Both the position numbers and the translations under genes were made by a program. From positions 3,550,024 through 3,614,023 of the forward strand of contig NC_019689.1 of NCBI RefSeq assembly GCF_000317025.1: 64,000 bases of DNA, read 5' to 3'. Positions 1 through 64,000 of this stretch are shown here, in pieces. A model generated the notes under the pieces. It was given only the letters and a program-made list of their open reading frames with translations, was not told the origin of the DNA and made no database searches. Origin of the DNA: Pleurocapsa sp. PCC 7327. GTDB lineage: Bacteria; Cyanobacteriota; Cyanobacteriia; Cyanobacteriales; Microcystaceae. The stretch's first letter is position 1, and the number at the start of each line of letters is the position of its first letter.

Positions 1-264
1 GGATTGACCTGCTGCTGCCGCCGCCGTTTCTAGAACCGTGCGAATAGCTTGTAGGTTGCGCCCACCACGACCGAAAACTCGCCCTTTGTCCGTTCCCTCA
101 AAAGCTAATCGAACCCAAACTCGTGTGTTTTGGTTAGATTGCTCGCAGTCGATACTGAGTAACTCTGGTGACTCCAAAAACGGACTGACGAGAAACTTTA
201 CCAACCCACAATAGTCTGGAATAGGAGTTTGAGTATCTTTAGACAAGTTTGTTGCCTTAAGCAT
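1..264 (-). CDS. khpA: KH-domain RNA-binding protein (KhpA family), partial at window edge
   Basis: Eighty-eight codons are read from an ATG at 264 to the window edge, so the C-terminus is missing. The translation contains [18 protein letters not shown], a GxxG-type loop followed by a helix as in the single KH domain of KhpA/YlqC RNA chaperones. The ATG lies inside the end of rpsP (8-bp overlap, different frame), which implies translational coupling. rpsP followed by a KH-domain gene is a common bacterial arrangement. Probable role: a small RNA chaperone linked to ribosome biogenesis or cell-envelope control; that role is family knowledge, not visible here. Confidence 0.85.
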
Positions 265-505
265 TGACTTGTTCAAAAACTTTGGCTTTTGTTAGGATGT
301 TGCGTACTGTCTCTGTTGTTTGAGCACCTTCTTTGAGTCGCTTGACAATCGCGGGAACGTTCAGCCGGGTTTCATCGGTTCTCGGATTGTAAAATCCCAG
401 TTCTTCGAGGGGACGACCTTGTCGGCGACTGGTGCTTTGTGTGGCTACGATTCTGTAGCTAACTTCTCTTTTCTTTCCGTATCGCTTTAAGCGCAATTTG
501 ATCAT
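257..505 (-). CDS. rpsP: 30S ribosomal protein S16
   Basis: The 82-residue product begins [20 protein letters not shown] and contains [12 protein letters not shown], both diagnostic of bacterial and plastid S16. The length is normal for the cyanobacterial protein. S16 binds 16S rRNA early in 30S assembly. It is the first gene visible in a minus-strand unit with the KH-domain gene; the two overlap by 8 bp. Upstream, 506-644 is noncoding and should hold the promoter. Confidence 0.97.
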
Positions 506-644
506 AATTAACCCTAAAAATACTCCTTTCCGATTGTAAGGGATTACTAGTTGGATTGGGGAGCTTTATAGATCTTAGAGAAAGTCATGTTGAGTTTTTG
601 GCTCCCGTAGCTTGGCTCCCATCTGACTAGGTTCAGATTTGACT

Positions 645-1145
645 TTAGCAAGAAGCACACAGGAAGAACTCCATTTCTTTTTTGTCTTCGATCGCTTTGA
701 GTGCCAATGCGATCGCGTCATGAATATTATCTGATTCAGCGTTACCTAGATCTTCGACTACTTTAAGAATGCCATCGATTTGTGCTTGGAGCTTTTGTTC
801 TTCTTCTTTCTCCTTCGCTTGTAGCTCTTGAATTTGTTTTTGGATTCTGTTAATCGCCGAGCGTTTGGGAATGATAATTCCGTGAATCAAGCCTTCGATG
901 GCAGCAGTAATGGTCTCATTAATTTCTGTCTGTTGGTCGGGCAATAGCGCAATAACTTCCGACATAGCATTCCGAACGGCTTTCAGAATGACTTTAGGGT
1001 CTTCTGTGGCTTGAGATGCAATTTTAGCTTCCGCAGCTAAAACTTTGGTTTCGATAATCTCTCTAATTTTATCTATCTCTAAAGCTTGTTGTCGTTTGGG
1101 AGCGCGACTGGGTGCTTTGGTGATGCTTGTTCTTTGGTTAGACAT
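645..1145 (-). CDS. Hypothetical Gln/Glu/Lys-rich helical protein
   Basis: The 166-residue product is not recognised. The N-terminal 25 residues are basic and Pro/Ser-rich. The rest is strongly helical with few aromatics, and the segment around residues 95-125 is almost all K/E/Q (IQKQIQELQAKEKEEEQKLQ), predicting a coiled coil. No signal peptide or membrane segment is present. It ends with an odd MEFFLCASC tail containing two Cys, which may be a shifted or divergent C-terminus. It stands alone between rpsP and a repeat-rich gap. A structural or filament-associated role is possible but unsupported. Confidence 0.6.
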   Translation of the reverse strand: MSNQRTSITKAPSRAPKRQQALEIDKIREIIETKVLAAEAKIASQATEDPKVILKAVRNAMSEVIALLPDQQTEINETITAAIEGLIHGIIIPKRSAINRIQKQIQELQAKEKEEEQKLQAQIDGILKVVEDLGNAESDNIHDAIALALKAIEDKKEMEFFLCASC

Positions 1146-1671
1146 TATTTTTCTCCGATCGCATAATTAATTTCTGTTCTCTTCCTTAAAACTAAGAAAA
1201 AACATCAGGAAATGTTAAAGGTCTTGAGAAAATTTATATTTTGTAGCGCAGGCATCGAGAATTTCTAAATCCTCTGTCGATCTCCGTGCCGATTTACAGG
1301 CGCCAATCTCCAAAATCTCTGCAACATACCCATTACGGGCACGACACTGCCATGCCCTATTGACAGGTTGTCCCAAAAGTATAAAATTTCATGTTGAGCG
1401 TAGCGATCGCGAAGCGAAATATCTTCTACCGATTCGCAATTCGCAATTATCAGCTCGCAATTGGGAAATAGAGATGGATTCTAGCTAGAAATTTAATGTT
1501 TTTATCTTTTAATGGCGAATTGCGAATTATCAATTAGTCAGCTGCTCTGGGTGTAAGGCTTTTTCCTCGAGCATCTGTAGCGTTCTTGTTTAGAGATGGT
1601 CTTATAGCACTTTTCAGTTAGATGAGAGACAAAATTAGTCGATTGGGGGAAAGGGAAAAAGATATTTCGCT
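1146..1671. other. Noncoding gap with a repeat copy
   Basis: This 526-bp stretch holds no credible gene. Positions 1364-1555 are a dispersed repeat (separate entry); the rest is AT-rich with no recognised signal. Confidence 0.6.
1364..1555 (+). repeat. Dispersed repeat copy 1: left half of MITE-like element
   Basis: It starts with CAGGTTGTCCCAAAAGT, continues through TCATGTTGAGCGTAGCG and the GCAATT-rich palindromic core, and ends near CAATTAGTCAGCTGCTCTG. It aligns over its length with 12751-12957. The right terminal inverted repeat found at 13150-13180 is absent here, so this copy is truncated. Confidence 0.75.
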
Positions 1672-2607
1672 TCAAACAGCCGCAAGAATTTCTTCATCGA
1701 CTGAGAAATCAATTTCTGCTTGATGACGACCGGAAGCAAGATAATCGTTTTGGAAAGAATCTTTTAATCCGGATAAGAGATCGTATTCTGGTTTCCAATC
1801 GAGATGTTCTATTGCTTTATGGACATCGGCAAAGAAATGCTGCACTCGAATGGGAAATGCTTTGCGCTTGCCAAAGTCGAACTTTTTGGGGTCGTAATGT
1901 ACTAATTTCAGGTCGTCGGGAGATTTTCCGGCTGCTGCGGCACAGGTGCGGGCTAAGCCCTCAAAAGTGACGTAGCGATCGCCGGAAATATTATAGATCT
2001 CTCCAATTGCTCGTTCGTTACCCAAAACGGCTGCCATAGCGCTAGCGAGATCTTTGACGTGACCGAATTGAGTGATGTGCAAGCCATTGCCGGGAATGGG
2101 AATAGGGCGATCGCGCACGATGCGATCGAAAAACCAAGCTTCTAGGTCGTTATAATTCTGGGGACCATAAATGTAGGTCGGGCGAATGGAAGTCCAAGGC
2201 AAGCCGGCTTGTGCTAGGTAACTCTCTGTTTGAAATTTACCTTGGTGACGGCTTTTTGGATCGACGGGATCGCCTTCGAGGTGAGGCATTTGGTCGGATT
2301 TGAGATAAACGCCTGCCGAACTGACGTAGACAAAGTGTTTAATTTTATCTTTAAAGATTTCTGCCAAGGGCTGAGTGTCGCTCAGTTCCCGACCATTATT
2401 ATCGAAAATAGCATCAAAGGACTCTGAGGCAAGTTTTTCTTTTAATTGGGCGACATCGGTGCGATCGCCTTGAATTTGCTTTACTCCTGCAACGGGTGCG
2501 GGATTATTGCCCCGGTTGAACAGAACGACTTCGTGACCTCGTTCTACCAAAATTTTTGTTAAATAAACCCCGATAAAACGGGTTCCTCCCATAATTAAAA
2601 TTCGCAT
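1672..2607 (-). CDS. NAD-dependent epimerase/dehydratase, CSP41-like atypical SDR
   Basis: The product has 311 residues from the ATG at 2607, chosen because the Rossmann motif MGGTRFIG begins 6 residues in and a GAGG-like ribosome site lies upstream; a longer reading to 2700 adds 31 unconserved residues. GGTRFIG is the nucleotide-binding loop, and VYVSSAGVY with a following Y is the region of the SDR active site. The whole matches cyanobacterial proteins related to plant chloroplast stem-loop-binding protein CSP41b, which bind RNA and are linked to rRNA metabolism. A sugar-nucleotide epimerase function remains possible. It is the last gene of a likely unit with the hydrolase and acyl-AMP ligase upstream. 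Confidence 0.85.
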   Translation of the reverse strand: MRILIMGGTRFIGVYLTKILVERGHEVVLFNRGNNPAPVAGVKQIQGDRTDVAQLKEKLASESFDAIFDNNGRELSDTQPLAEIFKDKIKHFVYVSSAGVYLKSDQMPHLEGDPVDPKSRHQGKFQTESYLAQAGLPWTSIRPTYIYGPQNYNDLEAWFFDRIVRDRPIPIPGNGLHITQFGHVKDLASAMAAVLGNERAIGEIYNISGDRYVTFEGLARTCAAAAGKSPDDLKLVHYDPKKFDFGKRKAFPIRVQHFFADVHKAIEHLDWKPEYDLLSGLKDSFQNDYLASGRHQAEIDFSVDEEILAAV

Positions 2608-2710
2608 TTTTATCGATCCCTCGATCTGCTTGTTTCCTTTCCAGAATAGGATATAAAGGCTGAGCTTTGTCATCGGATCTCGATCTTCGATCGATCCCAT
2701 TTAGATGACT

Positions 2711-4324
2711 TTACATATAAGGTAGCGATTTGAATCGCTGCCTTGCTAGAGATGGTACAGACTGCACTAAGCTGAGGTTGTAAGGATCTTGGCTCAGGGT
2801 TTTGATGTAAGAGGCTTGTAAATAGGAACGGTATTGTTCATCGCGATCGAGATAGACTTTGAAAAATGATAGCGCGAGGATGTTTTGATAATCGCGAGCG
2901 ATCGCTGCTGCCTCCTGTTTAGAAATTTCTTGGTTTGTCAGTCCTTGCATGAGAGGCAAAAGCACCCAGGCGTGGGGCAATCCCGTCGAGACGGAGAGAT
3001 ATTTATCGGCAGCAACTAACTCATCAAAAGCGGGCATCTGTTCCGATACTAGGGGAGTGATGATATCTTCGGCTGCCGCTTGCCACATGACAGGAGTGGT
3101 AACGCGACTCATTCCTGCTTGTCCGAAGAGACTTTTACTAAAAGGCACGAAGAGATAGATGGCTTTAATTCGGCTATCTTGTAAGTTGAGAGGTTGTTTT
3201 GGGATCTCTAGGGCGCGACATTGATAATACAGGGAGATATTGAGCAAGCGAGTTTGAGAATGGCAGTCTCTTTCTAGTTGCTCAAAATCTAGTTCGGCAC
3301 CTGCTAACGATAGGGCAGTGGCACCGCCAAAGGAATAACCAAATAGGCCAACTTGTTGCAGGTTTAGTCGATCTTGATATTCAGATTGGTTGCGCTTTTC
3401 TAGTTCGTTGAGTAAAAAAGTTACATCCAGAGGGCGATCGCGAAATTCCATCGCATCGAAGTTATCTTTGTATAACCCTTTATAAAATTCTCGCTGCCTC
3501 TGACTGCTGCTGCCGGGATGGTCGGGAATGGCAACTGCAAAACCATAAGAGGCTAGATGATAAGCTAGGTCATCAAAGCGATCGCGTTTTGCACCGATGC
3601 CATTTGAGACAACGATAATGGGAAATTGTTTTTGCTGTGATGTTTCTGGCAAGTAGAGATCGACAATTAACTTGCGTCCGCGTTGGGAGTCGTATAATTC
3701 GATGGTTTGCCTGGAAGTGCTAAACTGACCTAGTGTTTTAATATCTCGAAGTTGCTTGAGATCGATAGACGATTCAGTTTTTGCTTGTTCTGAAGTCATG
3801 CGATCGAGTTCTGCAACGAGTGTCTGAGTTTTGTCTACCATGGTAGACATTTCTCGAACGAATTCCATAATGTTCTCAGTATTGAGCTCGATATCAGTAG
3901 GAAACTTGCGCATCAGCTCGATCGCATTAATACTCTTAGATTTAAGAACTGCTTGAATTAACGATCCTCGCAGTCCATAAAAACCATTTTGATTTTTGGG
4001 AATATTTATTAACTCGCCCACATCTTTTAGCAACCGTTCTCCTACAGCGCTGTGAGAGAGGCGATAGATTACCATAGGATTGACTTGGTAGCGCGATCGC
4101 AAAAAGTTTCGCACCCGCTCTTGTTGTTGCGGACTCAAACGGTTGAGGAAAAAGGCTAATTCTTTCTCGATTCTGCCCTCTTGAGCAAAGGTTGCTAAAG
4201 CCTCAACCGAAATGGAGAAACCTAAAGGACCATAATTAAAAAGAATGCGATCGGCAGCGCTGACAGGTAAAACGATTAAGAAAGTCGTAAAAATCGCCAG
4301 TAACAGAAACCATGATCTACGCAT
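2711..4324 (-). CDS. Exported alpha/beta hydrolase with N-terminal DUF1400
   Basis: The product has 537 residues. An N-terminal signal peptide (MRRSWFLLLAIFTTFLIVLPVSAAD) is followed by a DUF1400 region (about 25-130: FNYGPLGFSISVEALATFA and NRLSPQQQERVRNFL). An alpha/beta-hydrolase domain starts near 210. The nucleophile elbow is GYSFGG (about 330), and the HAW near 450 may provide the catalytic His. This domain pair is typical of cyanobacterial predicted dienelactone hydrolases or lipases; the substrate is unknown. The start lies 36 bp after the stop of the acyl-AMP ligase, so the two are probably co-transcribed and act on a common lipid or ester. The export signal places it in the periplasm or lumen. 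Confidence 0.88.
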   Translation of the reverse strand: MRRSWFLLLAIFTTFLIVLPVSAADRILFNYGPLGFSISVEALATFAQEGRIEKELAFFLNRLSPQQQERVRNFLRSRYQVNPMVIYRLSHSAVGERLLKDVGELINIPKNQNGFYGLRGSLIQAVLKSKSINAIELMRKFPTDIELNTENIMEFVREMSTMVDKTQTLVAELDRMTSEQAKTESSIDLKQLRDIKTLGQFSTSRQTIELYDSQRGRKLIVDLYLPETSQQKQFPIIVVSNGIGAKRDRFDDLAYHLASYGFAVAIPDHPGSSSQRQREFYKGLYKDNFDAMEFRDRPLDVTFLLNELEKRNQSEYQDRLNLQQVGLFGYSFGGATALSLAGAELDFEQLERDCHSQTRLLNISLYYQCRALEIPKQPLNLQDSRIKAIYLFVPFSKSLFGQAGMSRVTTPVMWQAAAEDIITPLVSEQMPAFDELVAADKYLSVSTGLPHAWVLLPLMQGLTNQEISKQEAAAIARDYQNILALSFFKVYLDRDEQYRSYLQASYIKTLSQDPYNLSLVQSVPSLARQRFKSLPYM

Positions 4325-4360
4325 TCAGAATATTTAGTTATTTCCAAAAATTTCAAATAG

Positions 4361-6262
4361 TCATTTAATTTTAGTTTTTTTCCCATTCACCCACAAATAT
4401 AAAAATCGTCTCAATCGTCCCCCAAACAACAGCGAATAGCGCCTCAAGTGAGTCATAGGATTCAAATATCTCTCGATCGACGAATTTATATCGCTTTGCT
4501 CTTCTAAGCGCCATTCTCCTACGACATCCAAACTTCCTTCGAGAAACTTAGCCTGACAAGCCTTTCGTTGCACCTTACCGCTAGAAGTTTTGGGAAGGCT
4601 ACCCGTCTTCAACACAACGATCGCATAAACATCGATCAAATGTTCCTGAAAGATTGCCCAACGAATCGCTTCTACTACCTCATCAATAACTAACCCTTGT
4701 CGATAACTGCGTTCTATCTCGTGAGCAATAACGAGTCTATTTTCCCCGGCGACTTCGACTGCAAAGGCAGCACCGCAACCTGGTCGCAAGGCGGGATGAC
4801 ATTTTTCTACAGTCTCTTCGATCTGTTGGGGATAGTGATTAAACCCCCAAAAGACCATCAAATCGTTCAGACGACCCGTAACGAACAGTTCGCCATCCTG
4901 CATAAATCCCAAGTCTCCCGTTCTCAGGAACGGACCTTCTCCCGTATCTTTGAGATAAGCACAGAAGGTGCGTTCCGTCTGTTCGGGTAAATTCCAGTAT
5001 CCTTTACCTACCCCCATTCCAGATACCCAAATTTCCCCGACGCGGTCGCTCGGACATTGGGTTAACGATTCGGGATCGACGATGATAATTTTGCTATCTA
5101 ACCAGGCACGACCGCAACCGAGAATTTCTCTAACACCCTGTTTCTCTCTATTGGTAATAACGACGCGATTCTTTTCTAGAGGGGCTTTTTCGACATACTT
5201 AACCACTGGCGGTTCTGTGTGTATTCCCCCAGTGACGAATAAAGTGGCTTCAGCCATGCCATAGCAGGGATAAAATGCTTCGCGGCGGAAACCGCAAGGC
5301 GCAAATTTTTCTGCAAACCGATCTAGGGTTTCGACTCTAATAGGTTCGGCACCGCAGAAAGCAACCGTCCAACGGCTCAAATCGAGATTCGCTACCTGTG
5401 CGGGAGTTGCCCGACGCGATAGGAGATCGTAGGCAAAATTGGGGGCGCCGCTTGTAGTCGCCTTGTAGCGTGAAATTGCCTCAAGCCAGCGAATCGGCTT
5501 TTGGATAAAGGCAATAGGCGACATGAAAATGCAAGGACTTCCCAAATATACCGCTTGGATGACCGTGCCAATCAATCCCATGTCGTGGAATAAAGGCAAC
5601 CAGCCAACACCGCTTGCTTCTTCCGTATGACCGAATGCCATCTGCAACATTTTTTGATTGTGCAGGATGCATGCGTGAGTGACCATTACTCCTTTGGGAA
5701 TTCCGGTAGAACCGGAGGTATATTGTAGAAAGGCTAAGGTATCGCGATCGCAGTTGGGTTTTACCCAATCGAGTAAAGATGTTTCATGCAACTTTTCTAC
5801 ATCATCTGTGGCTAGCCAGTGTAGTTTGTTGAAAATAGAATCCGCTCCTGGCGTAATGAGTTGGTTTTTGAGCTTTGCTAAGAGGGATTTACTCGTTAGA
5901 ATAATCTGGGCTTGACAGGAGAAAAGACGAGATTGAAGATCGCGGAGCGCTAGGCTATTTTGCGGCGGATAGCAAGGAACGGCAACGACTCCTGCATATA
6001 AACAGCCAAAGAAAGCTGCGATAAATTCTAATGCTCCATCGTAAGGATAAACTAATACTGCGCGATCGCCTTGCTTAATTTTGAGAACTTTGAGTTGGAG
6101 GGCGATCGCTTTTGCTTGTTGCTCCAATTCTTGATAGGTTAAATTAATTGCCTGCGTTTCTCCATCTTTGAGAAAGGTAAAAGCCGTTTTGTTGGGTTGA
6201 GATTGCGCTCTGTCGTACAAAAGTTCCACTAAAGTCGCATAGTTGGCTGTTTGAATTTGCAT
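4361..6262 (-). CDS. Fatty-acyl-AMP ligase (FAAL) / AMP-binding enzyme
   Basis: The 633-residue product is an ANL-superfamily enzyme. The phosphate loop is YTSGSTGIPKGVMVTH (about 180), the A5-type motif is YPCYGMAEATLFVTGG (about 340), and RTGDLGF (about 450) binds ribose. The basic C-terminal lysine region is LPKTSSGKVQRKAC. The AVPCYPPQ segment and the overall pattern fit fatty-acyl-AMP ligases, which activate long-chain acids as adenylates and usually hand them to an acyl carrier protein. No ACP or PKS gene is adjacent. The basic C-terminal extension (GGRLRRFLYLWVNGKKTKIK) may be a membrane anchor. It is first in the unit with the exported hydrolase and SDR. Confidence 0.9.
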   Translation of the reverse strand: MQIQTANYATLVELLYDRAQSQPNKTAFTFLKDGETQAINLTYQELEQQAKAIALQLKVLKIKQGDRAVLVYPYDGALEFIAAFFGCLYAGVVAVPCYPPQNSLALRDLQSRLFSCQAQIILTSKSLLAKLKNQLITPGADSIFNKLHWLATDDVEKLHETSLLDWVKPNCDRDTLAFLQYTSGSTGIPKGVMVTHACILHNQKMLQMAFGHTEEASGVGWLPLFHDMGLIGTVIQAVYLGSPCIFMSPIAFIQKPIRWLEAISRYKATTSGAPNFAYDLLSRRATPAQVANLDLSRWTVAFCGAEPIRVETLDRFAEKFAPCGFRREAFYPCYGMAEATLFVTGGIHTEPPVVKYVEKAPLEKNRVVITNREKQGVREILGCGRAWLDSKIIIVDPESLTQCPSDRVGEIWVSGMGVGKGYWNLPEQTERTFCAYLKDTGEGPFLRTGDLGFMQDGELFVTGRLNDLMVFWGFNHYPQQIEETVEKCHPALRPGCGAAFAVEVAGENRLVIAHEIERSYRQGLVIDEVVEAIRWAIFQEHLIDVYAIVVLKTGSLPKTSSGKVQRKACQAKFLEGSLDVVGEWRLEEQSDINSSIERYLNPMTHLRRYSLLFGGRLRRFLYLWVNGKKTKIK

Positions 6263-6480
6263 TAGTTAGGCAGTAATCTGACTCTATTTTCGTTTTTAAT
6301 AATTGTGTGATGAAATTGTACGCTGCGATCGCGCAGAAAAAACTCGAAATAATAATCTAAATTCTCAATTGTTAGTCTAATCGCCATTTAATCATCATCT
6401 TTTAACAATAAAAATTGCTAATCGGCTAAGCCTTCCTTTATGTTATTAGGATGGTTTGATAAAAACTTGAGGAACGCACT

Positions 6481-6690
6481 ATGAAGATTAGCGCTCGCAA
6501 TACGCTCAAAGGGACTGTGAAAGCAGTCGTACCTGGCGCGGTGAATGCCGAAGTTGTCATCGAAGTGGCTCCGGGCATTACAATTACTTCGATTATTACC
6601 AAAGCTTCGGCTGATAGTCTGGGACTTTCAGAGGGAAAGGAAGTATACGCTGTTATTAAGTCATCTGACGTGATGGTAGCAATGGATTAA
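6481..6690 (+). CDS. Molbindin-like TOBE domain protein (molybdate-binding)
   Basis: The 69-residue product is a single TOBE/Mop domain: ISARNTLKGTVKAVVPGAVNAEVVIEV, ITSIITKASADSLGL and VYAVIKSSDVMVAMD are the family signatures. Stand-alone molbindins bind molybdate or tungstate as oligomers and buffer it for cofactor synthesis. A GAGGA ribosome site lies 8 bp before the ATG. It is divergent from the acyl-AMP ligase and has no other Mo gene nearby. Confidence 0.9.
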   Translation: MKISARNTLKGTVKAVVPGAVNAEVVIEVAPGITITSIITKASADSLGLSEGKEVYAVIKSSDVMVAMD

Positions 6691-6789
6691 AGAGAGCGAT
6701 CGCACTTCATCAGCGATCGACTGGCTTCAATTCCGGTTGTAAATATTCCACAAGGATTTACTGAATCAATACTAGAAGCGATCGACCAG

Positions 6790-6827
6790 AAAAAAACTCC
6801 TCGCTGTCTTTTCGATAAAGCGAGGAG
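6790..6827 (-). terminator. Rho-independent terminator of the GT4 gene
   Basis: Perfect arms CTCCTCGCT (6797-6805) and AGCGAGGAG (6819-6827) are followed on the minus strand by a run of T (complement of AAAAAA at 6791-6796). It sits 37 bp past the glycosyltransferase stop. Confidence 0.88.
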
Positions 6828-6863
6828 AATCTGGGAGTTATGAGGCTACGAATGTGGTACTAC

Positions 6864-8135
6864 TTAAGCACTGACCGAACCTAGAGGAACTGCCTCAGTT
6901 TCCTCAATTAGTTGGGCATACAAAGTGCCAAGTTGGGAGGCTACACCCTTCCAACTAAACTTTTTCTCAACGCGCTTTCTGGCATTTCTACCAAGGAAAT
7001 TGCGCCATTCGAGATTTGAGAGGATGCGATCGATCGCCACGGCAAAAGACTCAAAATCCTTCGGCGGCGCAAGTAAACCCGTCTCTTCAGAAACAACTGT
7101 AAATTGCAATCCGCCCACATCGCTAGCAATAACAGGCGTACCGCTTGCCATCGCTTCGATGGCGACTAAACCAAAAGGTTCGTAATGACTGGGGACGACG
7201 CAGACGTCAGCTGCTGCGTAATAAATCGGCAACTCGCGATCGCCAATCCGTCCGGGAAAGAGGGTCTTTTCTGCCAATCCCAGTTCGTTAACGATCCCTT
7301 CTATCCTCTCCCGTTCGATGCCGTCACTTTGACCCGGACGAGAACCGCCACCAATCACTAGCTTTAGCCGAGGATCGTCGCGCCACTCAGATGCGTTGAC
7401 GGCGCGAACCAGCGTTTCAATTCCCTTGCGCTTATCAAAACGCCCGACATAGAGAACGACCTTTGCATCTGACTCAAAACCAAGAAGAACTCTCGCTTCT
7501 TCTCGATCGATCCCACCAAAATGTTCGATATCGGTTCCGCAGGGAATAATCTTAATTTTGCCCTTAGCAGACACCAGCGATCGCATATGTTCCTGTTCCT
7601 GAGGACTGGTGGCTACAATGCAATCGTCTGTTTCTAAACAATCTTTTTCTACCTTCAAGCGGGTGCTGGCAATCATGGGAATAGTAGAGACTGATTTGTA
7701 CTTGACCGCACCCAAAGAATGATAGGTATGAACCACAGGTAGGGATAATCTTCGCTTCAACTCCAGTCCTACCCACCCAGAAATCCAGTAATTTGTGTGT
7801 ATTAAAGAGTAATCGAGTCCTTCTTTTTCTTTAAACTTCAGCAGTTCTTCTACAAATTGATGGCGATAGCCAAAAATTTCATCGCGCGGTACAAATTCTT
7901 CCGGTCCGGCTACTAAACGAATCGTACGACAATTGGGAGCATGTTCTACAATTCTCGGTTGATGAGCGCCACTTGCACGAGTAAACATATCTACTTTCCA
8001 CCCCTGTCGTGCTAATTCCTCACCCACGTGGCGCACATAAACATTCTGTCCACCCGCTTCTTCTTTACCGATCTCCACAGCAGGGTCGCCGTGAACCGAG
8101 ATAAGTGCTATGGACTTTGTTGGTTTGTTATTCAT
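6864..8135 (-). CDS. Glycosyltransferase family 4 (sucrose-phosphate-synthase-like)
   Basis: The product has 423 residues from ATG 8135, chosen because the conserved segment ALISVHGDPAVEIGKEEAGGQN begins about 8 residues later; upstream in-frame starts would add 31 poorly conserved residues. The GT-B fold shows the N-terminal GGQNVYV loop, and the C-terminal EPFGLVAIEAMASGTPVIAS contains the E-x7-E sugar-nucleotide site. The family includes MshA and sucrose-phosphate synthases; the acceptor is not known here. A strong terminator follows. A TATAAT-like box lies at 8373-8378 on the same strand, roughly 240 bp upstream. Transcribed alone. Confidence 0.88.
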   Translation of the reverse strand: MNNKPTKSIALISVHGDPAVEIGKEEAGGQNVYVRHVGEELARQGWKVDMFTRASGAHQPRIVEHAPNCRTIRLVAGPEEFVPRDEIFGYRHQFVEELLKFKEKEGLDYSLIHTNYWISGWVGLELKRRLSLPVVHTYHSLGAVKYKSVSTIPMIASTRLKVEKDCLETDDCIVATSPQEQEHMRSLVSAKGKIKIIPCGTDIEHFGGIDREEARVLLGFESDAKVVLYVGRFDKRKGIETLVRAVNASEWRDDPRLKLVIGGGSRPGQSDGIERERIEGIVNELGLAEKTLFPGRIGDRELPIYYAAADVCVVPSHYEPFGLVAIEAMASGTPVIASDVGGLQFTVVSEETGLLAPPKDFESFAVAIDRILSNLEWRNFLGRNARKRVEKKFSWKGVASQLGTLYAQLIEETEAVPLGSVSA

Positions 8136-8494
8136 TCCTACAATTAAAACCTCAAATGGAACCCAGGTTGGGGTAAGTTCGCGGCAGTTATTTGCCTTGA
8201 CTTCGATTCCCATCCCTTTCACTGGCACTTCTATAAAATCGAGAAGCCCAGAATGCGCCTCAGCGGCTTCCTCCTTCTTAAATTCAAAACAAGAGTCGCT
8301 TTAAAAATCCTTGAGATTTTTTTATCTTTACCTCCTTGACAGATCCGCATTTATAACCCCTAGTTTGCTTATATTATACACGGCAGTATGTAAAAAAGTG
8401 TATCGCTTTGTTACTAAATTCTGCTACAAATAAAGTTAGGTCAAGATTGCCATTACTTTATTAAAAATCTGCTACACTAGAACTTTGTCACCGA
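8136..8494. other. Intergenic region between GT4 gene and tRNA-Ser
   Basis: No gene is seen. It carries the divergent promoters; the only concrete element is a TATAAT box on the minus strand at 8373-8378. No repeats. Confidence 0.4.
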
Positions 8495-8586
8495 GGAGAG
8501 GTGGCTGAGTGGTCGAAAGCGGCAGATTGCTAATCTGTTGATGGACTCGTAAGACCCATCCGAGGGTTCGAATCCCTCCCTCTCCG
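8495..8586 (+). tRNA. trnS-GCU: tRNA-Ser(GCU)
   Basis: This is a 92-nt class II tRNA. The acceptor GGAGAGG pairs with CCTCTCC before discriminator G. The D-arm is TGGCTGAGTGGTCGAAAGC, the anticodon loop reads TTGCTAAT with anticodon GCT, there is a long variable arm, and the T-arm is GAGGG-TTCGAAT-CCCTC. CCA is not encoded. Confidence 0.97.
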
Positions 8587-8786
8587 TTAACTCTCTCCTA
8601 CCCACGCCACTTGACAAGGGGAAGGCAGAAAGAATAGACAAATTGAAGCCAGTAAACTCATCGGACGATCGCTTGGGCTTTTCTAAAATTTAGTAAAAGC
8701 TATCGATTTTTAATGATAGATAAAAATTTTTTTTACTCCTTAAAGCAACTTATTAGTCAACTTTAGTGATAAAATTGCCACCTATA

Positions 8787-10267
<1,481 letters not shown>

Positions 10268-10295
10268 AAAGAGCCAGAACTGAGATAGAAGTAGT

Positions 10296-10325
10296 GGCGG
10301 GTATATTGCCCGCCCTATTATTTTT
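10296..10325 (+). terminator. Rho-independent terminator after thiC
   Basis: GGCGGG and CCCGCC arms flank a short TATATTG loop, followed by CTATTATTTTTA. The preceding GTAGT makes it resemble the small palindromic repeat family seen at 23618 and 45742. Confidence 0.75.
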
Positions 10326-10475
10326 ATGATGGCTGCGTCAAAAGGATGGAACGAGGAAGGTTGCTTGCGCGACTCAGTTGTTACATTTAGTTGCGCTTAT
10401 CTCCCTGGGAAGAACAACTCATTCGATCGCAGACGATAATGAAAATGTCAACCTCAAAAATAAAGGAGTAGGGCA

Positions 10476-10763
10476 ATGAACACCTTGGAGTTTTTAGCCC
10501 AACTTAATACCGCCACCAAAGAATGGGGATTATGGGTTAATCGAGAAAATCCCAACGAGCATCATGAAGGACATTACTCTTTTGAGAGCGATCGCATGCC
10601 AAGAAGTTTCGTCCATGTTGGAACCTTAGAAGAGTTAGCCCACCAGCGTCAAAAATATATTTTGAACAATGCCTCCTCCGACAAAAGTGAGGAGGTTTTA
10701 GGTAAAGAATGGGCAGAAAGTTTTCTGGCTCAATGTCAAGCCCAGTGGTTTGCCAAAATTTGA
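10476..10763 (+). CDS. Small conserved-looking hypothetical protein
   Basis: The 95-residue soluble protein (MNTLEFLAQLNTATKEWGLWVN..., ending QAQWFAKI) is rich in W, H and E. It has no signal peptide or membrane segment, and I do not recognise the family. A clear ribosome site AAAGGAG lies about 10 bp upstream of the ATG, and a terminator follows, so it looks like a genuine single-gene unit. Confidence 0.7.
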   Translation: MNTLEFLAQLNTATKEWGLWVNRENPNEHHEGHYSFESDRMPRSFVHVGTLEELAHQRQKYILNNASSDKSEEVLGKEWAESFLAQCQAQWFAKI

Positions 10764-10856
10764 GCCGAGATAGCCAAAAAATCCTACAATTAAGTCTTTA
10801 GATCGAAAAACAGGGCAAAAACGTCCCTTCCCCCACACTCCTAGATGAAACTCCTC

Positions 10857-10934
10857 AGCCCGATCTCTCTCCGTTTATATAGTCACTACAAGCCGTTTAT
10901 ATAGTCACTACAAGGAGAGGCGGGCTTTTTTTCG
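10857..10934 (+). terminator. Terminator hairpin with a duplicated loop
   Basis: Arm AGCCCG-AT-CTCTCTCC at 10857-10872 pairs with GGAGAGGCGGGCT at 10914-10926, followed by TTTTTTT. The loop is filled by two exact copies of a 22-bp unit (10871-10892 and 10893-10914). Confidence 0.7.
10871..10914 (+). repeat. Perfect tandem duplication of a 22-bp unit
   Basis: Two adjacent identical units begin CCGTTTATATAGTCAC and end CTACAAG. They sit inside the terminator loop between the small hypothetical gene and ctpA. Confidence 0.95.
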
Positions 10935-11058
10935 CCTATATTTTGAATGGCGAACGGGAGCAAATTGGGATAAAGTCTCGACCAATTTTGCTCGAAATGT
11001 TTAATATGAAGAAAACATAGGAAACACGGAAACGTCGGTTCAGTATCTAATCTACCTC

Positions 11059-12303
11059 ATGAGAAAAAGAGCATTTTGGGCAACTCTGTTATTTAGCTTT
11101 TCTCTCTTTCTTTTTTCAATTGGTTGGACGCAAAGCGCAGCGGCTTTTACAGAAGAACAGAAGTTAGTGCTACAGTCGTGGCGGCTGGTTAACCAGGCGT
11201 ATATAGATGAGACGTTTAACCATCAAAATTGGTGGTTGGTTCGGCAACAGTATTTAAAAAAGCCACTTTCCGATCGCAAGGAAACCTACACGGCAATCGA
11301 GCAAATGTTGGCGACGCTAGACGAACCATTTACTCGCTTACTCAGACCAGAACAATATCACAACCTGCAAGTCAGTACGGCAGGAGAATTATCTGGCATC
11401 GGGTTGCAAATTAATATCAACTCCGAAACGGGACACTTAGAAGTAGTAGCTCCCCTAGCAGGATCTCCCGCTGAAGCGGCAGGAATTGCCCCGCGCGATC
11501 GCATTCTCAAAATCGATGGGGTAGATACCTCAACCCTCACGCTCGATGAAGCAGCCGCCAGAATGCGAGGTCCTAGCGGCACCAAGGTTTCTCTGACCAT
11601 TCAACCCAGCGACGAAAGCAACGGCAAGATTCGACAACTAGACATCATTCGCGATCGCATTTCTCTGAGTCCAGTCTTTGCCACCCTCGACGATCGCATT
11701 CCCAATTATCCCATCGGTTATATTCGTCTGACACAATTTAGCGCCAATGCCGCTCAAGAAGTCGCTCATTCGGTCAAAAATTTAGAAAAGCAAGGCGTTC
11801 AAGCTTATATTCTCGATTTGCGCAATAATCCTGGCGGATTACTGCAAGCAGGAATTGAGATCGCCCGTTTGTGGATAGATGAAGGCGCGATCGTCTACAC
11901 GGTCAACCGACAAGGAATGTTAGACAGTTTTACGGCATCTGGTGCAGCGCTCACTAACGCTCCTCTAGCCGTTTTAGTCAATCAGGGAACTGCCAGCGCT
12001 AGCGAAATTTTAGCAGGAGCTTTGCAAGATAATGGCAGGGCAACGCTAGTAGGAGAAAAAACCTTTGGGAAGGGATTGATTCAATCGTTGTTTGAGTTGC
12101 CCGATGGTGCTGGACTGGCAATTACGGTTGCCAAATACGAAACTCCCACTCACAAAGACATCCACAAACAAGGAATTGTTCCCGATCGCGTCGTTTCTCA
12201 AGATCCGATAACCTATCAACAAATAGGCACGGAAGCCGACAAACAGTATCAAGCAGCAGTAGAGGTATTGACCAATAAAACTGTCTTGGCAAAAGCTAAT
12301 TAG
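11059..12303 (+). CDS. ctpA: Carboxyl-terminal processing protease CtpA (S41)
   Basis: The product has 414 residues. A signal peptide (to about residue 30, ending SAAAF) exports it to the thylakoid lumen. A PDZ domain (about 105-180, GIGLQININ...GIAPRDRILKIDGVD) precedes the S41 protease core with TASASEI (about 310-317) and EKTFGKG (about 335) supplying the Ser/Lys dyad. The sequence FTEEQKLVLQSWRLVNQAYIDETFNHQNWW is characteristic of the cyanobacterial enzyme that removes the D1 C-terminal extension, needed to assemble the photosystem II Mn cluster. The DUF1499 gene starts 20 bp after the stop and may be co-transcribed. Confidence 0.95.
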   Translation: MRKRAFWATLLFSFSLFLFSIGWTQSAAAFTEEQKLVLQSWRLVNQAYIDETFNHQNWWLVRQQYLKKPLSDRKETYTAIEQMLATLDEPFTRLLRPEQYHNLQVSTAGELSGIGLQININSETGHLEVVAPLAGSPAEAAGIAPRDRILKIDGVDTSTLTLDEAAARMRGPSGTKVSLTIQPSDESNGKIRQLDIIRDRISLSPVFATLDDRIPNYPIGYIRLTQFSANAAQEVAHSVKNLEKQGVQAYILDLRNNPGGLLQAGIEIARLWIDEGAIVYTVNRQGMLDSFTASGAALTNAPLAVLVNQGTASASEILAGALQDNGRATLVGEKTFGKGLIQSLFELPDGAGLAITVAKYETPTHKDIHKQGIVPDRVVSQDPITYQQIGTEADKQYQAAVEVLTNKTVLAKAN

Positions 12304-12323
12304 TGCGTGGAGAGGTGAAAATC

Positions 12324-12707
12324 GTGTTTAATTTTTCTGGGAAAAGACCGACCAATCTAGGCGTAAAAGACGGAAAACTCGCTCCTTGTCCCGGTTCTCC
12401 CAATTGCGTCAACAGTCAGAGTCAAGATCCCAAATCCAAAATCGATCCTCTGCCACCAGTTGCGATCGCCGATCTCAGAAAAGTCATTGAAAGTATGGAG
12501 AGAACTACAATTATCGAACAAACCGATAATTATCTCTATGCCGAATTTAAAAGCAAGCTCATGGGTTTTGTCGATGATGTAGAATTTTATCTCGATTCGA
12601 ATGAAAATGTCATTCACGTGCGATCGGCTTCCCGTCTGGGACAGTCCGATCTAGGAGTCAATCGCAAGCGAGTCGAGGAGATTAGAGCGAAATTACAAGC
12701 CAAGTGA
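12324..12707 (+). CDS. DUF1499 family protein
   Basis: The product has 127 residues from the GTG at 12324, preferred because GGAGAGG lies 8 bp upstream; other GTGs at 12303 and 12315 overlap that site. DUF1499 signatures: CPGSPNCVNSQ near the start, YAEFKSKLMGFVDDVEFYLD in the middle and IHVRSASRLGQSDLGVNRKRVEEIR at the end. The function is unknown; homologues occur in cyanobacteria and chloroplasts. It follows ctpA with a 20-bp gap. Confidence 0.9.
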   Translation: MFNFSGKRPTNLGVKDGKLAPCPGSPNCVNSQSQDPKSKIDPLPPVAIADLRKVIESMERTTIIEQTDNYLYAEFKSKLMGFVDDVEFYLDSNENVIHVRSASRLGQSDLGVNRKRVEEIRAKLQAK

Positions 12708-12750
12708 TTCCAATTCGCTAGAGTTCGCAATTCGCAATTAAAAATGCTAA

Positions 12751-13180
12751 CAGGTTGTCCCAAAAGTATAATAATGTCATGTTGAGCGTAGCGATCGCGA
12801 AGCGAAACATCTTATAGCAATTCGCAATTGGCAATTATCAATTCGCAATTGGGAAATAGAGATGGGATTCTAGCTAGAAATTCAATGTTTTTATCTTTTA
12901 ATGGCGAATTGCGAATTATCAATTGCGAATTAGCAATTAGTCAGCAGCTCTGTGTGGCGAGTTTTTGACAGTAACCGTTTGACAGTAACTGTAGGGAAGT
13001 AAGGGCGCGTTTTTAGATAAACTCGCCCTTACTTCTCAATCCAAAATCCAAAACCGCTGCGCAGAACTTTGTTCGAGCAGCGCAAAATCCAAAGTGGTAT
13101 TAGCATACCAACTCCAAACCTAGATTCTTCGTTACGTTCTCCTGCATTGAGCATGACAAAATGGACTTTTGGGATATCCT
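12751..13180. mobile_element. MITE-like element, copy 2, with both ends
   Basis: Left end CAGGTTGTCCCAAAAGT (12751) and right end ACTTTTGGGATATCC (about 13165-13179) are imperfect inverted repeats. The next inward blocks ATGTCATGTTGAGCGTAGCG and CATTGAGCATGACAAAATGG also match in inverted sense. The interior has a GCAATT-rich core shared with copy 1 and a perfect 12-bp stem GAAGTAAGGGCG/CGCCCTTACTTC (12996-13007, 13024-13035). No coding capacity. The right end abuts the mreD stop codon. Confidence 0.75.
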
Positions 13181-13768
13181 CTAAGAATGCCTGGACTCGA
13201 TCCCCCCTAAAGATGCTCGCTCCAACGCCTTAAGCTTCTCCCACCAACGATTGAGAGGATAATAGAGAACTGGTGCCCAGAGACTGCTGAGAATAGCTGA
13301 AGAAAGTGAAATGCGCTGATAATCTAACCAAACTTCTTCTGGGGCGCGAATGTGATGGAGAATATGCTGAACTGCGATCGCCGCCTCAGCAACAATCGAC
13401 ATCGCAAAAACAATGAGCGCGACCGAAATAAAATCTTCTTTAAGATATCGCTGCTTTTGCAGTTTTGCTGTCAAAAACCCTACTAAAACGAGAGACAAAA
13501 CATGAGAAGGACCGGAGGCAGGAGCAGAGGTCATGCCATCTTGAATCATGCCCAAAGCAAGTCCTGCTAATATGCCCTGAAAAACAGATCGTTTGAGACT
13601 CCAACTCACCGTCCAGATTAATAGCCAACTAGGGGCAATTCCCAATAACTCCATCCCAGGCAGACGAACGAAAGTCAAACACGCACAAAGAAGCACCGAA
13701 GCACAAATTATAAACCCATTGAGAATTTGGCGCTGCTCGGAAGACCATTTTGATTTTGATAGCTTCAT
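13181..13768 (-). CDS. mreD: Rod shape-determining membrane protein MreD
   Basis: The 195-residue hydrophobic protein has about five membrane segments (e.g. LNGFIICASVLLCACLTFV, SWLLIWTVSW, ILAGLALGMIQDG). LxxGLIxGLxxD-like SVFQGILAGLALGMIQDGM is a typical MreD patch. The ATG at 13768 overlaps the mreC TGA by one base (TGATG), indicating translational coupling; the longer reading to 13813 is rejected. Part of the elongasome with MreB and MreC. The stop codon directly borders a MITE. Confidence 0.92.
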   Translation of the reverse strand: MKLSKSKWSSEQRQILNGFIICASVLLCACLTFVRLPGMELLGIAPSWLLIWTVSWSLKRSVFQGILAGLALGMIQDGMTSAPASGPSHVLSLVLVGFLTAKLQKQRYLKEDFISVALIVFAMSIVAEAAIAVQHILHHIRAPEEVWLDYQRISLSSAILSSLWAPVLYYPLNRWWEKLKALERASLGGIESRHS

Positions 13769-14532
13769 CACTTTGGTTCCAAATCGCTTTTGAAGGGATG
13801 GACGAGCGCCCATTCCAAACTATCGATTGGGGCTGTTATGATTATCGTAGCTTCGGGAGCAGGTCCTTTTTGCAAATTGACCGATTGGACGCGACCGATT
13901 GGCAAACCTGCGGGAAATAATTGGCTGACAGCGGAGGTACTCACCGTGTCGCCGGGGCGAATATTGGGGACTTTTTCAAAAAACTCCATAACAGCAATTT
14001 GAGAGCCGCGTCCTTTGATTAAACCCATCGAACGACTGCGAGTGACAATCGCGCCAACGCGACTGTTGGGATCGCTAATCAAGAGAACTCGACTGCTATG
14101 AGGTGTCACCTCGATGACTCGACCGACTAATCCCCCAATTCCGGTGACTGCAAAACCCTTTTCAATGCCATCTCGACTGCCTCGACCTAAAATCGCTTGC
14201 TGCCACCAGTCGTCTGCGCTGCGTCCGATAATAGGCGCTGCGATCGCGGATCGTTTATATTTTTCAAAATCGCCTAAAAGTTTTTTTAATTGCTGATTTT
14301 GCTTTTCTAATTCGCTAATTCTCTGTTCTAGTTCTAGAATACGAGCATTCGTAAGTTTTTTTTCTACCAAGGAAGCTGGTTCGGATCGAAACGGACGAAC
14401 GAGCCAGGAATAGATTTCTTGGATAGCCTTTCCTTGAGTTTGGCGCAGCAACCAAGCAACGCCAATGACCGAGAGAATTAAAAGTATTTGTACTCCGAGT
14501 CGAGTCCACTTTACTCGCCGCACCGCAAACAT
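13768..14532 (-). CDS. mreC: Rod shape-determining protein MreC
   Basis: The product has 254 residues with a short cytoplasmic N-terminus, one membrane anchor (LGVQILLILSVIGVAWLL) and a coiled coil of ILELEQRISELEKQNQQLKKLL (about 65-90). It ends in the beta-rich MreC domain with ADDWWQQAILGRGSRDGI and NSRVGAIVTRSRSMGLIKG. It is periplasmic and links MreB to the peptidoglycan synthases. It is second in mreBCD, 34 bp after mreB and overlapping mreD by one base. Confidence 0.96.
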   Translation of the reverse strand: MFAVRRVKWTRLGVQILLILSVIGVAWLLRQTQGKAIQEIYSWLVRPFRSEPASLVEKKLTNARILELEQRISELEKQNQQLKKLLGDFEKYKRSAIAAPIIGRSADDWWQQAILGRGSRDGIEKGFAVTGIGGLVGRVIEVTPHSSRVLLISDPNSRVGAIVTRSRSMGLIKGRGSQIAVMEFFEKVPNIRPGDTVSTSAVSQLFPAGLPIGRVQSVNLQKGPAPEATIIITAPIDSLEWALVHPFKSDLEPK

Positions 14533-14566
14533 AACGATAATTTTTGCCTTTCTCCTGTTGCCTTAC

Positions 14567-15604
14567 TTATGCCATCCGAGCGCTTTCGTTGAGGATTCGC
14601 TCCAAAATTTTAGGATTCTTGAGTACTTCACCCGTGCCTTTAACCACACATCTGAGCGGATCTTCAGCTACGTGAGTAACGATGCCCGTTTCGTGACTGA
14701 TGAGCGTATCGAGTCCCTTCATCAAAGCGCCTCCTCCAGCTAGCATAATTCCGCGATCGATAATATCTGCTGCCAGTTCGGGAGGCGTCCGCTCTAGCGT
14801 GCGCTTGACGGCATCGACAATCGTTGACAGAGGCTCTGCCATGCTTTCTCGAACCTCTCCTCCTTTAATAGTAATGGTTCGGGGTAATCCAGACATAAGA
14901 TGTAAGCCTCGAACTTCTTGAACTGGTTCTTCATTATGAATGGGGTAAGCAGAACCCAGTTTGATTTTAATGTCTTCTGCTGTCCGTTCGCCAATAATCA
15001 AGTTGTGGACTTTTCTCATGTACTGCACGATTGCCTCGGTTAGCTCGTCGCCTGCAACCCGAACTGATTCGCTCAGCACTCTTCCCTGTAAGCTTAATAC
15101 AGCGACCTCAGTCGTTCCGCCGCCGATGTCAATAATCATGTTACCCGTTGCCTCTGTCACGGGAAGTCCCGCTCCTAGAGCAGCTGCTACTGGTTCGTCA
15201 ATCAAGCCAACTTCTTTGGCTCCCGCACGAGTCGCCGCTTCTATAACGGCTCGGCGTTCAACTCCAGTGATTCCGCTAGGAATTCCTATCACCATGCGAG
15301 GATTGCCGAGAGGATTTCCTTCATGGGCGCGACGGATAAATTCCGATAGCATAATTTCAGCGCTGTAGAAGTCAGCGATAACTCCATCGCGCAAGGGACG
15401 CAGCGCGATAATATTACCCGGAGTTCGCCCTAGCATTTTCCTAGCTTCTTCGCCGACAGCTAGGGGGGTTTTATCTCGATCGATCGCAACGACAGATGGT
15501 TCTTCTAAAACGATGCCTTTACCAGATATATAAATTAGGGTATTGGCAGTCCCCAAATCTATGCCCATGTCTCGCGACAGGGAAAAACGTTTAAAAAAAT
15601 TCAC
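14567..15604 (-). CDS. mreB: Rod shape-determining actin homologue MreB
   Basis: The product has 345 residues. MGIDLGTANTLIYI is phosphate loop 1, MIIDIGGGTTEVAVLS is phosphate 2 and MLAGGGALMKGLD is the adenosine motif. The GTG at 15604 follows GGGGGAGAAAG at a good distance and is preferred over the GTG at 15622. The cytoplasmic filament guides cell-wall elongation. It heads mreBCD and is divergent from ssb, an arrangement common in cyanobacteria. Confidence 0.97.
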   Translation of the reverse strand: MNFFKRFSLSRDMGIDLGTANTLIYISGKGIVLEEPSVVAIDRDKTPLAVGEEARKMLGRTPGNIIALRPLRDGVIADFYSAEIMLSEFIRRAHEGNPLGNPRMVIGIPSGITGVERRAVIEAATRAGAKEVGLIDEPVAAALGAGLPVTEATGNMIIDIGGGTTEVAVLSLQGRVLSESVRVAGDELTEAIVQYMRKVHNLIIGERTAEDIKIKLGSAYPIHNEEPVQEVRGLHLMSGLPRTITIKGGEVRESMAEPLSTIVDAVKRTLERTPPELAADIIDRGIMLAGGGALMKGLDTLISHETGIVTHVAEDPLRCVVKGTGEVLKNPKILERILNESARMA

Positions 15605-15898
15605 AGAACTTTCTCCCCCCACTACGATTTAGGATTTACGATGCTGCTTTACGATCGCCCAATAGAATTGATGTGGATTGGATCTTATTACTTTTTTCCT
15701 TCTAAGTCTAGCGAAGTTAACGAATTCGATCGGGAATTTTACAGTTCCTCGTTAGGACGGGGATTCAAGTCATGCAGGAAATCTTCCGCACTGTTACGAG
15801 ATATTATTTTTCCAGTTAGTTTCGATTGGTGCGCTTACGAGCTACAATAGTGAGAGTATATTTGTACTAAAATAACGGAAAATGAGAGGAATTGACGA

Positions 15899-16270
15899 AT
15901 GAGTCTGAATGTCGTACATTTGGTAGGTCGCGCCGGCAGAGATCCGGAAGTTAAATGTTTTGAATCGGGAAGCGTCTTGTGTACGTTAACTTTAGCGGTA
16001 AATCGCCCTACCAGTAAAAATGACGAACCCGATTGGTTTAATCTGAAAATTTGGGGCAAAACGGCAGAAGTTGCTGCTAACTACGTTCGGAAGGGAAGTT
16101 TGATCGGCATTCAGGGGACGTTGACAATCGAAACTTGGACGGATGACAAGACAGGAACTGAGCGTTCGACTCCCGTTATTAGAGTGGATAGACTCGATTT
16201 GTTAGGCTCGAAGCGGGACGCCGACTCCAGCGCAGTCGGCGGCTACGGTAGCGGCAACAGCGAGTTTTAA
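15899..16270 (+). CDS. ssb: Single-stranded DNA-binding protein
   Basis: The 123-residue OB-fold protein begins MSLNVVHLVGRAGRDPEVKCFESGSVLC and contains WFNLKIWGKTAEVAANYVRKGSLIGIQG, the SSB core. The C-terminus is short and Gly/Ser-rich, ending SEF rather than the usual acidic DDDIPF tip, as in other short cyanobacterial SSBs. GAGGAATTGACG provides the ribosome site. Divergent from mreB. Confidence 0.95.
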   Translation: MSLNVVHLVGRAGRDPEVKCFESGSVLCTLTLAVNRPTSKNDEPDWFNLKIWGKTAEVAANYVRKGSLIGIQGTLTIETWTDDKTGTERSTPVIRVDRLDLLGSKRDADSSAVGGYGSGNSEF

Positions 16271-16341
16271 GATCGATTCGCGATTTCTGTAGGGTAGGGG
16301 ACAGACGCTAAAGGTTTGCCCGACGCGCGTCTTCCCCTACT

Positions 16342-17094
16342 TCAATAACTAATCTGTAGGGTGACGGAGGCACTAACTGTTTGCTCGCCGCCAATAACAG
16401 GGGTAGTAGCAGAATCGGTTCTAGCTGCCTCGCGAGCCATTAGCGGCTGTGGTGGCGGGGTACTTGCTCCATTGACTTGAATGTTAACGATCTCTTGGCG
16501 AGTGAGATTGAGGGCACTCAAGACCGTATCCGCTTGTTGCTGGGCATCCTCGGTGGCTAGCCGAAGCGCTTGCTTTTGCGCTGCTGCGATCGCGTTGTCG
16601 CTGGCAGTAAAATCAACGCTGTCAATTCGAGTAGCTCCAGCTTTGACAGCTTCGTCGAGTAAATTCCCTACTCGATCGTTAGAGATACGAAAACTAATGG
16701 TATTGACTCCAACGTAACCGACGAGGCGTTGTTGGTTACTGCTGTAATCGTAGTAGGCGGGCTGTAATTGGATCCCAGTGGTTTGTAATTTTTCTACGCC
16801 GCGCGATCGCAGCAACTCTACCACTGCCGACGACCGTCTGGCGATCTCTTGCTGTACCTCTTGTGCCGTTTGTCCTTTGACCTCCACGCCTAGCTGTACT
16901 TGAGCCAAGCTGGTAGGAATCGTTTCCTGTCCCTGTCCGGTGACGGTTAGGATGCGCAGGATTTTTTCTTGGGCGATCGCGGGAGCGCTTGACGCTATAC
17001 TAAGAATAACGAGTAAGATTGCCATTACCTGTGCTTGCTTGTCTAAAAGCCACTTAAAAGATGATTTTTGACTAGATAAAAGCTCTTTGTTCAC
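16342..17094 (-). CDS. Exported SIMPL-domain (DUF541) protein
   Basis: The product has 250 residues from a GTG at 17094 with GGAGC upstream. A signal peptide (AILLVILSIASSAPAIAQ) precedes a SIMPL domain: ILTVTGQGQETIPTSLAQVQLGVEV, then TTGIQLQPAYYDYSSNQQRLVGYVGVNTISFRI and AQKQALRLATEDAQQQADTVL. Family members are periplasmic or outer-membrane oligomers of poorly known role, some linked to oxidative stress. It is convergent with ssb; the short gap holds GTAGGGTAGGGG/CCCCTAC inverted repeats. Confidence 0.9.
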   Translation of the reverse strand: MNKELLSSQKSSFKWLLDKQAQVMAILLVILSIASSAPAIAQEKILRILTVTGQGQETIPTSLAQVQLGVEVKGQTAQEVQQEIARRSSAVVELLRSRGVEKLQTTGIQLQPAYYDYSSNQQRLVGYVGVNTISFRISNDRVGNLLDEAVKAGATRIDSVDFTASDNAIAAAQKQALRLATEDAQQQADTVLSALNLTRQEIVNIQVNGASTPPPQPLMAREAARTDSATTPVIGGEQTVSASVTLQISY

Positions 17095-17243
17095 TTTTGT
17101 TGCTCCTCATACCAATACCATTGACTAAGCTTTCAGCCAACTGCGAATTGGCGATCGCCTCTACTTCTACTGTGCCACCGAAAAACTGAAAAAGTTTATC
17201 TTGTTGCCATTTTGGAAACCAATGCTCGCTGTCTGCTCGGCCT

Positions 17244-18407
17244 ATGAAATACGCTCTGGTTCACGAGTGGCTAACTCCTAAAGCCACGGGTGGTTCGGAG
17301 TTAGTCGTGCGCGAAATCTTGCGCCATATCGATGCCGATCTTTATGCCTTAATTGACTTTGAATCAGTCAATCCCCAGAGTTATCTCTATGGACGAAAGA
17401 TTGGAACGACGTTTCTGCAACATTTACCTTTGGCTCGCAACGGCATTCAGAAATATTTGCCTCTGCTGCCCCTAGCGATCGAACAGCTAGATTTACGGCA
17501 GTATGACGTGATTCTCTCCTCATCCCACGCGGTCGCCAAGGGAGTACTCGTCAGTCCCGATCAGCTACACATCTGCTATTGCCATACGCCCATGCGCTAT
17601 GCTTGGGACTTGACATTTGACTATCTTAATGCCAATAGCTTAGGACGCGGTTTGCTCGGTATTTTGACTCGCTATATCCTGCATCGAATGCGGCAGTGGG
17701 ATGTAATTGCAGCCAATCGAGTTGACTACTTCATTGCCAACTCCTATCATACTGCTAAGCGCATCTGGCGTTGCTATCGCCGTCAAGCAAAAGTAATTTA
17801 CCCGCCAGTAAATTGCGATCGCTTCTCTTTTCAAGCGCAAAAAGAAGACTTTTATCTGACCGTGTCTCGCTTGGTCAGTTATAAAAAAGTTTCTCTAATT
17901 GTCGAAGCATTTAATCAGTTGGGCTATCCTTTGGTCATTATCGGCGACGGACCCGAACTCAAGCGAATTCATCAAATTGCCAAACCCAATATTCAAATTT
18001 TAGGGGCGCAGCCCGATGAAGTCGTCGAGCGATATATGGCTAACGCTAAAGCTTTTGTCTATGCAGCTTGCGAAGACTTCGGGATTGCCCCAGTAGAAGC
18101 CCAAGCCTGTGGAACGCCTGTCATTGCCTACGGAGAGGGCGGCGCGTTAGAAACCGTGCTAGATATTCGCCAATTTCCGGAAACGGGAACGGGACTGTTG
18201 TTTTCTCCTCAAATCCCAGAAGCTCTAGTCAAAGCCGTTGAAACTTTTTGCCAATTTCAAGGTCAAATCAATCCAGAAAGTTGTCGGACTAGGGCGGCTA
18301 ATTTTAGTCCCAAAATCTTTGAAACCTCTTATTTAGCCTTTATCGAAGACTGTTGTCAGAACTTTCCCTCAAAAGATTCTGACAAAAATTGCGACTTTTT
18401 TAGATAG
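17244..18407 (+). CDS. Glycosyltransferase family 4 (WbaZ/mannosyltransferase-like)
   Basis: The 387-residue GT-B enzyme begins MKYALVHEWLTPKATGGSELVV, the start typical of WbaZ-type mannosyl- or rhamnosyltransferases. CYCHTPMRYAWD lies near 115, and EDFGIAPVEAQACGTPVIAYGEGGALETV holds the E-x7-E nucleotide-sugar site. It is cytoplasmic and membrane-associated. It opens a plus-strand group with a sugar-phosphate transferase, gmd and fcl, so it probably adds a mannose-derived sugar during exopolysaccharide or O-antigen repeat synthesis. Confidence 0.9.
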   Translation: MKYALVHEWLTPKATGGSELVVREILRHIDADLYALIDFESVNPQSYLYGRKIGTTFLQHLPLARNGIQKYLPLLPLAIEQLDLRQYDVILSSSHAVAKGVLVSPDQLHICYCHTPMRYAWDLTFDYLNANSLGRGLLGILTRYILHRMRQWDVIAANRVDYFIANSYHTAKRIWRCYRRQAKVIYPPVNCDRFSFQAQKEDFYLTVSRLVSYKKVSLIVEAFNQLGYPLVIIGDGPELKRIHQIAKPNIQILGAQPDEVVERYMANAKAFVYAACEDFGIAPVEAQACGTPVIAYGEGGALETVLDIRQFPETGTGLLFSPQIPEALVKAVETFCQFQGQINPESCRTRAANFSPKIFETSYLAFIEDCCQNFPSKDSDKNCDFFR

Positions 18408-18478
18408 ATTCGCCATAATAATGGTCTTCTGGCTTTATGATCGGGACAGTGTGGTGTGATGTGATGTGAAGGAGTAAG

Positions 18479-19210
18479 ATGACTGCTAATAGCCAATTTA
18501 TACGCATCAAAGCCTTGCGAGTTTTGATGCAACGCGGTTCCCTATCCTCGGTTTCCTCGAAAAAATTTTATAAATCGTTGACTCAAACTTTTGATGGGGA
18601 TTTTACCAAGCGAACGTTCGATGTAGTCTTTTCTCTGTTAGTTCTGATTTTCTTGTCGCCGCTTTATTTGATCTTGGCGCTGTTAATCGCCATTAGTTCG
18701 CCCGGTCCGATTTTCTACGTCCAGCAACGAGTTGGCAAAAACTATAAGCGCTTCGGCTGTATCAAATTCAGAACTATGGTTCGCGATGCAGACGAAATTC
18801 TAGAGGCGATCGTAGCAAATTCACCTCAGATGCGCGAAGAGTTTGAAAACAACTTTAAACTGCGCGACGATCCCCGAATTACCTGGATTGGCAAGTTTTT
18901 GCGCTTGACCAGCCTTGACGAATTTCCTCAGTTTTGGAACGTGCTGATGGGAGATATGAGTGTAGTCGGTCCTCGCCCCCTAGTTCCGGAAGAGTTGTGT
19001 AAATACGGAAATCGCATCGAAAAAGTTCTAACCATCCGACCGGGAATTACGGGATTGTGGCAAGTCTCTGGACGCAATGACATCCCCTATCCCCAACGAG
19101 TCCAAATAGATGTCTACTATGTCAATTGCCGCAACTGGTTAATGGATCTGTGGATAATTGTCAAAACAATTGGTGTAATTATCTTTCCCCATAGCAATGG
19201 AGCTTATTAA
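18479..19210 (+). CDS. Polyprenyl-phosphate sugar-1-phosphate transferase (initiating)
   Basis: The product has 243 residues. One hydrophobic segment VVFSLLVLIFLSPLYLILALLIAI is followed by the conserved SPGPIFYVQQRVGKNYKRFGCIKFRTM, LRDDPRITWIGKFLRLTSLDEFPQFWNVLMGDMSVVGPRP and RPGITGLWQVSGRNDI of the bacterial sugar transferase family. It corresponds to the catalytic half of WbaP/WcaJ enzymes without the N-terminal membrane block. It loads the first sugar phosphate on undecaprenyl phosphate. A GGAGTAAG ribosome site precedes the ATG. Confidence 0.93.
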   Translation: MTANSQFIRIKALRVLMQRGSLSSVSSKKFYKSLTQTFDGDFTKRTFDVVFSLLVLIFLSPLYLILALLIAISSPGPIFYVQQRVGKNYKRFGCIKFRTMVRDADEILEAIVANSPQMREEFENNFKLRDDPRITWIGKFLRLTSLDEFPQFWNVLMGDMSVVGPRPLVPEELCKYGNRIEKVLTIRPGITGLWQVSGRNDIPYPQRVQIDVYYVNCRNWLMDLWIIVKTIGVIIFPHSNGAY

Positions 19211-19462
19211 ACTCCATTCATTAGTCATTGAGTTATGAGTCGTTAGTTTCCAGGCAATTCTCCTAGAACTAACGACTTCAAACTTTACAAAAACTTTGAA
19301 AAATTGTTAATTTTTTTTTGACCACCAGGCAAGCTTTTAGGTTAATTTAGGAAAGATATTTACATTGTTCGTTGAAATTTAGTTTTGGCGACAGCTAGGT
19401 CAAGCTGTGCCATCTGTATCTAATGTTTCTATCAATACCTACCAAGGACAGGATAATTAGAA

Positions 19463-20545
19463 ATGACCCAATCCAAACGAGCGCTGATTACCGGTATTAC
19501 TGGTCAAGATGGTTCTTATTTGAGCGAATTATTGCTAGAAAAAGGATATGAAGTTCATGGCATTATTCGCCGAACCTCCACGTTTAATACCGATCGCATC
19601 GATCATATCTACGTCGATTCGCACAACCCAGATGCGCGGTTGTTTTTACACTACGGAGACTTAACGGATGGAACCACTCTACGCCGCATTCTGGAGCAAG
19701 TTCAACCCATAGAAATTTATAATCTAGGCGCTCAATCTCACGTTCGCGTCAGCTTCGATTCTCCAGAATACACGGTAGATTCGGTAGGAATGGGAACGCT
19801 GCGGTTGCTAGAAGCAATTCGCGATTACCAACAACGCACGGGAATTGAAGTCCGATTCTATCAAGCGGGTTCGTCCGAGATGTTTGGCAAGGTGCAGGAA
19901 ATCCCCCAAAAGGAAACAACCCCCTTCTATCCTCGCAGTCCCTATGCCTGCGCTAAAGTCTACGCTCATTGGCAAACGGTAAACTATCGAGAGTCCTACG
20001 GATTGTTTGCTTGTAACGGAATTTTGTTTAATCACGAATCTCCCCGCCGCGGCGAAACGTTTGTCACTCGCAAGATTACTAGGGCACTCGCTCGAATCGT
20101 AGCCGGCACCCAGAAAAAGATGTATCTCGGCAATTTGGATGCTAAGCGGGACTGGGGCTATGCTAAAGATTATGTTAAAGCGATGTGGCTAATGTTACAG
20201 CAAAGCGAACCAGGTGATTATGTCGTTGCTACGGGAGAAACTCACGAGGTTAGAGAATTTTTAGAGATCGCTTTTGGTTACGTCAATCTTAACTGGGAAG
20301 ACTACGTTGCCTTTGACGAGCGTTATCTGCGTCCTGCGGAAGTAGATTTACTCATAGGCGATCCTGCCAAAGCCAAACGAAAACTTGGCTGGCAGCCATC
20401 TGTTACCTTTGAAGAGTTAGTCCGTTTAATGGTAGATGCCGATCTTGCTGCTTTAGGAATTCCCTCTCCCAATGGCTCTCACAACGGGCAACTCTTGCTA
20501 GATAATGCTTATATTCGTCAGAATGTAGGCGTTATGGTGGACTAA
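19463..20545 (+). CDS. gmd: GDP-mannose 4,6-dehydratase
   Basis: The 360-residue extended SDR has the nucleotide loop [28 protein letters not shown], the catalytic [15 protein letters not shown] (YxxxK) and [21 protein letters not shown], which together are diagnostic of Gmd. It converts GDP-D-mannose to GDP-4-keto-6-deoxymannose using NADP. fcl, the next enzyme for GDP-L-fucose, follows 107 bp downstream. Confidence 0.97.
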
Positions 20546-20652
20546 ATCAGTTATTAGTTAGTCAGTTATCAGTTATCAGTTAGAAGGTTTTTAATCGCTG
20601 ATAACTGATAGCCGAGCGCCGAGCGCTGACTAGGGACTAAGGATAAAAAACT
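20546..20652. repeat. Short tandem/inverted AGTTATCAG repeats
   Basis: The gap between gmd and fcl is made of repeated CAGTTATCAGTTA units and their inverse TGATAACTGATA, plus GCCGAGCGCCGAGCGC. Similar units lie at 25260-25320. This is typical cyanobacterial intergenic repeat debris. Confidence 0.6.
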
Positions 20653-21591
20653 ATGCTAGATTTAAGCAACAAACGTATTCTGGTTACGGGTGGCGCTGGG
20701 TTTCTTGGTCGTCAGGTAGTCGAGCAGTTGTGCCGGGCAGGAGCCAACCTAGATAAAATTACAACTCCCCGTTCCCGCGATTGCGATCTGCGCGTTCTCG
20801 AAAATTGCCAAAGAGCGGTCGAGCAGCAGGATATTGTCGTTCACTTAGCCGCTCATGTCGGCGGCATCGGGTTAAACCGAGAAAAACCAGCAGAACTTTT
20901 TTACGACAACTTGATGATGGGCGCTCAGTTAATTCATGCCGCCTATCAAGCGGGAGTTGAAAAGTTTGTCTGCGTCGGTACCATTTGTGCCTATCCCAAG
21001 TTTACCCCCGTACCGTTTAAAGAAGACGATCTTTGGAATGGCTATCCAGAAGAAACGAACGCGCCATACGGCATTGCCAAAAAAGCGCTTTTAGTTCAGC
21101 TTCAGTCTTACAGGCAGCAATATGGGTTTAATGGAATTTATCTTCTGCCCGTCAATTTGTACGGACCCGAAGACAATTTCGATCCCCGTAGTTCTCACGT
21201 CATCCCAGCCTTGATTCGCAAGGTATACGAAGCCCAGCAAAGGGGAGACAAACAGCTTCCCGTTTGGGGCGATGGGAGTCCTACCCGCGAGTTTCTTTAT
21301 TCTACCGATGCGGCGCGGGGAATTGTCATGGCAACTCAGAAGTATGACGGCGACCAACCCGTCAATCTGGGAACGAATTACGAAATTTCTATTCGTAATT
21401 TGGTGGAATTAATTTGCGAACTGATGGAATTCGATGGCGAAATTGTTTGGGAGACCGACAAACCCAACGGTCAACCCCGTCGCTGTCTAGATACTACTAG
21501 AGCGAGAGAGACTTTTGGCTTTACAGCTCAGATGGACTTTAAACAAGGCTTGAAAAATACGATTGATTGGTATCGCCAACACGCGGCTTAA
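20653..21591 (+). CDS. fcl: GDP-L-fucose synthase
   Basis: The 312-residue SDR has [19 protein letters not shown] (nucleotide loop), [36 protein letters not shown] and [13 protein letters not shown] (YxxxK), the pattern of WcaG/Fcl. It is the NADPH-dependent 3,5-epimerase and 4-reductase that completes GDP-L-fucose after Gmd. It supplies the donor sugar for the polysaccharide genes just upstream. Confidence 0.96.
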
Positions 21592-21599
21592 TACTTGGT

Positions 21600-21638
21600 T
21601 GGTAGTGGCGGCGGCTAAAGTGCCACTACCAGCTTTTT
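21600..21638 (+). terminator. Terminator after fcl, overlapping the end of gntK
   Basis: Perfect 10-bp arms TGGTAGTGGC (21600-21609) and GCCACTACCA (21622-21631) are followed by GCTTTTTTTC. The right arm includes the last codons and stop region of the convergent gluconokinase. Confidence 0.85.
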
Positions 21639-22162
21639 TTCTCGTTAAGAATTTTGGCAATTTGCATGGCGATATCTCCTGGAGTTCGGGAAATGTCGAT
21701 CGCGATGGCATTTTCGGGTTTGTCTAACGACTCGAACTGAGAGCGCAACAGTTCGGCTTTCATAAAATGCTGCTGTCGCTGCTGCATTCGCTGCCAAATC
21801 TGCTCGTAGCTTCCTTTGAAATAAACCCAGAGAAGATCTTGTTGGTCCCCCTGTAGCAGCTCTCGATAACCTTGCTTGAGAGCAGAGCAAGCAATAATTG
21901 CATGGCTTTTATTGCGTCGCACCTCATCGATTAAATCCCGCAACGCTAACAGCCAAGGCTGACGATCGCGATCGCTAAGCGGGATTCCGCGACTCATCTT
22001 AGCAAGATTTTCTGGTGGATGAAAATCGTCTCCGTCGTAAAATTGCCAGCCCACAATTTGAGCGAGCAATCTACCGACAGTAGATTTTCCCGAACCGGAC
22101 ACGCCCATGAGAATACAGATTCTTGGCTCGATCCCGTTTGCACTTCCCAAGTTTGTTACCAA
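21626..22162 (-). CDS. gntK: Gluconokinase
   Basis: The product has 178 residues. The P-loop is MGVSGSGKSTVGRLLA, followed by FYDGDDFHPPENLAKMSRGIPLSDRDRQPWL, the GntK substrate motif. ACSALKQGYRELL and VYFKGSYEQIWQRMQQRQQHFMKAELLRSQFESLD are also typical. It phosphorylates gluconate to 6-phosphogluconate. The start is a TTG at 22162 (GTGGA upstream); no ATG occurs before the P-loop. Confidence 0.95.
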   Translation of the reverse strand: MVTNLGSANGIEPRICILMGVSGSGKSTVGRLLAQIVGWQFYDGDDFHPPENLAKMSRGIPLSDRDRQPWLLALRDLIDEVRRNKSHAIIACSALKQGYRELLQGDQQDLLWVYFKGSYEQIWQRMQQRQQHFMKAELLRSQFESLDKPENAIAIDISRTPGDIAMQIAKILNEKKSW

Positions 22163-22278
22163 GATGTTTATCCACTTCTAAGTTTAATTGTTTTGCGATC
22201 GCGCGCTCCTCAAGATTAATCCCCTCTCGCCAGTAGAGGGAATTAGATCGAAGTTTGGCATAGTGCCTAGCAGACTTA

Positions 22279-23580
22279 TTATCGATAATTCTGACTTTGA
22301 ATCTCTCTTAGGCGGGATTCGGGACGGATGAATCGATCGAGTTGTGCTTCAAAAAATTTCCGATTTGCCATTAAATGCTTCGGATTGGGGTCGTCTAAAG
22401 GATATAAAAGCGCAGTACGCAATGCTTGAATGACTGCCGAAGTCACATTGTACATCGATCGCTGGAAACTAATACCCAATTGAATGAGAATATCGTCTTC
22501 TCCTCGGCAATGCTTATGATAGTAATCTTTCAGATAACCAGGAAGGAAATGATACATATCATCCATCAACAATGTCGGCGGAATGCCAGCCGTTCCCACG
22601 GGGAAAACATCGGCATATAAAATGCCGTAATGGAAATCTTTTTGATCGTCGGGAACTTCTTTTGCCTGCGCGTTATAAGATTTCGTTCCTCGGAAGGGGG
22701 AAGTCCGATAAAATACAGCTTCTACGTAAGGTAATGCTGCTTCATAGAGCCACATAAATCCCTTTGATTTGGGGATAATTTCGTAGCATTCGCCCCGAAT
22801 ATAGACGTGATGGTAAATCGGACGACCGGCAATAGCAAAAATCCCGTTAACTAAGAAATTCATCGCATCGGGAACGCCTTTAAATCCGCCTTCGTCATAG
22901 ATATCCGACATCTCAAAGAAAACGGGTGCCATAACTTCCCAGAACAAGCCCAAATTGGAATAATAAGACATCATTCTGACTTGTTCTAAGAACATATCTG
23001 GAAAGAGTTTATAAAGCGCCAGCATTGGGGGATTGTATTTGAAATAAGCTTTGATGGCGCGATCGGCATTAGCCTTATATTCGTCACTATCTAAATAGGC
23101 GTCAAACAATCCCCAGCCCATATCTCGACCGTGCCAGAACATAGCACGCATGCATTCTTCGGCAAACTCCATGTTAATGCGATCGTGCCAGAGATGGTGG
23201 AATAGTTTGGGCATTTTGAAGGTTTTCCCCTTCTCCATAAATTCGAGAAGTTCGGGATGGGCAGTTGCTTGTCCGCGCCAAATTCTTAAATCTGCATCGT
23301 CTCCAGCATAGTGATTGTGAAGGTCTAAATATTCTTGAGGTAAGAAGTATTTAAAGAAGGGAAGCGGATCGAGAAAAACCCGTTCGGCAATATAGAGAAG
23401 ATCGCGCCAGTAAAAGTCCATCGGTACGGCATAGGCTTTATAAATACCGATGATTTGCATTAGATTTTCTGGCGTATCGGGTAGCATCGAACCGCCGGCT
23501 TCCAAGCGATGAACTATCTCAGCAAATTCATGGGTTGAAGGAGGTAATTTAGTTTTGGGTTTCTCAGCAGTTTCTACCAT
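22279..23580 (-). CDS. cupA: CO2 hydration protein CupA (ChpY) of NDH-1MS
   Basis: The 433-residue product has no membrane segment at the N-terminus and is rich in His, Trp and Tyr (FFKYFLPQEYLDLHNHYAGDDADLRIW, LFHHLWHDRINMEFAEECMRAMFWHGRDMGWGLFDAY). It matches the ChpX/ChpY (CupA/CupB) family found only with NdhD/NdhF paralogues. It couples NDH-1 electron transport to hydration of CO2 to bicarbonate. The high-affinity form CupA is assigned by its place after ndhF3 and ndhD3. No cupS gene follows; gntK comes next. Confidence 0.95.
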   Translation of the reverse strand: MVETAEKPKTKLPPSTHEFAEIVHRLEAGGSMLPDTPENLMQIIGIYKAYAVPMDFYWRDLLYIAERVFLDPLPFFKYFLPQEYLDLHNHYAGDDADLRIWRGQATAHPELLEFMEKGKTFKMPKLFHHLWHDRINMEFAEECMRAMFWHGRDMGWGLFDAYLDSDEYKANADRAIKAYFKYNPPMLALYKLFPDMFLEQVRMMSYYSNLGLFWEVMAPVFFEMSDIYDEGGFKGVPDAMNFLVNGIFAIAGRPIYHHVYIRGECYEIIPKSKGFMWLYEAALPYVEAVFYRTSPFRGTKSYNAQAKEVPDDQKDFHYGILYADVFPVGTAGIPPTLLMDDMYHFLPGYLKDYYHKHCRGEDDILIQLGISFQRSMYNVTSAVIQALRTALLYPLDDPNPKHLMANRKFFEAQLDRFIRPESRLREIQSQNYR

Positions 23581-23617
23581 AGTTCAATAGTTCAATTCGT
23601 TTTTGAATTTGTAAATT

Positions 23618-23640
23618 GTAGTGCGGGCATCTTGCCCGCC
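23618..23640. repeat. Small palindromic repeat (REP-like)
   Basis: GTAGTGCGGGCATCTTGCCCGCC lies between ndhD3 and cupA (GGCGGGCAAGATGCCCGC on the minus strand). Related units occur at 10291, 45742 and 59525. It may act as an intercistronic mRNA stem. Confidence 0.65.
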
Positions 23641-23694
23641 AGCAGCATCTCGCTTACGCAAGGGGAATAGATTTCACCTCAATTGAGAACTCAA

Positions 23695-25203
23695 CTACTT
23701 ATCGAGTGATGGTTGATAGTCTATAGCGACTTGCTGACCGATCGCGGGAAGATTGGCTACCATTGAACTCGTAGTTGGTTCGATCCAGCGCACCAACCAA
23801 GTGGGTTGAATGCCTAAAAATAAAATGACGGCAGTAAGGACGATCGCGGGAATGCTTTCGCTTCGCAATACTTTTGGATAATACGCCGTGTAATTATCCA
23901 GCTTGCCAAAGCAAGTACGGTTGAGCAGAATAACGAAGTAAACGGCAGTTAAACCAGATGCAATAATGCACAGAAGGGTAGGAATCGGGAAAGCCGAGAA
24001 ACTGCCTTGAAAAACGATAAATTCAGCTACAAAACCTACTAAACCGGGAATTCCCGCACTAGCCATTCCTCCTAGGATGAGAAGGGCGCTGATGGTGGGC
24101 AATCCTCGAATGGGATTCATTAAACCGTTGAGGACATTAATGTCGCGGGTGCCAACTTTGCGTTCGATGATGCCCACTAAATAGAAGAGTAGGGCTAAAA
24201 TCAAACCGTGGCTGATCATTTGCGAGACTGAACCTAAAACGCTTAACGCCGTTCCCGCCGCTGCCGCTACCAGCATATAGCCCATGTGACCGATAGAACT
24301 ATAGGCAACCATGCGCTTGATATCTTTTTGCGCGATCGCGCTTAATGCCCCATAGACAACGCTAACCGTACCGATAATGGCGAGTCCGGGGGCTACCAGC
24401 GACCAAGTTTCGGGAAATAGCTGCAAACCAAACCGAATTAAGCCATAGGTTCCCAGTTTTGCTAGGATCCCTCCTAATAGAATTGCTACGGCTGGTGAGG
24501 CTTCGGTGTAGGCATCTGGCAACCAAGTGTGTAAAGGAACCAAGGGGATTTTGATGCCAAAACCAACCAGGAGTAAAGTCAGTAAAATTAATTGCGTCTT
24601 GACAGATAATTCTGTCGTCGTTAGCGATTGGTAATCGAAATTTGGAGATCCGCTTAAGAAACCAATGCCAAGGAAGGCTGCCAAAACCAATAAGCCAGAT
24701 ACAGCTGTATAGAGAAGGAATTTAATCGAAGCATAACCTCGTTTTTCTCCTCCCCAAATCGCGATCGCGAGATAAAACGGAATTAACTCTAATTCGTAGA
24801 AGAGGACAAACAAGAGTAAATTCTGTGCCATTAATGCCCCAGCAATTCCCGCATTGATCAGAAGAAATAGGGAATATTTTAGGCAAGGTCGTTCGGCGTT
24901 TTCTGCCGTAGCATAGATGGCAATTATGGTTAAAAAACTACTTAAAACTAATAGGGGCATTGATAGCCCATCGACTGCCAAACTATAACTCAAGCCAATT
25001 GGCTCCGCCCAGGAAAAATATTCTTTAAACTGCAATCCGGGATTGTTGATATCGAACTGAGTTAGCAGCATAAGCGACCAAGCAAAAGACGCGATCGCAA
25101 ATGCTATCGTTATCTGGCGCAATCTTTTCGTTTCCTTGGGGTTTGGAAAAATTCCAATGATTGCTGCCCCTAAAATAGGTAACCAAAGTAAAGTACTTAG
25201 CAT
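23695..25203 (-). CDS. ndhD3: NDH-1 subunit NdhD3 (inducible CO2 uptake)
   Basis: The 502-residue antiporter-like membrane protein has about 14 helices. The conserved LPDAYTEASPAVAILLGGILAKLGTYGLIRF and DIKRMVAYSSIGHMGY segments, with their buried Lys residues, define the NdhD/NuoM family. The paralogue type (D3) is inferred from its neighbours ndhF3 and cupA. It forms part of the distal proton-pumping arm of NDH-1MS in the thylakoid. Confidence 0.93.
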   Translation of the reverse strand: MLSTLLWLPILGAAIIGIFPNPKETKRLRQITIAFAIASFAWSLMLLTQFDINNPGLQFKEYFSWAEPIGLSYSLAVDGLSMPLLVLSSFLTIIAIYATAENAERPCLKYSLFLLINAGIAGALMAQNLLLFVLFYELELIPFYLAIAIWGGEKRGYASIKFLLYTAVSGLLVLAAFLGIGFLSGSPNFDYQSLTTTELSVKTQLILLTLLLVGFGIKIPLVPLHTWLPDAYTEASPAVAILLGGILAKLGTYGLIRFGLQLFPETWSLVAPGLAIIGTVSVVYGALSAIAQKDIKRMVAYSSIGHMGYMLVAAAAGTALSVLGSVSQMISHGLILALLFYLVGIIERKVGTRDINVLNGLMNPIRGLPTISALLILGGMASAGIPGLVGFVAEFIVFQGSFSAFPIPTLLCIIASGLTAVYFVILLNRTCFGKLDNYTAYYPKVLRSESIPAIVLTAVILFLGIQPTWLVRWIEPTTSSMVANLPAIGQQVAIDYQPSLDK

Positions 25204-25279
25204 AAAGGTTTTATGAGTAGTTATTGGTCGATCGTTTGTTATTTAAATTTTGACTTTTGAGTTTTTTAGTTAGTAGTCA

Positions 25280-25534
25280 TCAGCTCTCAGTTTCGATTGA
25301 ATAGTGATAACTGATATTTCCCTCTATTAAGACTTGCAGCACTTCATCGGGAGTCATGTTTTTGACAGGACTATTTTGAGCGGGAGCCACATCTTTTGTT
25401 TGAGCGAGACTGGCTTCTGGTTTAGATAAATTAGATCCCAGAATAGTTGCTGCAAATCCCATTCCGAGAAAACCGCCTCCATACTTAATTAAATTGCGAC
25501 GCGATACGTTAAAAAATTGATTATTTTTGCTCAT
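25280..25534 (-). pseudogene. ecaB: Truncated periplasmic beta-carbonic anhydrase (EcaB-like) remnant
   Basis: The product has 84 residues with a clear twin-arginine signal (SRRNLIKYGGGFLGMGFAATILGSNL), then PEASLAQ and TPDEVLQVLIEGN. This is the start of cyanobacterial EcaB-type beta-carbonic anhydrases, which normally continue with KRF and about 200 more residues carrying the Cys-Asp-Arg/His-Cys zinc site. Here the frame runs into ISYHYSIETES and stops. The DNA at that point is the common AGTTATCAC/CTGATGACT intergenic repeat, so the catalytic domain has been lost by deletion. It lies between ndhF3 and ndhD3, a telling place for a carbonic anhydrase. It could at most encode an exported peptide. 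Confidence 0.8.
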
Positions 25535-25599
25535 TTATTCATAGCCAGTCGTTTTTTCTAATGGTTGGGCAATTGTTACAAAAACTGACGAATCATTGA

Positions 25600-27465
25600 C
25601 TAATTAGCCCCAAATACTAGGGAAACTTGAGAGAGTATAGGCCAACCGATCGCAATGACTAGAAAGACAACTCCTAGAAAAATTGACAGGAAATAAAATT
25701 GAGTCTGACCTGAGACGTTGTATTTTAAGCTTTGTCCGCCAAAGATGGTTGCTATGCCGACTAAATTGACGATGCCATCGACAATAAAACGGTCGAACCA
25801 AGAGACAATTTGGGAAATCAAGCCAACGAAAAAGACAATCGTTAGCCTATAGAGTTTGGCAGTATAAAGGTCGTAGGCAAAAAAATCTTGTACGGCTTTG
25901 GGTTTAAATTGTACGGGTTTGGCAATGCGATCGCCGAGATAAATATAAGCTGCCGCAGCGCCGCCAACGACTGTTGAGATAACTAAGAAACTAGCAACGG
26001 TCAAATTTAGGTCTTCCCAGGCAGGGAGCAGGTTCCATTGCTTGAGGAGTAAAGGTACGTGGAGGGCAAATCCCATTACGATGGTCATCGGCAGGGTAAG
26101 AGGCCAGAAAGCTTCAAAAGAACGAACGGTCATCTGCTTGGGTTTGCCGCCAAAAATCGCGCAAAACTCGCGGGTAACGCCAAAGGCAGTTAATCCATTA
26201 ACCAGTAACAAAACGCCAATTAACCAGGGATAGTTCTGGGATAGGTTATCCGCCATCTCGGTTAGTACCCAGAAACAGCCCATGGGAGGGAAAGCAACTA
26301 AAGAAGCTGCCCCTACAAGAAAGCAAATGCCAGTGATGGGACGGCGCGACCAAAGCCCACCATATTGAGTGATATCTTGGGTAATATTGTTCCAAATGAT
26401 ATTGCCCACACTCATCACTAGCAGAGACATGGCGATCGCATAGGTAAATAGCAGCGTCAATGCGGTTTGGGTTTGTCCCGTTCCTACGGCAATGAATACC
26501 AAACCCATATAAGCGCTGACGACGTAGGATAGACAACGCTTGAGATCGATTTGCGCGATCGCAATCGCGGCAGCACCTACCGCCGTTACCGCACCGATCC
26601 AAATCATGACATTGGTAGCGACGGGAGACAGCGCAAACACTGGCTGCAACTTAATTAATACCCATGCCCCAGTAGAAACGACCACGGCGTTCCGTAAAAT
26701 CGTAGCGGGTATAGGACCTTCCATCGCCTCATCCAACCACAAATGCAAGGGAAATTGCGCGCATTTACCCAGAGGACCTGCAATTAGTGCCAAACAGAGG
26801 AGAGTTGCGGTAGTAGGGTTAAGCGTTGCAGTTCTTGCCCACTCTGCCAACTCGGTATAGTTCCAAGTTCCAGCGATGGGTAACAAGGCAACCACACCCA
26901 TTAGCAGAATTAAATCGCCTATCCGTTTGGTTAAAAAGGCATCCCTTGCCCCTGTCACCACCAAAGACTGGTTGAACCACAAACCAATTAACAAGTAAGT
27001 TCCCAGAGTCAGGATTTCCAGAATGACATAGCTGAAAAACAGAGAATTGCAAAGTGCCAGGGCACACATTCCTCCTTCAAACAGAGCGAGTAAGGAGTAA
27101 AAACGCGCCCATCCCCAATCCATCTCCATATAGCCAATAGCGAAAATTTGGGCGGCAAGATTCAACCCGGTAATTAACAGCAAAGCCCCAATATTGACCG
27201 AAGAAATTTCAATATCAAAGGAAATATTTAAATCGACGACATGAAGCCAGTTAAAAGAGATATATTGGGGAGGATGGTTCCAAGTTGCCCCAAGGGCAAG
27301 CAAGCTATGAAGAAACGCCATCAAGGTCATAATGGCGTTAATATATCCAGAAGGTCTCGGTCCCGTTTGACGGATAATACCAGGAGACCAAGGTAAAGCA
27401 AGTACCGCTCCCGTCAAGGCGTACAAGGGTACCAACCAGATACTCTGGCTGAACGTCTCAAACAT
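25600..27465 (-). CDS. ndhF3: NDH-1 subunit NdhF3 (inducible CO2 uptake)
   Basis: The 621-residue NuoL/NdhF-type protein has about 15 membrane helices. LGKCAQFPLHLWLDEAMEGPIPATILRNAVVVSTGAWVL is the family core. The residue after EGP is altered relative to the ordinary NdhF1 HDAMEGPTPISALIH pattern, a mark of the CO2-uptake paralogues. The C-terminus is shortened with a long amphipathic connector. It starts 65 bp after ndhR and is followed by the ecaB remnant and ndhD3. Confidence 0.94.
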   Translation of the reverse strand: MFETFSQSIWLVPLYALTGAVLALPWSPGIIRQTGPRPSGYINAIMTLMAFLHSLLALGATWNHPPQYISFNWLHVVDLNISFDIEISSVNIGALLLITGLNLAAQIFAIGYMEMDWGWARFYSLLALFEGGMCALALCNSLFFSYVILEILTLGTYLLIGLWFNQSLVVTGARDAFLTKRIGDLILLMGVVALLPIAGTWNYTELAEWARTATLNPTTATLLCLALIAGPLGKCAQFPLHLWLDEAMEGPIPATILRNAVVVSTGAWVLIKLQPVFALSPVATNVMIWIGAVTAVGAAAIAIAQIDLKRCLSYVVSAYMGLVFIAVGTGQTQTALTLLFTYAIAMSLLVMSVGNIIWNNITQDITQYGGLWSRRPITGICFLVGAASLVAFPPMGCFWVLTEMADNLSQNYPWLIGVLLLVNGLTAFGVTREFCAIFGGKPKQMTVRSFEAFWPLTLPMTIVMGFALHVPLLLKQWNLLPAWEDLNLTVASFLVISTVVGGAAAAYIYLGDRIAKPVQFKPKAVQDFFAYDLYTAKLYRLTIVFFVGLISQIVSWFDRFIVDGIVNLVGIATIFGGQSLKYNVSGQTQFYFLSIFLGVVFLVIAIGWPILSQVSLVFGAN

Positions 27466-27530
27466 AGAGTTACCTCAAAATTAGTGAACGGATCTTGGCG
27501 ATCGCTAATTGCTAATAATTAATCGCTTTA

Positions 27531-28460
27531 TCAAACTGTGGCAAGCAGATTGAGAGAGGGAACCCGTATCTTTTGACTTTCTTGCACGAGATAGTCTAAG
27601 AAAGTCTGAGAGATAACAGATAGTTGTTTTCCCGTTAGATAAGCTGCATACCAGCGACATTTAATCGGAAAATGTTGTACGTCTAAGATCGCTAGTTCGC
27701 TATTAGACCCCTCACCAAGTAGGGTGTGTTGGGAAAGGACAGAAATGCCTAAACCTCCAGCGATCGCCTGTTTGATTGCCTCATTGCTTCCCAGTTCTAA
27801 CCTGACCTTCACAATGACTTTGTGCCTTGCAAACAGTTGCTGGACGGCATGTCGCGTCCCCGAACCCGCTTCCCGCATGATGAAAGGTTCGTCGTTAAGG
27901 CGTTGGATGGGAATGTTCCTCTCCATTGCCAAAGGATGATTTCGCGGTGCCACCACCACTAATGGATTATCCAGAAAAGACTGGGTGGACAGATCCATAT
28001 CTTCTGGAGGATGGCTGAGGATATAGAGGTCATCCTCATTTTCCATCATGCGCTTTTGAATAAGCTGATGGTTGGTTACTTTGAGTGAAATATCAATCCC
28101 AGGATATTGCTGACAGAAAGATCCTAAAATACGAGGGATGAAGTATTTCGCAGTTGTAATTACGGCAAGCCGCAACTTTCCCTGCTTAGTTCCCTTTAAG
28201 TCAGCAACCTTCATCTCGAAGTTATCTAGCCTTTCAAAGATTTCCTGACAGGTCGCCAGTAATTCTTTTCCGGCTTCGGTTAGATAAAGGCGTTTGCCAA
28301 TTTGCTCGAACAATGGTAGACCAACAGCTTTAGTCAATTGTTTGATTTGGCTAGACACCGTCGGTTGGGTGATAAACAATTCTTCGGCTGCGCGGGTGAA
28401 ACTACCGTGGCGAGCAGTGGTTTCAAAAACGACTAGCTGATGTAGGGTTGCTTGAATCAA
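27531..28460 (-). CDS. ndhR: LysR-type regulator NdhR/CcmR of the carbon-concentrating mechanism
   Basis: The product has 309 residues. An N-terminal winged helix (LHQLVVFETTARHGSFTRAAEELFITQPTVSSQIKQLTKAVGLPLFEQIGKRLYLTEAG) is followed by a LysR effector domain. NdhR/CcmR represses ndhF3-ndhD3-cupA and bicarbonate transporters and responds to 2-oxoglutarate, NADP and 2-phosphoglycolate. CmpR is the main alternative; position directly upstream of ndhF3 favours NdhR. The start is a TTG at 28460 with GGGGGA upstream. It is codirectional with the operon it should control, 65 bp ahead, so readthrough and autoregulation are likely. Confidence 0.88.
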   Translation of the reverse strand: MIQATLHQLVVFETTARHGSFTRAAEELFITQPTVSSQIKQLTKAVGLPLFEQIGKRLYLTEAGKELLATCQEIFERLDNFEMKVADLKGTKQGKLRLAVITTAKYFIPRILGSFCQQYPGIDISLKVTNHQLIQKRMMENEDDLYILSHPPEDMDLSTQSFLDNPLVVVAPRNHPLAMERNIPIQRLNDEPFIMREAGSGTRHAVQQLFARHKVIVKVRLELGSNEAIKQAIAGGLGISVLSQHTLLGEGSNSELAILDVQHFPIKCRWYAAYLTGKQLSVISQTFLDYLVQESQKIRVPSLNLLATV

Positions 28461-28714
28461 TTTAACGTCCCCCGTGAGTGAAGTTTGGCTTCATCAGCAA
28501 CTATCTCTAGGTCAACGTTTCGATCTCATATAGGATCTTTCTCATATAGGATCTTAACGTTGCTTTTATCATAGATTTAAATCAATCATTTTACAAGTAT
28601 CATTTGATTATTTCTATGATAAATTTGGCAAATATCAGCCATATAGAGATTATGTGGCAGGAGATTCGAGCGCTCGCCAAGGTTAAGCTTATGAAATGCG
28701 ATCGCTTCAACCAA
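28461..28714. promoter_or_regulatory. Promoter region of ndhR with tandem repeat and dyad
   Basis: It contains an exact 16-bp tandem pair TCTCATATAGGATCTT (28524-28539, 28540-28555). Further upstream is an imperfect dyad AAATCAATCA...ATTTGATTAT (about 28577-28613) of the T-N-A kind bound by LysR regulators. Both lie 60-155 bp upstream of ndhR. Function is inferred. Confidence 0.45.
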
Positions 28715-29675
28715 CTATCGATCGTAAGGTTCGTCTAAATCAATAACAGGTCCTTTGGGGACAAGACCGCTGGGATTAATATGAGGATAGCTCATATAAT
28801 AATGCCGCTTAATATGGTCTAAATTGCAGGTTTCTTTGATGCCAGGATATTGATACAGTTCTTTGAGATAATTCCATAAATTTGGATAATCCCAAATGTG
28901 ACGAATATTGCACTTAAAATGTACGTAATAAACCTGATCGAAACGCAGCAGGGTAGTAAACATGCAAAAGTCTGCTTCTGTCAGCACGTTGCCCGTTGCC
29001 GCATAAATATCTCTGTTTTTCTAAGACTTTTTCCCAGTAATCTAAAGCCTCAAAAAGTTCTGTTACAGCCTCTTCATAGGCTTCTTGAGAGGGAGCGAAT
29101 CCAGCTCGATAAACCCCATTGTTAATGGGTTGGTAAATGGCATCAATTGTTCGAGCGATTTTTTCCTTCAAGTCTTCTGGACAAAAGTTCACTTTCTGGC
29201 GAGCAAACGCTTCAAATTCCCAGTCGAACATTCGTATAATTTCGCGGGATTTATTATTCACAATCGTATTTTTCTGCTTGTCCCACAAGACAGGAACGGT
29301 GACTCTTCCCGTATATTTTGAATCGGCTTTAGCATAGATTTCCCGCAAATAATTCGCTCCATTAACTGTATCGGGAATAGAACCTGGATACTCAGAAAAT
29401 TCCCATCCTTCATCTGCCATCAACGGGTCAACAACCGACAAACTAATAACCTCTTCTAGTCCCTTTAATTGCCGCATAATTAAAATCCGATGCGCCCAAG
29501 GACAAGCATAGGAAACATAGAGGTGATAGTGGTTGGCTTCTGCTTTGAAATCGCTCGAACCATCAGCCGTAATTTGATTGCGAAACATTGTGGGGTTGCG
29601 TTGGAAGCATCCTTTCGTATCCATTCGATACGCTTCCTTTTTCCATTCCCCTTCTATCATCATTCCGATAGCCAT
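28715..29675 (-). pseudogene. Glutathionyl-hydroquinone reductase / GST, frameshifted
   Basis: Two overlapping frames together make a complete YqjG/ECM4-type glutathione transferase. The first (from 29675) carries YVSYACPWAHRILIMRQLKGLE, the Cys-Pro-Trp active-site motif, and ends normally at YLCGN. The second resumes LTEADFCMFTTLLRFDQVYYVHFKCNIRHIWDYPNLW to 28715. The break is an exact 7-bp tandem duplication (CGTTGCC at 28987-28993 and 28994-29000); removing one copy restores the frame. The catalytic N-terminal domain is intact, and most of the C-terminal helical domain is out of frame. Family role: reduces glutathionyl-quinones. Confidence 0.88.
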
Positions 29676-29728
29676 AGCAATTTTTAGAGCAGAGCATTAA
29701 AGACAGATTATAGCGAAGCTCTATAAGT

Positions 29729-31285
29729 TTAGTTCATATTTTCATCGTTAATAGAATCTTCATCATCCTCCACTGAGATATCGCCTCCAAAGCGGCGTTG
29801 CGGGGGAATCGCTGCGATTATCGCATCGATCACCTTGGCTACGGGGATAATTTCTAAGCCCAAATCGTCTGGAAACGCTTGTCCTCTGGGCACGATCGCG
29901 CGTTTAAACCCCAGTTTGGCCGCTTCTTTGAGCCGCAATTCCATTTGCGAGACTAAGCGCACCTGTCCGCCTAACCCGACTTCTCCTATTAATACGGTAC
30001 GCGGATCGACGACGCGATCGCGAAAACTGGCAACCACAGCAATCGCAACTCCTAAATCCGCCGCAGGTTCTTCCACGCCCAACCCGCCAGCAGAAGCCAC
30101 ATAAGCATCCAATTTCGATAGGGGAATGCCGACTCGCTTTTCTAGGACTGCCAGAATTTGTTGTAGGCGGTTGTAATCTACCCCCGTCGTCGAACGTCGC
30201 GGCGAAGCATAGCTAGTCGGACTGACCAACGCTTGCAACTCTACGACAATCGGACGAGTTCCTTCGCAGGCAACCACCGTCGCCGTACCGGGAGCGAGTT
30301 CGTCGCGGTTGCCCAGAAATAACTCAGAGGGATTGGCGACTTCATCTAAGCCATGCTCTACCATTTCAAAGATCCCGATTTCGTGGGTGGCTCCGAAGCG
30401 GTTTTTCACCGAGCGCAACAGACGATGAGAGGCATAGCGATCGCCCTCAAAATATAGCACCGTATCGACTAAATGTTCCAATACCCTTGGACCCGCGATC
30501 GCTCCTTCTTTAGTCACATGACCGACAATAAATAACGTGATATTTTCTCGCTTTGCCACCTGCATCAATGCCGAGGTACATTCTCTCACCTGAGCGACCG
30601 AACCGGGAGCCGAAGTTAGCGAGGCAAAATAGAGGGTTTGAATACTGTCGATAATTGCCACCTGGGGTTTAAGAGATTCCAATTCTCGGAGAATTTCTTC
30701 TAAATCGGTTTCGGGGAGAACATAGAGATTGGAATTTCCCTCTTGTAGCTTGTCTTGTGAGGATTGATGACCTTTTTTCGCCTTGCCATTGCTCGTATCT
30801 TCCCGTTCAAAAGAAGATGTCTGCGTCACGCCCAAACGAGAGGCGCGCAACTTAACCTGTTGTCCCGACTCTTCGGCGGATACATAGAGAATTCTGGGCA
30901 ATCGCTGAGACAGTTGGTTAGCGACTTGCAGCAATAGCGTCGATTTACCAATGCCGGGATCTCCCCCAATTAGCACCAGCGAACCTGGAACGATGCCCCC
31001 GCCCAGCACCCGATCCAATTCTCCATATCCAGAAGGAAACCTGGCTTGAACTTCGTGGGTGATTTGCGAGAATTTGACGGATATTCTTGGTTGAGCGGGA
31101 CCTTTGGTTTTGCCAACCGTGCGAGTAGACGATTGCCAGCCTCCTCGACTGATTCCAATCGAATTTTGTATGACAACTTGCTCTTCCAAGGAACCGTAGA
31201 CTCCACAGCTCGGACATTTGCCAAACCACTGCGGCGATTCTGCTCCACAGGCACTGCAAACGTAAATTGTTCGAGATTTCGGCAT
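29729..31285 (-). CDS. radA: DNA repair protein RadA
   Basis: The product has 518 residues. The N-terminal zinc finger CSACGAESPQWFGKCPSCG is followed by a RecA-like ATPase (GGDPGIGKSTLLLQVA Walker A; VAIIDSIQTLYF Walker B), the KNRFG motif of RadA and a C-terminal Lon-like domain (KLDAYVASAGGLGVEEPAADLGVAIAV). RadA promotes branch migration in recombination. A disordered Ser/Lys-rich insert (about 155-185) is unusual but tolerable. Divergent from rpaB. Confidence 0.97.
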   Translation of the reverse strand: MPKSRTIYVCSACGAESPQWFGKCPSCGVYGSLEEQVVIQNSIGISRGGWQSSTRTVGKTKGPAQPRISVKFSQITHEVQARFPSGYGELDRVLGGGIVPGSLVLIGGDPGIGKSTLLLQVANQLSQRLPRILYVSAEESGQQVKLRASRLGVTQTSSFEREDTSNGKAKKGHQSSQDKLQEGNSNLYVLPETDLEEILRELESLKPQVAIIDSIQTLYFASLTSAPGSVAQVRECTSALMQVAKRENITLFIVGHVTKEGAIAGPRVLEHLVDTVLYFEGDRYASHRLLRSVKNRFGATHEIGIFEMVEHGLDEVANPSELFLGNRDELAPGTATVVACEGTRPIVVELQALVSPTSYASPRRSTTGVDYNRLQQILAVLEKRVGIPLSKLDAYVASAGGLGVEEPAADLGVAIAVVASFRDRVVDPRTVLIGEVGLGGQVRLVSQMELRLKEAAKLGFKRAIVPRGQAFPDDLGLEIIPVAKVIDAIIAAIPPQRRFGGDISVEDDEDSINDENMN

Positions 31286-31503
31286 TTGAAGTTTTTTTAA
31301 AAAATTGTTAAATCCATTCAGATAAAGAGCAAAATATCCACCAGCCTCAACAATTAAGTAAACTTTAAAAAAAGCCCAATCGAGCCAATATACAAGGCAA
31401 TTTAGGGTTAATAATAACGGGAAAGAGATATTCTAGTAACAGAGGCACTCAAAAATTAACTTAAGAATTAGCAAATTTATTTAAAAAAGGAGTGTTGAGT
31501 AAC

Positions 31504-32232
31504 TTGGAGATTCATAAAGAAAAAATCTTGGTTGTAGATGACGAAGCCAGCATCCGCCGAATTTTGGAAACTCGTCTCTCCATGATTGGCTACGATGTCG
31601 TTACGGCTGCCGATGGAGAAGAAGCCCTCGAAGTCTTTCATCAGACCAATCCAGACTTGGTAGTCTTGGATGTAATGATGCCCAAGCTCGATGGCTATGG
31701 CGTTTGTCAAGAACTCCGCAAGGAATCTGATATCCCCATCATTATGTTAACCGCTTTGGGAGACGTTGCCGATCGCATTACGGGTTTGGAGTTAGGGGCT
31801 GATGACTATGTAGTCAAACCTTTTTCTCCCAAGGAATTAGAAGCTCGCATTCGTTCGGTGCTGCGACGAGTCGAAAAAAATGGTACCCCCGGCATTCCCA
31901 GTTCTGGGGTGATTCATGTGGGATCGATTAAAATCGATACCAACAAGCGACAAGTTTACAAGGGCGACGAGCGCATTCGTTTGACTGGAATGGAGTTTAG
32001 CCTGTTAGAGTTATTGGTCAGCCGTTCTGGAGAACCTTTCTCGCGCTCGGAGATCTTACAGGAGGTGTGGGGCTATACCCCCGAACGCCACGTCGATACC
32101 CGCGTCGTTGACGTTCACATCTCCCGCTTGAGGGCAAAGTTAGAAGATGACCCTAGCAACCCAGAATTAATCCTCACCGCACGGGGAACGGGATATTTAT
32201 TTCAACGAATTCTAGAACCCGGAGAAGAGTAA
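31504..32232 (+). CDS. rpaB: Response regulator RpaB (OmpR family)
   Basis: The product has 242 residues. The receiver KILVVDDEASIRRIL has the phospho-Asp in LVVLDVMMPKLDG. The winged helix ends with the DNA-recognition region HVDTRVVDVHISRLRAKL. The sequence LSMIGYDVVTAADGEEALE and the C-terminus PGEE are near invariant in RpaB, the essential regulator of light-stress and photosystem genes that pairs with NblS. The start is probably the TTG at 31504, aligning with the usual MExxKEKILVV N-terminus and 11 bp after GGAG; the GTG at 31492 overlaps that site. Confidence 0.96.
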   Translation: MEIHKEKILVVDDEASIRRILETRLSMIGYDVVTAADGEEALEVFHQTNPDLVVLDVMMPKLDGYGVCQELRKESDIPIIMLTALGDVADRITGLELGADDYVVKPFSPKELEARIRSVLRRVEKNGTPGIPSSGVIHVGSIKIDTNKRQVYKGDERIRLTGMEFSLLELLVSRSGEPFSRSEILQEVWGYTPERHVDTRVVDVHISRLRAKLEDDPSNPELILTARGTGYLFQRILEPGEE

Positions 32233-32233
32233 A

Positions 32234-32310
32234 TTGGTCATTTGTCCTTTGTCATTCGTCCTTTGTAGACTGAACTAATGACCAATGACTAATGACTCAT
32301 GACGAATGAC
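32234..32310. repeat. Heptanucleotide repeat hairpin covering a start codon
   Basis: TTGGTCATT (32234-32242) and GTCATTCGTC (32251-32260) have exact inverse partners AATGACCAA (32277-32285) and GACGAATGAC (32301-32310). Between are further ATGACNA units. The ATG of the next gene (32306) lies inside the last arm. Confidence 0.8.
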
Positions 32311-32977
32311 TAAATCCGACGATCCCAATCGAGTGGTGCGGCTGCTTCCTCTATTTGTTGGCATTTTGGGAGGAATATTGCTGCTCCTTAATCGTTTGAC
32401 AACCGCTCAGTTGACAGAATCTCAAGCTCGTTCCGATGCGCTAGGCACGATCCTTAGTGCTATATTGATTCTAGTCGGTTTGCTTTGGCAGCAAATCCAG
32501 CCGCGATCGCCCGATGCAGTTACTCTGATTGGCAAAGAGGGAATGGAGTTGGCTTCGGAGTTGCCCGATGCGGTTAAAACCGAACTGGCTTGGGCATCGC
32601 ACCTCTTATTAACCAATACTGTAACAAAATCCTTAGTCGTTTACTACCAAGGAAAAGTTCTCCTGCGGCGGGGAATATTGACAGATAATCCCCATGTAAA
32701 ACCCGGTCAAATCGTTCGGCGGGTGTTGGAGACTCACAAACCAATTTATTTGGTCGATCTGAAACTTTTTCCAGGACGCATAGAATTTGATTATCTGCCA
32801 GAAAATACCCAAGGGCTGATCTGCCAACCGATGGGCGACGGAGGCGTTCTCATTTTAGGGGCTAATGTACCCCGCAGCTATACCAAGCAAGACGAAAATT
32901 GGATTGAGGGAATTGCGGACAAATTGGGAGAAACCCTCAGTCGCTATAGCCATGAAATTGTCGCTTGCGAAAAATAA
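32306..32977 (+). CDS. Cofactor assembly of complex C subunit B (Ccb-type)
   Basis: The product has 223 residues. Two membrane segments near the N-terminus (LLPLFVGILGGILLLLNRL and GTILSAILILVGLLW) are followed by a soluble domain with VVYYQGKVLLRRGI and LPENTQGLICQPMGDGGVLILGANVPRSYTKQDENWIEGIADKL. This is the CCB2/CCB4-like family that attaches haem ci to cytochrome b6 in the b6f complex. There is no Shine-Dalgarno; the start codon comes from the heptanucleotide repeat. It lies 73 bp after rpaB. Confidence 0.88.
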   Translation: MTKSDDPNRVVRLLPLFVGILGGILLLLNRLTTAQLTESQARSDALGTILSAILILVGLLWQQIQPRSPDAVTLIGKEGMELASELPDAVKTELAWASHLLLTNTVTKSLVVYYQGKVLLRRGILTDNPHVKPGQIVRRVLETHKPIYLVDLKLFPGRIEFDYLPENTQGLICQPMGDGGVLILGANVPRSYTKQDENWIEGIADKLGETLSRYSHEIVACEK

Positions 32978-33136
32978 ACGGGATTCAATCCAAAAGTTCG
33001 ATCCTCCTTGCGATCGCGTTAAACTATTTGGAAATAGCGCGGCTAAATTTTAAAATTTTAATGAACTTGGTAAAAATACGTAGACAAGATCCTGGTGAAA
33101 TGTTATCAAAGTACTGTTAGGGGTTAATTGGTCAGT

Positions 33137-33230
33137 GGGACTGATAGAGAGCGTTTATACAGAAGAAGATTAATTCGATTCTTAAAAATCGCTATATAAA
33201 TAAGCTCTCAGTCCCTCTTATTTTTTTATT
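33137..33230 (+). terminator. Long-stem terminator-like hairpin
   Basis: GGGACTGATAGAGAGC (33137-33152) pairs imperfectly with GCTCTCAGTCCC (33204-33215), followed by TCTTATTTTTTTATTTT. The 51-base loop is long for a simple terminator, so it could be the 3' end of a small RNA. Confidence 0.45.
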
Positions 33231-33306
33231 TTAAAATTTCAGTACCAGCAGAAAAACAAGCTAAAAAGTAAAATATACTATCTTTAGAAACAACTTGAAG
33301 CTGTTC

Positions 33307-33915
33307 ATGGAAGAGCGGCAAATAGAACAAAATCGCAATTACATATCGCAGAATTTACCACTAAAAACTTCTCTGTCCAACCATCAGGGAAGCCATTGGC
33401 AACCCCAACAACTGAGCGAACCATCTTTCTATTATTTTGCCTATGGATCTTGTATGTGTCCGGTGGATTTAAAGCGATCGCTCGGCGAAAACACTCATCA
33501 CTACGTCATCGGAACTGGAGTTGTTAAAGGCTATCGTCTCGGATTTTATCGCCGCTCTCTACGTCGTAACTGCGGTGCTTTAGATATCGTTCCCGATCCT
33601 AGTTCTTACGTCGAGGGGGTATTGTATAATTTACCTTGGCGATTGAGCGATCTTCTCGACGAACGAGAAGAAATTCCCTGCAACGGATACCGCCATGAAT
33701 TCGTCAATGTATACCATGGTAGACAAATTTATCGCAACGTTCGGACTTATGTCGTCGTCGATAAACTAGAAGAAGAATTAGCACCTAACGACTGGTATTT
33801 GAATGTAGTCATTCGCGGTGCGGTGACTTGCGGACTCTCAGAAGAATACCGCTGGAAATTGTTCCATCACATGTACCAGCTACAACAAAAGTCAAAATCG
33901 ATCGAGTTAAAATAA
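33307..33915 (+). CDS. Gamma-glutamylcyclotransferase-like (GGCT/BtrG fold) protein
   Basis: The product has 202 residues from the ATG at 33307; a TTG at 33295 adds four residues. The core starts FYYFAYGSCMCPVDLKRSL (YGS substrate loop), continues GYRLGFYRRSLRRNCGALDIVPDPSSYVEGVLY and has the candidate catalytic Glu in LDEREEIPCNGY. GGCT-like enzymes act on gamma-glutamyl amines; the substrate is unknown. About 40 disordered N-terminal residues precede the domain. The thioesterase gene follows after 28 bp. Confidence 0.85.
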   Translation: MEERQIEQNRNYISQNLPLKTSLSNHQGSHWQPQQLSEPSFYYFAYGSCMCPVDLKRSLGENTHHYVIGTGVVKGYRLGFYRRSLRRNCGALDIVPDPSSYVEGVLYNLPWRLSDLLDEREEIPCNGYRHEFVNVYHGRQIYRNVRTYVVVDKLEEELAPNDWYLNVVIRGAVTCGLSEEYRWKLFHHMYQLQQKSKSIELK

Positions 33916-33943
33916 CAAAGAACAAAAAACGCTATGTGATAAC

Positions 33944-34432
33944 TTGTCCGAGCAACAGCAACCCCAATTATCGCCGACAACTGCGATCGCAACCGATGAC
34001 GCTCTCAGAGCGACTACAGAAGTATGGTTTGAATACGCCGTTCGCGCTCAACCTCATCATACAGACTACGGCGGAGTGGTCTGGCACGGTTCTTACCTTA
34101 CCTGGATGGAAGAAGCGCGAGTCGAATGCTTGCGCTCCATGGGCATAGATTTTGCCGATTTGGTAAGGTTAGGTTGCGACCTACCCGTAGTCGAAATGTC
34201 CGTTCGCTATCATCGAGCCATGCGGTTAGGAGAAGCGGCTATCGTCAAAACTCGCATGACCGAGATAGCAGGAGTCAGAATTAATTGGGACTATAAAATT
34301 CAGATGCCACAAGAAGAAGAATTGTATTTGACAGGGAGAGTTACCCTAGTTGCGATCGATCGCGAGAAAGGCAAAATCATGCGCCAGCTACCTCCAGCCG
34401 TAAAGGATGTCTTGATGAGGCTGATTCAATAG
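33944..34432 (+). CDS. Acyl-CoA thioesterase, hot-dog fold (YbgC/4HBT family)
   Basis: The product has 162 residues. The motif QPHHTDYGGVVWHGSYLTWMEEARVECLRSMG holds the Asp that activates water in the 4-hydroxybenzoyl-CoA thioesterase family. LPVVEMSVRYHRAMRLGEAAIVKTRM is the hot-dog strand region. The only plausible start is the TTG at 33944, with a 25-residue leader of low complexity. It may hydrolyse DHNA-CoA or small acyl-CoAs; the substrate cannot be assigned. It is 27 bp before tldD in one plus-strand group. Confidence 0.87.
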   Translation: MSEQQQPQLSPTTAIATDDALRATTEVWFEYAVRAQPHHTDYGGVVWHGSYLTWMEEARVECLRSMGIDFADLVRLGCDLPVVEMSVRYHRAMRLGEAAIVKTRMTEIAGVRINWDYKIQMPQEEELYLTGRVTLVAIDREKGKIMRQLPPAVKDVLMRLIQ

Positions 34433-34459
34433 TAGAAATTAAAGCTTGCAGATATAGCC

Positions 34460-35857
34460 ATGTCAAACCAATTTTCCGACTACAAAAATTTACTTGCCGA
34501 GCTGATAAATCGCTATCGCGATCGCATCGATTTTTTAGCCATTCGCATAGAACAAGCAGAAGGAACGAATATCTTATTGCGAGGAGACAAGGTAGAAACC
34601 CTTAGCGAAGGCATTTCGATTGGCGGCCAGGTGAGAGCAGCTTATAAAGGCGGTTGGGGGTTCGCTACCTTTAACCAATTATCTACCCTAACCGATCGCG
34701 TCGAAGAAGCCATTGCCGCTGCCAAAATGGTAGGAGAAGAAGAGACGATTCTCGCCCCAGTCGAACCCGCGCAAGTCGTTTGCCAACTGCCACTAACCGG
34801 AACCGATCCGCGTCACGTGCCGCTAGAGCAGAAAAAAGCCCTCTGCGATCGCTACAATGAGCTTCTTCGCGCCTATAGCGATCGCGTCGCTACCACCTCT
34901 GTCCGCTACGGCGATACCACCCAGCGCGTTATTCTTGCCACTTCTGAGGGAACCTTAATCGAGCAATCCTGGGCAGACATGGAAATGCGCTTTTCCGCTA
35001 CCGCTAGAGATGGAGAAATCGTGCAGACGGGGCGAGAAACAACGGGTTCTCGCAAGGCTTACGAAGATTTAACCCAGCTAGACGAACAGGTGCGGGGTGC
35101 CGCTCAACGGGCGGTAAATGCGCTTTCCTTGCCATCAGTCAAAGGCAATACTTACACCGTTGTCATCGATCCCATTCTCGCAGGTTTATTCGTTCACGAG
35201 GCATTCGGACATCTCTCGGAAGCGGATATGCTCTACGAAAATCCCGACTTGTTAGAAGTCATGAGTATAGGGAAACGGTTCGGTCCCAAAGAGCTACAAA
35301 TCTTTGACGGCGCTGCCCCCCAAGGACACCGAGGCAGTTATTTCTACGACGATGAAGGAACCCCCGCAAAAACCACTCAATTGATTAAAGATGGCGTATT
35401 AGTCGGGCGGTTGCATTCCCGCGAAACGGCAGGTAAGTTGGGCGAACAGGCGACGGGAAATGCTCGTTGTCTCAATTATCACTATCCCCCAATCGTTCGC
35501 ATGACCAACACCTGGATCGAGCGAGGTACGACACCTGTAAAAGAGTTATTTGCAGGAATTCAAGAAGGAGTATACGCTCGCAATTGGTTGGGTGGCATGA
35601 CCAATGGAGAAATGTTTACCTTTAGTGCAGGAGAAGCGTGGATGATTCGCGATGGCAAAATTGCCGAACCCGTGCGCGATGTGACGCTATCGGGAAATGT
35701 ATTTAAAACCCTGGCAAATATCGAAGCGATCGGCGATGATTTCTACTGGGATGAATCGGGCGGTTGCGGTAAGGGCGGACAAAACGGTTTGCCCGTCGGT
35801 TGCGGCGGTCCGAGTTTGCGAATTCGCAATGTCGTCGTGGGAGGCGAAGCAATGTAA
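34460..35857 (+). CDS. tldD: Metalloprotease TldD
   Basis: The product has 465 residues. The zinc motif is HEAFGHLSEAD (HExxxH) at about 245, and the C-terminal Cys-containing segment GGCGKGGQNGLPVGCGGPSLRI is typical. TldD works with TldE/PmbA as a heterodimer that degrades unfolded or modified peptides and matures some RiPPs. No tldE lies in this window; in many genomes it is adjacent, so its absence here is notable. Confidence 0.95.
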   Translation: MSNQFSDYKNLLAELINRYRDRIDFLAIRIEQAEGTNILLRGDKVETLSEGISIGGQVRAAYKGGWGFATFNQLSTLTDRVEEAIAAAKMVGEEETILAPVEPAQVVCQLPLTGTDPRHVPLEQKKALCDRYNELLRAYSDRVATTSVRYGDTTQRVILATSEGTLIEQSWADMEMRFSATARDGEIVQTGRETTGSRKAYEDLTQLDEQVRGAAQRAVNALSLPSVKGNTYTVVIDPILAGLFVHEAFGHLSEADMLYENPDLLEVMSIGKRFGPKELQIFDGAAPQGHRGSYFYDDEGTPAKTTQLIKDGVLVGRLHSRETAGKLGEQATGNARCLNYHYPPIVRMTNTWIERGTTPVKELFAGIQEGVYARNWLGGMTNGEMFTFSAGEAWMIRDGKIAEPVRDVTLSGNVFKTLANIEAIGDDFYWDESGGCGKGGQNGLPVGCGGPSLRIRNVVVGGEAM

Positions 35858-35914
35858 CATTAATCGGCAATCGCAGTATTATTGGACGACTTTGCGAGTC
35901 GTTAAATAGTTAAG

Positions 35915-36409
35915 ATGAACGATATCTTCGCAAAATTGACAGTAGCCACTGCTCTATGTACTCCGAGTTTTACGGCGATCGCGGCTCAACCGACCCAAGC
36001 AGCTACCGTCTTTTGGGATTTGGAGTTTTTTGACTCTCCTAGTGGCGAGCAAATCGGAACTGGAGGGTTTAGTTATGACGATTCAGAACCTTTTGAAGGT
36101 ACTATTCCTAGTCCCGTTCCCTACATCCCTGAATTTCCCGACATTACGATTCGCAAAAGCGATAACTGGTATGCTTTGGAAAGTTTTTCAGCAACTATAG
36201 CGGGTGTCACCTGGAATTTAAGTAACGGACGTTGGACTGCAAACATTGCTGGTCAAGTAGACGAGTTTTTTCCATACGCTGCACTTTTTGCCTGGCAACC
36301 TCCTGAGACAGATACTTTTCCAGGAAGCGGTGGCGGACTTCGTGCTATTGATACTTATCCCAGATACATTTTATCAGTCATTAGCGATCGCCAATCGGGT
36401 GAAGAATAA
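35915..36409 (+). CDS. Exported protein of unknown function
   Basis: The product has 164 residues. A signal peptide is likely (cleavage after TQAA near 32), then a beta-rich segment VFWDLEFFDSPSGEQIGTGGFSYDDSEPFEGT. Such starts are seen in cyanobacterial PEP-CTERM-type exported proteins, but the C-terminus (LSVISDRQSGEE) has no PEP-CTERM or anchor, so the gene may be truncated or soluble. GATCGCCAATCGGGTGAAGAA at the 3' end resembles intergenic repeat sequence, which supports a replaced C-terminus. Confidence 0.6.
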   Translation: MNDIFAKLTVATALCTPSFTAIAAQPTQAATVFWDLEFFDSPSGEQIGTGGFSYDDSEPFEGTIPSPVPYIPEFPDITIRKSDNWYALESFSATIAGVTWNLSNGRWTANIAGQVDEFFPYAALFAWQPPETDTFPGSGGGLRAIDTYPRYILSVISDRQSGEE

Positions 36410-36434
36410 AAGTAAAAAAAATGACAAATGACAA

Positions 36435-37058
36435 ATGACAAACACAATTGATGAAGGGTATGTAAAATATCAATGCCATTGGATTAACTCGTTACCCCTT
36501 TCTAATAATAAAATTCAAGACCTCAATCGATGGAGAAATAAACTCTATCAATTGGGTTTAATTGGCGAATATCCTAATGGCATAGGATTTGGCAACCTTA
36601 GCATTCGCCATCCCGATAAACCCAGTCAATTTATTATTTCTGGTACTAAAACAGGAGGGTTGCCCGCCTTAAACGAGCAACACTACACGACAGTTATTGA
36701 TTACGATTGGGAGCGAAACTGTTTGACTTGCGAAGGACCAATACAAGCTTCTTCAGAAGCATTAACCCATGCAGCTGTTTATGAAGCCAACCCAAAAATT
36801 AATGCAATTATTCACGTTCACCATCTCAAACTCTGGCAAGAATTAATGGATAAAGTTCCAACAACGGCAAAAAATATTACTTACGGTACGCCAGAAATGG
36901 CAAAGGAAATTATTCGATTGTGCCGAGAAGAGAATTTGGGTGAAACGCAAATTTTAGTGATGAGCGGACACGAAGAAGGAATTATTGCTTTTGGCAAACA
37001 ATTGGATGAGGCAGGGAGTTTGCTGTTGCAATACTATAAAGATTTCGTTAAATCTTAA
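36435..37058 (+). CDS. Class II aldolase/adducin family protein
   Basis: The product has 207 residues. GIGFGNLSIRHP, FIISGTKTGGLPALNEQHYTTV, SSEALTHAAVYEANPKINAIIHVHHLKLW (metal-binding HVHH) and a C-terminal ILVMSGHEEGIIAFG give the class II aldolase fold with a third His. The substrate is unknown; MtnB-like dehydratases and fuculose-phosphate aldolases are relatives. The start lies in a run of three ATGACAA units (36421-36441), and only the third ATG is in frame. No ribosome site is seen. Confidence 0.85.
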   Translation: MTNTIDEGYVKYQCHWINSLPLSNNKIQDLNRWRNKLYQLGLIGEYPNGIGFGNLSIRHPDKPSQFIISGTKTGGLPALNEQHYTTVIDYDWERNCLTCEGPIQASSEALTHAAVYEANPKINAIIHVHHLKLWQELMDKVPTTAKNITYGTPEMAKEIIRLCREENLGETQILVMSGHEEGIIAFGKQLDEAGSLLLQYYKDFVKS

Positions 37059-37064
37059 TCTTAT

Positions 37065-37952
37065 TTATGATGCTTTCAATACCTGTTTTAGTTTCGCACA
37101 AGCTTCTTCAATTTTGTCGATGCTGCCAGGGTTGACTAATCCATAATAATCAAAAACATACACGCGATCGCGCTGAGTGGCTTTCAATTGACTCCAGAAA
37201 GGTTGGGCTTTAAATTCTTCAAGTAATTTTTGTCCGAATGATTCTACAATTAACAAAACTTCTGGATTAGCTTGGAGAATTTTTTCAGGAGAAAGTGTAA
37301 TATAACCAGAAAAAGCAGATTTTCCTTGGAATTCTGCTGCTAAATTTTTCGCATTAAATTTCTCTAATAAATCGCCCGCCCAACTATTTTTATTGGGAGC
37401 TAAAATTGGTTGGCGACTGACCAAAACTAAAGTGGATAAATTTTGTTGGGGAAGATCGGTTAAAAAGGTTTGATAGCGTTTTAATAAAGGAGTTGGATCG
37501 GCGCCAATTTTTTGAGCTAAATCTTGAGTAATTTCTGTTAAAGCATTCCAATTATTTATATCGGTGGACAGCGTAGCAATTCCCAACTCTTTTAATTTGT
37601 TAAGAGTTTGGTCGCTAAATCCTTTAGCACCGATGACTAAATCGGGTTTGAGAGCAACAATTTTTTCTAAATTAGGTGGGGTTTGTCCTTCGCTAACTAT
37701 AGGAATATTTGTAAAGCGATCGCTCGATTTGAGCAAGCTACTGCCTGCGATTCCAACCAGTTTATTTTTATCTAATCGTTCGATAATATCGGCGGTTAGC
37801 GAAGTTAAAGCTACCACTCTCTCAGCCGATTCGACAGAAGAATTGGAAGAAATGGCAGGAAGATTGACATTTTGATTTTGTGCCGTACCACAGGCAATTA
37901 AAAGGATGCTGCACAGAAAAGCTAAAAGCCTAGTTAAGCAATGACGAGACAT
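37065..37952 (-). CDS. ABC transporter substrate-binding lipoprotein (BtuF/FepB-like)
   Basis: The product has 295 residues. The lipobox LIACG makes it a lipoprotein at about residue 21. The TroA-like two-lobe fold shows ERVVALTSLTADIIERLDKNKLVGIAGSS, LEKIVALKPDLVIGAKGFSDQTLNKLKELGI and LSPEKILQANPEVLLIV. Such proteins bind ferric siderophores, haem or cobalamin; the ligand is not determined. No permease or ATPase gene is nearby, so it is an orphan. It is convergent with the aldolase-like gene. Confidence 0.88.
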   Translation of the reverse strand: MSRHCLTRLLAFLCSILLIACGTAQNQNVNLPAISSNSSVESAERVVALTSLTADIIERLDKNKLVGIAGSSLLKSSDRFTNIPIVSEGQTPPNLEKIVALKPDLVIGAKGFSDQTLNKLKELGIATLSTDINNWNALTEITQDLAQKIGADPTPLLKRYQTFLTDLPQQNLSTLVLVSRQPILAPNKNSWAGDLLEKFNAKNLAAEFQGKSAFSGYITLSPEKILQANPEVLLIVESFGQKLLEEFKAQPFWSQLKATQRDRVYVFDYYGLVNPGSIDKIEEACAKLKQVLKAS

Positions 37953-38022
37953 AATTCTGACTTCAGTTGTGCTTGAAGTCTAAAGGAAATCGAGACCAGA
38001 TCGCAAACGAGCTAGAGTTTTA

Positions 38023-38235
38023 CTACTGAATTTCCCACCAACCAAAAGCGGGTCCGATAAAGCGAATGGTCACCCAAATAACGGCTAGAGCACCGATACC
38101 AATCCATGCCACTCTTGTGGTTAATTTGTACAGGTTTTCTGCTTGACTTTTGGTTACTGGCAGCCAAGGAAAGATTCTTTCTTCTTGACCGTATTTATCG
38201 CCTAGTGCAGCTTTACGACGCTTAGCTTCACCCAT
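38023..38235 (-). CDS. DUF2839 small membrane protein
   Basis: The 70-residue product begins MGEAKRRKAALGDKYGQEERIFPWLPVTKSQAE and has a single C-terminal membrane helix (WIGIGALAVIWVTIRFI), the invariant layout of cyanobacterial DUF2839. Function unknown. Confidence 0.9.
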   Translation of the reverse strand: MGEAKRRKAALGDKYGQEERIFPWLPVTKSQAENLYKLTTRVAWIGIGALAVIWVTIRFIGPAFGWWEIQ

Positions 38236-38297
38236 AGCCGAACTCTTACATGTGTTTCAGCGTATTTTTTCCCCTCGATTCTATCACGCGAACTCTT

Positions 38298-38678
38298 CTA
38301 TTTGGGAAATAGATGTTGTTTGATTACGTCCAAACGAGAGCAGTGCCAGTAATCGACGTGAGAGACAATCATTTCTTGTTCGTCGAGCTTTAGTTCGCTT
38401 CTGCCAGGGATGGTAATGCGAGGTTTCCAAGGAATGGGAGTCGTCCAGTTGAGCGTCCATTCAGTGTGGATGGTATCTCCCTCTCTCCGAATGTCGTGGA
38501 GCTCCATTTTAATGTCCTGAAACCAATTACTCATAAAACCAATCATCTCTTTATAGCGTGCAATTCCCCGAAATTCATTGAGAGGATCTTTGAAATAAAC
38601 GTTTTCGGCGTAAATACTATAAGTTTGATGGGCGGGAAATCGCTGATAGTCGTCTTTGAGAATTTCGATAATATCCAT
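38298..38678 (-). CDS. DUF2358 (SnoaL-like fold) protein
   Basis: The product has 126 residues. YSIYAENVYFKDPLNEFRGIARYKEMIGFMSNWFQDIKMEL and WTLNWTTPIPWKPRITIPGRSELKL are DUF2358 signatures, an NTF2-like cone fold found in cyanobacteria and plastids. It is probably a small-molecule binding or isomerase-like protein of unknown role. It lies 62 bp upstream of the DUF2839 gene on the same strand. Confidence 0.87.
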   Translation of the reverse strand: MDIIEILKDDYQRFPAHQTYSIYAENVYFKDPLNEFRGIARYKEMIGFMSNWFQDIKMELHDIRREGDTIHTEWTLNWTTPIPWKPRITIPGRSELKLDEQEMIVSHVDYWHCSRLDVIKQHLFPK

Positions 38679-39235
38679 CTCAATTTGTACTTTTTAGCTT
38701 ATATGTAGCAATTCGATTTGAATTGCGGACGGAGTGCGATCGTCTTGCTCGCGCGCAAGCGAGACGCTCACACTATATTTTTACAAATCATTTAGGTTGG
38801 CTATAAACTTTTGATATGCCTATCCGTTAAGTATTGGTTGTAGATGTAGCGAACGATCGGATGGCTCCAGACCACGGGAACGATGTTGCCTGCTTTTTAA
38901 AGACAATTAGATTGTTCAAACAGTGACCTATTTTAAGTAGGTAGACAAATATTAATTACAAATTTTCTTCCCTTTTCCAAATCTTCGGGGATGAATTGAA
39001 TTTTGCCTAGATACCTAAAAACAATAGTTGGTTCGATCTACAGGCAGATCGGCATCCTTCCTCAAGTCTCCTTCTTTTAGGAATGCTAGATCTATGCCTG
39101 CATGACCAAACAATTAACCATTAATGAAACAGCGTTGCTGCCTAACCAAGCTTGCGAGTCTAGTAACCTATATCAACCTATATCTTTGAGCTAGCCTTCA
39201 TAGACTCAAATAATTGCAACTTGATTTGACTCGCT
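38679..39235. other. Gene-free region downstream of petJ
   Basis: No credible ORF or known RNA is seen in this 557-bp stretch. It contains a short palindromic cluster TTGCTCGCGCGCAAGCGAG (about 38743-38761), which is repeat-like, and AT-rich sequence. Confidence 0.4.
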
Positions 39236-39571
39236 TTAAGACCAACCTTTTTCTGCTTGAGACAAGACATAATTGGCTACGTCATCGATTTCTTGCTCGC
39301 TCAAGCGACCCGCAAAAGCTGGCATAGCATTTTTTCCTTTGGCAATCTGAGTCTTAATTGCTTCTAGTGAATTCATGCTGTACTTCTCTAAATCGCCTTT
39401 TTGCAGCGTTTTCGCTGCATTGACTACATTCTTGCCGCCGGCATGGCAAGCAGCGCAATTGGCAGAAAACAACTTAGCTCCTTTGGCTAAATCTCCAGCT
39501 AGGGCAGGACGAGTAAAGGTTAAAGTAAACAATGCCAAAACTAGCAAGATTAAAGACAAAAATCTTTTCAT
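39236..39571 (-). CDS. petJ: Cytochrome c6 precursor
   Basis: The product has 111 residues from ATG 39571, which follows GAGGAGAA; the longer reading is rejected. A lumenal signal peptide ends PALAG. The haem motif is CAACH, and the sixth-ligand Met is in [13 protein letters not shown]. It carries electrons from b6f to photosystem I when copper is scarce. Divergent from petE, with two operator-like motifs in the 192 bp between their start codons. Confidence 0.97.
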
Positions 39572-39631
39572 TGAGTTCTCCTCTCGTTTGCGTATCGAAC
39601 CGTAGATTATCGTCGGCAACGGTCGATCTTT

Positions 39632-39650
39632 TGTCAAAAGACAAGCTGTC
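39632..39650. promoter_or_regulatory. BlaI/CopY-type (PetR-like) operator, site 1
   Basis: TGTCAAAAGACAAGCTGTC reads as TGTC-N4-GACA-N3-TGTC, two overlapping palindromes. It lies 61-79 bp upstream of petJ and is the core of a 37-bp direct repeat (39632-39668) shared with site 2. GACA/TGTC half sites are those expected for BlaI/CopY repressors; identity with PetR is an inference. Confidence 0.65.
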
Positions 39651-39705
39651 GAACTTCTGTAGTAGGATCTTGTATGGAGCTAAAACAAGCAAATTTTAGG
39701 ACTCC

Positions 39706-39724
39706 TGTCAAAAGACAAACTGTC
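39706..39724. promoter_or_regulatory. BlaI/CopY-type (PetR-like) operator, site 2
   Basis: TGTCAAAAGACAAACTGTC lies 40-58 bp upstream of petE and differs from site 1 by one base. The similarity extends over 37 bp (39706-39742), exactly 74 bp (about seven helical turns) from site 1. Confidence 0.65.
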
Positions 39725-39763
39725 AAACTTTTGTAGTTGGATAATTTTACTGAGCGAACAAAA

Positions 39764-40144
39764 ATGTCGAAGAAATTAGCTGTATTACTTGCCACCATTT
39801 TGCTAGTCATTTCTAGCTTCGTTATTTCCGCTGCTCCTGCTGCGGCAGAAACCTATACGGTCAAAATGGGTTCGGACAGCGGCTTGCTGAAGTTTGAACC
39901 CGACACCTTGACCATCGAAGCAGGCGACACCGTAAAATGGGTGAACAACAAGCTGGCTCCTCACAACGTGGTTTTCGACAGCAGCAAAATGGATGAAGCT
40001 ATAGCCACCAAAATGTCTCACAAAAATCTTGTCTTCTCTCCCGGCGAATCCTATGAAAGCACCTTTGACGAACCTGGAGAGTATACTTATTACTGCGAAC
40101 CCCATCGCGGTGCGGGTATGGTTGGCAAAATTATTGTGAAATAA
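39764..40144 (+). CDS. petE: Plastocyanin precursor
   Basis: The product has 126 residues from ATG 39764. The signal peptide ends ISAAPAAAE. The blue-copper ligands are His in APHNVVF, and Cys, His and Met in [11 protein letters not shown]. It is the copper-dependent alternative to cytochrome c6 in the lumen. It is next to petJ, and both have the same operator-like motif, matching the known reciprocal copper control. A strong terminator follows. Confidence 0.98.
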
Positions 40145-40165
40145 TTCGGAATTCAAAATTCCTAG

Positions 40166-42517
<2,352 letters not shown>

Positions 42518-42726
42518 AATTTAATTCCCATTTGGGGAAAGAGGAAAGAAAAAACTTTTATATCTCTTTTTCCCTTGTCCCTTTTCCGGCATCTAGATTA
42601 ATGGATTGTCTGAGTCGCGATTGCGTTTCTTGGCGCAGCCAATAATTCTTGAATACTCTGTACTGACGATCGCTAAACTGTTATCTTGGACATAAAAGCG
42701 ATCCATCCAAAAGTTAACTCAATACC

Positions 42727-43371
42727 ATGCCAACGCGGGATCTTCACTTTCCAACCTCTCCCGATCTGGAATTGCCCTTTCCGGCAAGGACTGCCTCAGT
42801 TAGCCGCACTACAAAAGAAACCGACGTAAGCGTAAGCCTCAATCTTGACGGACGAGGAAATTGTAAGGCAGCGACGGGCATTCCTTTTTTAGATCACATG
42901 CTGCACCAAATTGCTTCTCACGGGTTAATCGACTTGGAAGTGCGGGCAACGGGAGATATAGAAATTGACGACCACCACACCAATGAAGACGTAGGAATTA
43001 CATTAGGTCAAGCCTTGGCCAAAGCATTGGGCGATCGCAAGGGCATCATTCGCTTCGGTCATTTTCTCGCCCCCTTAGATGAAGCCCTCATTCAAGTGGC
43101 ACTCGACTTTTCAGGAAGACCGCATCTGAGTTACGGGTTACAAATCCCTACCCAACGAGTAGGAAATTATGATACTCAGTTAGTCAGGGAATTTTTTGTT
43201 GCCTTGGTCAACCACAGCCAAATGACGCTTCATATTCGGCAATTGGATGGTATCAATTCTCACCACATCATCGAAGCTACTTTCAAGGCATTTGCTAGGG
43301 CGACGCGAATGGCAATAGAAATCGATCCCCGTCGCGCCGATGCCATTCCGAGTTCTAAAGGAGTTCTGTAA
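42727..43371 (+). CDS. hisB: Imidazoleglycerol-phosphate dehydratase
   Basis: The product has 214 residues. The metal-binding [16 protein letters not shown] and [11 protein letters not shown] repeats, and the second pair [21 protein letters not shown] and [13 protein letters not shown], are diagnostic. It catalyses the sixth committed step of histidine synthesis. Stand-alone enzyme without the phosphatase domain. birA starts 40 bp downstream. Confidence 0.97.
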
Positions 43372-43411
43372 ATGCTTCTCAATAGCAGAGCAAAAGAAGA
43401 TTGAAAAAAAC

Positions 43412-44218
43412 ATGGCGTCTTGGCGCGAGAAAAAAATGGGATTGGATCGACAAAAACTCGCAGCAGAACTCCTCAAATTTTCCGATAACAAAACACTGCA
43501 ACAATTATCAATTTATCTCTACGAAATTATCCCTTCGACCAACCAAATTCTTTGGGAACTGCTCGATCGCAACCTCAAACCTCCCCTAGCAGCAATCGCT
43601 GCCGAACAAACCGCAGGACGCGGACAGTGGGGGCGGCAGTGGCAATCTCAGCGAGGGGGACTGTACCTATCCGTTGCCATAAATCTTAATATCCCGGCAA
43701 GCGATGCGTCCCATTTAACCCTCTTTAGCGCTTGGGGAATTGCCGAGGCATTGCGCTGCCACGATCTACCCGTTTTTTTGAAATGGCCCAACGATCTCAT
43801 TTTGGAAGGACGCAAACTGGGCGGCATTAAAAGCGAAACCCTCATCCAGCAAGGAATAGTCGCTCAAGCTGTTATCGGCGTAGGCATTAACTGGAAAAAT
43901 CCCGTACCAGAAGTAGGGATTAATCTCCAGTCTTTTCCCGTCATTCATTCTCTCGAACAGTTAGCCGCGATCGCAATTTATGGCATATTTTTTGGATATC
44001 AACACTATCTATCCAATGGGGTAGAAATTTTGCTACCCTCGTATTTAAACCTTTTACAAAGTATCGGACGCGAGGTGACAGTCAATGGCAGTCCAGGAGT
44101 CGTTGTCGGCGTAAATTCCAAAGGAGAATTGCGAGTGCGACTGCATTCCCCAGGAGCTACTACAGAAATTCATCTACCATCCGGTACAATAAGTCTCGGT
44201 TACGACGAGCAACTCTAA
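43412..44218 (+). CDS. birA: Biotin--[acetyl-CoA-carboxylase] ligase
   Basis: The product has 268 residues from ATG 43412; an ATG at 43436 is also possible. AEQTAGRGQWGRQWQSQRGGLYLSVAI is the biotinoyl-AMP loop, and FLKWPNDLILEGRKLGGIKSE is the other signature. No N-terminal DNA-binding domain is present, so it is an enzyme only and not a repressor. It biotinylates the BCCP subunit of acetyl-CoA carboxylase. Confidence 0.94.
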   Translation: MASWREKKMGLDRQKLAAELLKFSDNKTLQQLSIYLYEIIPSTNQILWELLDRNLKPPLAAIAAEQTAGRGQWGRQWQSQRGGLYLSVAINLNIPASDASHLTLFSAWGIAEALRCHDLPVFLKWPNDLILEGRKLGGIKSETLIQQGIVAQAVIGVGINWKNPVPEVGINLQSFPVIHSLEQLAAIAIYGIFFGYQHYLSNGVEILLPSYLNLLQSIGREVTVNGSPGVVVGVNSKGELRVRLHSPGATTEIHLPSGTISLGYDEQL

Positions 44219-44253
44219 GTCAATTCAATCTACTGTAGAAGAGTGAGGCAGCA

Positions 44254-45558
44254 ATGAGTCAGCCATCGTCCCAAGAGGCGAATCCCGTCAATCCTAAAAA
44301 TCCTGTCCATCCCTATCGCCTGCTCAAGCAAGGTATGGGATTAATGGGCGGACTCAGTATTCTGGCGAGTGGATTGGTCTGGATCCCAGCCAAAGCAACT
44401 ACTAACACATTTATCGTTCCAGATTCTTCAATTCCTTCAGATCCACCGCCAAAAGCGATCGACCTCGCTCCCCCTGCGCCGGCAAAGCGCATGAAACCGA
44501 TTGTCAGAGAAAATCCTGTAAAAACTACGGTGACTCGAACCGCCCCGATTGAGGTTCCCAAACCTTCCGCAAAAACGCAACTGTCCGCTCCCAAAGTTTC
44601 TACCTCTTCCTCGACCGCAGAAAACGACGCTTCGGGGATTCGTAACCTCATTCGCCAACCTCAGTCAACTCAGACAAGCTCCGTTTCTGGGCTGGCCAAT
44701 CCGGGAAAGAATAGCTACATCGACCCAACCAACTATAACCGAGATGAAGTCGAAAATTACGCAGCCCCAAGCGCTGTGATTATGAGCGATCGCGCGACGG
44801 GATGTAGCAGCATTTCTCAAAATGGAAAACTAACCAACGGCACCTGCGGCGGCACAGCCAAAAAGCAACGCGCGATCGCGACAAAAACTCGCCTAGCTTC
44901 ATCGCCAATACAAGTTGCCAGCAGGGCAAGAACTTCCGGAGAACTAAAATCTACCAGCTATAAAACTCGCCCAACCGCAATCGGTTCGGTCGTTAAGCCA
45001 CCTGCTTCTATTGCCTTAGCTCCCGTTCCCAAGTACAGTCGAGCAACGATAACCTATCATTATCCTCAAGTCCCTTCCCAACAACGCAGAACGTCCCTCA
45101 TTTTCCCCTTACCCATTCCTGCTAATATTACCTCTGGCTTTGGCTGGCGAATTCATCCCATCACGGGCGCTAACAGAATGCATGAGGGAACCGATATCGG
45201 CGCACCGCAAGGAACTCCCGTACTCGCTACTTACCACGGCGAGGTAGCTGTCGCCGATTGGATGGACGGCTACGGATTAACGGTGATTGTACGCCACGAG
45301 AAAGGCACTCAAGAATCTCGTTATGCCCACCTATCAGAAGTCTTCGTCAAACCAGGCGACTGGGTCAACCAGGGAACTGTTATCGGACGAGTCGGTAGCA
45401 CGGGAATGTCTACAGGTCCCCATCTCCATTTTGAATGGCGACATCTGACGAATGAGGGTTGGGTGGCTGTAGATGCGGGACTGCATCTCGAATATGCCCT
45501 AGATAATTTAATGCGTGCCATGCAGATGGCCGATACCAACGCCGAACCGCAAGGGTAA
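44254..45558 (+). CDS. M23 (LytM-like) peptidoglycan endopeptidase
   Basis: The product has 434 residues. One N-terminal hydrophobic segment (MGLMGGLSILASGLVWIPAKA) acts as a signal or anchor, then about 230 residues of Pro/Ser/Thr-rich linker. The C-terminal M23 domain has ITSGFGWRIHPITGANRMHEGTDIGAP (HxxxD) and GPHLHFEW (HxH zinc ligands), so it should be active. Role: cell-wall cleavage during growth or separation. Confidence 0.93.
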   Translation: MSQPSSQEANPVNPKNPVHPYRLLKQGMGLMGGLSILASGLVWIPAKATTNTFIVPDSSIPSDPPPKAIDLAPPAPAKRMKPIVRENPVKTTVTRTAPIEVPKPSAKTQLSAPKVSTSSSTAENDASGIRNLIRQPQSTQTSSVSGLANPGKNSYIDPTNYNRDEVENYAAPSAVIMSDRATGCSSISQNGKLTNGTCGGTAKKQRAIATKTRLASSPIQVASRARTSGELKSTSYKTRPTAIGSVVKPPASIALAPVPKYSRATITYHYPQVPSQQRRTSLIFPLPIPANITSGFGWRIHPITGANRMHEGTDIGAPQGTPVLATYHGEVAVADWMDGYGLTVIVRHEKGTQESRYAHLSEVFVKPGDWVNQGTVIGRVGSTGMSTGPHLHFEWRHLTNEGWVAVDAGLHLEYALDNLMRAMQMADTNAEPQG

Positions 45559-45741
45559 GTAAGAAAATTTCGCTCCATGCGTCAGTTACTCTCAATTTTT
45601 TAGCTTTGGCGATCGCCTTTTTTGGGGTAGCGGACTAATTCCAACCAGAGCAATGCCTAATGATGATGCCTTACTCCAGCTAGGAGAAAGCATTATTTTT
45701 TCCTAGAAGGAAGCAATCCCAAATGATTCATAAAATAGGCT

Positions 45742-45768
45742 GTAGTGCGAGCAAGATGCTCGCACTAC
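45742..45768. repeat. Perfect 12-bp palindromic hairpin (REP-like), likely ribE terminator region
   Basis: GTAGTGCGAGCA and TGCTCGCACTAC are separated by AGA, just 6 bp past the ribE stop. The same family occurs at 23618 and 59525. Confidence 0.75.
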
Positions 45769-45773
45769 CATAT

Positions 45774-46463
45774 TTACAAATAGCCATGCTCCGCTAAAAA
45801 AGTAAGGCTAAGATCTTCTTGGGCACTATCGGGGGCTAAGCGATGATTGAGTAACTTATCGACATATTTGCCCAGAATATCGCCTTCTAAATTAACCAAA
45901 TCGCCGATATTGAGATAGCAAAGGTTCGTTTCGGCATAGGTGTGGGGAATGACCGCTACCTTGAACCAACTGCCGCGCTCGTCGCAATCGGCAACGGTTA
46001 AACTAATGCCATTGACGGCAATGCTGCCTTTGGGAATGATATAACGGGCAATGCGAGAGTGCCATAGTTCGGACATGGACGGCGGTGCGGCGAAGGTCAT
46101 TTCCCAAGACTTTTCCGTTGAGACTGACTCGACCAAACATCCCAGCCCATCCACATGACCCGTGACGAAATGTCCTCCCAGTTTGCTGCCTACTCGGAGA
46201 GACGTTTCTAAATTGACATAATTGCCTGCCTGAGAGCGCTGTCCTAGCGTAGTCCGCTGCAAGGTTTCTGGAGAGGCAGTGGCTACGAAGCCATCGGGCA
46301 AGATTTCTTCTACAGTCAGACAAACGCCATCCACTGCCACGCTATCGCCGATCGCTAAATCTGACAAGATGATGGAGGCAGCATTTCCCTTAATTGACAA
46401 GGCAAAGCGATCTTGCCCCAGCGATCGCATCGTTCCTATTCCTTGAATTAATCCTGTAAACAC
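45774..46463 (-). CDS. ribE: Riboflavin synthase alpha chain
   Basis: The product has 229 residues with two tandem lumazine-binding repeats. MFTGLIQGIGTM is the invariant N-terminus; SVAVDGVCLTV (repeat 1) and SIAVNGISLTVAD (repeat 2) carry the ligand sites. FVTGHVDG is also typical. It dismutates lumazine to riboflavin. Also called ribC in some systems. Confidence 0.97.
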   Translation of the reverse strand: MFTGLIQGIGTMRSLGQDRFALSIKGNAASIILSDLAIGDSVAVDGVCLTVEEILPDGFVATASPETLQRTTLGQRSQAGNYVNLETSLRVGSKLGGHFVTGHVDGLGCLVESVSTEKSWEMTFAAPPSMSELWHSRIARYIIPKGSIAVNGISLTVADCDERGSWFKVAVIPHTYAETNLCYLNIGDLVNLEGDILGKYVDKLLNHRLAPDSAQEDLSLTFLAEHGYL

Positions 46464-46695
46464 CGTTCTTTATTTGAGACAATAGAAGTAGTATCAGAGC
46501 GAAGGGAGTCACAGAGAGCGTCTTGGCTTAATGTATTTTTTTCATGAAGTTAAAAACTATTCCCCCCATCTTGGGGCATACTGTTTGTTGGGTGCCACGC
46601 TAGGTGTAGTCCACTGCTCAATCCTAACAATCTTCCTTCCCTTTTTACCTTTTGATTCTTTGATTAACGCCGACCTTACTTGAGAGGCTGAGCTT

Positions 46696-47205
46696 ATGAT
46701 TGAAATGAGAGTTGCTGGAATTGCCTTGGATGCCGTTACTCGTAGCCCGATCGTGCTGCTCAAAGACGGCTCGGATCGTCGCGCTCTGCCAATCTATATC
46801 GGGCAAGATCAGGCTAGGGCGATTATCGGTGCCCTTGAGCAACAAAAACCTCCTCGACCGCTAACCCACGATCTGCTCGTCAATCTCCTAGAAGCATGGG
46901 AGATGGAATTAGAGCGCGTTATTATTCATTCCCTACAGGATAATACTTTCTATGCCGTTCTATGCATAACTCAAGGAGAGAAGAAAAAAGAGATTGATTG
47001 TCGTCCCAGCGACGCGATCGCGATCTCCCTGCGCACGGGCGCCCCCATCTGGGTCATGGAAGAAGTCGTAGCCGATGCTTCTATTCCCGTCGATCGCGAG
47101 GCTGATGAAGAAGAACGCAAAGCTTTTAGGGACTTTGTTGCCAATTTGCGACCCGAAGACTTCATTCAACGAGGAGGCTTGGGCAACGAGAATGAATCTT
47201 CTTAA
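46696..47205 (+). CDS. Bifunctional nuclease (BFN, DUF151) domain protein
   Basis: The product has 169 residues. MIEMRVAGIALDAVTRSPIVLLKD, LPIYIGQDQARAI and CRPSDAIAISLRTGAPIWVMEEV are BFN-domain hallmarks. Plant relatives have DNase/RNase activity; the role in cyanobacteria is unproven. The C-terminal acidic tail (EADEEERKAFRDFVANLRPEDF) is common. The aldo/keto reductase follows at 36 bp. Confidence 0.93.
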   Translation: MIEMRVAGIALDAVTRSPIVLLKDGSDRRALPIYIGQDQARAIIGALEQQKPPRPLTHDLLVNLLEAWEMELERVIIHSLQDNTFYAVLCITQGEKKKEIDCRPSDAIAISLRTGAPIWVMEEVVADASIPVDREADEEERKAFRDFVANLRPEDFIQRGGLGNENESS

Positions 47206-47241
47206 TTGTCTTGCGCTTAAAGCTCTAACGGGTAACTGGTG

Positions 47242-48372
47242 ATGCGGTATCGACGGTTCGGAAAAACGAATTTATTCCTTTCAGTTTTTTCCTTGGGAAC
47301 CATGCGCTGCTTGGCTTCTGAATCAGTGCTCGAACAGACGCTACAGCAGGCGATCGCGCTAGGGATCAATCATGTCGAAACCGCCAGAGGCTATGGCAAG
47401 AGCGAACAATTTTTAGGACGCGCCCTCAAAGTAGGACTGCCAGTGCCGCGAGAGCAAATTTTCATTATGACGAAGCTTCCACCGACCACCGATGCAGGAC
47501 AAATGCGTCAGTGGATCGAGCAATCGCTGGTTAACCTACAGCTTGACTATATCGATTGCCTGGCAATTCATGGAATTAATACCTGGGAGCATCTCGGCTG
47601 GATTACGCAGGAAAATGGAGGCATGCAAGCCATTAGAGAAGCCATGTCAGAGGGAAAGATACGGCATCTTGGTTTCTCTACCCATGGCTCTTTAGAATTA
47701 ATCTTGGCTGCCATTAATAGCGATTTATTTGAGTTTGTCAATCTTCACTACTACTACTTTTTTCAGCGCCACGAAAAGGCGATCGCACTCGCCCATCAGA
47801 AGGATATGGGGGTATTCATCATCTCTCCGGCGGATAAAGGGGGTCGTCTCTACACGCCGCCAGAAACCCTCGAACGGTTATGCCAGCCTTTTTCTCCCCT
47901 GGAATTGAACTATCGTTTTTTGCTCGGCGACCGCCGCATTACTACCCTCAGCATCGGACCCGCTAACCCAGAAGAATTAATCGATCCCCTGGAGGTTAGC
48001 GATCGCGATTACCCGCTTACCGCCTCGGAAATAGCTGCTCTAGAACGTATAGAAACTCATCTAGTCCAGACTCTAGGAACAGATCGCTGCGGTCAGTGCT
48101 ATCGCTGCCTGCCTTGCCCAGAAGAAATTAATATTCCCGAAGTCTTACGGTTGCGCAATCTTGCTGTTGCTTATGACATGACAGATTTCGGTCAATATCG
48201 CTACCGAATGTTTGAAAACGCAGGTCATTGGTTTCCCGGCAATAAGGCTAGCTGCTGTACTGAATGCGGTGAGTGTCTTCCTCGCTGTCCCGAACAGCTA
48301 GATATTCCAAGGTTATTACTCGACACTCACCAACGCCTCAACGGTTCTCCCCGTCGTCGTCTCTGGGAATGA
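47242..48372 (+). CDS. Aldo/keto reductase with C-terminal 4Fe-4S domain
   Basis: The product has 376 residues from ATG 47242 (a GTG directly before is in frame). MRYRRFGKTNLFLSVFSLGTM starts the barrel, with HVETARGYGKSE and a catalytic-type FIMTKLPP. The C-terminus has CGQCYRCLPCPEEI and CCTECGECLPRCPEQ, two cysteine clusters of ferredoxin type. This fusion is widespread but the substrate is unknown. It ends near the right edge of a tnpB-type element. Confidence 0.92.
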   Translation: MRYRRFGKTNLFLSVFSLGTMRCLASESVLEQTLQQAIALGINHVETARGYGKSEQFLGRALKVGLPVPREQIFIMTKLPPTTDAGQMRQWIEQSLVNLQLDYIDCLAIHGINTWEHLGWITQENGGMQAIREAMSEGKIRHLGFSTHGSLELILAAINSDLFEFVNLHYYYFFQRHEKAIALAHQKDMGVFIISPADKGGRLYTPPETLERLCQPFSPLELNYRFLLGDRRITTLSIGPANPEELIDPLEVSDRDYPLTASEIAALERIETHLVQTLGTDRCGQCYRCLPCPEEINIPEVLRLRNLAVAYDMTDFGQYRYRMFENAGHWFPGNKASCCTECGECLPRCPEQLDIPRLLLDTHQRLNGSPRRRLWE

Positions 48373-48384
48373 GGCAAAATCGGT

Positions 48385-48500
48385 GACTTCCTCCCGACGG
48401 TAAATGCTCCTTGCGTCGCATTATACCGTGGGCTTCCCAACCTCACGGCTGGGCATTCCTCCCCCACGCCACTTATCTAGAACAAAGTTCCCCGACAGTA
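48385..48500 (-). ncRNA. Putative omega RNA / right end of tnpB-type element
   Basis: On the minus strand, past the tnpB stop, lies GGAGGAATGCCCAGCCGTG, AGGTTGGGAAGCCCACGG and GTCGGGAGGAAGTCAC, the stem-loops usual at the right end of cyanobacterial IS1341-like elements. TnpB guide RNAs (omega RNA) map to this place. The exact limits cannot be set; with tnpB broken, it may be nonfunctional. Confidence 0.5.
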
Positions 48501-49721
48501 CGACGGCAAAAAGCCCGCCTCGACTTGAGAGGCAATTTCTTGCTTCTCCAGAGTCCCTGGATACGTTTCTATTCCTCGGTTACAGATTTCTTGCGCCGAG
48601 GCGATATCTCGATCTGCTTCATAACCACATTCAGTACAAACATGATATCTGTCAGATAGCTCTTTCCTGACTTCAGTTCGACAATTAGGGCAAGTTTGAG
48701 ATGTGCCGCGATGGCCAACTCGACCTACAAATATATTTCTTTTTCGAGCTACATACTCTAATACTGCCCTAAATTGTCCAAAACTAGCATCAATAGTATG
48801 TTTGCCTAGCATCCCTTTTGCCATAATTCGAAAATCACAATCTTCGACAAAGATTGTATTCGCCATATCGCATAACTTATGAGCTAGTTTGAACTGATAA
48901 TCCTTGCGCTTGAAATCAATGTGATTATGTTGTTTGGCTACTCAAATTCTTGCTTTCTCGTAGTTCTTGCCTCGTTTCATTTTCCTAGACAAGCGTTTCT
49001 GTAGCACTTTCAGCCGACTACACACTGTCTTGAAAAATTTAGGTCGCCCTTCGGTATATCCATCTGATATCGCCACATAAGACAACAATCCTACATCGAT
49101 ACCTATTGCACGACCATGAGGCAAAGGACTAGGAAGAGAAATATCCGATTCAATCGCTACTACGGCAAACTAACCTACTGCCTTTTTAACTACCCTAACC
49201 TGCTTGATAACAAATCCATCAGGGATTGGGCGATGTAAATTGATGGGGATTTTCCCTAGCTTGGGTAATTGTATCTGCCATCCAGTCAAAGGATTAGATT
49301 TGAACTGAGGGAACAAGAGAGATTTCATTTGCCCGTATTTTTTATAGCGAGGAAAGCCATAACCCCTTTTTTGGAAAAAGTCCCAAGCGTCGTGCAACCT
49401 TCTTATATTGGTTTGCAGCACTTGAGACGGTACAGAAGCAAGTTTAGGGAATTCTTTCTTTGCCTTGGGTAAATTGTTTTGCTGTTGATGATAGCTAGGA
49501 AACGGATAATCCGCCGCCATAATGTATTCTGATTCTAAACTACATCTATCAATCGGGCATTTTCTAGAAGCAAGCCAATCTTTTAGTTCCCGCAGCGCAT
49601 AGTTATAAGATATGCGACAAGTTTCTAGCCACTCGTTGAGTAGGTCAACTTGGTTGCTATCCGGGTAAAGGCAGTAGACATAGTTTAGTATTATGCCAGT
49701 ATTATGCCAGCATTCTACCAC
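48477..49721 (-). pseudogene. tnpB: tnpB (IS605/IS1341 family), two nonsense mutations
   Basis: A single frame from the GTG at 49721 is interrupted only by TAG at 49172-49170 (KKAVG stop FAVVAIE, where Tyr is expected) and TGA at 48944-48942 (EKARI stop VAKQHNH, where Arg is expected). All else is conserved: N-terminal CRISYNYALRELKDW, RuvC Asp in AIGIDVG, Glu in TIFVEDCDFRIMAKGM, the zinc ribbon CPNC...CTEC and final Asp in DRDIASAQ. The 5' end has an exact 11-bp tandem duplication (49687-49697, 49698-49708). An IS5-like element lies 25 bp upstream and may have cut off the left end. Confidence 0.88.
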
Positions 49722-49745
49722 ATCAAAAATAAATGGTAGAACATT

Positions 49746-50665
49746 AGACCTCCAGCAAAAGTCAGAGTAAGTTAGGTAAAATAAAACCAAATTACAATTC
49801 GAGTTATGACTTACTCTCAAGTAAAAATTTAAAACCGACAGAGTTTAAACGGCTTTGTGGAGTATATCCAGAGACGTTTAAAGAGATGGTAAAAGTTCTA
49901 GAAGCCGAAAAAGTCTTACAAAAAAAACAGGACGACCAAATAAATTAAGCGCAGAAGACCAAATCTTAATGACTCTTGAATATTGGCGAGAGTATCGCAC
50001 CTATTTTCATATCGGAACTAGCTGGGGAATAAACGAGACAACGGCTTTACGAATCACCAGAAAAGTAGAAGATATTTTAATGAAATCGGGACTTTTCAAT
50101 CTGCCTGGGAAAAAAGCTGTTCAACCCCAAAATACAGAAATTGAAATTGTCGTAGTAGATGTAGCAGAACATGAAATAGAAAGACCGAAAAAAAACAAAA
50201 AGCTTACTACAGTGGTCGGCAAAAGTGTCACACGATAAAATCGCAAGTTTTAGCTGACGCAAAAACGAGACAAATTCTTTGTATTGCTCATGAGAAGGGA
50301 AAAAGTCATGATTTTAAGATTTGGAAAAATAGTAAAATAGGAATCGAACAACAGATAGAATGTTTGGCTGATAAAGGATATCAAGGAATTCAGAAACTTC
50401 ATCCCAACAGTAGAATTCCCAACAAAAAAAGCGCAATCAACAGTTAAGTCTAGAGCAAAAGAAGTTTAATCGTAAGTTAGCAAGTGAAAGGATTGTAATT
50501 GAAAATATTCATCGCAGTCTAAAAATATTCAGAATTCTTTCAAGTCGATATCGCAACCGAAGAAGACGGTTTGGGTTGAGATTTAATTTGATTGCTGGCA
50601 TTTATAATTATGAACTTCTTTCCCACTCCAATTATGCGATCGCGTAACACTTTTGCAGGAGGTCT
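49746..50665 (+). mobile_element. IS5-family insertion sequence with terminal inverted repeats
   Basis: The ends AGACCTCCAGCAAAAGT (49746-49762) and ACTTTTGCAGGAGGTCT (50649-50665) are inverted with one mismatch in 17. The bases just outside allow a TA target duplication. The interior is one transposase gene. Confidence 0.8.
49806..50647 (+). pseudogene. IS5-family (DDE_Tnp_4) transposase, four frameshifts
   Basis: The frame starts MTYSQVK at 49806 and is shifted four times. Each break sits in an A-run and is repaired by adding one A: about 49824-49828, 49918-49927, 50190-50198 and 50423-50430. The repaired protein reads LKPTEFKRLCGVYPETFKEM, GRPNKLSAEDQILMTLEYWREYRTYFHIG, VVDVAE (first Asp), YYSGRQKCHTIKSQVLAD, LADKGYQGI (second Asp), IVIENIHRSLKIFRILSSRYRNR (Glu) and FGLRFNLIAGIYNYELL. 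All DDE residues survive. Confidence 0.85.
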
Positions 50666-50689
50666 ATTGTAGCTTCGCGTTTATTTACT

Positions 50690-50766
50690 GGTCGGGTTGT
50701 ATCCCACCGCCAAATCAAAGGCTTGTTCTGAGCTTGCGAAGAATCTAGCGGGGGACTTAACCCGAC
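50690..50766. repeat. Imperfect hairpin next to the IS5-like element
   Basis: GTCGGGTTGTATCCC (about 50692-50706) pairs with GGGGACTTAACCCGAC (about 50751-50766). It could be the displaced left end of the tnpB-type element or an unrelated hairpin. Confidence 0.4.
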
Positions 50767-50773
50767 ATCTAAG

Positions 50774-50998
50774 TTAAATATTCTTGAGTAAATGCTTGTA
50801 TAGATTATCTTTCACCATCATCTGGCGAAAGAGTTCGATCAAACACTCTTGAGCTTGGTTTTGGTTCAAGTTTTTGACCTGCTCTTTAAACACTCGCAAT
50901 TTAAACTCTTGCTCCATAGTCAGTTGGTTGGGGATTTCCATCAACTTACTCCTGAGAACCTTTTGAACGGGGGAATTGATTTCGATCTGTTTCATCAT
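50774..50998 (-). CDS. nblA: Phycobilisome degradation protein NblA
   Basis: The product has 74 residues. LTMEQEFKLRVFKEQVKNLNQNQAQECLIELFRQMMVKDNLYKHLLKN is the NblA two-helix core, with the conserved C-terminal YKHLLK region. About 20 residues precede the usual start; an internal ATG at 50941 is possible. NblA targets phycobilisomes to Clp protease under nitrogen, sulfur or light stress. It lies alone beside the IS cluster. Confidence 0.92.
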   Translation of the reverse strand: MMKQIEINSPVQKVLRSKLMEIPNQLTMEQEFKLRVFKEQVKNLNQNQAQECLIELFRQMMVKDNLYKHLLKNI

Positions 50999-51326
50999 TT
51001 GTTACTATAGCAGCTGATGAGTAAAAAGTCAATTTTGTCAAGTTATGATTAATGTTGTCAATAAAAATTAACAAATAAAGGAAAAATTTTTTCAGTCCTT
51101 TGCCCTTCATCATTGGTTAGTAGGGGTGGGTTTATCTCAAAATCCTAGAGATTGCCCGACAGTTACTGTTAAAAACCAGTTAATCGTCTCCCCGTCTCTC
51201 TCGACCGAAGGAAGCCATTTGTATTTTTAATGTATTGTATCGAGTCAATTTTTACCTTATGTTTACCTTGACGTTGTAAGTTAATAGCGGACTTGTTGCT
51301 TTTTTTGGGGAAGGACTTAGATTGGC
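50999..51326. other. Divergent promoter region of nblA and the Crp/Fnr gene
   Basis: No gene is seen. AT-rich; it should contain both promoters. No clear NtcA (GTA-N8-TAC) site was found by eye. Confidence 0.4.
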
Positions 51327-51929
51327 ATGATAGTAACCTGTAATCTCACTCACACACAACTACAGAACGAACAGACGGAAGGACGGAGACTGCATTTTTA
51401 TGATAGAGGCGAAGAAATTCCGTTAGTAGAACAAGGCGTTTGGCAAGTTTATCGCGGAGTTGCCCAGCTAAGTCAATTGTCTGTAAATGGAGAAGAAATT
51501 CTATTGGGTTGGGCGCAACCTTCCACCTTTTTTGGGATGTGGTTAACGCATATCGAGTCTTATCAAGTCAAAGCCTTGTCGGAACTATACTTGAAATGGT
51601 ATCCCTTGAGCGAAATCGAAGCCTCTCCCCATTTGTCTCATCTCATGTTAACTCAGGTAGTGCGTCGGATGCGCCAGACAGAAGCGTTACTCGCGATCGC
51701 GGGATTGCGCCGAGTCGAAGAGAGACTGCAAGAGTTATTACAACTCCTCAAAAAAGAATTAGGTCAACCCGTCCCAGAAGGAACTCGCTTGGCAGTTCGC
51801 TTGACTCATCAAAATCTGGCAAATGCGATTGGAACGACGCGAGTCACGATTACTCGTCTGTTGGGGGACTTTCAGCGTCAAGGGATAATCAGTCTAGATA
51901 GCGATCGCCACATGATCGTTCATCACTAA
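51327..51929 (+). CDS. Crp/Fnr-family transcription regulator
   Basis: The product has 200 residues. A short cyclic-nucleotide-fold sensor (GEEIPLVEQGVWQVYRGVAQLSQLSVNGEEILLGWAQPSTFFGMW) is followed by the helix-turn-helix LTHQNLANAIGTTRVTITRLLGDFQRQGII. No Cys of the Fnr type and no clear phosphate-binding Arg-Ser pair are seen, so the effector is unknown. It is divergent from nblA, 328 bp away; a regulatory link is possible but unsupported. Confidence 0.88.
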   Translation: MIVTCNLTHTQLQNEQTEGRRLHFYDRGEEIPLVEQGVWQVYRGVAQLSQLSVNGEEILLGWAQPSTFFGMWLTHIESYQVKALSELYLKWYPLSEIEASPHLSHLMLTQVVRRMRQTEALLAIAGLRRVEERLQELLQLLKKELGQPVPEGTRLAVRLTHQNLANAIGTTRVTITRLLGDFQRQGIISLDSDRHMIVHH

Positions 51930-51931
51930 TG

Positions 51932-52010
51932 TAGTGCGGAAAGTGTGGCGTGCGCATAAGCGCATATGTTGGCGATCGCAGTCATTCATCCAGATTTGAT
52001 ATTATTTGAG
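51932..52010. repeat. Fragment of the ATATCAAATC repeat element
   Basis: GTAGTGCGG, GTGCGCATAAGCGCATA and GTCATTCATCCAGATTTGATAT match the right part of the element at 56936-57104 with few changes. The left end is missing. Confidence 0.6.
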
Positions 52011-52140
52011 AGTAGCGAGCGCAGATAGAAGATCTAGAGTCTCTCTATCAAGGTCAAGCGAGTAGTACGGTTAGGAAAATATTTCTCCTCGACCCTACTA
52101 ATCTCCCACCACACTAGGAAAGCAGTTAGTGGCGAGAGTG

Positions 52141-54738
52141 TCAAACGACGAAATTCACCAACTTTCCAGGTACGACAATGATTTTTTTCACTTCTTTGCC
52201 TTGCAAATATCGTTGAGCAATTTCTGATTCGCGGGCATATTTTTCTAAAGCAGCTTTATCGGCGCTTGCCGGAACTTGTATCGTCCCGCGAGTTTTGCCC
52301 ATAATTTGAATCACCAAGGTAATTTCATCGACTTGTAGCGCCAAGGGATCGACTTGAAGCCAACTTTGTTGGTGAATGGAACAATCATGACCTAATTCGT
52401 GCCACAATTCTTCGGCAATGTGAGGGGCAAAAGGGGCAAGCAAGATAAGCAAGGTCTCAATTCCTTCGGCATAAACTGGTGAATCGCAACATTTTGCCTC
52501 GCCAAGCGCATTACTCAGCTTCATTAATTCAGAAATCGCCGTATTAAATTGATAGTCTCCCTCTAAATCTGCCGAAACTTCTTTGATAGCTGTGTGAATG
52601 GCACGACGCAAATCTTTTTCAATTTTGGATTTTGGATTCCTCCCTTTTGAAGAGGGGGATTGATTTTTGGATTGTTTTTTTCCTATTGGGGATGATTTCT
52701 CAACAAACTCTGCAACCAAGCGCCAAACCCGATTTAAGAAGCGGAATTGTCCTTCTACATCGGCTTCATCCCACTCCAAATCTTTTTCAGGCGGTGCTTT
52801 AAATAAAATAAACATCCGTGCCGTATCTACGCCATATTTAGCGATTACTTCTTCCGGTGCTACGCCATTGCCTTTTGACTTAGACATGGTAGCGTAAACA
52901 AGCTGCAAAGGTTCTCCCGTCTGCGGGTCGCGCGGGTCTTTGGGATTGACGAGTTCGGCAGGAATCCATTTATCTTTATCAGACTTGTTAGGATTCATGT
53001 AGGTCAATCCCTGTACCATTCCTTGCGTCAAAAGACGTTGGAAAGGTTCGTCAAAATTCAACAAACCTCTGTCCCGCAAAACCTTAGTAAAGAAGCGAGA
53101 ATAAAGCAAGTGCAAAATCGCGTGTTCGATGCCCCCTACATACTGATCCACTGGCATCCAGCTATTTACCTTATCTGAGGCAAAAATTTCCTTGTCATTG
53201 TTGGCATCGGTGTAGCGGAGGAAATACCACGACGAATCGATAAACGTGTCCATCGTGTCTGTTTCCCGCTTGGCAGCTTCGCCGCAACTCGGACAAGGAA
53301 CGTTAACCCAACTTTCAAGCTTTGCCAATGGAGAGGGCCCGCGCCCGGTAAACTCAACATCTTCGGGCAACTTGACTGGCAAATCTTCCTCTGGAACGGG
53401 AACGATGCCGCAACTCGGACAGTGAACGATTGGAATGGGCGCACCCCAATACCGCTGGCGAGAAATTAACCAATCCCGCAAGCGATACTGTACCCGTGCC
53501 TTACCATAGCCTTGTTTTTCGGCATATTCGATGATGGCGGTTTTTCCTTCAGTCGAAGGCATTCCGTCGAACTGCCCAGAATTAATCATAATTCCTGGGT
53601 CGGTATAGGCTGTTTCTAAAGGTTTCGTGCCATCCTTGCCTTCTGAGACAATAACTGTTTTAATGGGAAGATTATTTTCGTTAGCAAATTTGAAATCCCG
53701 CGTATCGTGGGCGGGAACTCCCATAACAGCACCCGTACCGTATTCATAAAGCACGTAATTGGCAATCAAAATGGGAATTTCTTCTCCGTTGAAGGGATTA
53801 ATTGCCTTTCCTCCCGTGAAAATGCCTCGTTTGGGTTTATCTTCTGCCGTCCGCTCGATTTCGCTTTCACCCTTGACTTCTTGGATAAACGCCTCAACTG
53901 CTTCTTTTCTGTCGGGAGTGGTGACTTTTGGCGTTAGGGGATGTTCTGGAGCGAGGACGACGTAAGTCACGCCATACACGGTATCAGGGCGAGTGGTAAA
54001 GACCCCAATCTTTTCCTCCATCCCGACGATGGGAAATTCTAAGTATGCGCCGACGGATTTGCCAATCCAGTTGGCTTGCATTAGCTTCACTCGTTCGGGC
54101 CACCCTGTCAATTTCTCGAGGTCGTTGAGCAACTGTTCGGCATAGTCGGTAATTTTGAGAAACCACTGGCGCAACAATTTGCGTTCTACGATTGCACCAG
54201 AACGCCAGGAACGCCCTTCGCTATCGACCTGTTCGTTAGCTAAGACGGTTTGGTCAACGGGATCCCAGTTTACCGCGGCTTCTTTTTGATAGGCTAATCC
54301 CGCTTTAAAAAATTGCAAGAATATCCATTGAGTCCACTTGTAGTAATTCGGCGCACAAGTGGCTAATTCTCGACTCCAGTCGATGGAAAGTCCCAATTGC
54401 TGGAGTTGTTTCTTCATCTGGGCAATATTTTGGTAAGTCCATTTAGCTGGTGGAATGCCTCGCTTAATAGCAGCATTTTCGGCAGGCAAACCAAAGGCAT
54501 CCCAACCCATCGGGTGCAGAACGCGATACCCTTGCATCCGCTTGTATCGAGCAATCGTATCCGTAATTACGTAGTTGCGGACGTGACCCATGTGCAGGCT
54601 TCCCGATGGATAGGGAAACATAGATAGGGCATAGAATTTGGGCTGGGTGTTATTTTCTGGAGTTAGGTATAACCCCGACTCTTCCCATTTCCGTTGCCAT
54701 TTTTGCTCGATGTTGGCTGGGTTGTATTGGGACTCCAC
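52141..54738 (-). CDS. leuS: Leucyl-tRNA synthetase
   Basis: The product has 865 residues. Class I signature [18 protein letters not shown] (HMGH, the HIGH equivalent) lies near 45 and KMSKS-type MSKSKGNGV near 620. The editing domain has [21 protein letters not shown], and zinc-like CPSCG pairs lie around 440-490. The C-terminal region shows a hydrophilic insert [22 protein letters not shown], probably repeat-derived DNA taken into the frame. Normal length. Confidence 0.98.
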
Positions 54739-54888
54739 TCTCTGGTTTCTCCAAGGACTTCATTTTCCTATTTTAAGCGCATCCCACAACTGAATTTCAG
54801 AAGGCTTTCACTTTTGAGCCATTTCTTTGGAGGCTATAATCGACTCAATTAAGTTTTAGTTTTGTCCATCCTTATCAAGAGGTAGCCA

Positions 54889-55158
54889 ATGAAGAAAGTT
54901 TTATTGACTTTGCTTGCTAGTTCTGTAAGCCTAGCTGTTATTTTATTAGCGATCGCTACGGCTCGTGCAGATGCGATCGCATCTCGAAATATCAAGTCTG
55001 CTATCTCTGGACCTGTCGTACAATTTGTCAATCTAAACTTGGCTAATTTCAGTTTTAATGCGATCGACCCAAAAAGCTATCCTATTTTGCATCAATGGGG
55101 ATGTAGTTGTACGGCTTGTACCGAACCGTCCAGACAACTATCTTTGATAAAAAGTTAA
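54889..55158 (+). CDS. Small exported Cys-containing hypothetical protein
   Basis: The product has 89 residues. The signal peptide is VLLTLLASSVSLAVILLAIATARADA, followed by a short domain ending YPILHQWGCSCTACTEPSRQ with three Cys in CSCTAC. No family is recognised. The last 21 bp overlap the end of rsmD, which is convergent. The ribosome site is weak (GAGGTAGCC). It may be a redox or metal-binding lumenal peptide, but that is speculative. Confidence 0.6.
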   Translation: MKKVLLTLLASSVSLAVILLAIATARADAIASRNIKSAISGPVVQFVNLNLANFSFNAIDPKSYPILHQWGCSCTACTEPSRQLSLIKS

Positions 55159-55671
55159 CGCCGTGTTGCCGTAAACTTTTTCTCGACAAATTTCTAATCC
55201 TGGAATCTCTATTGCTTTCCAAGATTTAGGATCGTGTTCTACTGCGATTTCCCCTTCTTTATCGAGAAGTTGGTATTGCGCGAGCGCTTCTAGGACTGGC
55301 TGGTACAATTGGCTTTCGTAGGGAGGATCGAAATAAATGCGATCGAATTTTTCTCCCGCTAGGTTTTTGAGGCGCGTTACGACATCTCCCCGGATAACTC
55401 GGAATGTCTGTTGCGGGGTAGCTACTTGTTGCCAATTTTGTTTGATAATCGCGCAAGCTTGAGGCGATTTTTCGATCCCGACAACTTCCCTAGCACCCCG
55501 ACACAATGCCTCTGCACCCATCGAACCATTGCCCGCACACAAGTCCAACCAGCGACAATTAGCAATCTTGCCCTGCCAGATATTAAACAATGCTTCTCTC
55601 ACTCGCGCCGCCGTCGGCCGAGTTAATTGTCCCGGCAGGGTTTTCAATTGTCGATTTCCGTAAATTCTCAT
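55138..55671 (-). CDS. rsmD: 16S rRNA (guanine966-N2)-methyltransferase RsmD
   Basis: The 177-residue Rossmann methyltransferase starts MRIYGNRQLKTLPGQLTRPTAARVREALFNI, contains LDLCAGNGSMGAEALCRGA (SAM loop) and IYFDPPYESQLY (DPPY catalytic motif). It methylates G966 of 16S rRNA. Confidence 0.95.
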   Translation of the reverse strand: MRIYGNRQLKTLPGQLTRPTAARVREALFNIWQGKIANCRWLDLCAGNGSMGAEALCRGAREVVGIEKSPQACAIIKQNWQQVATPQQTFRVIRGDVVTRLKNLAGEKFDRIYFDPPYESQLYQPVLEALAQYQLLDKEGEIAVEHDPKSWKAIEIPGLEICREKVYGNTALTFYQR

Positions 55672-55735
55672 GGTAATTAGTGACTCTACCTCGTTGAAGT
55701 ATAGTCACGCTATCAAAAAATATTGGTTATGGAGA

Positions 55736-56070
55736 TGGGGGCAGAGGGACTTGAACCCTCACGACCTTTTAGGGTCAACGGATTTTCATTCTCCCGCAGC
55801 TTTCGCTACTGCCATCTGCTGGCTTTGAGAATTGGACTCTCTCTTTACCCTCAGCTTGACCTGTTAGGGTAGCTCCCGTTGAGTCTCTGCACCTTCCTTT
55901 CAAGGTAAAAGGTAAAAATGTTTTTTTCCTTGATTAAGGCTTGGCTCAGGATTGCCATATCTGTTGCCAGACTTAGGTTTCCCTGAATTTGAGAGCGTTC
56001 GCATGACAGATTTCTCTGCCAAGGCTCAATTTTTTTAAGTCCGTAGCGTCTACCATTCCGCCACGCCCCC
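55736..56070 (-). tRNA. trnL-UAA: tRNA-Leu(UAA) interrupted by a group I intron
   Basis: The 5' exon (56070-56037) is GGGGGCGTGGCGGAATGG... ending ACTT. The 3' exon (55786-55736) begins AAAATCCGTTGACC and ends CTGCCCCCA. The exons join to an 85-nt Leu tRNA with anticodon TAA split after its first base, as in other cyanobacteria and plastids. CCA is not encoded. Confidence 0.97.
55787..56036 (-). ncRNA. Group I intron of tRNA-Leu(UAA)
   Basis: The 250-nt intron starts AAAAAAATTGAGCCTT and ends GCTGCGGGAGAATG. It contains the P/Q/R/S-type segments ACGGGAGCTACCCTAACAGG, TCAAGC and GTAAAGAGAGAGTCC, and the final G is the conserved omega G. It is self-splicing in related organisms. No endonuclease is encoded. 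Confidence 0.92.
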
Positions 56071-56262
56071 GCGATCGCCTAGAAAGAATTTCCGACAGCG
56101 AACCAGCAGTTATCTACAATACCATATTTTTACCTTAAGTGACAAATCAAACAATTCTATCTATTTGCTCCCGTTCAATTTTTTGGGAGGTAGCACCCGA
56201 AGCGATACAATAAAATAAATTTGAGATAGCTCCCTTTTTATTCTTGACAAATAGTAGAAATA

Positions 56263-56493
56263 ATGCTTTCTCCTGAAACCACTTTAATTGCTCTTCTCTA
56301 TCTGAGTTTAGGCGGTCTCTATTTATTAATAGTTCCTGGTTTGGTTTATTTTTATCTTAACAATCGCTGGTATGTAGCCAGTTCCTTTGAACGGGGATTT
56401 ATGTATTTTCTGGTATTCTTTTTCTTCCCCGGACTGTTGCTGCTAAGTCCGTTTCTGAATTTTCGTCCCAAACGCCGGGTTCTAAAAGCCTAA
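56263..56493 (+). CDS. ndhL: NDH-1 subunit NdhL
   Basis: The product has 76 residues with two or three hydrophobic segments; [35 protein letters not shown] is the hallmark of cyanobacterial and plant NdhL. It anchors the NDH-1 membrane and connecting parts and is needed for CO2 uptake. It is followed by a DUF3007 gene 31 bp on. Confidence 0.94.
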
Positions 56494-56524
56494 AGCTCAA
56501 ACAGACTTTTCGATTACAAAATTA

Positions 56525-56857
56525 ATGCGACGAATTGATGTCATAGGAATTGGAATCGGTATTTTTGCAGCAGGTGGAGTTATCTATCTGTTTTTGCAAG
56601 CATTTGGATTAGACAGTCTCTCAGCTGGGGTTTGGAGTCAGGCGATCTTAGTCGCTGGGTTAGTTGGTTGGACGCTGACTTATTTGTTTCGAGTCTTGAC
56701 AAAAAATATGACTTACAACCAGCAACGTAGAGACTATGAAGATGCCATCTTGCAAAAACGTCTCGATGAAATGGCACCAGAAGAACTAGAAAAGTTATTC
56801 TCTGAGGTGGAGCAAGAAAAACAAACCAAGCAAACCAAGACACAGAAGAAAGCCTAA
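56525..56857 (+). CDS. DUF3007 membrane protein
   Basis: The product has 110 residues. Two membrane helices (VIGIGIGIFAAGGVIYLFLQAF and AILVAGLVGWTLTYLF) are followed by TKNMTYNQQRRDYEDAILQKRLDEMAPEELEKL, the DUF3007 signature. Its place between ndhL and trpA is common in cyanobacteria. It may be related to NDH-1; that is inferred from context only. Confidence 0.9.
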   Translation: MRRIDVIGIGIGIFAAGGVIYLFLQAFGLDSLSAGVWSQAILVAGLVGWTLTYLFRVLTKNMTYNQQRRDYEDAILQKRLDEMAPEELEKLFSEVEQEKQTKQTKTQKKA

Positions 56858-56935
56858 TGTGAGTTTACCAAGAGGAGGCGAGAAAGCCTTATTTTTGTAG
56901 GGATAGTCATTGGGGGAAAGGGAAAAGGACAAATG

Positions 56936-57105
56936 ATATCAAATCCGTTTAATTAGTCATAAAATATATGTAGTACGCTCATCGTAGCGTGCGCGTAAGC
57001 GCATACGTCCCGCTCGCGACCAAGACGCGAAGCGCCCCTCCAGCGATAGCAAAGGATCTTTCGCACTACTGGTTATTGTGGTCATTCATCCGGATTTGAT
57101 ATGAC
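56936..57105. mobile_element. Small noncoding element with ATATCAAATCCG inverted ends
   Basis: ATATCAAATCCG (about 56938) and CGGATTTGATAT (about 57093-57104) are perfect inverted ends some 165 bp apart. The interior has GTGCGCGTAAGCGCATAC and GTCATTCATCC, also present at 51932-52000. No ORF. Confidence 0.55.
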
Positions 57106-57212
57106 TTGAAATCTCGCTCTTTTTAAGAATGAGATGAGGTTAACATCCGGGAATCTAGCGTGAGAGAATAAAAAGTCGGCTATTAAACTCGTATCCAAAA
57201 TCCTTTCATCGA

Positions 57213-58007
57213 ATGACCTCTGTTTCCAACTGCTTAGAATCCTTACGCGATCGCGCTCAATGCGCCTTAATTCCCTTTATCACTGCTGGCGATCCCGATT
57301 TAGACACTACCGCTAAAGCTTTACAAATCCTCGATCGCTCCGGTGCCGATCTCATCGAGTTAGGAGTTCCCTACTCAGATCCCCTCGCAGATGGCCCGGT
57401 CATTCAAGCGGCTGCCACGAGAGCTTTGGGACGCGGAGTGAAGCTAGAAGATGTCTTGCATGTAGTTAAGACAATCGGCAAAGAGATTAAGGCACCGATC
57501 GTTTTATTTACCTACTACAATCCGATTTACTATCGGGGAATTGACAGTTTTCTCCGACAAATTGCTGATGCTGGCGTGCGAGGATTAGTCGTCCCCGATT
57601 TACCCCTAGAAGAAGCGCAAACCCTCCTAAAACCAGCCGCCGAGATGGGGGTTGAGGTAACGCTGTTGATAGCGCCTACGACTCCAGCCGAGAGAATAGA
57701 CGCGATCGCGCAGCAGTCGCAAGGATTTATCTATCTCGTCAGCGTCACTGGCGTAACGGGAATGCGTTCTCAAATTGCCAGCCAAGTTCAAGATTTACTT
57801 TCGGCTATTCGCAGCACCACCGATAAACCGATTGGCGTAGGTTTTGGCATCTCTGCACCCGAACAGGCTTTACAAGTCAAACAATGGGGGGCAGATGCCG
57901 TTATCGTTGGCAGTGCTTTTGTCAAACGACTGGCTGAAGGAACCCCAGAACAGGGTTTAGAAGCGATCGCTCAATTTTGCCAAAGTCTCAAGCAGGCTAT
58001 TATCTAA
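57213..58007 (+). CDS. trpA: Tryptophan synthase alpha chain
   Basis: The product has 264 residues. [38 protein letters not shown] (catalytic Glu and Asp), [12 protein letters not shown] and [12 protein letters not shown] are diagnostic. It splits indole-glycerol phosphate to indole. Its end overlaps the end of the convergent secreted-protein gene by 8 bp. Confidence 0.97.
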
Positions 58008-58452
58008 CTTCAACAATTGCCACATCTTCGATCGCTTTGCCACGATGTATAAAAGTTTCGTGACCGTTGGCATTTAAACTAACTTTGATTTCGTTGCGTC
58101 CCGGTTCCAATCGGTCGAGATAATACCAATTCCCATAAAGACGGGTGATTTTTTTGCCATTAACGTAGAGATGGGCGTGTCCTTCTTTAAAATTACTACT
58201 TTGATTGACCTTTTCTGGAGCAAATGCAAAATTAGTTACTTTCAGTTCTAAATTCCATCCCTTCAAGGCATCCCGATGAACGATTAAATCTACTGTGGGA
58301 ATCGGTTGACCATCGGGAATTTCCATCATTTTATGTTCGTGTCCTTCTCCGTCTTTAAGCTCAACATTTCTTTGTAATTGAGCGGTTGCGACAGTTCCAA
58401 ATAATGTCAAACCAATTAGCGAAGCCGAAAGAAGCACAAGTTTTTGTTTCAT
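58000..58452 (-). CDS. Exported His/Met-containing protein, putatively copper-linked
   Basis: The product has 150 residues from ATG 58452; a TTG at 58467 is also open. The signal peptide ends TVATAQ. The mature protein begins with a metal-ligand-rich stretch [18 protein letters not shown], then a beta-rich domain ([78 protein letters not shown]). The [10 protein letters not shown] and [14 protein letters not shown] pattern suggests a cupredoxin-like or copper-chaperone-like sandwich, but no family is certain. It starts 11 bp after the TPR gene in one operon, with a petE-type operator upstream. Confidence 0.75.
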
Positions 58453-58463
58453 AAAAGAAAGAG

Positions 58464-59390
58464 TCAAACAATGATATTTTCAGAACCAGAAAAACTTTGC
58501 TGAATTTGCTCGATTAGCTTGAGAATGTGTCGATAAGCAACTAACTTTCCTTGCTGGCAAAAACATTCTGCACCTAAGCGCAAATCTGTTAATGCCGTTT
58601 GGTAATAACCGAGTTGATGGCGAAGCAAACCGCGATTGATGTATGCTTCAGCGCGATTGGGATCGTTTTGTAGGGATAGGGTAAAGTTGGCAATGGCTTC
58701 TCGATAGCGTCCTTGCCTCTGACAGATAAAAGCACGGTTATAGTAGGCTAGAGAATTTTTGCTATCGAAACGAATAGCGCGATCGTAATCCGCGATCGCT
58801 TTTTCCAAATTGCCCAAGCCAAAATAAGCCAATCCCCTGTCATTGTAGATAGTGGCGAGTTGGGTGCCATCGAGGGCAGACATCTGACGCAAGGCTTGAT
58901 TATAATCGGCAATGGCTTCTAAATATTTTTCTTGAGCGGCATAGGCTAGTCCTCGGTTATAGTAAGCCAGAAAGCCATCGGGTTTGAGTTGGATGGCAGC
59001 ATTATAATCTGCGATCGCGCCTTGATAATCGCCGAGTCGATAGGCAGCCAGTCCGCGATGCAAATATGCTAAATCATTTGTTGGCTGATGTTGCAAGGCA
59101 TGGGTGCAATCTTGTTTGGCTTGTTGGTAATCATTTAGATAAATGAGTACCAAACAGCGATTGCTATAGGCAGCTGCGAAATTAGAATCGAGTGCGATCG
59201 CTTTATCAAAGTCTAACAGTGCTTGTTGGTAATGTCCTTGTTGCGTCTCTTCAACACCTGCTTTAAACCACTCTTGCGCGGAGATCGGATTAATTTCTGC
59301 TGCTTGAGTAGCCCGACCGAAGAGGGAAACGAAGAGCAATACCGAAATCAAAAACTTGGCAAGTTTTCTCCGAGCGAATTGGGCAAGCAT
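58464..59390 (-). CDS. Exported TPR-repeat protein
   Basis: The product has 308 residues. A signal peptide (LISVLLFVSLFGRATQAAE) is followed by about seven TPR units, e.g. AYSNRCLVLIYLNDYQQAKQDCTHAL, AYLHRGLAAYRLGDYQGAIADYNAAI and AYYNRAFICQRQGRYREAIANFTLSL. The probable role is a periplasmic scaffold. It is first in a two-gene operon with the His/Met-rich protein. A TGTC-N4-GACA-N3-TGTC motif lies 52-70 bp upstream. Confidence 0.88.
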   Translation of the reverse strand: MLAQFARRKLAKFLISVLLFVSLFGRATQAAEINPISAQEWFKAGVEETQQGHYQQALLDFDKAIALDSNFAAAYSNRCLVLIYLNDYQQAKQDCTHALQHQPTNDLAYLHRGLAAYRLGDYQGAIADYNAAIQLKPDGFLAYYNRGLAYAAQEKYLEAIADYNQALRQMSALDGTQLATIYNDRGLAYFGLGNLEKAIADYDRAIRFDSKNSLAYYNRAFICQRQGRYREAIANFTLSLQNDPNRAEAYINRGLLRHQLGYYQTALTDLRLGAECFCQQGKLVAYRHILKLIEQIQQSFSGSENIIV

Positions 59391-59441
59391 TTTCCCTTTC
59401 TAATCGCGATCGCCCTTAATTTTCGGCAAGATTTCTAGCGA

Positions 59442-59460
59442 TGTCAAAAGACAAGCTGTC
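59442..59460. promoter_or_regulatory. BlaI/CopY-type (PetR-like) operator, site 3
   Basis: TGTCAAAAGACAAGCTGTC is identical over 19 bp to the petJ-proximal site at 39632 and differs by one base from the petE site. It lies 52 bp upstream of the TPR gene start. Confidence 0.6.
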
Positions 59461-59524
59461 AAACAAACTTCAATAGTTATTGGGTAGTAGATATAGCAAT
59501 CCTAAAATGAGTTATGAACATTTC

Positions 59525-59541
59525 GCGAGCATCCTGCTCGC
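59525..59541. repeat. Short REP-like palindrome
   Basis: GCGAGCATCCTGCTCGC, a GAGCA/TGCTC stem followed by ACTC, is related to the unit at 45742. Confidence 0.5.
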
Positions 59542-59608
59542 ACTCACCAATCAATTAAGACTGCTATAGTCGTTAGTAGAAGATTTCCCACTAACAGCTA
59601 ACTACTAA

Positions 59609-59830
59609 CTAAAAAGCGATCTCTACTAACTTATTTTTTGAAGATAAACCGGACTTAATCAAAACTTGTGATTTCGTGACCTTGAATTTTTTGGCAAGCA
59701 GTTCGATGAGTTCTTGATTGGCTTTTCCATCAATTGGAGGCGATTTTAAATAAATAAATAAACTTTCGTCATCAGCTTCTTCTATTCTTTGTTGTTTGGA
59801 GTTAGGTTTAACTTTTACTTGAATTTTCAT
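59609..59830 (-). CDS. DUF167 (YggU-like) protein
   Basis: The product has 73 residues from ATG 59830. [40 protein letters not shown] and [18 protein letters not shown] define the family; the function is unknown. The left end of the IS605-type element begins about 39 bp upstream, so the native promoter may have been separated. Confidence 0.92.
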
Positions 59831-59921
59831 CAACTTTCTGTTATTCAATTTAACATCCTTGCGGGAAGTCCCCCAGTGCAGGGAAACGGAACTGGGGGAT
59901 GAAAGCAAGGGCAGGATATAG

Positions 59922-60293
59922 TTAGCTACGCGGAGAATCTTGTTGCTTGATAGATTTTTTCAAAACATCAAGCGATACTCCGCCACTGGAATTGACCAAG
60001 TATGAGCTAGACCAAAAAACAGGTTTCCAGTAGTATTTGTCAACATGAGACTTGAACTCCTTGCGAATTAGTCTGCTTGATGACGCTTTGAGAACTTTTA
60101 CAAACTCAGAAATCTGGTTGTCTGGAGACAGACTGACCAATTGAGACCCCGTCCTTAAGGACGGGGATTTATAATGCTTTTTTGTTGTTCACCTAGTGAG
60201 AATTTCAGAAGTAATCACCTTGCCTCGATACTTCGTTACCAATACAATATGCAAGTGAATACAAAATAGAGCATGAGAACTCTTTCTGAGCAA
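59922..60293 (-). pseudogene. tnpA: IS200-type TnpA with HUH region replaced and catalytic Tyr lost
   Basis: The N-terminus is RKSSHALFCIHLHIVLVTKYRGKVITSEILTR, and the C-terminus VSLSPDNQISEFVKVLKASSSRLIRKEF...YWKPVFWSSSYLVNSSGG; both match Y1 transposases. Between them about 30 codons that should include the EADHVHLL (HUH) motif are replaced by 54 bp (60138-60191) that start with TGA and carry the palindrome CCCCGTCCTTAAGGACGGGG (60147-60166). In addition, the helix that normally reads LKKYIQ reads LKKSIK (TAT to TCT), so the nucleophile Tyr is Ser. Confidence 0.85.
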
Positions 60294-60333
60294 AGGTTGC
60301 ACTGGGCGTTAAGTGAATGGTACGCTCGCACCC

Positions 60334-61584
60334 ATGAGAGTAACACGTAGAACCACCTTTCGCTTATATCCAACTAAATCTCAGGAGTCGAAATTGCATT
60401 ATTGGCGACGACTTCATAAAGATTTGTTCAAGGCCTGTCTTTACCACAGAAAGACAGAATATCAGCGTTTTGGGAATTCTATTAGCTACTATGACCAGCA
60501 AAATATTCTGCCAGATTTCAAAGAATGTTGGCCTGAATATAAAGAATTAGGTGCGCAAGCTTTACAGGCAACGGTAAAGGGTGTTGACTATGCCTTTCAA
60601 CGTTTTTTCCGTGGATTGAGTGGATACCCAAAATTCAAGTCTGCACGACATGATCGTGGTCGGACTTATCCAGGAATAAGTGGATGGAAAGCGCATACAT
60701 CAGGCGATAACGGCTACCTGGAATTGTCTAATTTAGGACAAATTCAGATGAGAGGTAAAGCTAGAACTTGGGGGACACCAACAACTTGTACAATCATCTG
60801 GAAACCAGGTAAATGGTATGCTTCAATCACTGTAAACTGCGAACCAAAACGAGAAACTAGCACTGGTGCTATAGGTTTAGATTTTGGTACTCACCACGCT
60901 ATTGCTTGTTCAGATGGAACAATAATTGCTCCTCCGAAATTTTTAGCCAAAACTCAACAAAAAATAAAGCAATTATCTAAGAGATTACGTCGCAAGCGTG
61001 CGCCTAATTTCAAAAAGAAGATTAAAGCATCTAAACGTTGGAGAAAAGCCAGGAAACAAATTAGTAGACTTCAAAGTAAAGTGACCAATCAAAGACAAGA
61101 TTGGCAACATCAAGTAGCTACACAGATAGTAAAGAGTAATTCACTGGTAGCTACTGAGAAGTCGAACATCAAAGGGATGACTCGTAAAGCAAACAAGGGC
61201 AGCCAAAGAAAACATCAAAAAACAGGACTCAATAGCTCGCTGTTAGATGTTGGGATTGGCAATCTAACTTCACTAATCAGATCTAAGCTCAGTGAATGTA
61301 GTGGGGTATTTGTTGAAGTACCTCTCAAAATTGCACCATCCCAAACTTGCCCTCGGTGTGGTTACAAAAAGAAAAAAGAGTTAGCCGAGCGTGTGCATCA
61401 TTGTGAAAACTGCAACTTCACTGCGGCTCGTGATGTGGCAGCATCAATGGTAATGCTCAATTACGCTTTGGGGTTAGGAACTAGCCTCTCAAACGCTGAT
61501 GCTGAACCTCTTTCTAAGACCCCACAGCATTGTGGAGGGTTTAGGAAAGTTCAGCAGGTGAAGCGTCAGAAACCTCGGAGGTAG
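60334..61584 (+). CDS. tnpB: TnpB RNA-guided nuclease (IS605 family), apparently intact
   Basis: The product has 416 residues from ATG 60334. RuvC residues are present: Asp in IGLDFGTHHAIA, Glu in VATEKSNIKGM and Asp in AARDVAAS. The zinc ribbon is CPRCGYKKKK...CENCNF. An N-terminal REC-like region is rich in Tyr, Lys and Arg. Length is normal and no frame break is seen. Related TnpBs cut DNA using an omega RNA from the right end. It differs strongly from the tnpB remnant at 48.5-49.7 kb, so the two are separate lineages. Confidence 0.92.
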   Translation: MRVTRRTTFRLYPTKSQESKLHYWRRLHKDLFKACLYHRKTEYQRFGNSISYYDQQNILPDFKECWPEYKELGAQALQATVKGVDYAFQRFFRGLSGYPKFKSARHDRGRTYPGISGWKAHTSGDNGYLELSNLGQIQMRGKARTWGTPTTCTIIWKPGKWYASITVNCEPKRETSTGAIGLDFGTHHAIACSDGTIIAPPKFLAKTQQKIKQLSKRLRRKRAPNFKKKIKASKRWRKARKQISRLQSKVTNQRQDWQHQVATQIVKSNSLVATEKSNIKGMTRKANKGSQRKHQKTGLNSSLLDVGIGNLTSLIRSKLSECSGVFVEVPLKIAPSQTCPRCGYKKKKELAERVHHCENCNFTAARDVAASMVMLNYALGLGTSLSNADAEPLSKTPQHCGGFRKVQQVKRQKPRR

Positions 61585-61625
61585 CGCAAGCGAAGTCCGT
61601 AGGTAGTTCATAAGCCTACCGATCG
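61485..61625 (+). ncRNA. Putative omega RNA of the intact TnpB
   Basis: The 3' end of tnpB and the following 40 bp contain nested stems ACCCCACAGCATTGTGGAGGGT, AACCTCGGAGGT and GTAGG...CCTAC, as at the right ends of related elements. The omega RNA would overlap the tnpB C-terminus and end at the right boundary. Limits are estimated. Confidence 0.45.
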
Positions 61626-61652
61626 ACAGCTCCAAGATTTAGAAAAGCAACA

Positions 61653-61684
61653 ACCCAACCCTGTTGTTAGAATTAGGGTTGGGT
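61653..61684 (+). terminator. Terminator-like hairpin
   Basis: ACCCAACCCT (61653-61662) and AGGGTTGGGT (61675-61684) make a perfect 10-bp stem, followed by AATTAAC with no T-run. No plus-strand gene other than tnpB ends nearby, so it may be left over from a gene displaced by the element. Confidence 0.45.
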
Positions 61685-61727
61685 AATTAACTCTTAGCGA
61701 GAGCGACCGAACGCTATCTTACAAGTA

Positions 61728-61843
61728 CAGGTCGTCCCAAAGGTATAGTATGTCATGTTGAGCGTAGCGATCGCGACGCGAAATATCTGAATATACCAAC
61801 TTCCTGCACTCAGAATGACAAAATGGACTTTTGGGATGTCTTC
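61728..61843. mobile_element. MITE-like element, copy 3 (short, complete)
   Basis: About 115 bp. The left end CAGGTCGTCCCAAAGGT with TGTCATGTTGAGCG and the right end CAGAATGACAAAATGG with ACTTTTGGGATGTC are inverted repeats of about 27 bp. It lacks the GCAATT-rich core of copies 1 and 2. The right end abuts the stop codon of the next minus-strand gene. Confidence 0.75.
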
Positions 61844-62209
61844 TTAGCCAACATAGGAACAAGACGGACAAAATAGATAATCATCTTTGGGAATATAACG
61901 ATCTAGCATCTCTAAATGCAAATCGAGAATCTGAGCAATTCCCTCAGTGACATAATGCTCGATAAGCAAGCGAAGTTCTAGAGACCGATAAGGAAACTTA
62001 GTTTTCGAGAGTCGATGTTGCCTATTTTTGAGATCTGCGTTTTCTGTCTCAATTTTATCAAGAACATAGGCGCTCAATTTTTGACGAAAACCAGGGATCG
62101 CCAAAATTTTCTCACACAATTCATCCGAATAAAGTTGCAGTGCATTTTCAATTTCTTCATCAATCGATTTTTGCACTGAATTTACCCAGATTGAGGTCGA
62201 GATAGTCAT
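61844..62209 (-). CDS. Hypothetical helical protein with C-terminal CPSC
   Basis: The 121-residue product is mainly helical and acidic (IDEEIENALQLYSDELCEKIL, KLSAYVLDKIETENADL) and ends DDYLFCPSCSYVG. I do not recognise it. No signal peptide is present. The TAA stop directly adjoins the right end of MITE copy 3; the last residues are thus probably native. It is 169 bp upstream (in map order) of the OmpR-type regulator on the same strand, a possible but weak link. Confidence 0.6.
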   Translation of the reverse strand: MTISTSIWVNSVQKSIDEEIENALQLYSDELCEKILAIPGFRQKLSAYVLDKIETENADLKNRQHRLSKTKFPYRSLELRLLIEHYVTEGIAQILDLHLEMLDRYIPKDDYLFCPSCSYVG

Positions 62210-62377
62210 TTCAGTTCCTTCCTGTCGTAGTCGATGCTAGAATTCACTGCTTACTTTAATTCCCCAACCTCAAAATTTTGTGAAGGAAATCGGGAAGAAA
62301 TCGGGAAGAAGCCGCCAACTGCGATCGCAAAAGATTAAGCAAGCCGAGCCATAACCTGCGTCGCTTTGCAGTACTCC

Positions 62378-63109
62378 TTAAGGTTCCCTCAAAGCATCCC
62401 GCTCGCTACCCAACTCCTCTACTAAAGTTGATTGTCGCGGCATGTTGAGTCGATAACCGATACCGTGAACCGTCTCGATTAACTGCTTGGGAGCGCCTGC
62501 GGAGTTTAGTTTGTGGCGCAGGCTTTTGATATGTGCTTTGACTGTTTCTTCTGTTGGCGGTTCTTCTAAAGACCAGATGTGTTCGATAATAACGCTGCGA
62601 CTGATAACCCGTCGACCATAGCGCATGAGAAGTTCTAGGATGGCATATTCTTTGGGAGTGATGTGGAGGAAACGATCGCCATAAGTAACTTCAAAGGTAC
62701 TCGGATTAAGGCGCAAGCTACCCCAGGTTAAAATCGGAGGCGCACAAATCTCGCTCCTACGCAGCAAGGCTCGAATTCTTGCAAATAGCTCCGATAAATC
62801 GAAAGGTTTGACGATATAGTCATCGGCTCCGGCATCTAATCCAGCAACTTTGTCGGTGCTAGCGTCGCAGGCAGTCAGAATGAGGATGGGTTTGAGAAAA
62901 CCGCGATCGCGCAGCCGTTTGCACAAGCTAATACCATCTAATTTAGGCAGCATCACATCTAACAAAACGAGATCGTAGTCGATTGTTGCAATTTGCCGCC
63001 AAGCCGCTTCCCCATTTTGGACGACATCAACCGCATAGCGTTGGTTGGCAAGCGCTTCAGATAAGCTGACAGCTAGCGTTACATCATCTTCAGCCAGGAG
63101 AAATCTCAT
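62378..63109 (-). CDS. OmpR-family response regulator
   Basis: The product has 243 residues. The receiver MRFLLAEDDVTLAVSLSEAL has the phospho-Asp in LVLLDVMLPKLDG and Lys in YIVKPFDLSELFARIRALLRR. The winged helix is ITPKEYAILELLMRYGRRVISRSVIIEHIW...ETVKAHIKSLRHKL. It resembles cyanobacterial RppA/NrsR-type regulators, which are usually next to a histidine kinase; none lies in this window. Confidence 0.92.
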   Translation of the reverse strand: MRFLLAEDDVTLAVSLSEALANQRYAVDVVQNGEAAWRQIATIDYDLVLLDVMLPKLDGISLCKRLRDRGFLKPILILTACDASTDKVAGLDAGADDYIVKPFDLSELFARIRALLRRSEICAPPILTWGSLRLNPSTFEVTYGDRFLHITPKEYAILELLMRYGRRVISRSVIIEHIWSLEEPPTEETVKAHIKSLRHKLNSAGAPKQLIETVHGIGYRLNMPRQSTLVEELGSERDALREP

Positions 63110-63303
63110 GGAAGGTTTATTCTTTTGTTTTTTTGTTTTGAGTCGATTTTGAAGGCTTTACCAACTGCTCTTCCTTATCAAAATAATATACGAGGTTCTC
63201 GCTAGCGATCCGAGGTGGGGCGATCGCCAAAAATATTTTTTAACGATTAACCTCTTGCAAAATTATCCGACCTGTCGCTATAATAAGAGGCTGTTGTCAG
63301 CAA

Positions 63304-63375
63304 TCCTCGGTAGCTCAGCGGTAGAGCGGTCGGCTGTTAACCGATTGGTCGTAGGTTCGAATCCTACCCGGGGAG
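63304..63375 (+). tRNA. trnN-GUU: tRNA-Asn(GUU)
   Basis: 72 nt. The acceptor TCCTCGG pairs with CCGGGGA before discriminator G. The anticodon arm CGGCTGTTAACCG has anticodon GTT, and the T-arm is GTAGG-TTCGAAT-CCTAC. CCA is not encoded. Confidence 0.97.
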
Positions 63376-63527
63376 TTAATAAATTAACCCAAATCTTGCA
63401 CTGCGATCGGTAAGCCTCATATTCCGCCAAGAAATAAATTTCTTGGCTAACAGCCCAAGTCCATTAAAATGGACTAAATTAATTCTGCTGTGAGTCTTCT
63501 TTAGAAGCGGGTCATCTCTCAGGTGCA

Positions 63528-63565
63528 AAAAATAGATTGCCGTGGAAAGATTCCCACGGCAATCT
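63528..63565 (-). terminator. Rho-independent terminator of the DUF1517 gene
   Basis: A perfect 12-bp stem AGATTGCCGTGG/CCACGGCAATCT (63534-63545, 63554-63565) is followed on the minus strand by ATTTTTTG. It lies 30 bp past the DUF1517 stop. Confidence 0.88.
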
Positions 63566-63594
63566 GTCAGAATCTATTCAATTGATAGCTTAAA

Positions 63595-64000
63595 TTAAAC
63601 TAGCTTCAAATTGGGATATTCAGCCAAGATGTCCTCAGAGGTTAGAGTATCTCCTTGTGCTTGAGGAGTCCAGAGAACCTCGACGGCTAGCAGGCGATCG
63701 CTGCCGATTCCCCCAATTTGTTGCAATGCTTGGCGTAAATCTTCAGAATCGTTAATCTTGGGCAGTTCGAGTTTTCCTTCAACACCGACTAGAATGGTGA
63801 CGACGATGTAGTCCCCAGAACCGTTGCCTGTTTGGGCTAGTTGTCCCTGTCCTTCTAAGAGAGCCGTTGGCGAGGCTTGTCTGAGTTGGTTATTGACGTT
63901 TGAGAGCGTTTCTGAGGTAAATTTGCTCCGTTCTGCCAAGTCTAGCTGATTGAATTTTGCTTCTGCTGACTCTAAGGTAGTTTGATAGGATTCCGTAGCG
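63595..64000 (-). CDS. DUF1517 family protein, C-terminal part at window edge
   Basis: About 134 codons of an open frame run off the window end. ATESYQTTLESAEAKFNQLDLAERSKFTSETLSNV, DYIVVTILVG and LLAVEVLWTPQAQGDTLTSEDILAEYPNLKL are the C-terminal half of DUF1517, a thylakoid-associated family of cyanobacteria and plants (membrane part lies outside). The function is unknown. An internal ATG at 63939 is not the start because the family homology continues upstream of it. Confidence 0.88.
   Translation of the reverse strand, partial: ATESYQTTLESAEAKFNQLDLAERSKFTSETLSNVNNQLRQASPTALLEGQGQLAQTGNGSGDYIVVTILVGVEGKLELPKINDSEDLRQALQQIGGIGSDRLLAVEVLWTPQAQGDTLTSEDILAEYPNLKLV

Follow-up and report, generated by a model that had tools for sequence, protein, structure and literature searches.

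Why does a site identical to the one before petJ also lie upstream of an operon for two exported proteins in Pleurocapsa sp. PCC 7327? A first-pass annotation of the 64,000 nucleotides analysed here (the window) had pointed to this likeness, and had suggested a copper-handling or electron-carrier-assembly unit controlled together with petE and petJ. In Synechocystis sp. PCC 6803, the targets of PetR/PetP are petE, petJ, slr0601 and slr0602, according to the available portions of PMC7896320 and PMC12382314. There, PetR activates petJ and represses petE (PMC7896320, as far as its available text goes), and the same commentary calls it unknown, in that text, how one regulator does both. The locus thus raises the question of whether the operon belongs to the PetR regulon and, if so, what task it would serve.

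A petJ-type operator before an operon for two exported proteins

The two genes (Table 1) have the layout that had been claimed for them. The ATG of the second, which encodes a 150-aa protein referred to here as SMALL, lies 11 bases past the stop codon of the first, and both proteins begin, judged by eye, with a stretch resembling a signal peptide. At its other end, SMALL meets a trpA-like gene (named by eye) head-on, with an overlap of 8 bases. The HEHKMM segment singled out in the first-pass annotation is indeed present in SMALL, and its two histidines are kept in 48/60 and 58/60 relatives, respectively. Elsewhere in the window lie a transposase-like ORF of 423 aa that ends in a zinc ribbon and is TnpB-like by eye (60313-61584), and what appears by eye to be a shorter look-alike of it (48477-48866).

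Table 1. Positions of the operators and genes under discussion, numbered from the first letter of the window
Feature	Position	Strand	Remark
Exported 150-aa protein (SMALL), His-site beta-sandwich, operon gene 2	58000..58452	-	
Exported TPR protein, 308 aa, operon gene 1	58464..59390	-	
PetR-type operator	59442..59460	+	antisense to the TPR/150-aa operon downstream; from motif scans and conservation
petJ, cytochrome c6	39236..39571	-	
Operator identical to the 59442 site, before petJ	39632..39650	+	antisense to petJ
Operator with one difference, before petE	39706..39724	+	sense to petE
petE, plastocyanin	39764..40144	+	

The 19-mer TGTCAAAAGACAAGCTGTC at 59442-59460 recurs, with all 19 letters equal, at 39632-39650 in the petJ-petE spacer, exactly as had been stated. 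An 18-mer scan at up to 3 mismatches gave 3 matches in the window against 0.03 expected from shuffles, in agreement with the earlier view that the copies at petJ and petE are the only others in 64 kb and that chance is unlikely. Nor did a genome-wide motif scan, which the first-pass annotation had proposed, bring up the many random copies of the 19-mer that it had named as grounds for doubt: the 4,986,817 bases of the genome hold 2 exact copies, 3 at no more than 1 mismatch and 5 at no more than 3, and the reversed pattern gives 1 match at the last of these thresholds. With the 3-base spacer left free, the same genome yields 4 perfect cores and one core with 1 mismatch. Core matches at 3 mismatches were set aside as noise (37 in all vs 45 for the reversed pattern), and a first guessed operator pattern had no matches in this genome. 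The distance from site to gene is 51 bases for the TPR ATG, 60 for petJ and 39 for petE; in the pooled loci described below, the medians for the latter two are 64 and 84.

Further sites of this kind occur in the genome. At C1:1402557 (L004:870-1519), a perfect core, TGTCAAAAGACACTATGTC, precedes a 108-aa ORF at a distance of 305 bases and, as at petJ, in antisense orientation; the ORF has a sub-threshold PepSY_TM match. At C1:3195487 (L212:931-1519), a one-mismatch site lies antisense before a gene for an exported DsrE-family protein and has a DUF4198 protein on its other side. The genes at both places are possible further PetR targets, and the TPR/SMALL operon is not the sole additional candidate in its own genome. 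Sites with 2 mismatches (L213-L215, L005) were dropped, as none stands before a recognised relative of the regulon genes.

Conservation and orientation of the operator

An alignment of 26 SMALL relatives was used to fetch 80 named loci, the best 80 of 361. Scanning their 869,461 bases with TGTCAAAAGACANNNTGTC, spacer free and with at most 2 mismatches allowed, gave 66 matches, compared with 0 for the reversed pattern. One site lies upstream of SMALL and antisense to it in 64 of these best 80 loci, and another two sites (L039, L104) are downstream of it; 15 of the 80 have no site at this threshold. Because the operator is conserved in this way across distant cyanobacteria, the proposed co-control of the operon with petE and petJ is strongly supported on sequence grounds. 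By the same token, it is very improbable that the 59442 site is not a working PetR operator and owes its likeness to the petJ site to chance or to being a relic: the 64 upstream sites share one orientation, reversed matches are absent from all 80 loci, and the 19-mer is present in two exact copies in its own genome.

Pooling sites from loci selected partly by protein and partly by the operator pattern itself, we assigned 139 distinct sites to a query gene within 450 bases; 18 were left unassigned. The consensus of the assigned sites is TGTCAAAAGACA-nnn-TGTCAAACTT, a layout of two TGTCAAA repeats running in the same direction with GACA between them. Sites assigned to petJ (32), SMALL (52), the TPR gene (3), a TonB-dependent receptor (15), a DsbD_2 protein (20) or an slr0601-like gene (7) are antisense to their gene in 129 of 129 cases, and those assigned to petE are sense in 5 of 5. 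For five sites petR is the nearest gene, in sense orientation; they lie in divergent spacers and are antisense to the petJ, SMALL or TPR gene opposite.

When petJ loci are taken by themselves (n=21), 12 have a site at up to 2 mismatches, 4 more have one at 3, and 5 have none. Among the 20 loci retrieved with petE as the query, the last of which is a weak match, one has a site within 3 mismatches, so that for petE the orientation rule depends on the 5 pooled cases. In most of these petE loci (L143-L162) no site can be recognised. A frequent feature there is a second cytochrome c6-like gene downstream of petE and in the same orientation.

In Synechocystis, petJ is activated and petE repressed by PetR; applied to the operon, the rule therefore predicts joint induction with petJ at low copper. 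We suspect, as part of the wider copper-switch reading graded below, that it is the orientation of the operator that decides between activation and repression by PetR; if the rule holds, it would bear on the regulator's dual behaviour. Thin support from elsewhere comes from Slr0601, which at high pH drops along with cytochrome c6 in the available text of PMC12382314.

Co-occurrence with PetR

The Pleurocapsa genome contains a Penicillinase_R (BlaI-type) gene 71% identical to the petR that stands beside petJ and SMALL in another genome (locus L012). It is followed by an M48/M56-like peptidase gene, which we call petP-like and whose M56 score is below the Pfam cut-off; the pair stands elsewhere in the genome, away from the window's operon. 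A search of 292 genomes from the phylum detected SMALL in 27. PetR (E <= 1e-30) is present in 22 of these 27 and in 63 of the 265 others, an association with a Fisher p of 4e-9 when genomes are counted without kinship correction. In the short stretch read upstream of SMALL, a site was found in 13 of the 22 SMALL genomes with PetR vs 0 of the 5 without it (p 0.04), and 9 of the 22 have no site in that stretch. Taking these comparative data together, we consider the operon to be very probably under PetR control, with PetR predicted to bind at 59442-59460.

A wider set of genes with the operator

In two genomes, a second site lies downstream of petJ and before a gene for a TonB-dependent receptor. 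A search of 146 genomes gave 20 close relatives of this receptor; in 16 of these 20 loci the site is upstream and antisense, at 50-303 bases. Its NCBIfam matches, all below the cut-off, are B12, siderophore and haem receptors. A protein combining a DsbD_2 and a ferric-reductase domain (PF13386 and PF01794) occurs in 36 of the 146 genomes, with the site upstream and antisense in 22 of the 30 loci fetched; in two of these, SMALL lies in between. The reversed operator pattern has 0 matches in the 224,238 bases of the receptor and DsbD_2 loci. In the Pleurocapsa genome itself, the 146-genome search found no close TonB receptor at the threshold used, and the DsbD_2 gene is without a site; thus, the full route is absent here in the form seen elsewhere. 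A perfect core in genome G105 (L121:1501-2446) stands about 55 bases before a gene for an all3515-family protein, antisense to it, with another ORF following. NCBIfam describes this family as a Zur-repressed PEP-CTERM protein, and the site possibly links PetR to a zinc-regulated family.

Several of the same genes are neighbours of SMALL. In its 80 loci, petJ lies upstream on the same strand in 15, a divergent petR upstream in 13, a TPR relative upstream in 9 and the DsbD_2/ferric-reductase gene downstream in 30; none of the searched neighbours is present in 35. The TPR gene and SMALL are also adjacent in three loci (L022, L025 and L026, the last of which has petJ as well) where neither PetR nor a site was found, so the linkage of TPR and SMALL may be independent of PetR, and the association fits a tie to cytochrome c6 itself.

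The linkage of petJ, TPR and SMALL, whole or in part, without PetR and the naming of DsbD_2 by Pfam as a cytochrome c biogenesis region together make cytochrome c6 biogenesis the main alternative to a copper task. TPR and SMALL, under the control of PetR, would then mature, supply or position the cytochrome c6 that replaces plastocyanin, the DsbD_2 protein would provide reducing power for haem attachment, the TonB receptor would bring in iron or haem, and the cargo would be haem, iron or apo-cytochrome rather than copper. The 15 loci with petJ upstream of SMALL are in line with such a role, as are the sub-threshold matches of the receptor and the 7 of 21 petJ loci where the next gene recognised on the petJ strand encodes a TPR relative. 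However, petJ is not near SMALL in most of the 80 loci, and the DsbD_2 protein that follows SMALL in 30 of them carries a ferric-reductase part too.

The 150-aa family

SMALL matches no family above the cut-off in Pfam or NCBIfam. Structure prediction gives its residues 41-150 as a confident all-beta domain, a beta-sandwich with a pLDDT of about 96-98. The top Foldseek rows for it are Ig/FnIII-like domains, often in large enzymes, and SoxYZ, at a query TM of about 0.3-0.4, and no solved structure matched at E <= 0.001. The cupredoxin-like fold that the first-pass annotation had put forward for checking did not emerge: no cupredoxin is among the best 50 of 1046 Foldseek matches, and the matches listed are mostly Ig/FnIII-like or parts of large proteins. 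A match of the family profile to sirohydrochlorin cobaltochelatase among solved structures (E 0.034) was rejected as being at chance level.

The ligands of type 1 copper are Cys, His, His and Met. SMALL differs from cupredoxins in this respect, as its core has no cysteine in any of the 60 sequences compared; His92, His94 and His131 are invariant in all 60, and His40 is kept in 58. The N-terminal stretch before the core has a median of 6 histidines, with 2 in the window's protein. SMALL would represent an undescribed family of exported His-site proteins whose predicted fold bears a weak likeness to Ig/FnIII sandwiches, and it may bind metal through this site, with copper as the presumed ligand. 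For the proposed role in cytochrome c6 biogenesis, the cysteine-free core and the lack of a haem-binding motif at the three invariant histidines are further difficulties, and we regard that role as rather unlikely.

Among the 80 loci, which are the best of 361, that of Hydrococcus rivularis is the closest to SMALL (98%). Relatives also lie on 79 plasmid records, all alphaproteobacterial by the names listed. Of four such plasmid neighbourhoods, DUF1636 is present in two, in one of them together with cbtAB and a copper-binding protein; the other two contain none of these.

The plasmid relatives also bear on a different possibility, namely that PetR controls the operon for some other task at the carrier switch, for example in contacts of the photosystem or cytochrome b6f, as proposed for Slr0602. 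TPR proteins are often scaffolds, which would suit such a task. In the available portion of PMC7896320, Slr0602 interacts with photosynthetic proteins and a post-translational adjustment is suggested. On the other side stand the occurrence of SMALL relatives on plasmids of alphaproteobacteria, where no carrier switch exists, the invariant histidines of SMALL and its linkage to a reductase-like protein, and a task of this sort therefore seems improbable to us.

A potential role in copper acquisition

The chances appear about evenly balanced that the operon is a PetR/PetP target serving copper scavenging. A low-copper-induced arm of PetRP for copper acquisition, with SMALL as its His-site metal binder, is in our estimation the best reading, if not the only one, and we would hold to it with the same even confidence. 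According to what has been published for Synechocystis, the protease PetP is inactive when copper is scarce and PetR persists. PetR would then bind TGTCAAAAGACAnnnTGTC, 51 bp before the first start codon and in the petJ orientation, and switch the operon on together with petJ, while petE, whose site is turned round, would be switched off. Once exported, SMALL would bind copper via the three invariant histidines on its small beta-sandwich, assisted in many relatives by the His-rich N-terminal stretch, and the exported TPR protein would act as its partner or scaffold. In other genomes, SMALL may hand the metal on, working with the DsbD_2/ferric-reductase membrane protein and the TonB outer-membrane receptor under the same operator. 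This direction of metal flow and the role given to the TPR protein are what we infer from the arrangement. Of the original proposal, then, a copper-handling role remains plausible, given the neighbouring petJ, petR-petP and DsbD_2/ferric-reductase genes and the TonB receptor gene that shares the operator, and the cupredoxin fold finds no support among the matches listed.

More broadly, we tentatively suggest, with a confidence that falls slightly short of even, that PetR/PetP acts as a master switch of copper acquisition in many cyanobacteria that do not belong to the Synechocystis group, swapping plastocyanin for cytochrome c6 and at the same time turning on the TonB receptor, SMALL, the DsbD_2/ferric-reductase protein and the TPR protein. 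How cyanobacteria take up copper for plastocyanin under scarcity is poorly known. A 2023 review states, in its available text, that no response connected with copper homeostasis lies downstream of PetRP (PMC10141476); a conserved operator before candidate uptake genes would change that view and names the genes to delete.

Comparison with known systems

In a mostly open-access literature, we came across no publication dealing with SMALL, with the TPR gene or with a TonB receptor under PetR control; a published motif analysis of PetR sites may exist. CopM of Synechocystis is comparable to SMALL as a periplasmic copper-related protein. According to the available part of PMC4182526, however, CopM is induced with copRS by copper excess, whereas the site of the SMALL operon has the low-copper orientation of petJ; it is by their described regulation that the two are set apart. 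The PetR-linked receptor finds a parallel in IacT, a TonB-dependent iron/copper transporter of the cyanobacterium Anabaena sp. PCC 7120 (PMC8141849 and PMC10878165, in the portions available). A comparison through published primers did not establish that the two are the same: none of the IacT primers had a match with 3 or fewer mismatches in the receptor loci.

The closest parallel is the PetRP regulon of Synechocystis, in which the operator likewise stands by petE and petJ, PetR is of BlaI type, PetP is of BlaR1 type and targets are few (available text of PMC7896320 and PMC12382314). As published in those portions, that regulon does not include the TPR/SMALL operon, the TonB receptor or the DsbD_2 protein, and its two further targets belong to other families, one a Gly/Met-repeat protein with a His tail and the other a 138-aa protein. 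Nine genomes belonging to the window's own family have sites by petJ or petE and some by nothing recognised; in 7 of the 9, a site lies by a Gly/Met-repeat protein with a His-containing tail, of a family that matches Pfam GLTT. The gene before the site in one locus (L119) matches the solved Slr0600 chain over its whole length, at 728 bits, which makes the two genes that follow the expected counterparts of slr0601 and slr0602, judging from gene order and consecutive locus numbers. Kinship of the TPR gene and SMALL with slr0601/slr0602-type genes was rejected, as tblastn of both gave no match to the genes after the Slr0600-matching gene. In common with this regulon, the Pleurocapsa genome has the operator by its carrier genes, with the identical 19-mer at both petJ and the TPR/SMALL operon, and a petR and petP-like pair of its own.
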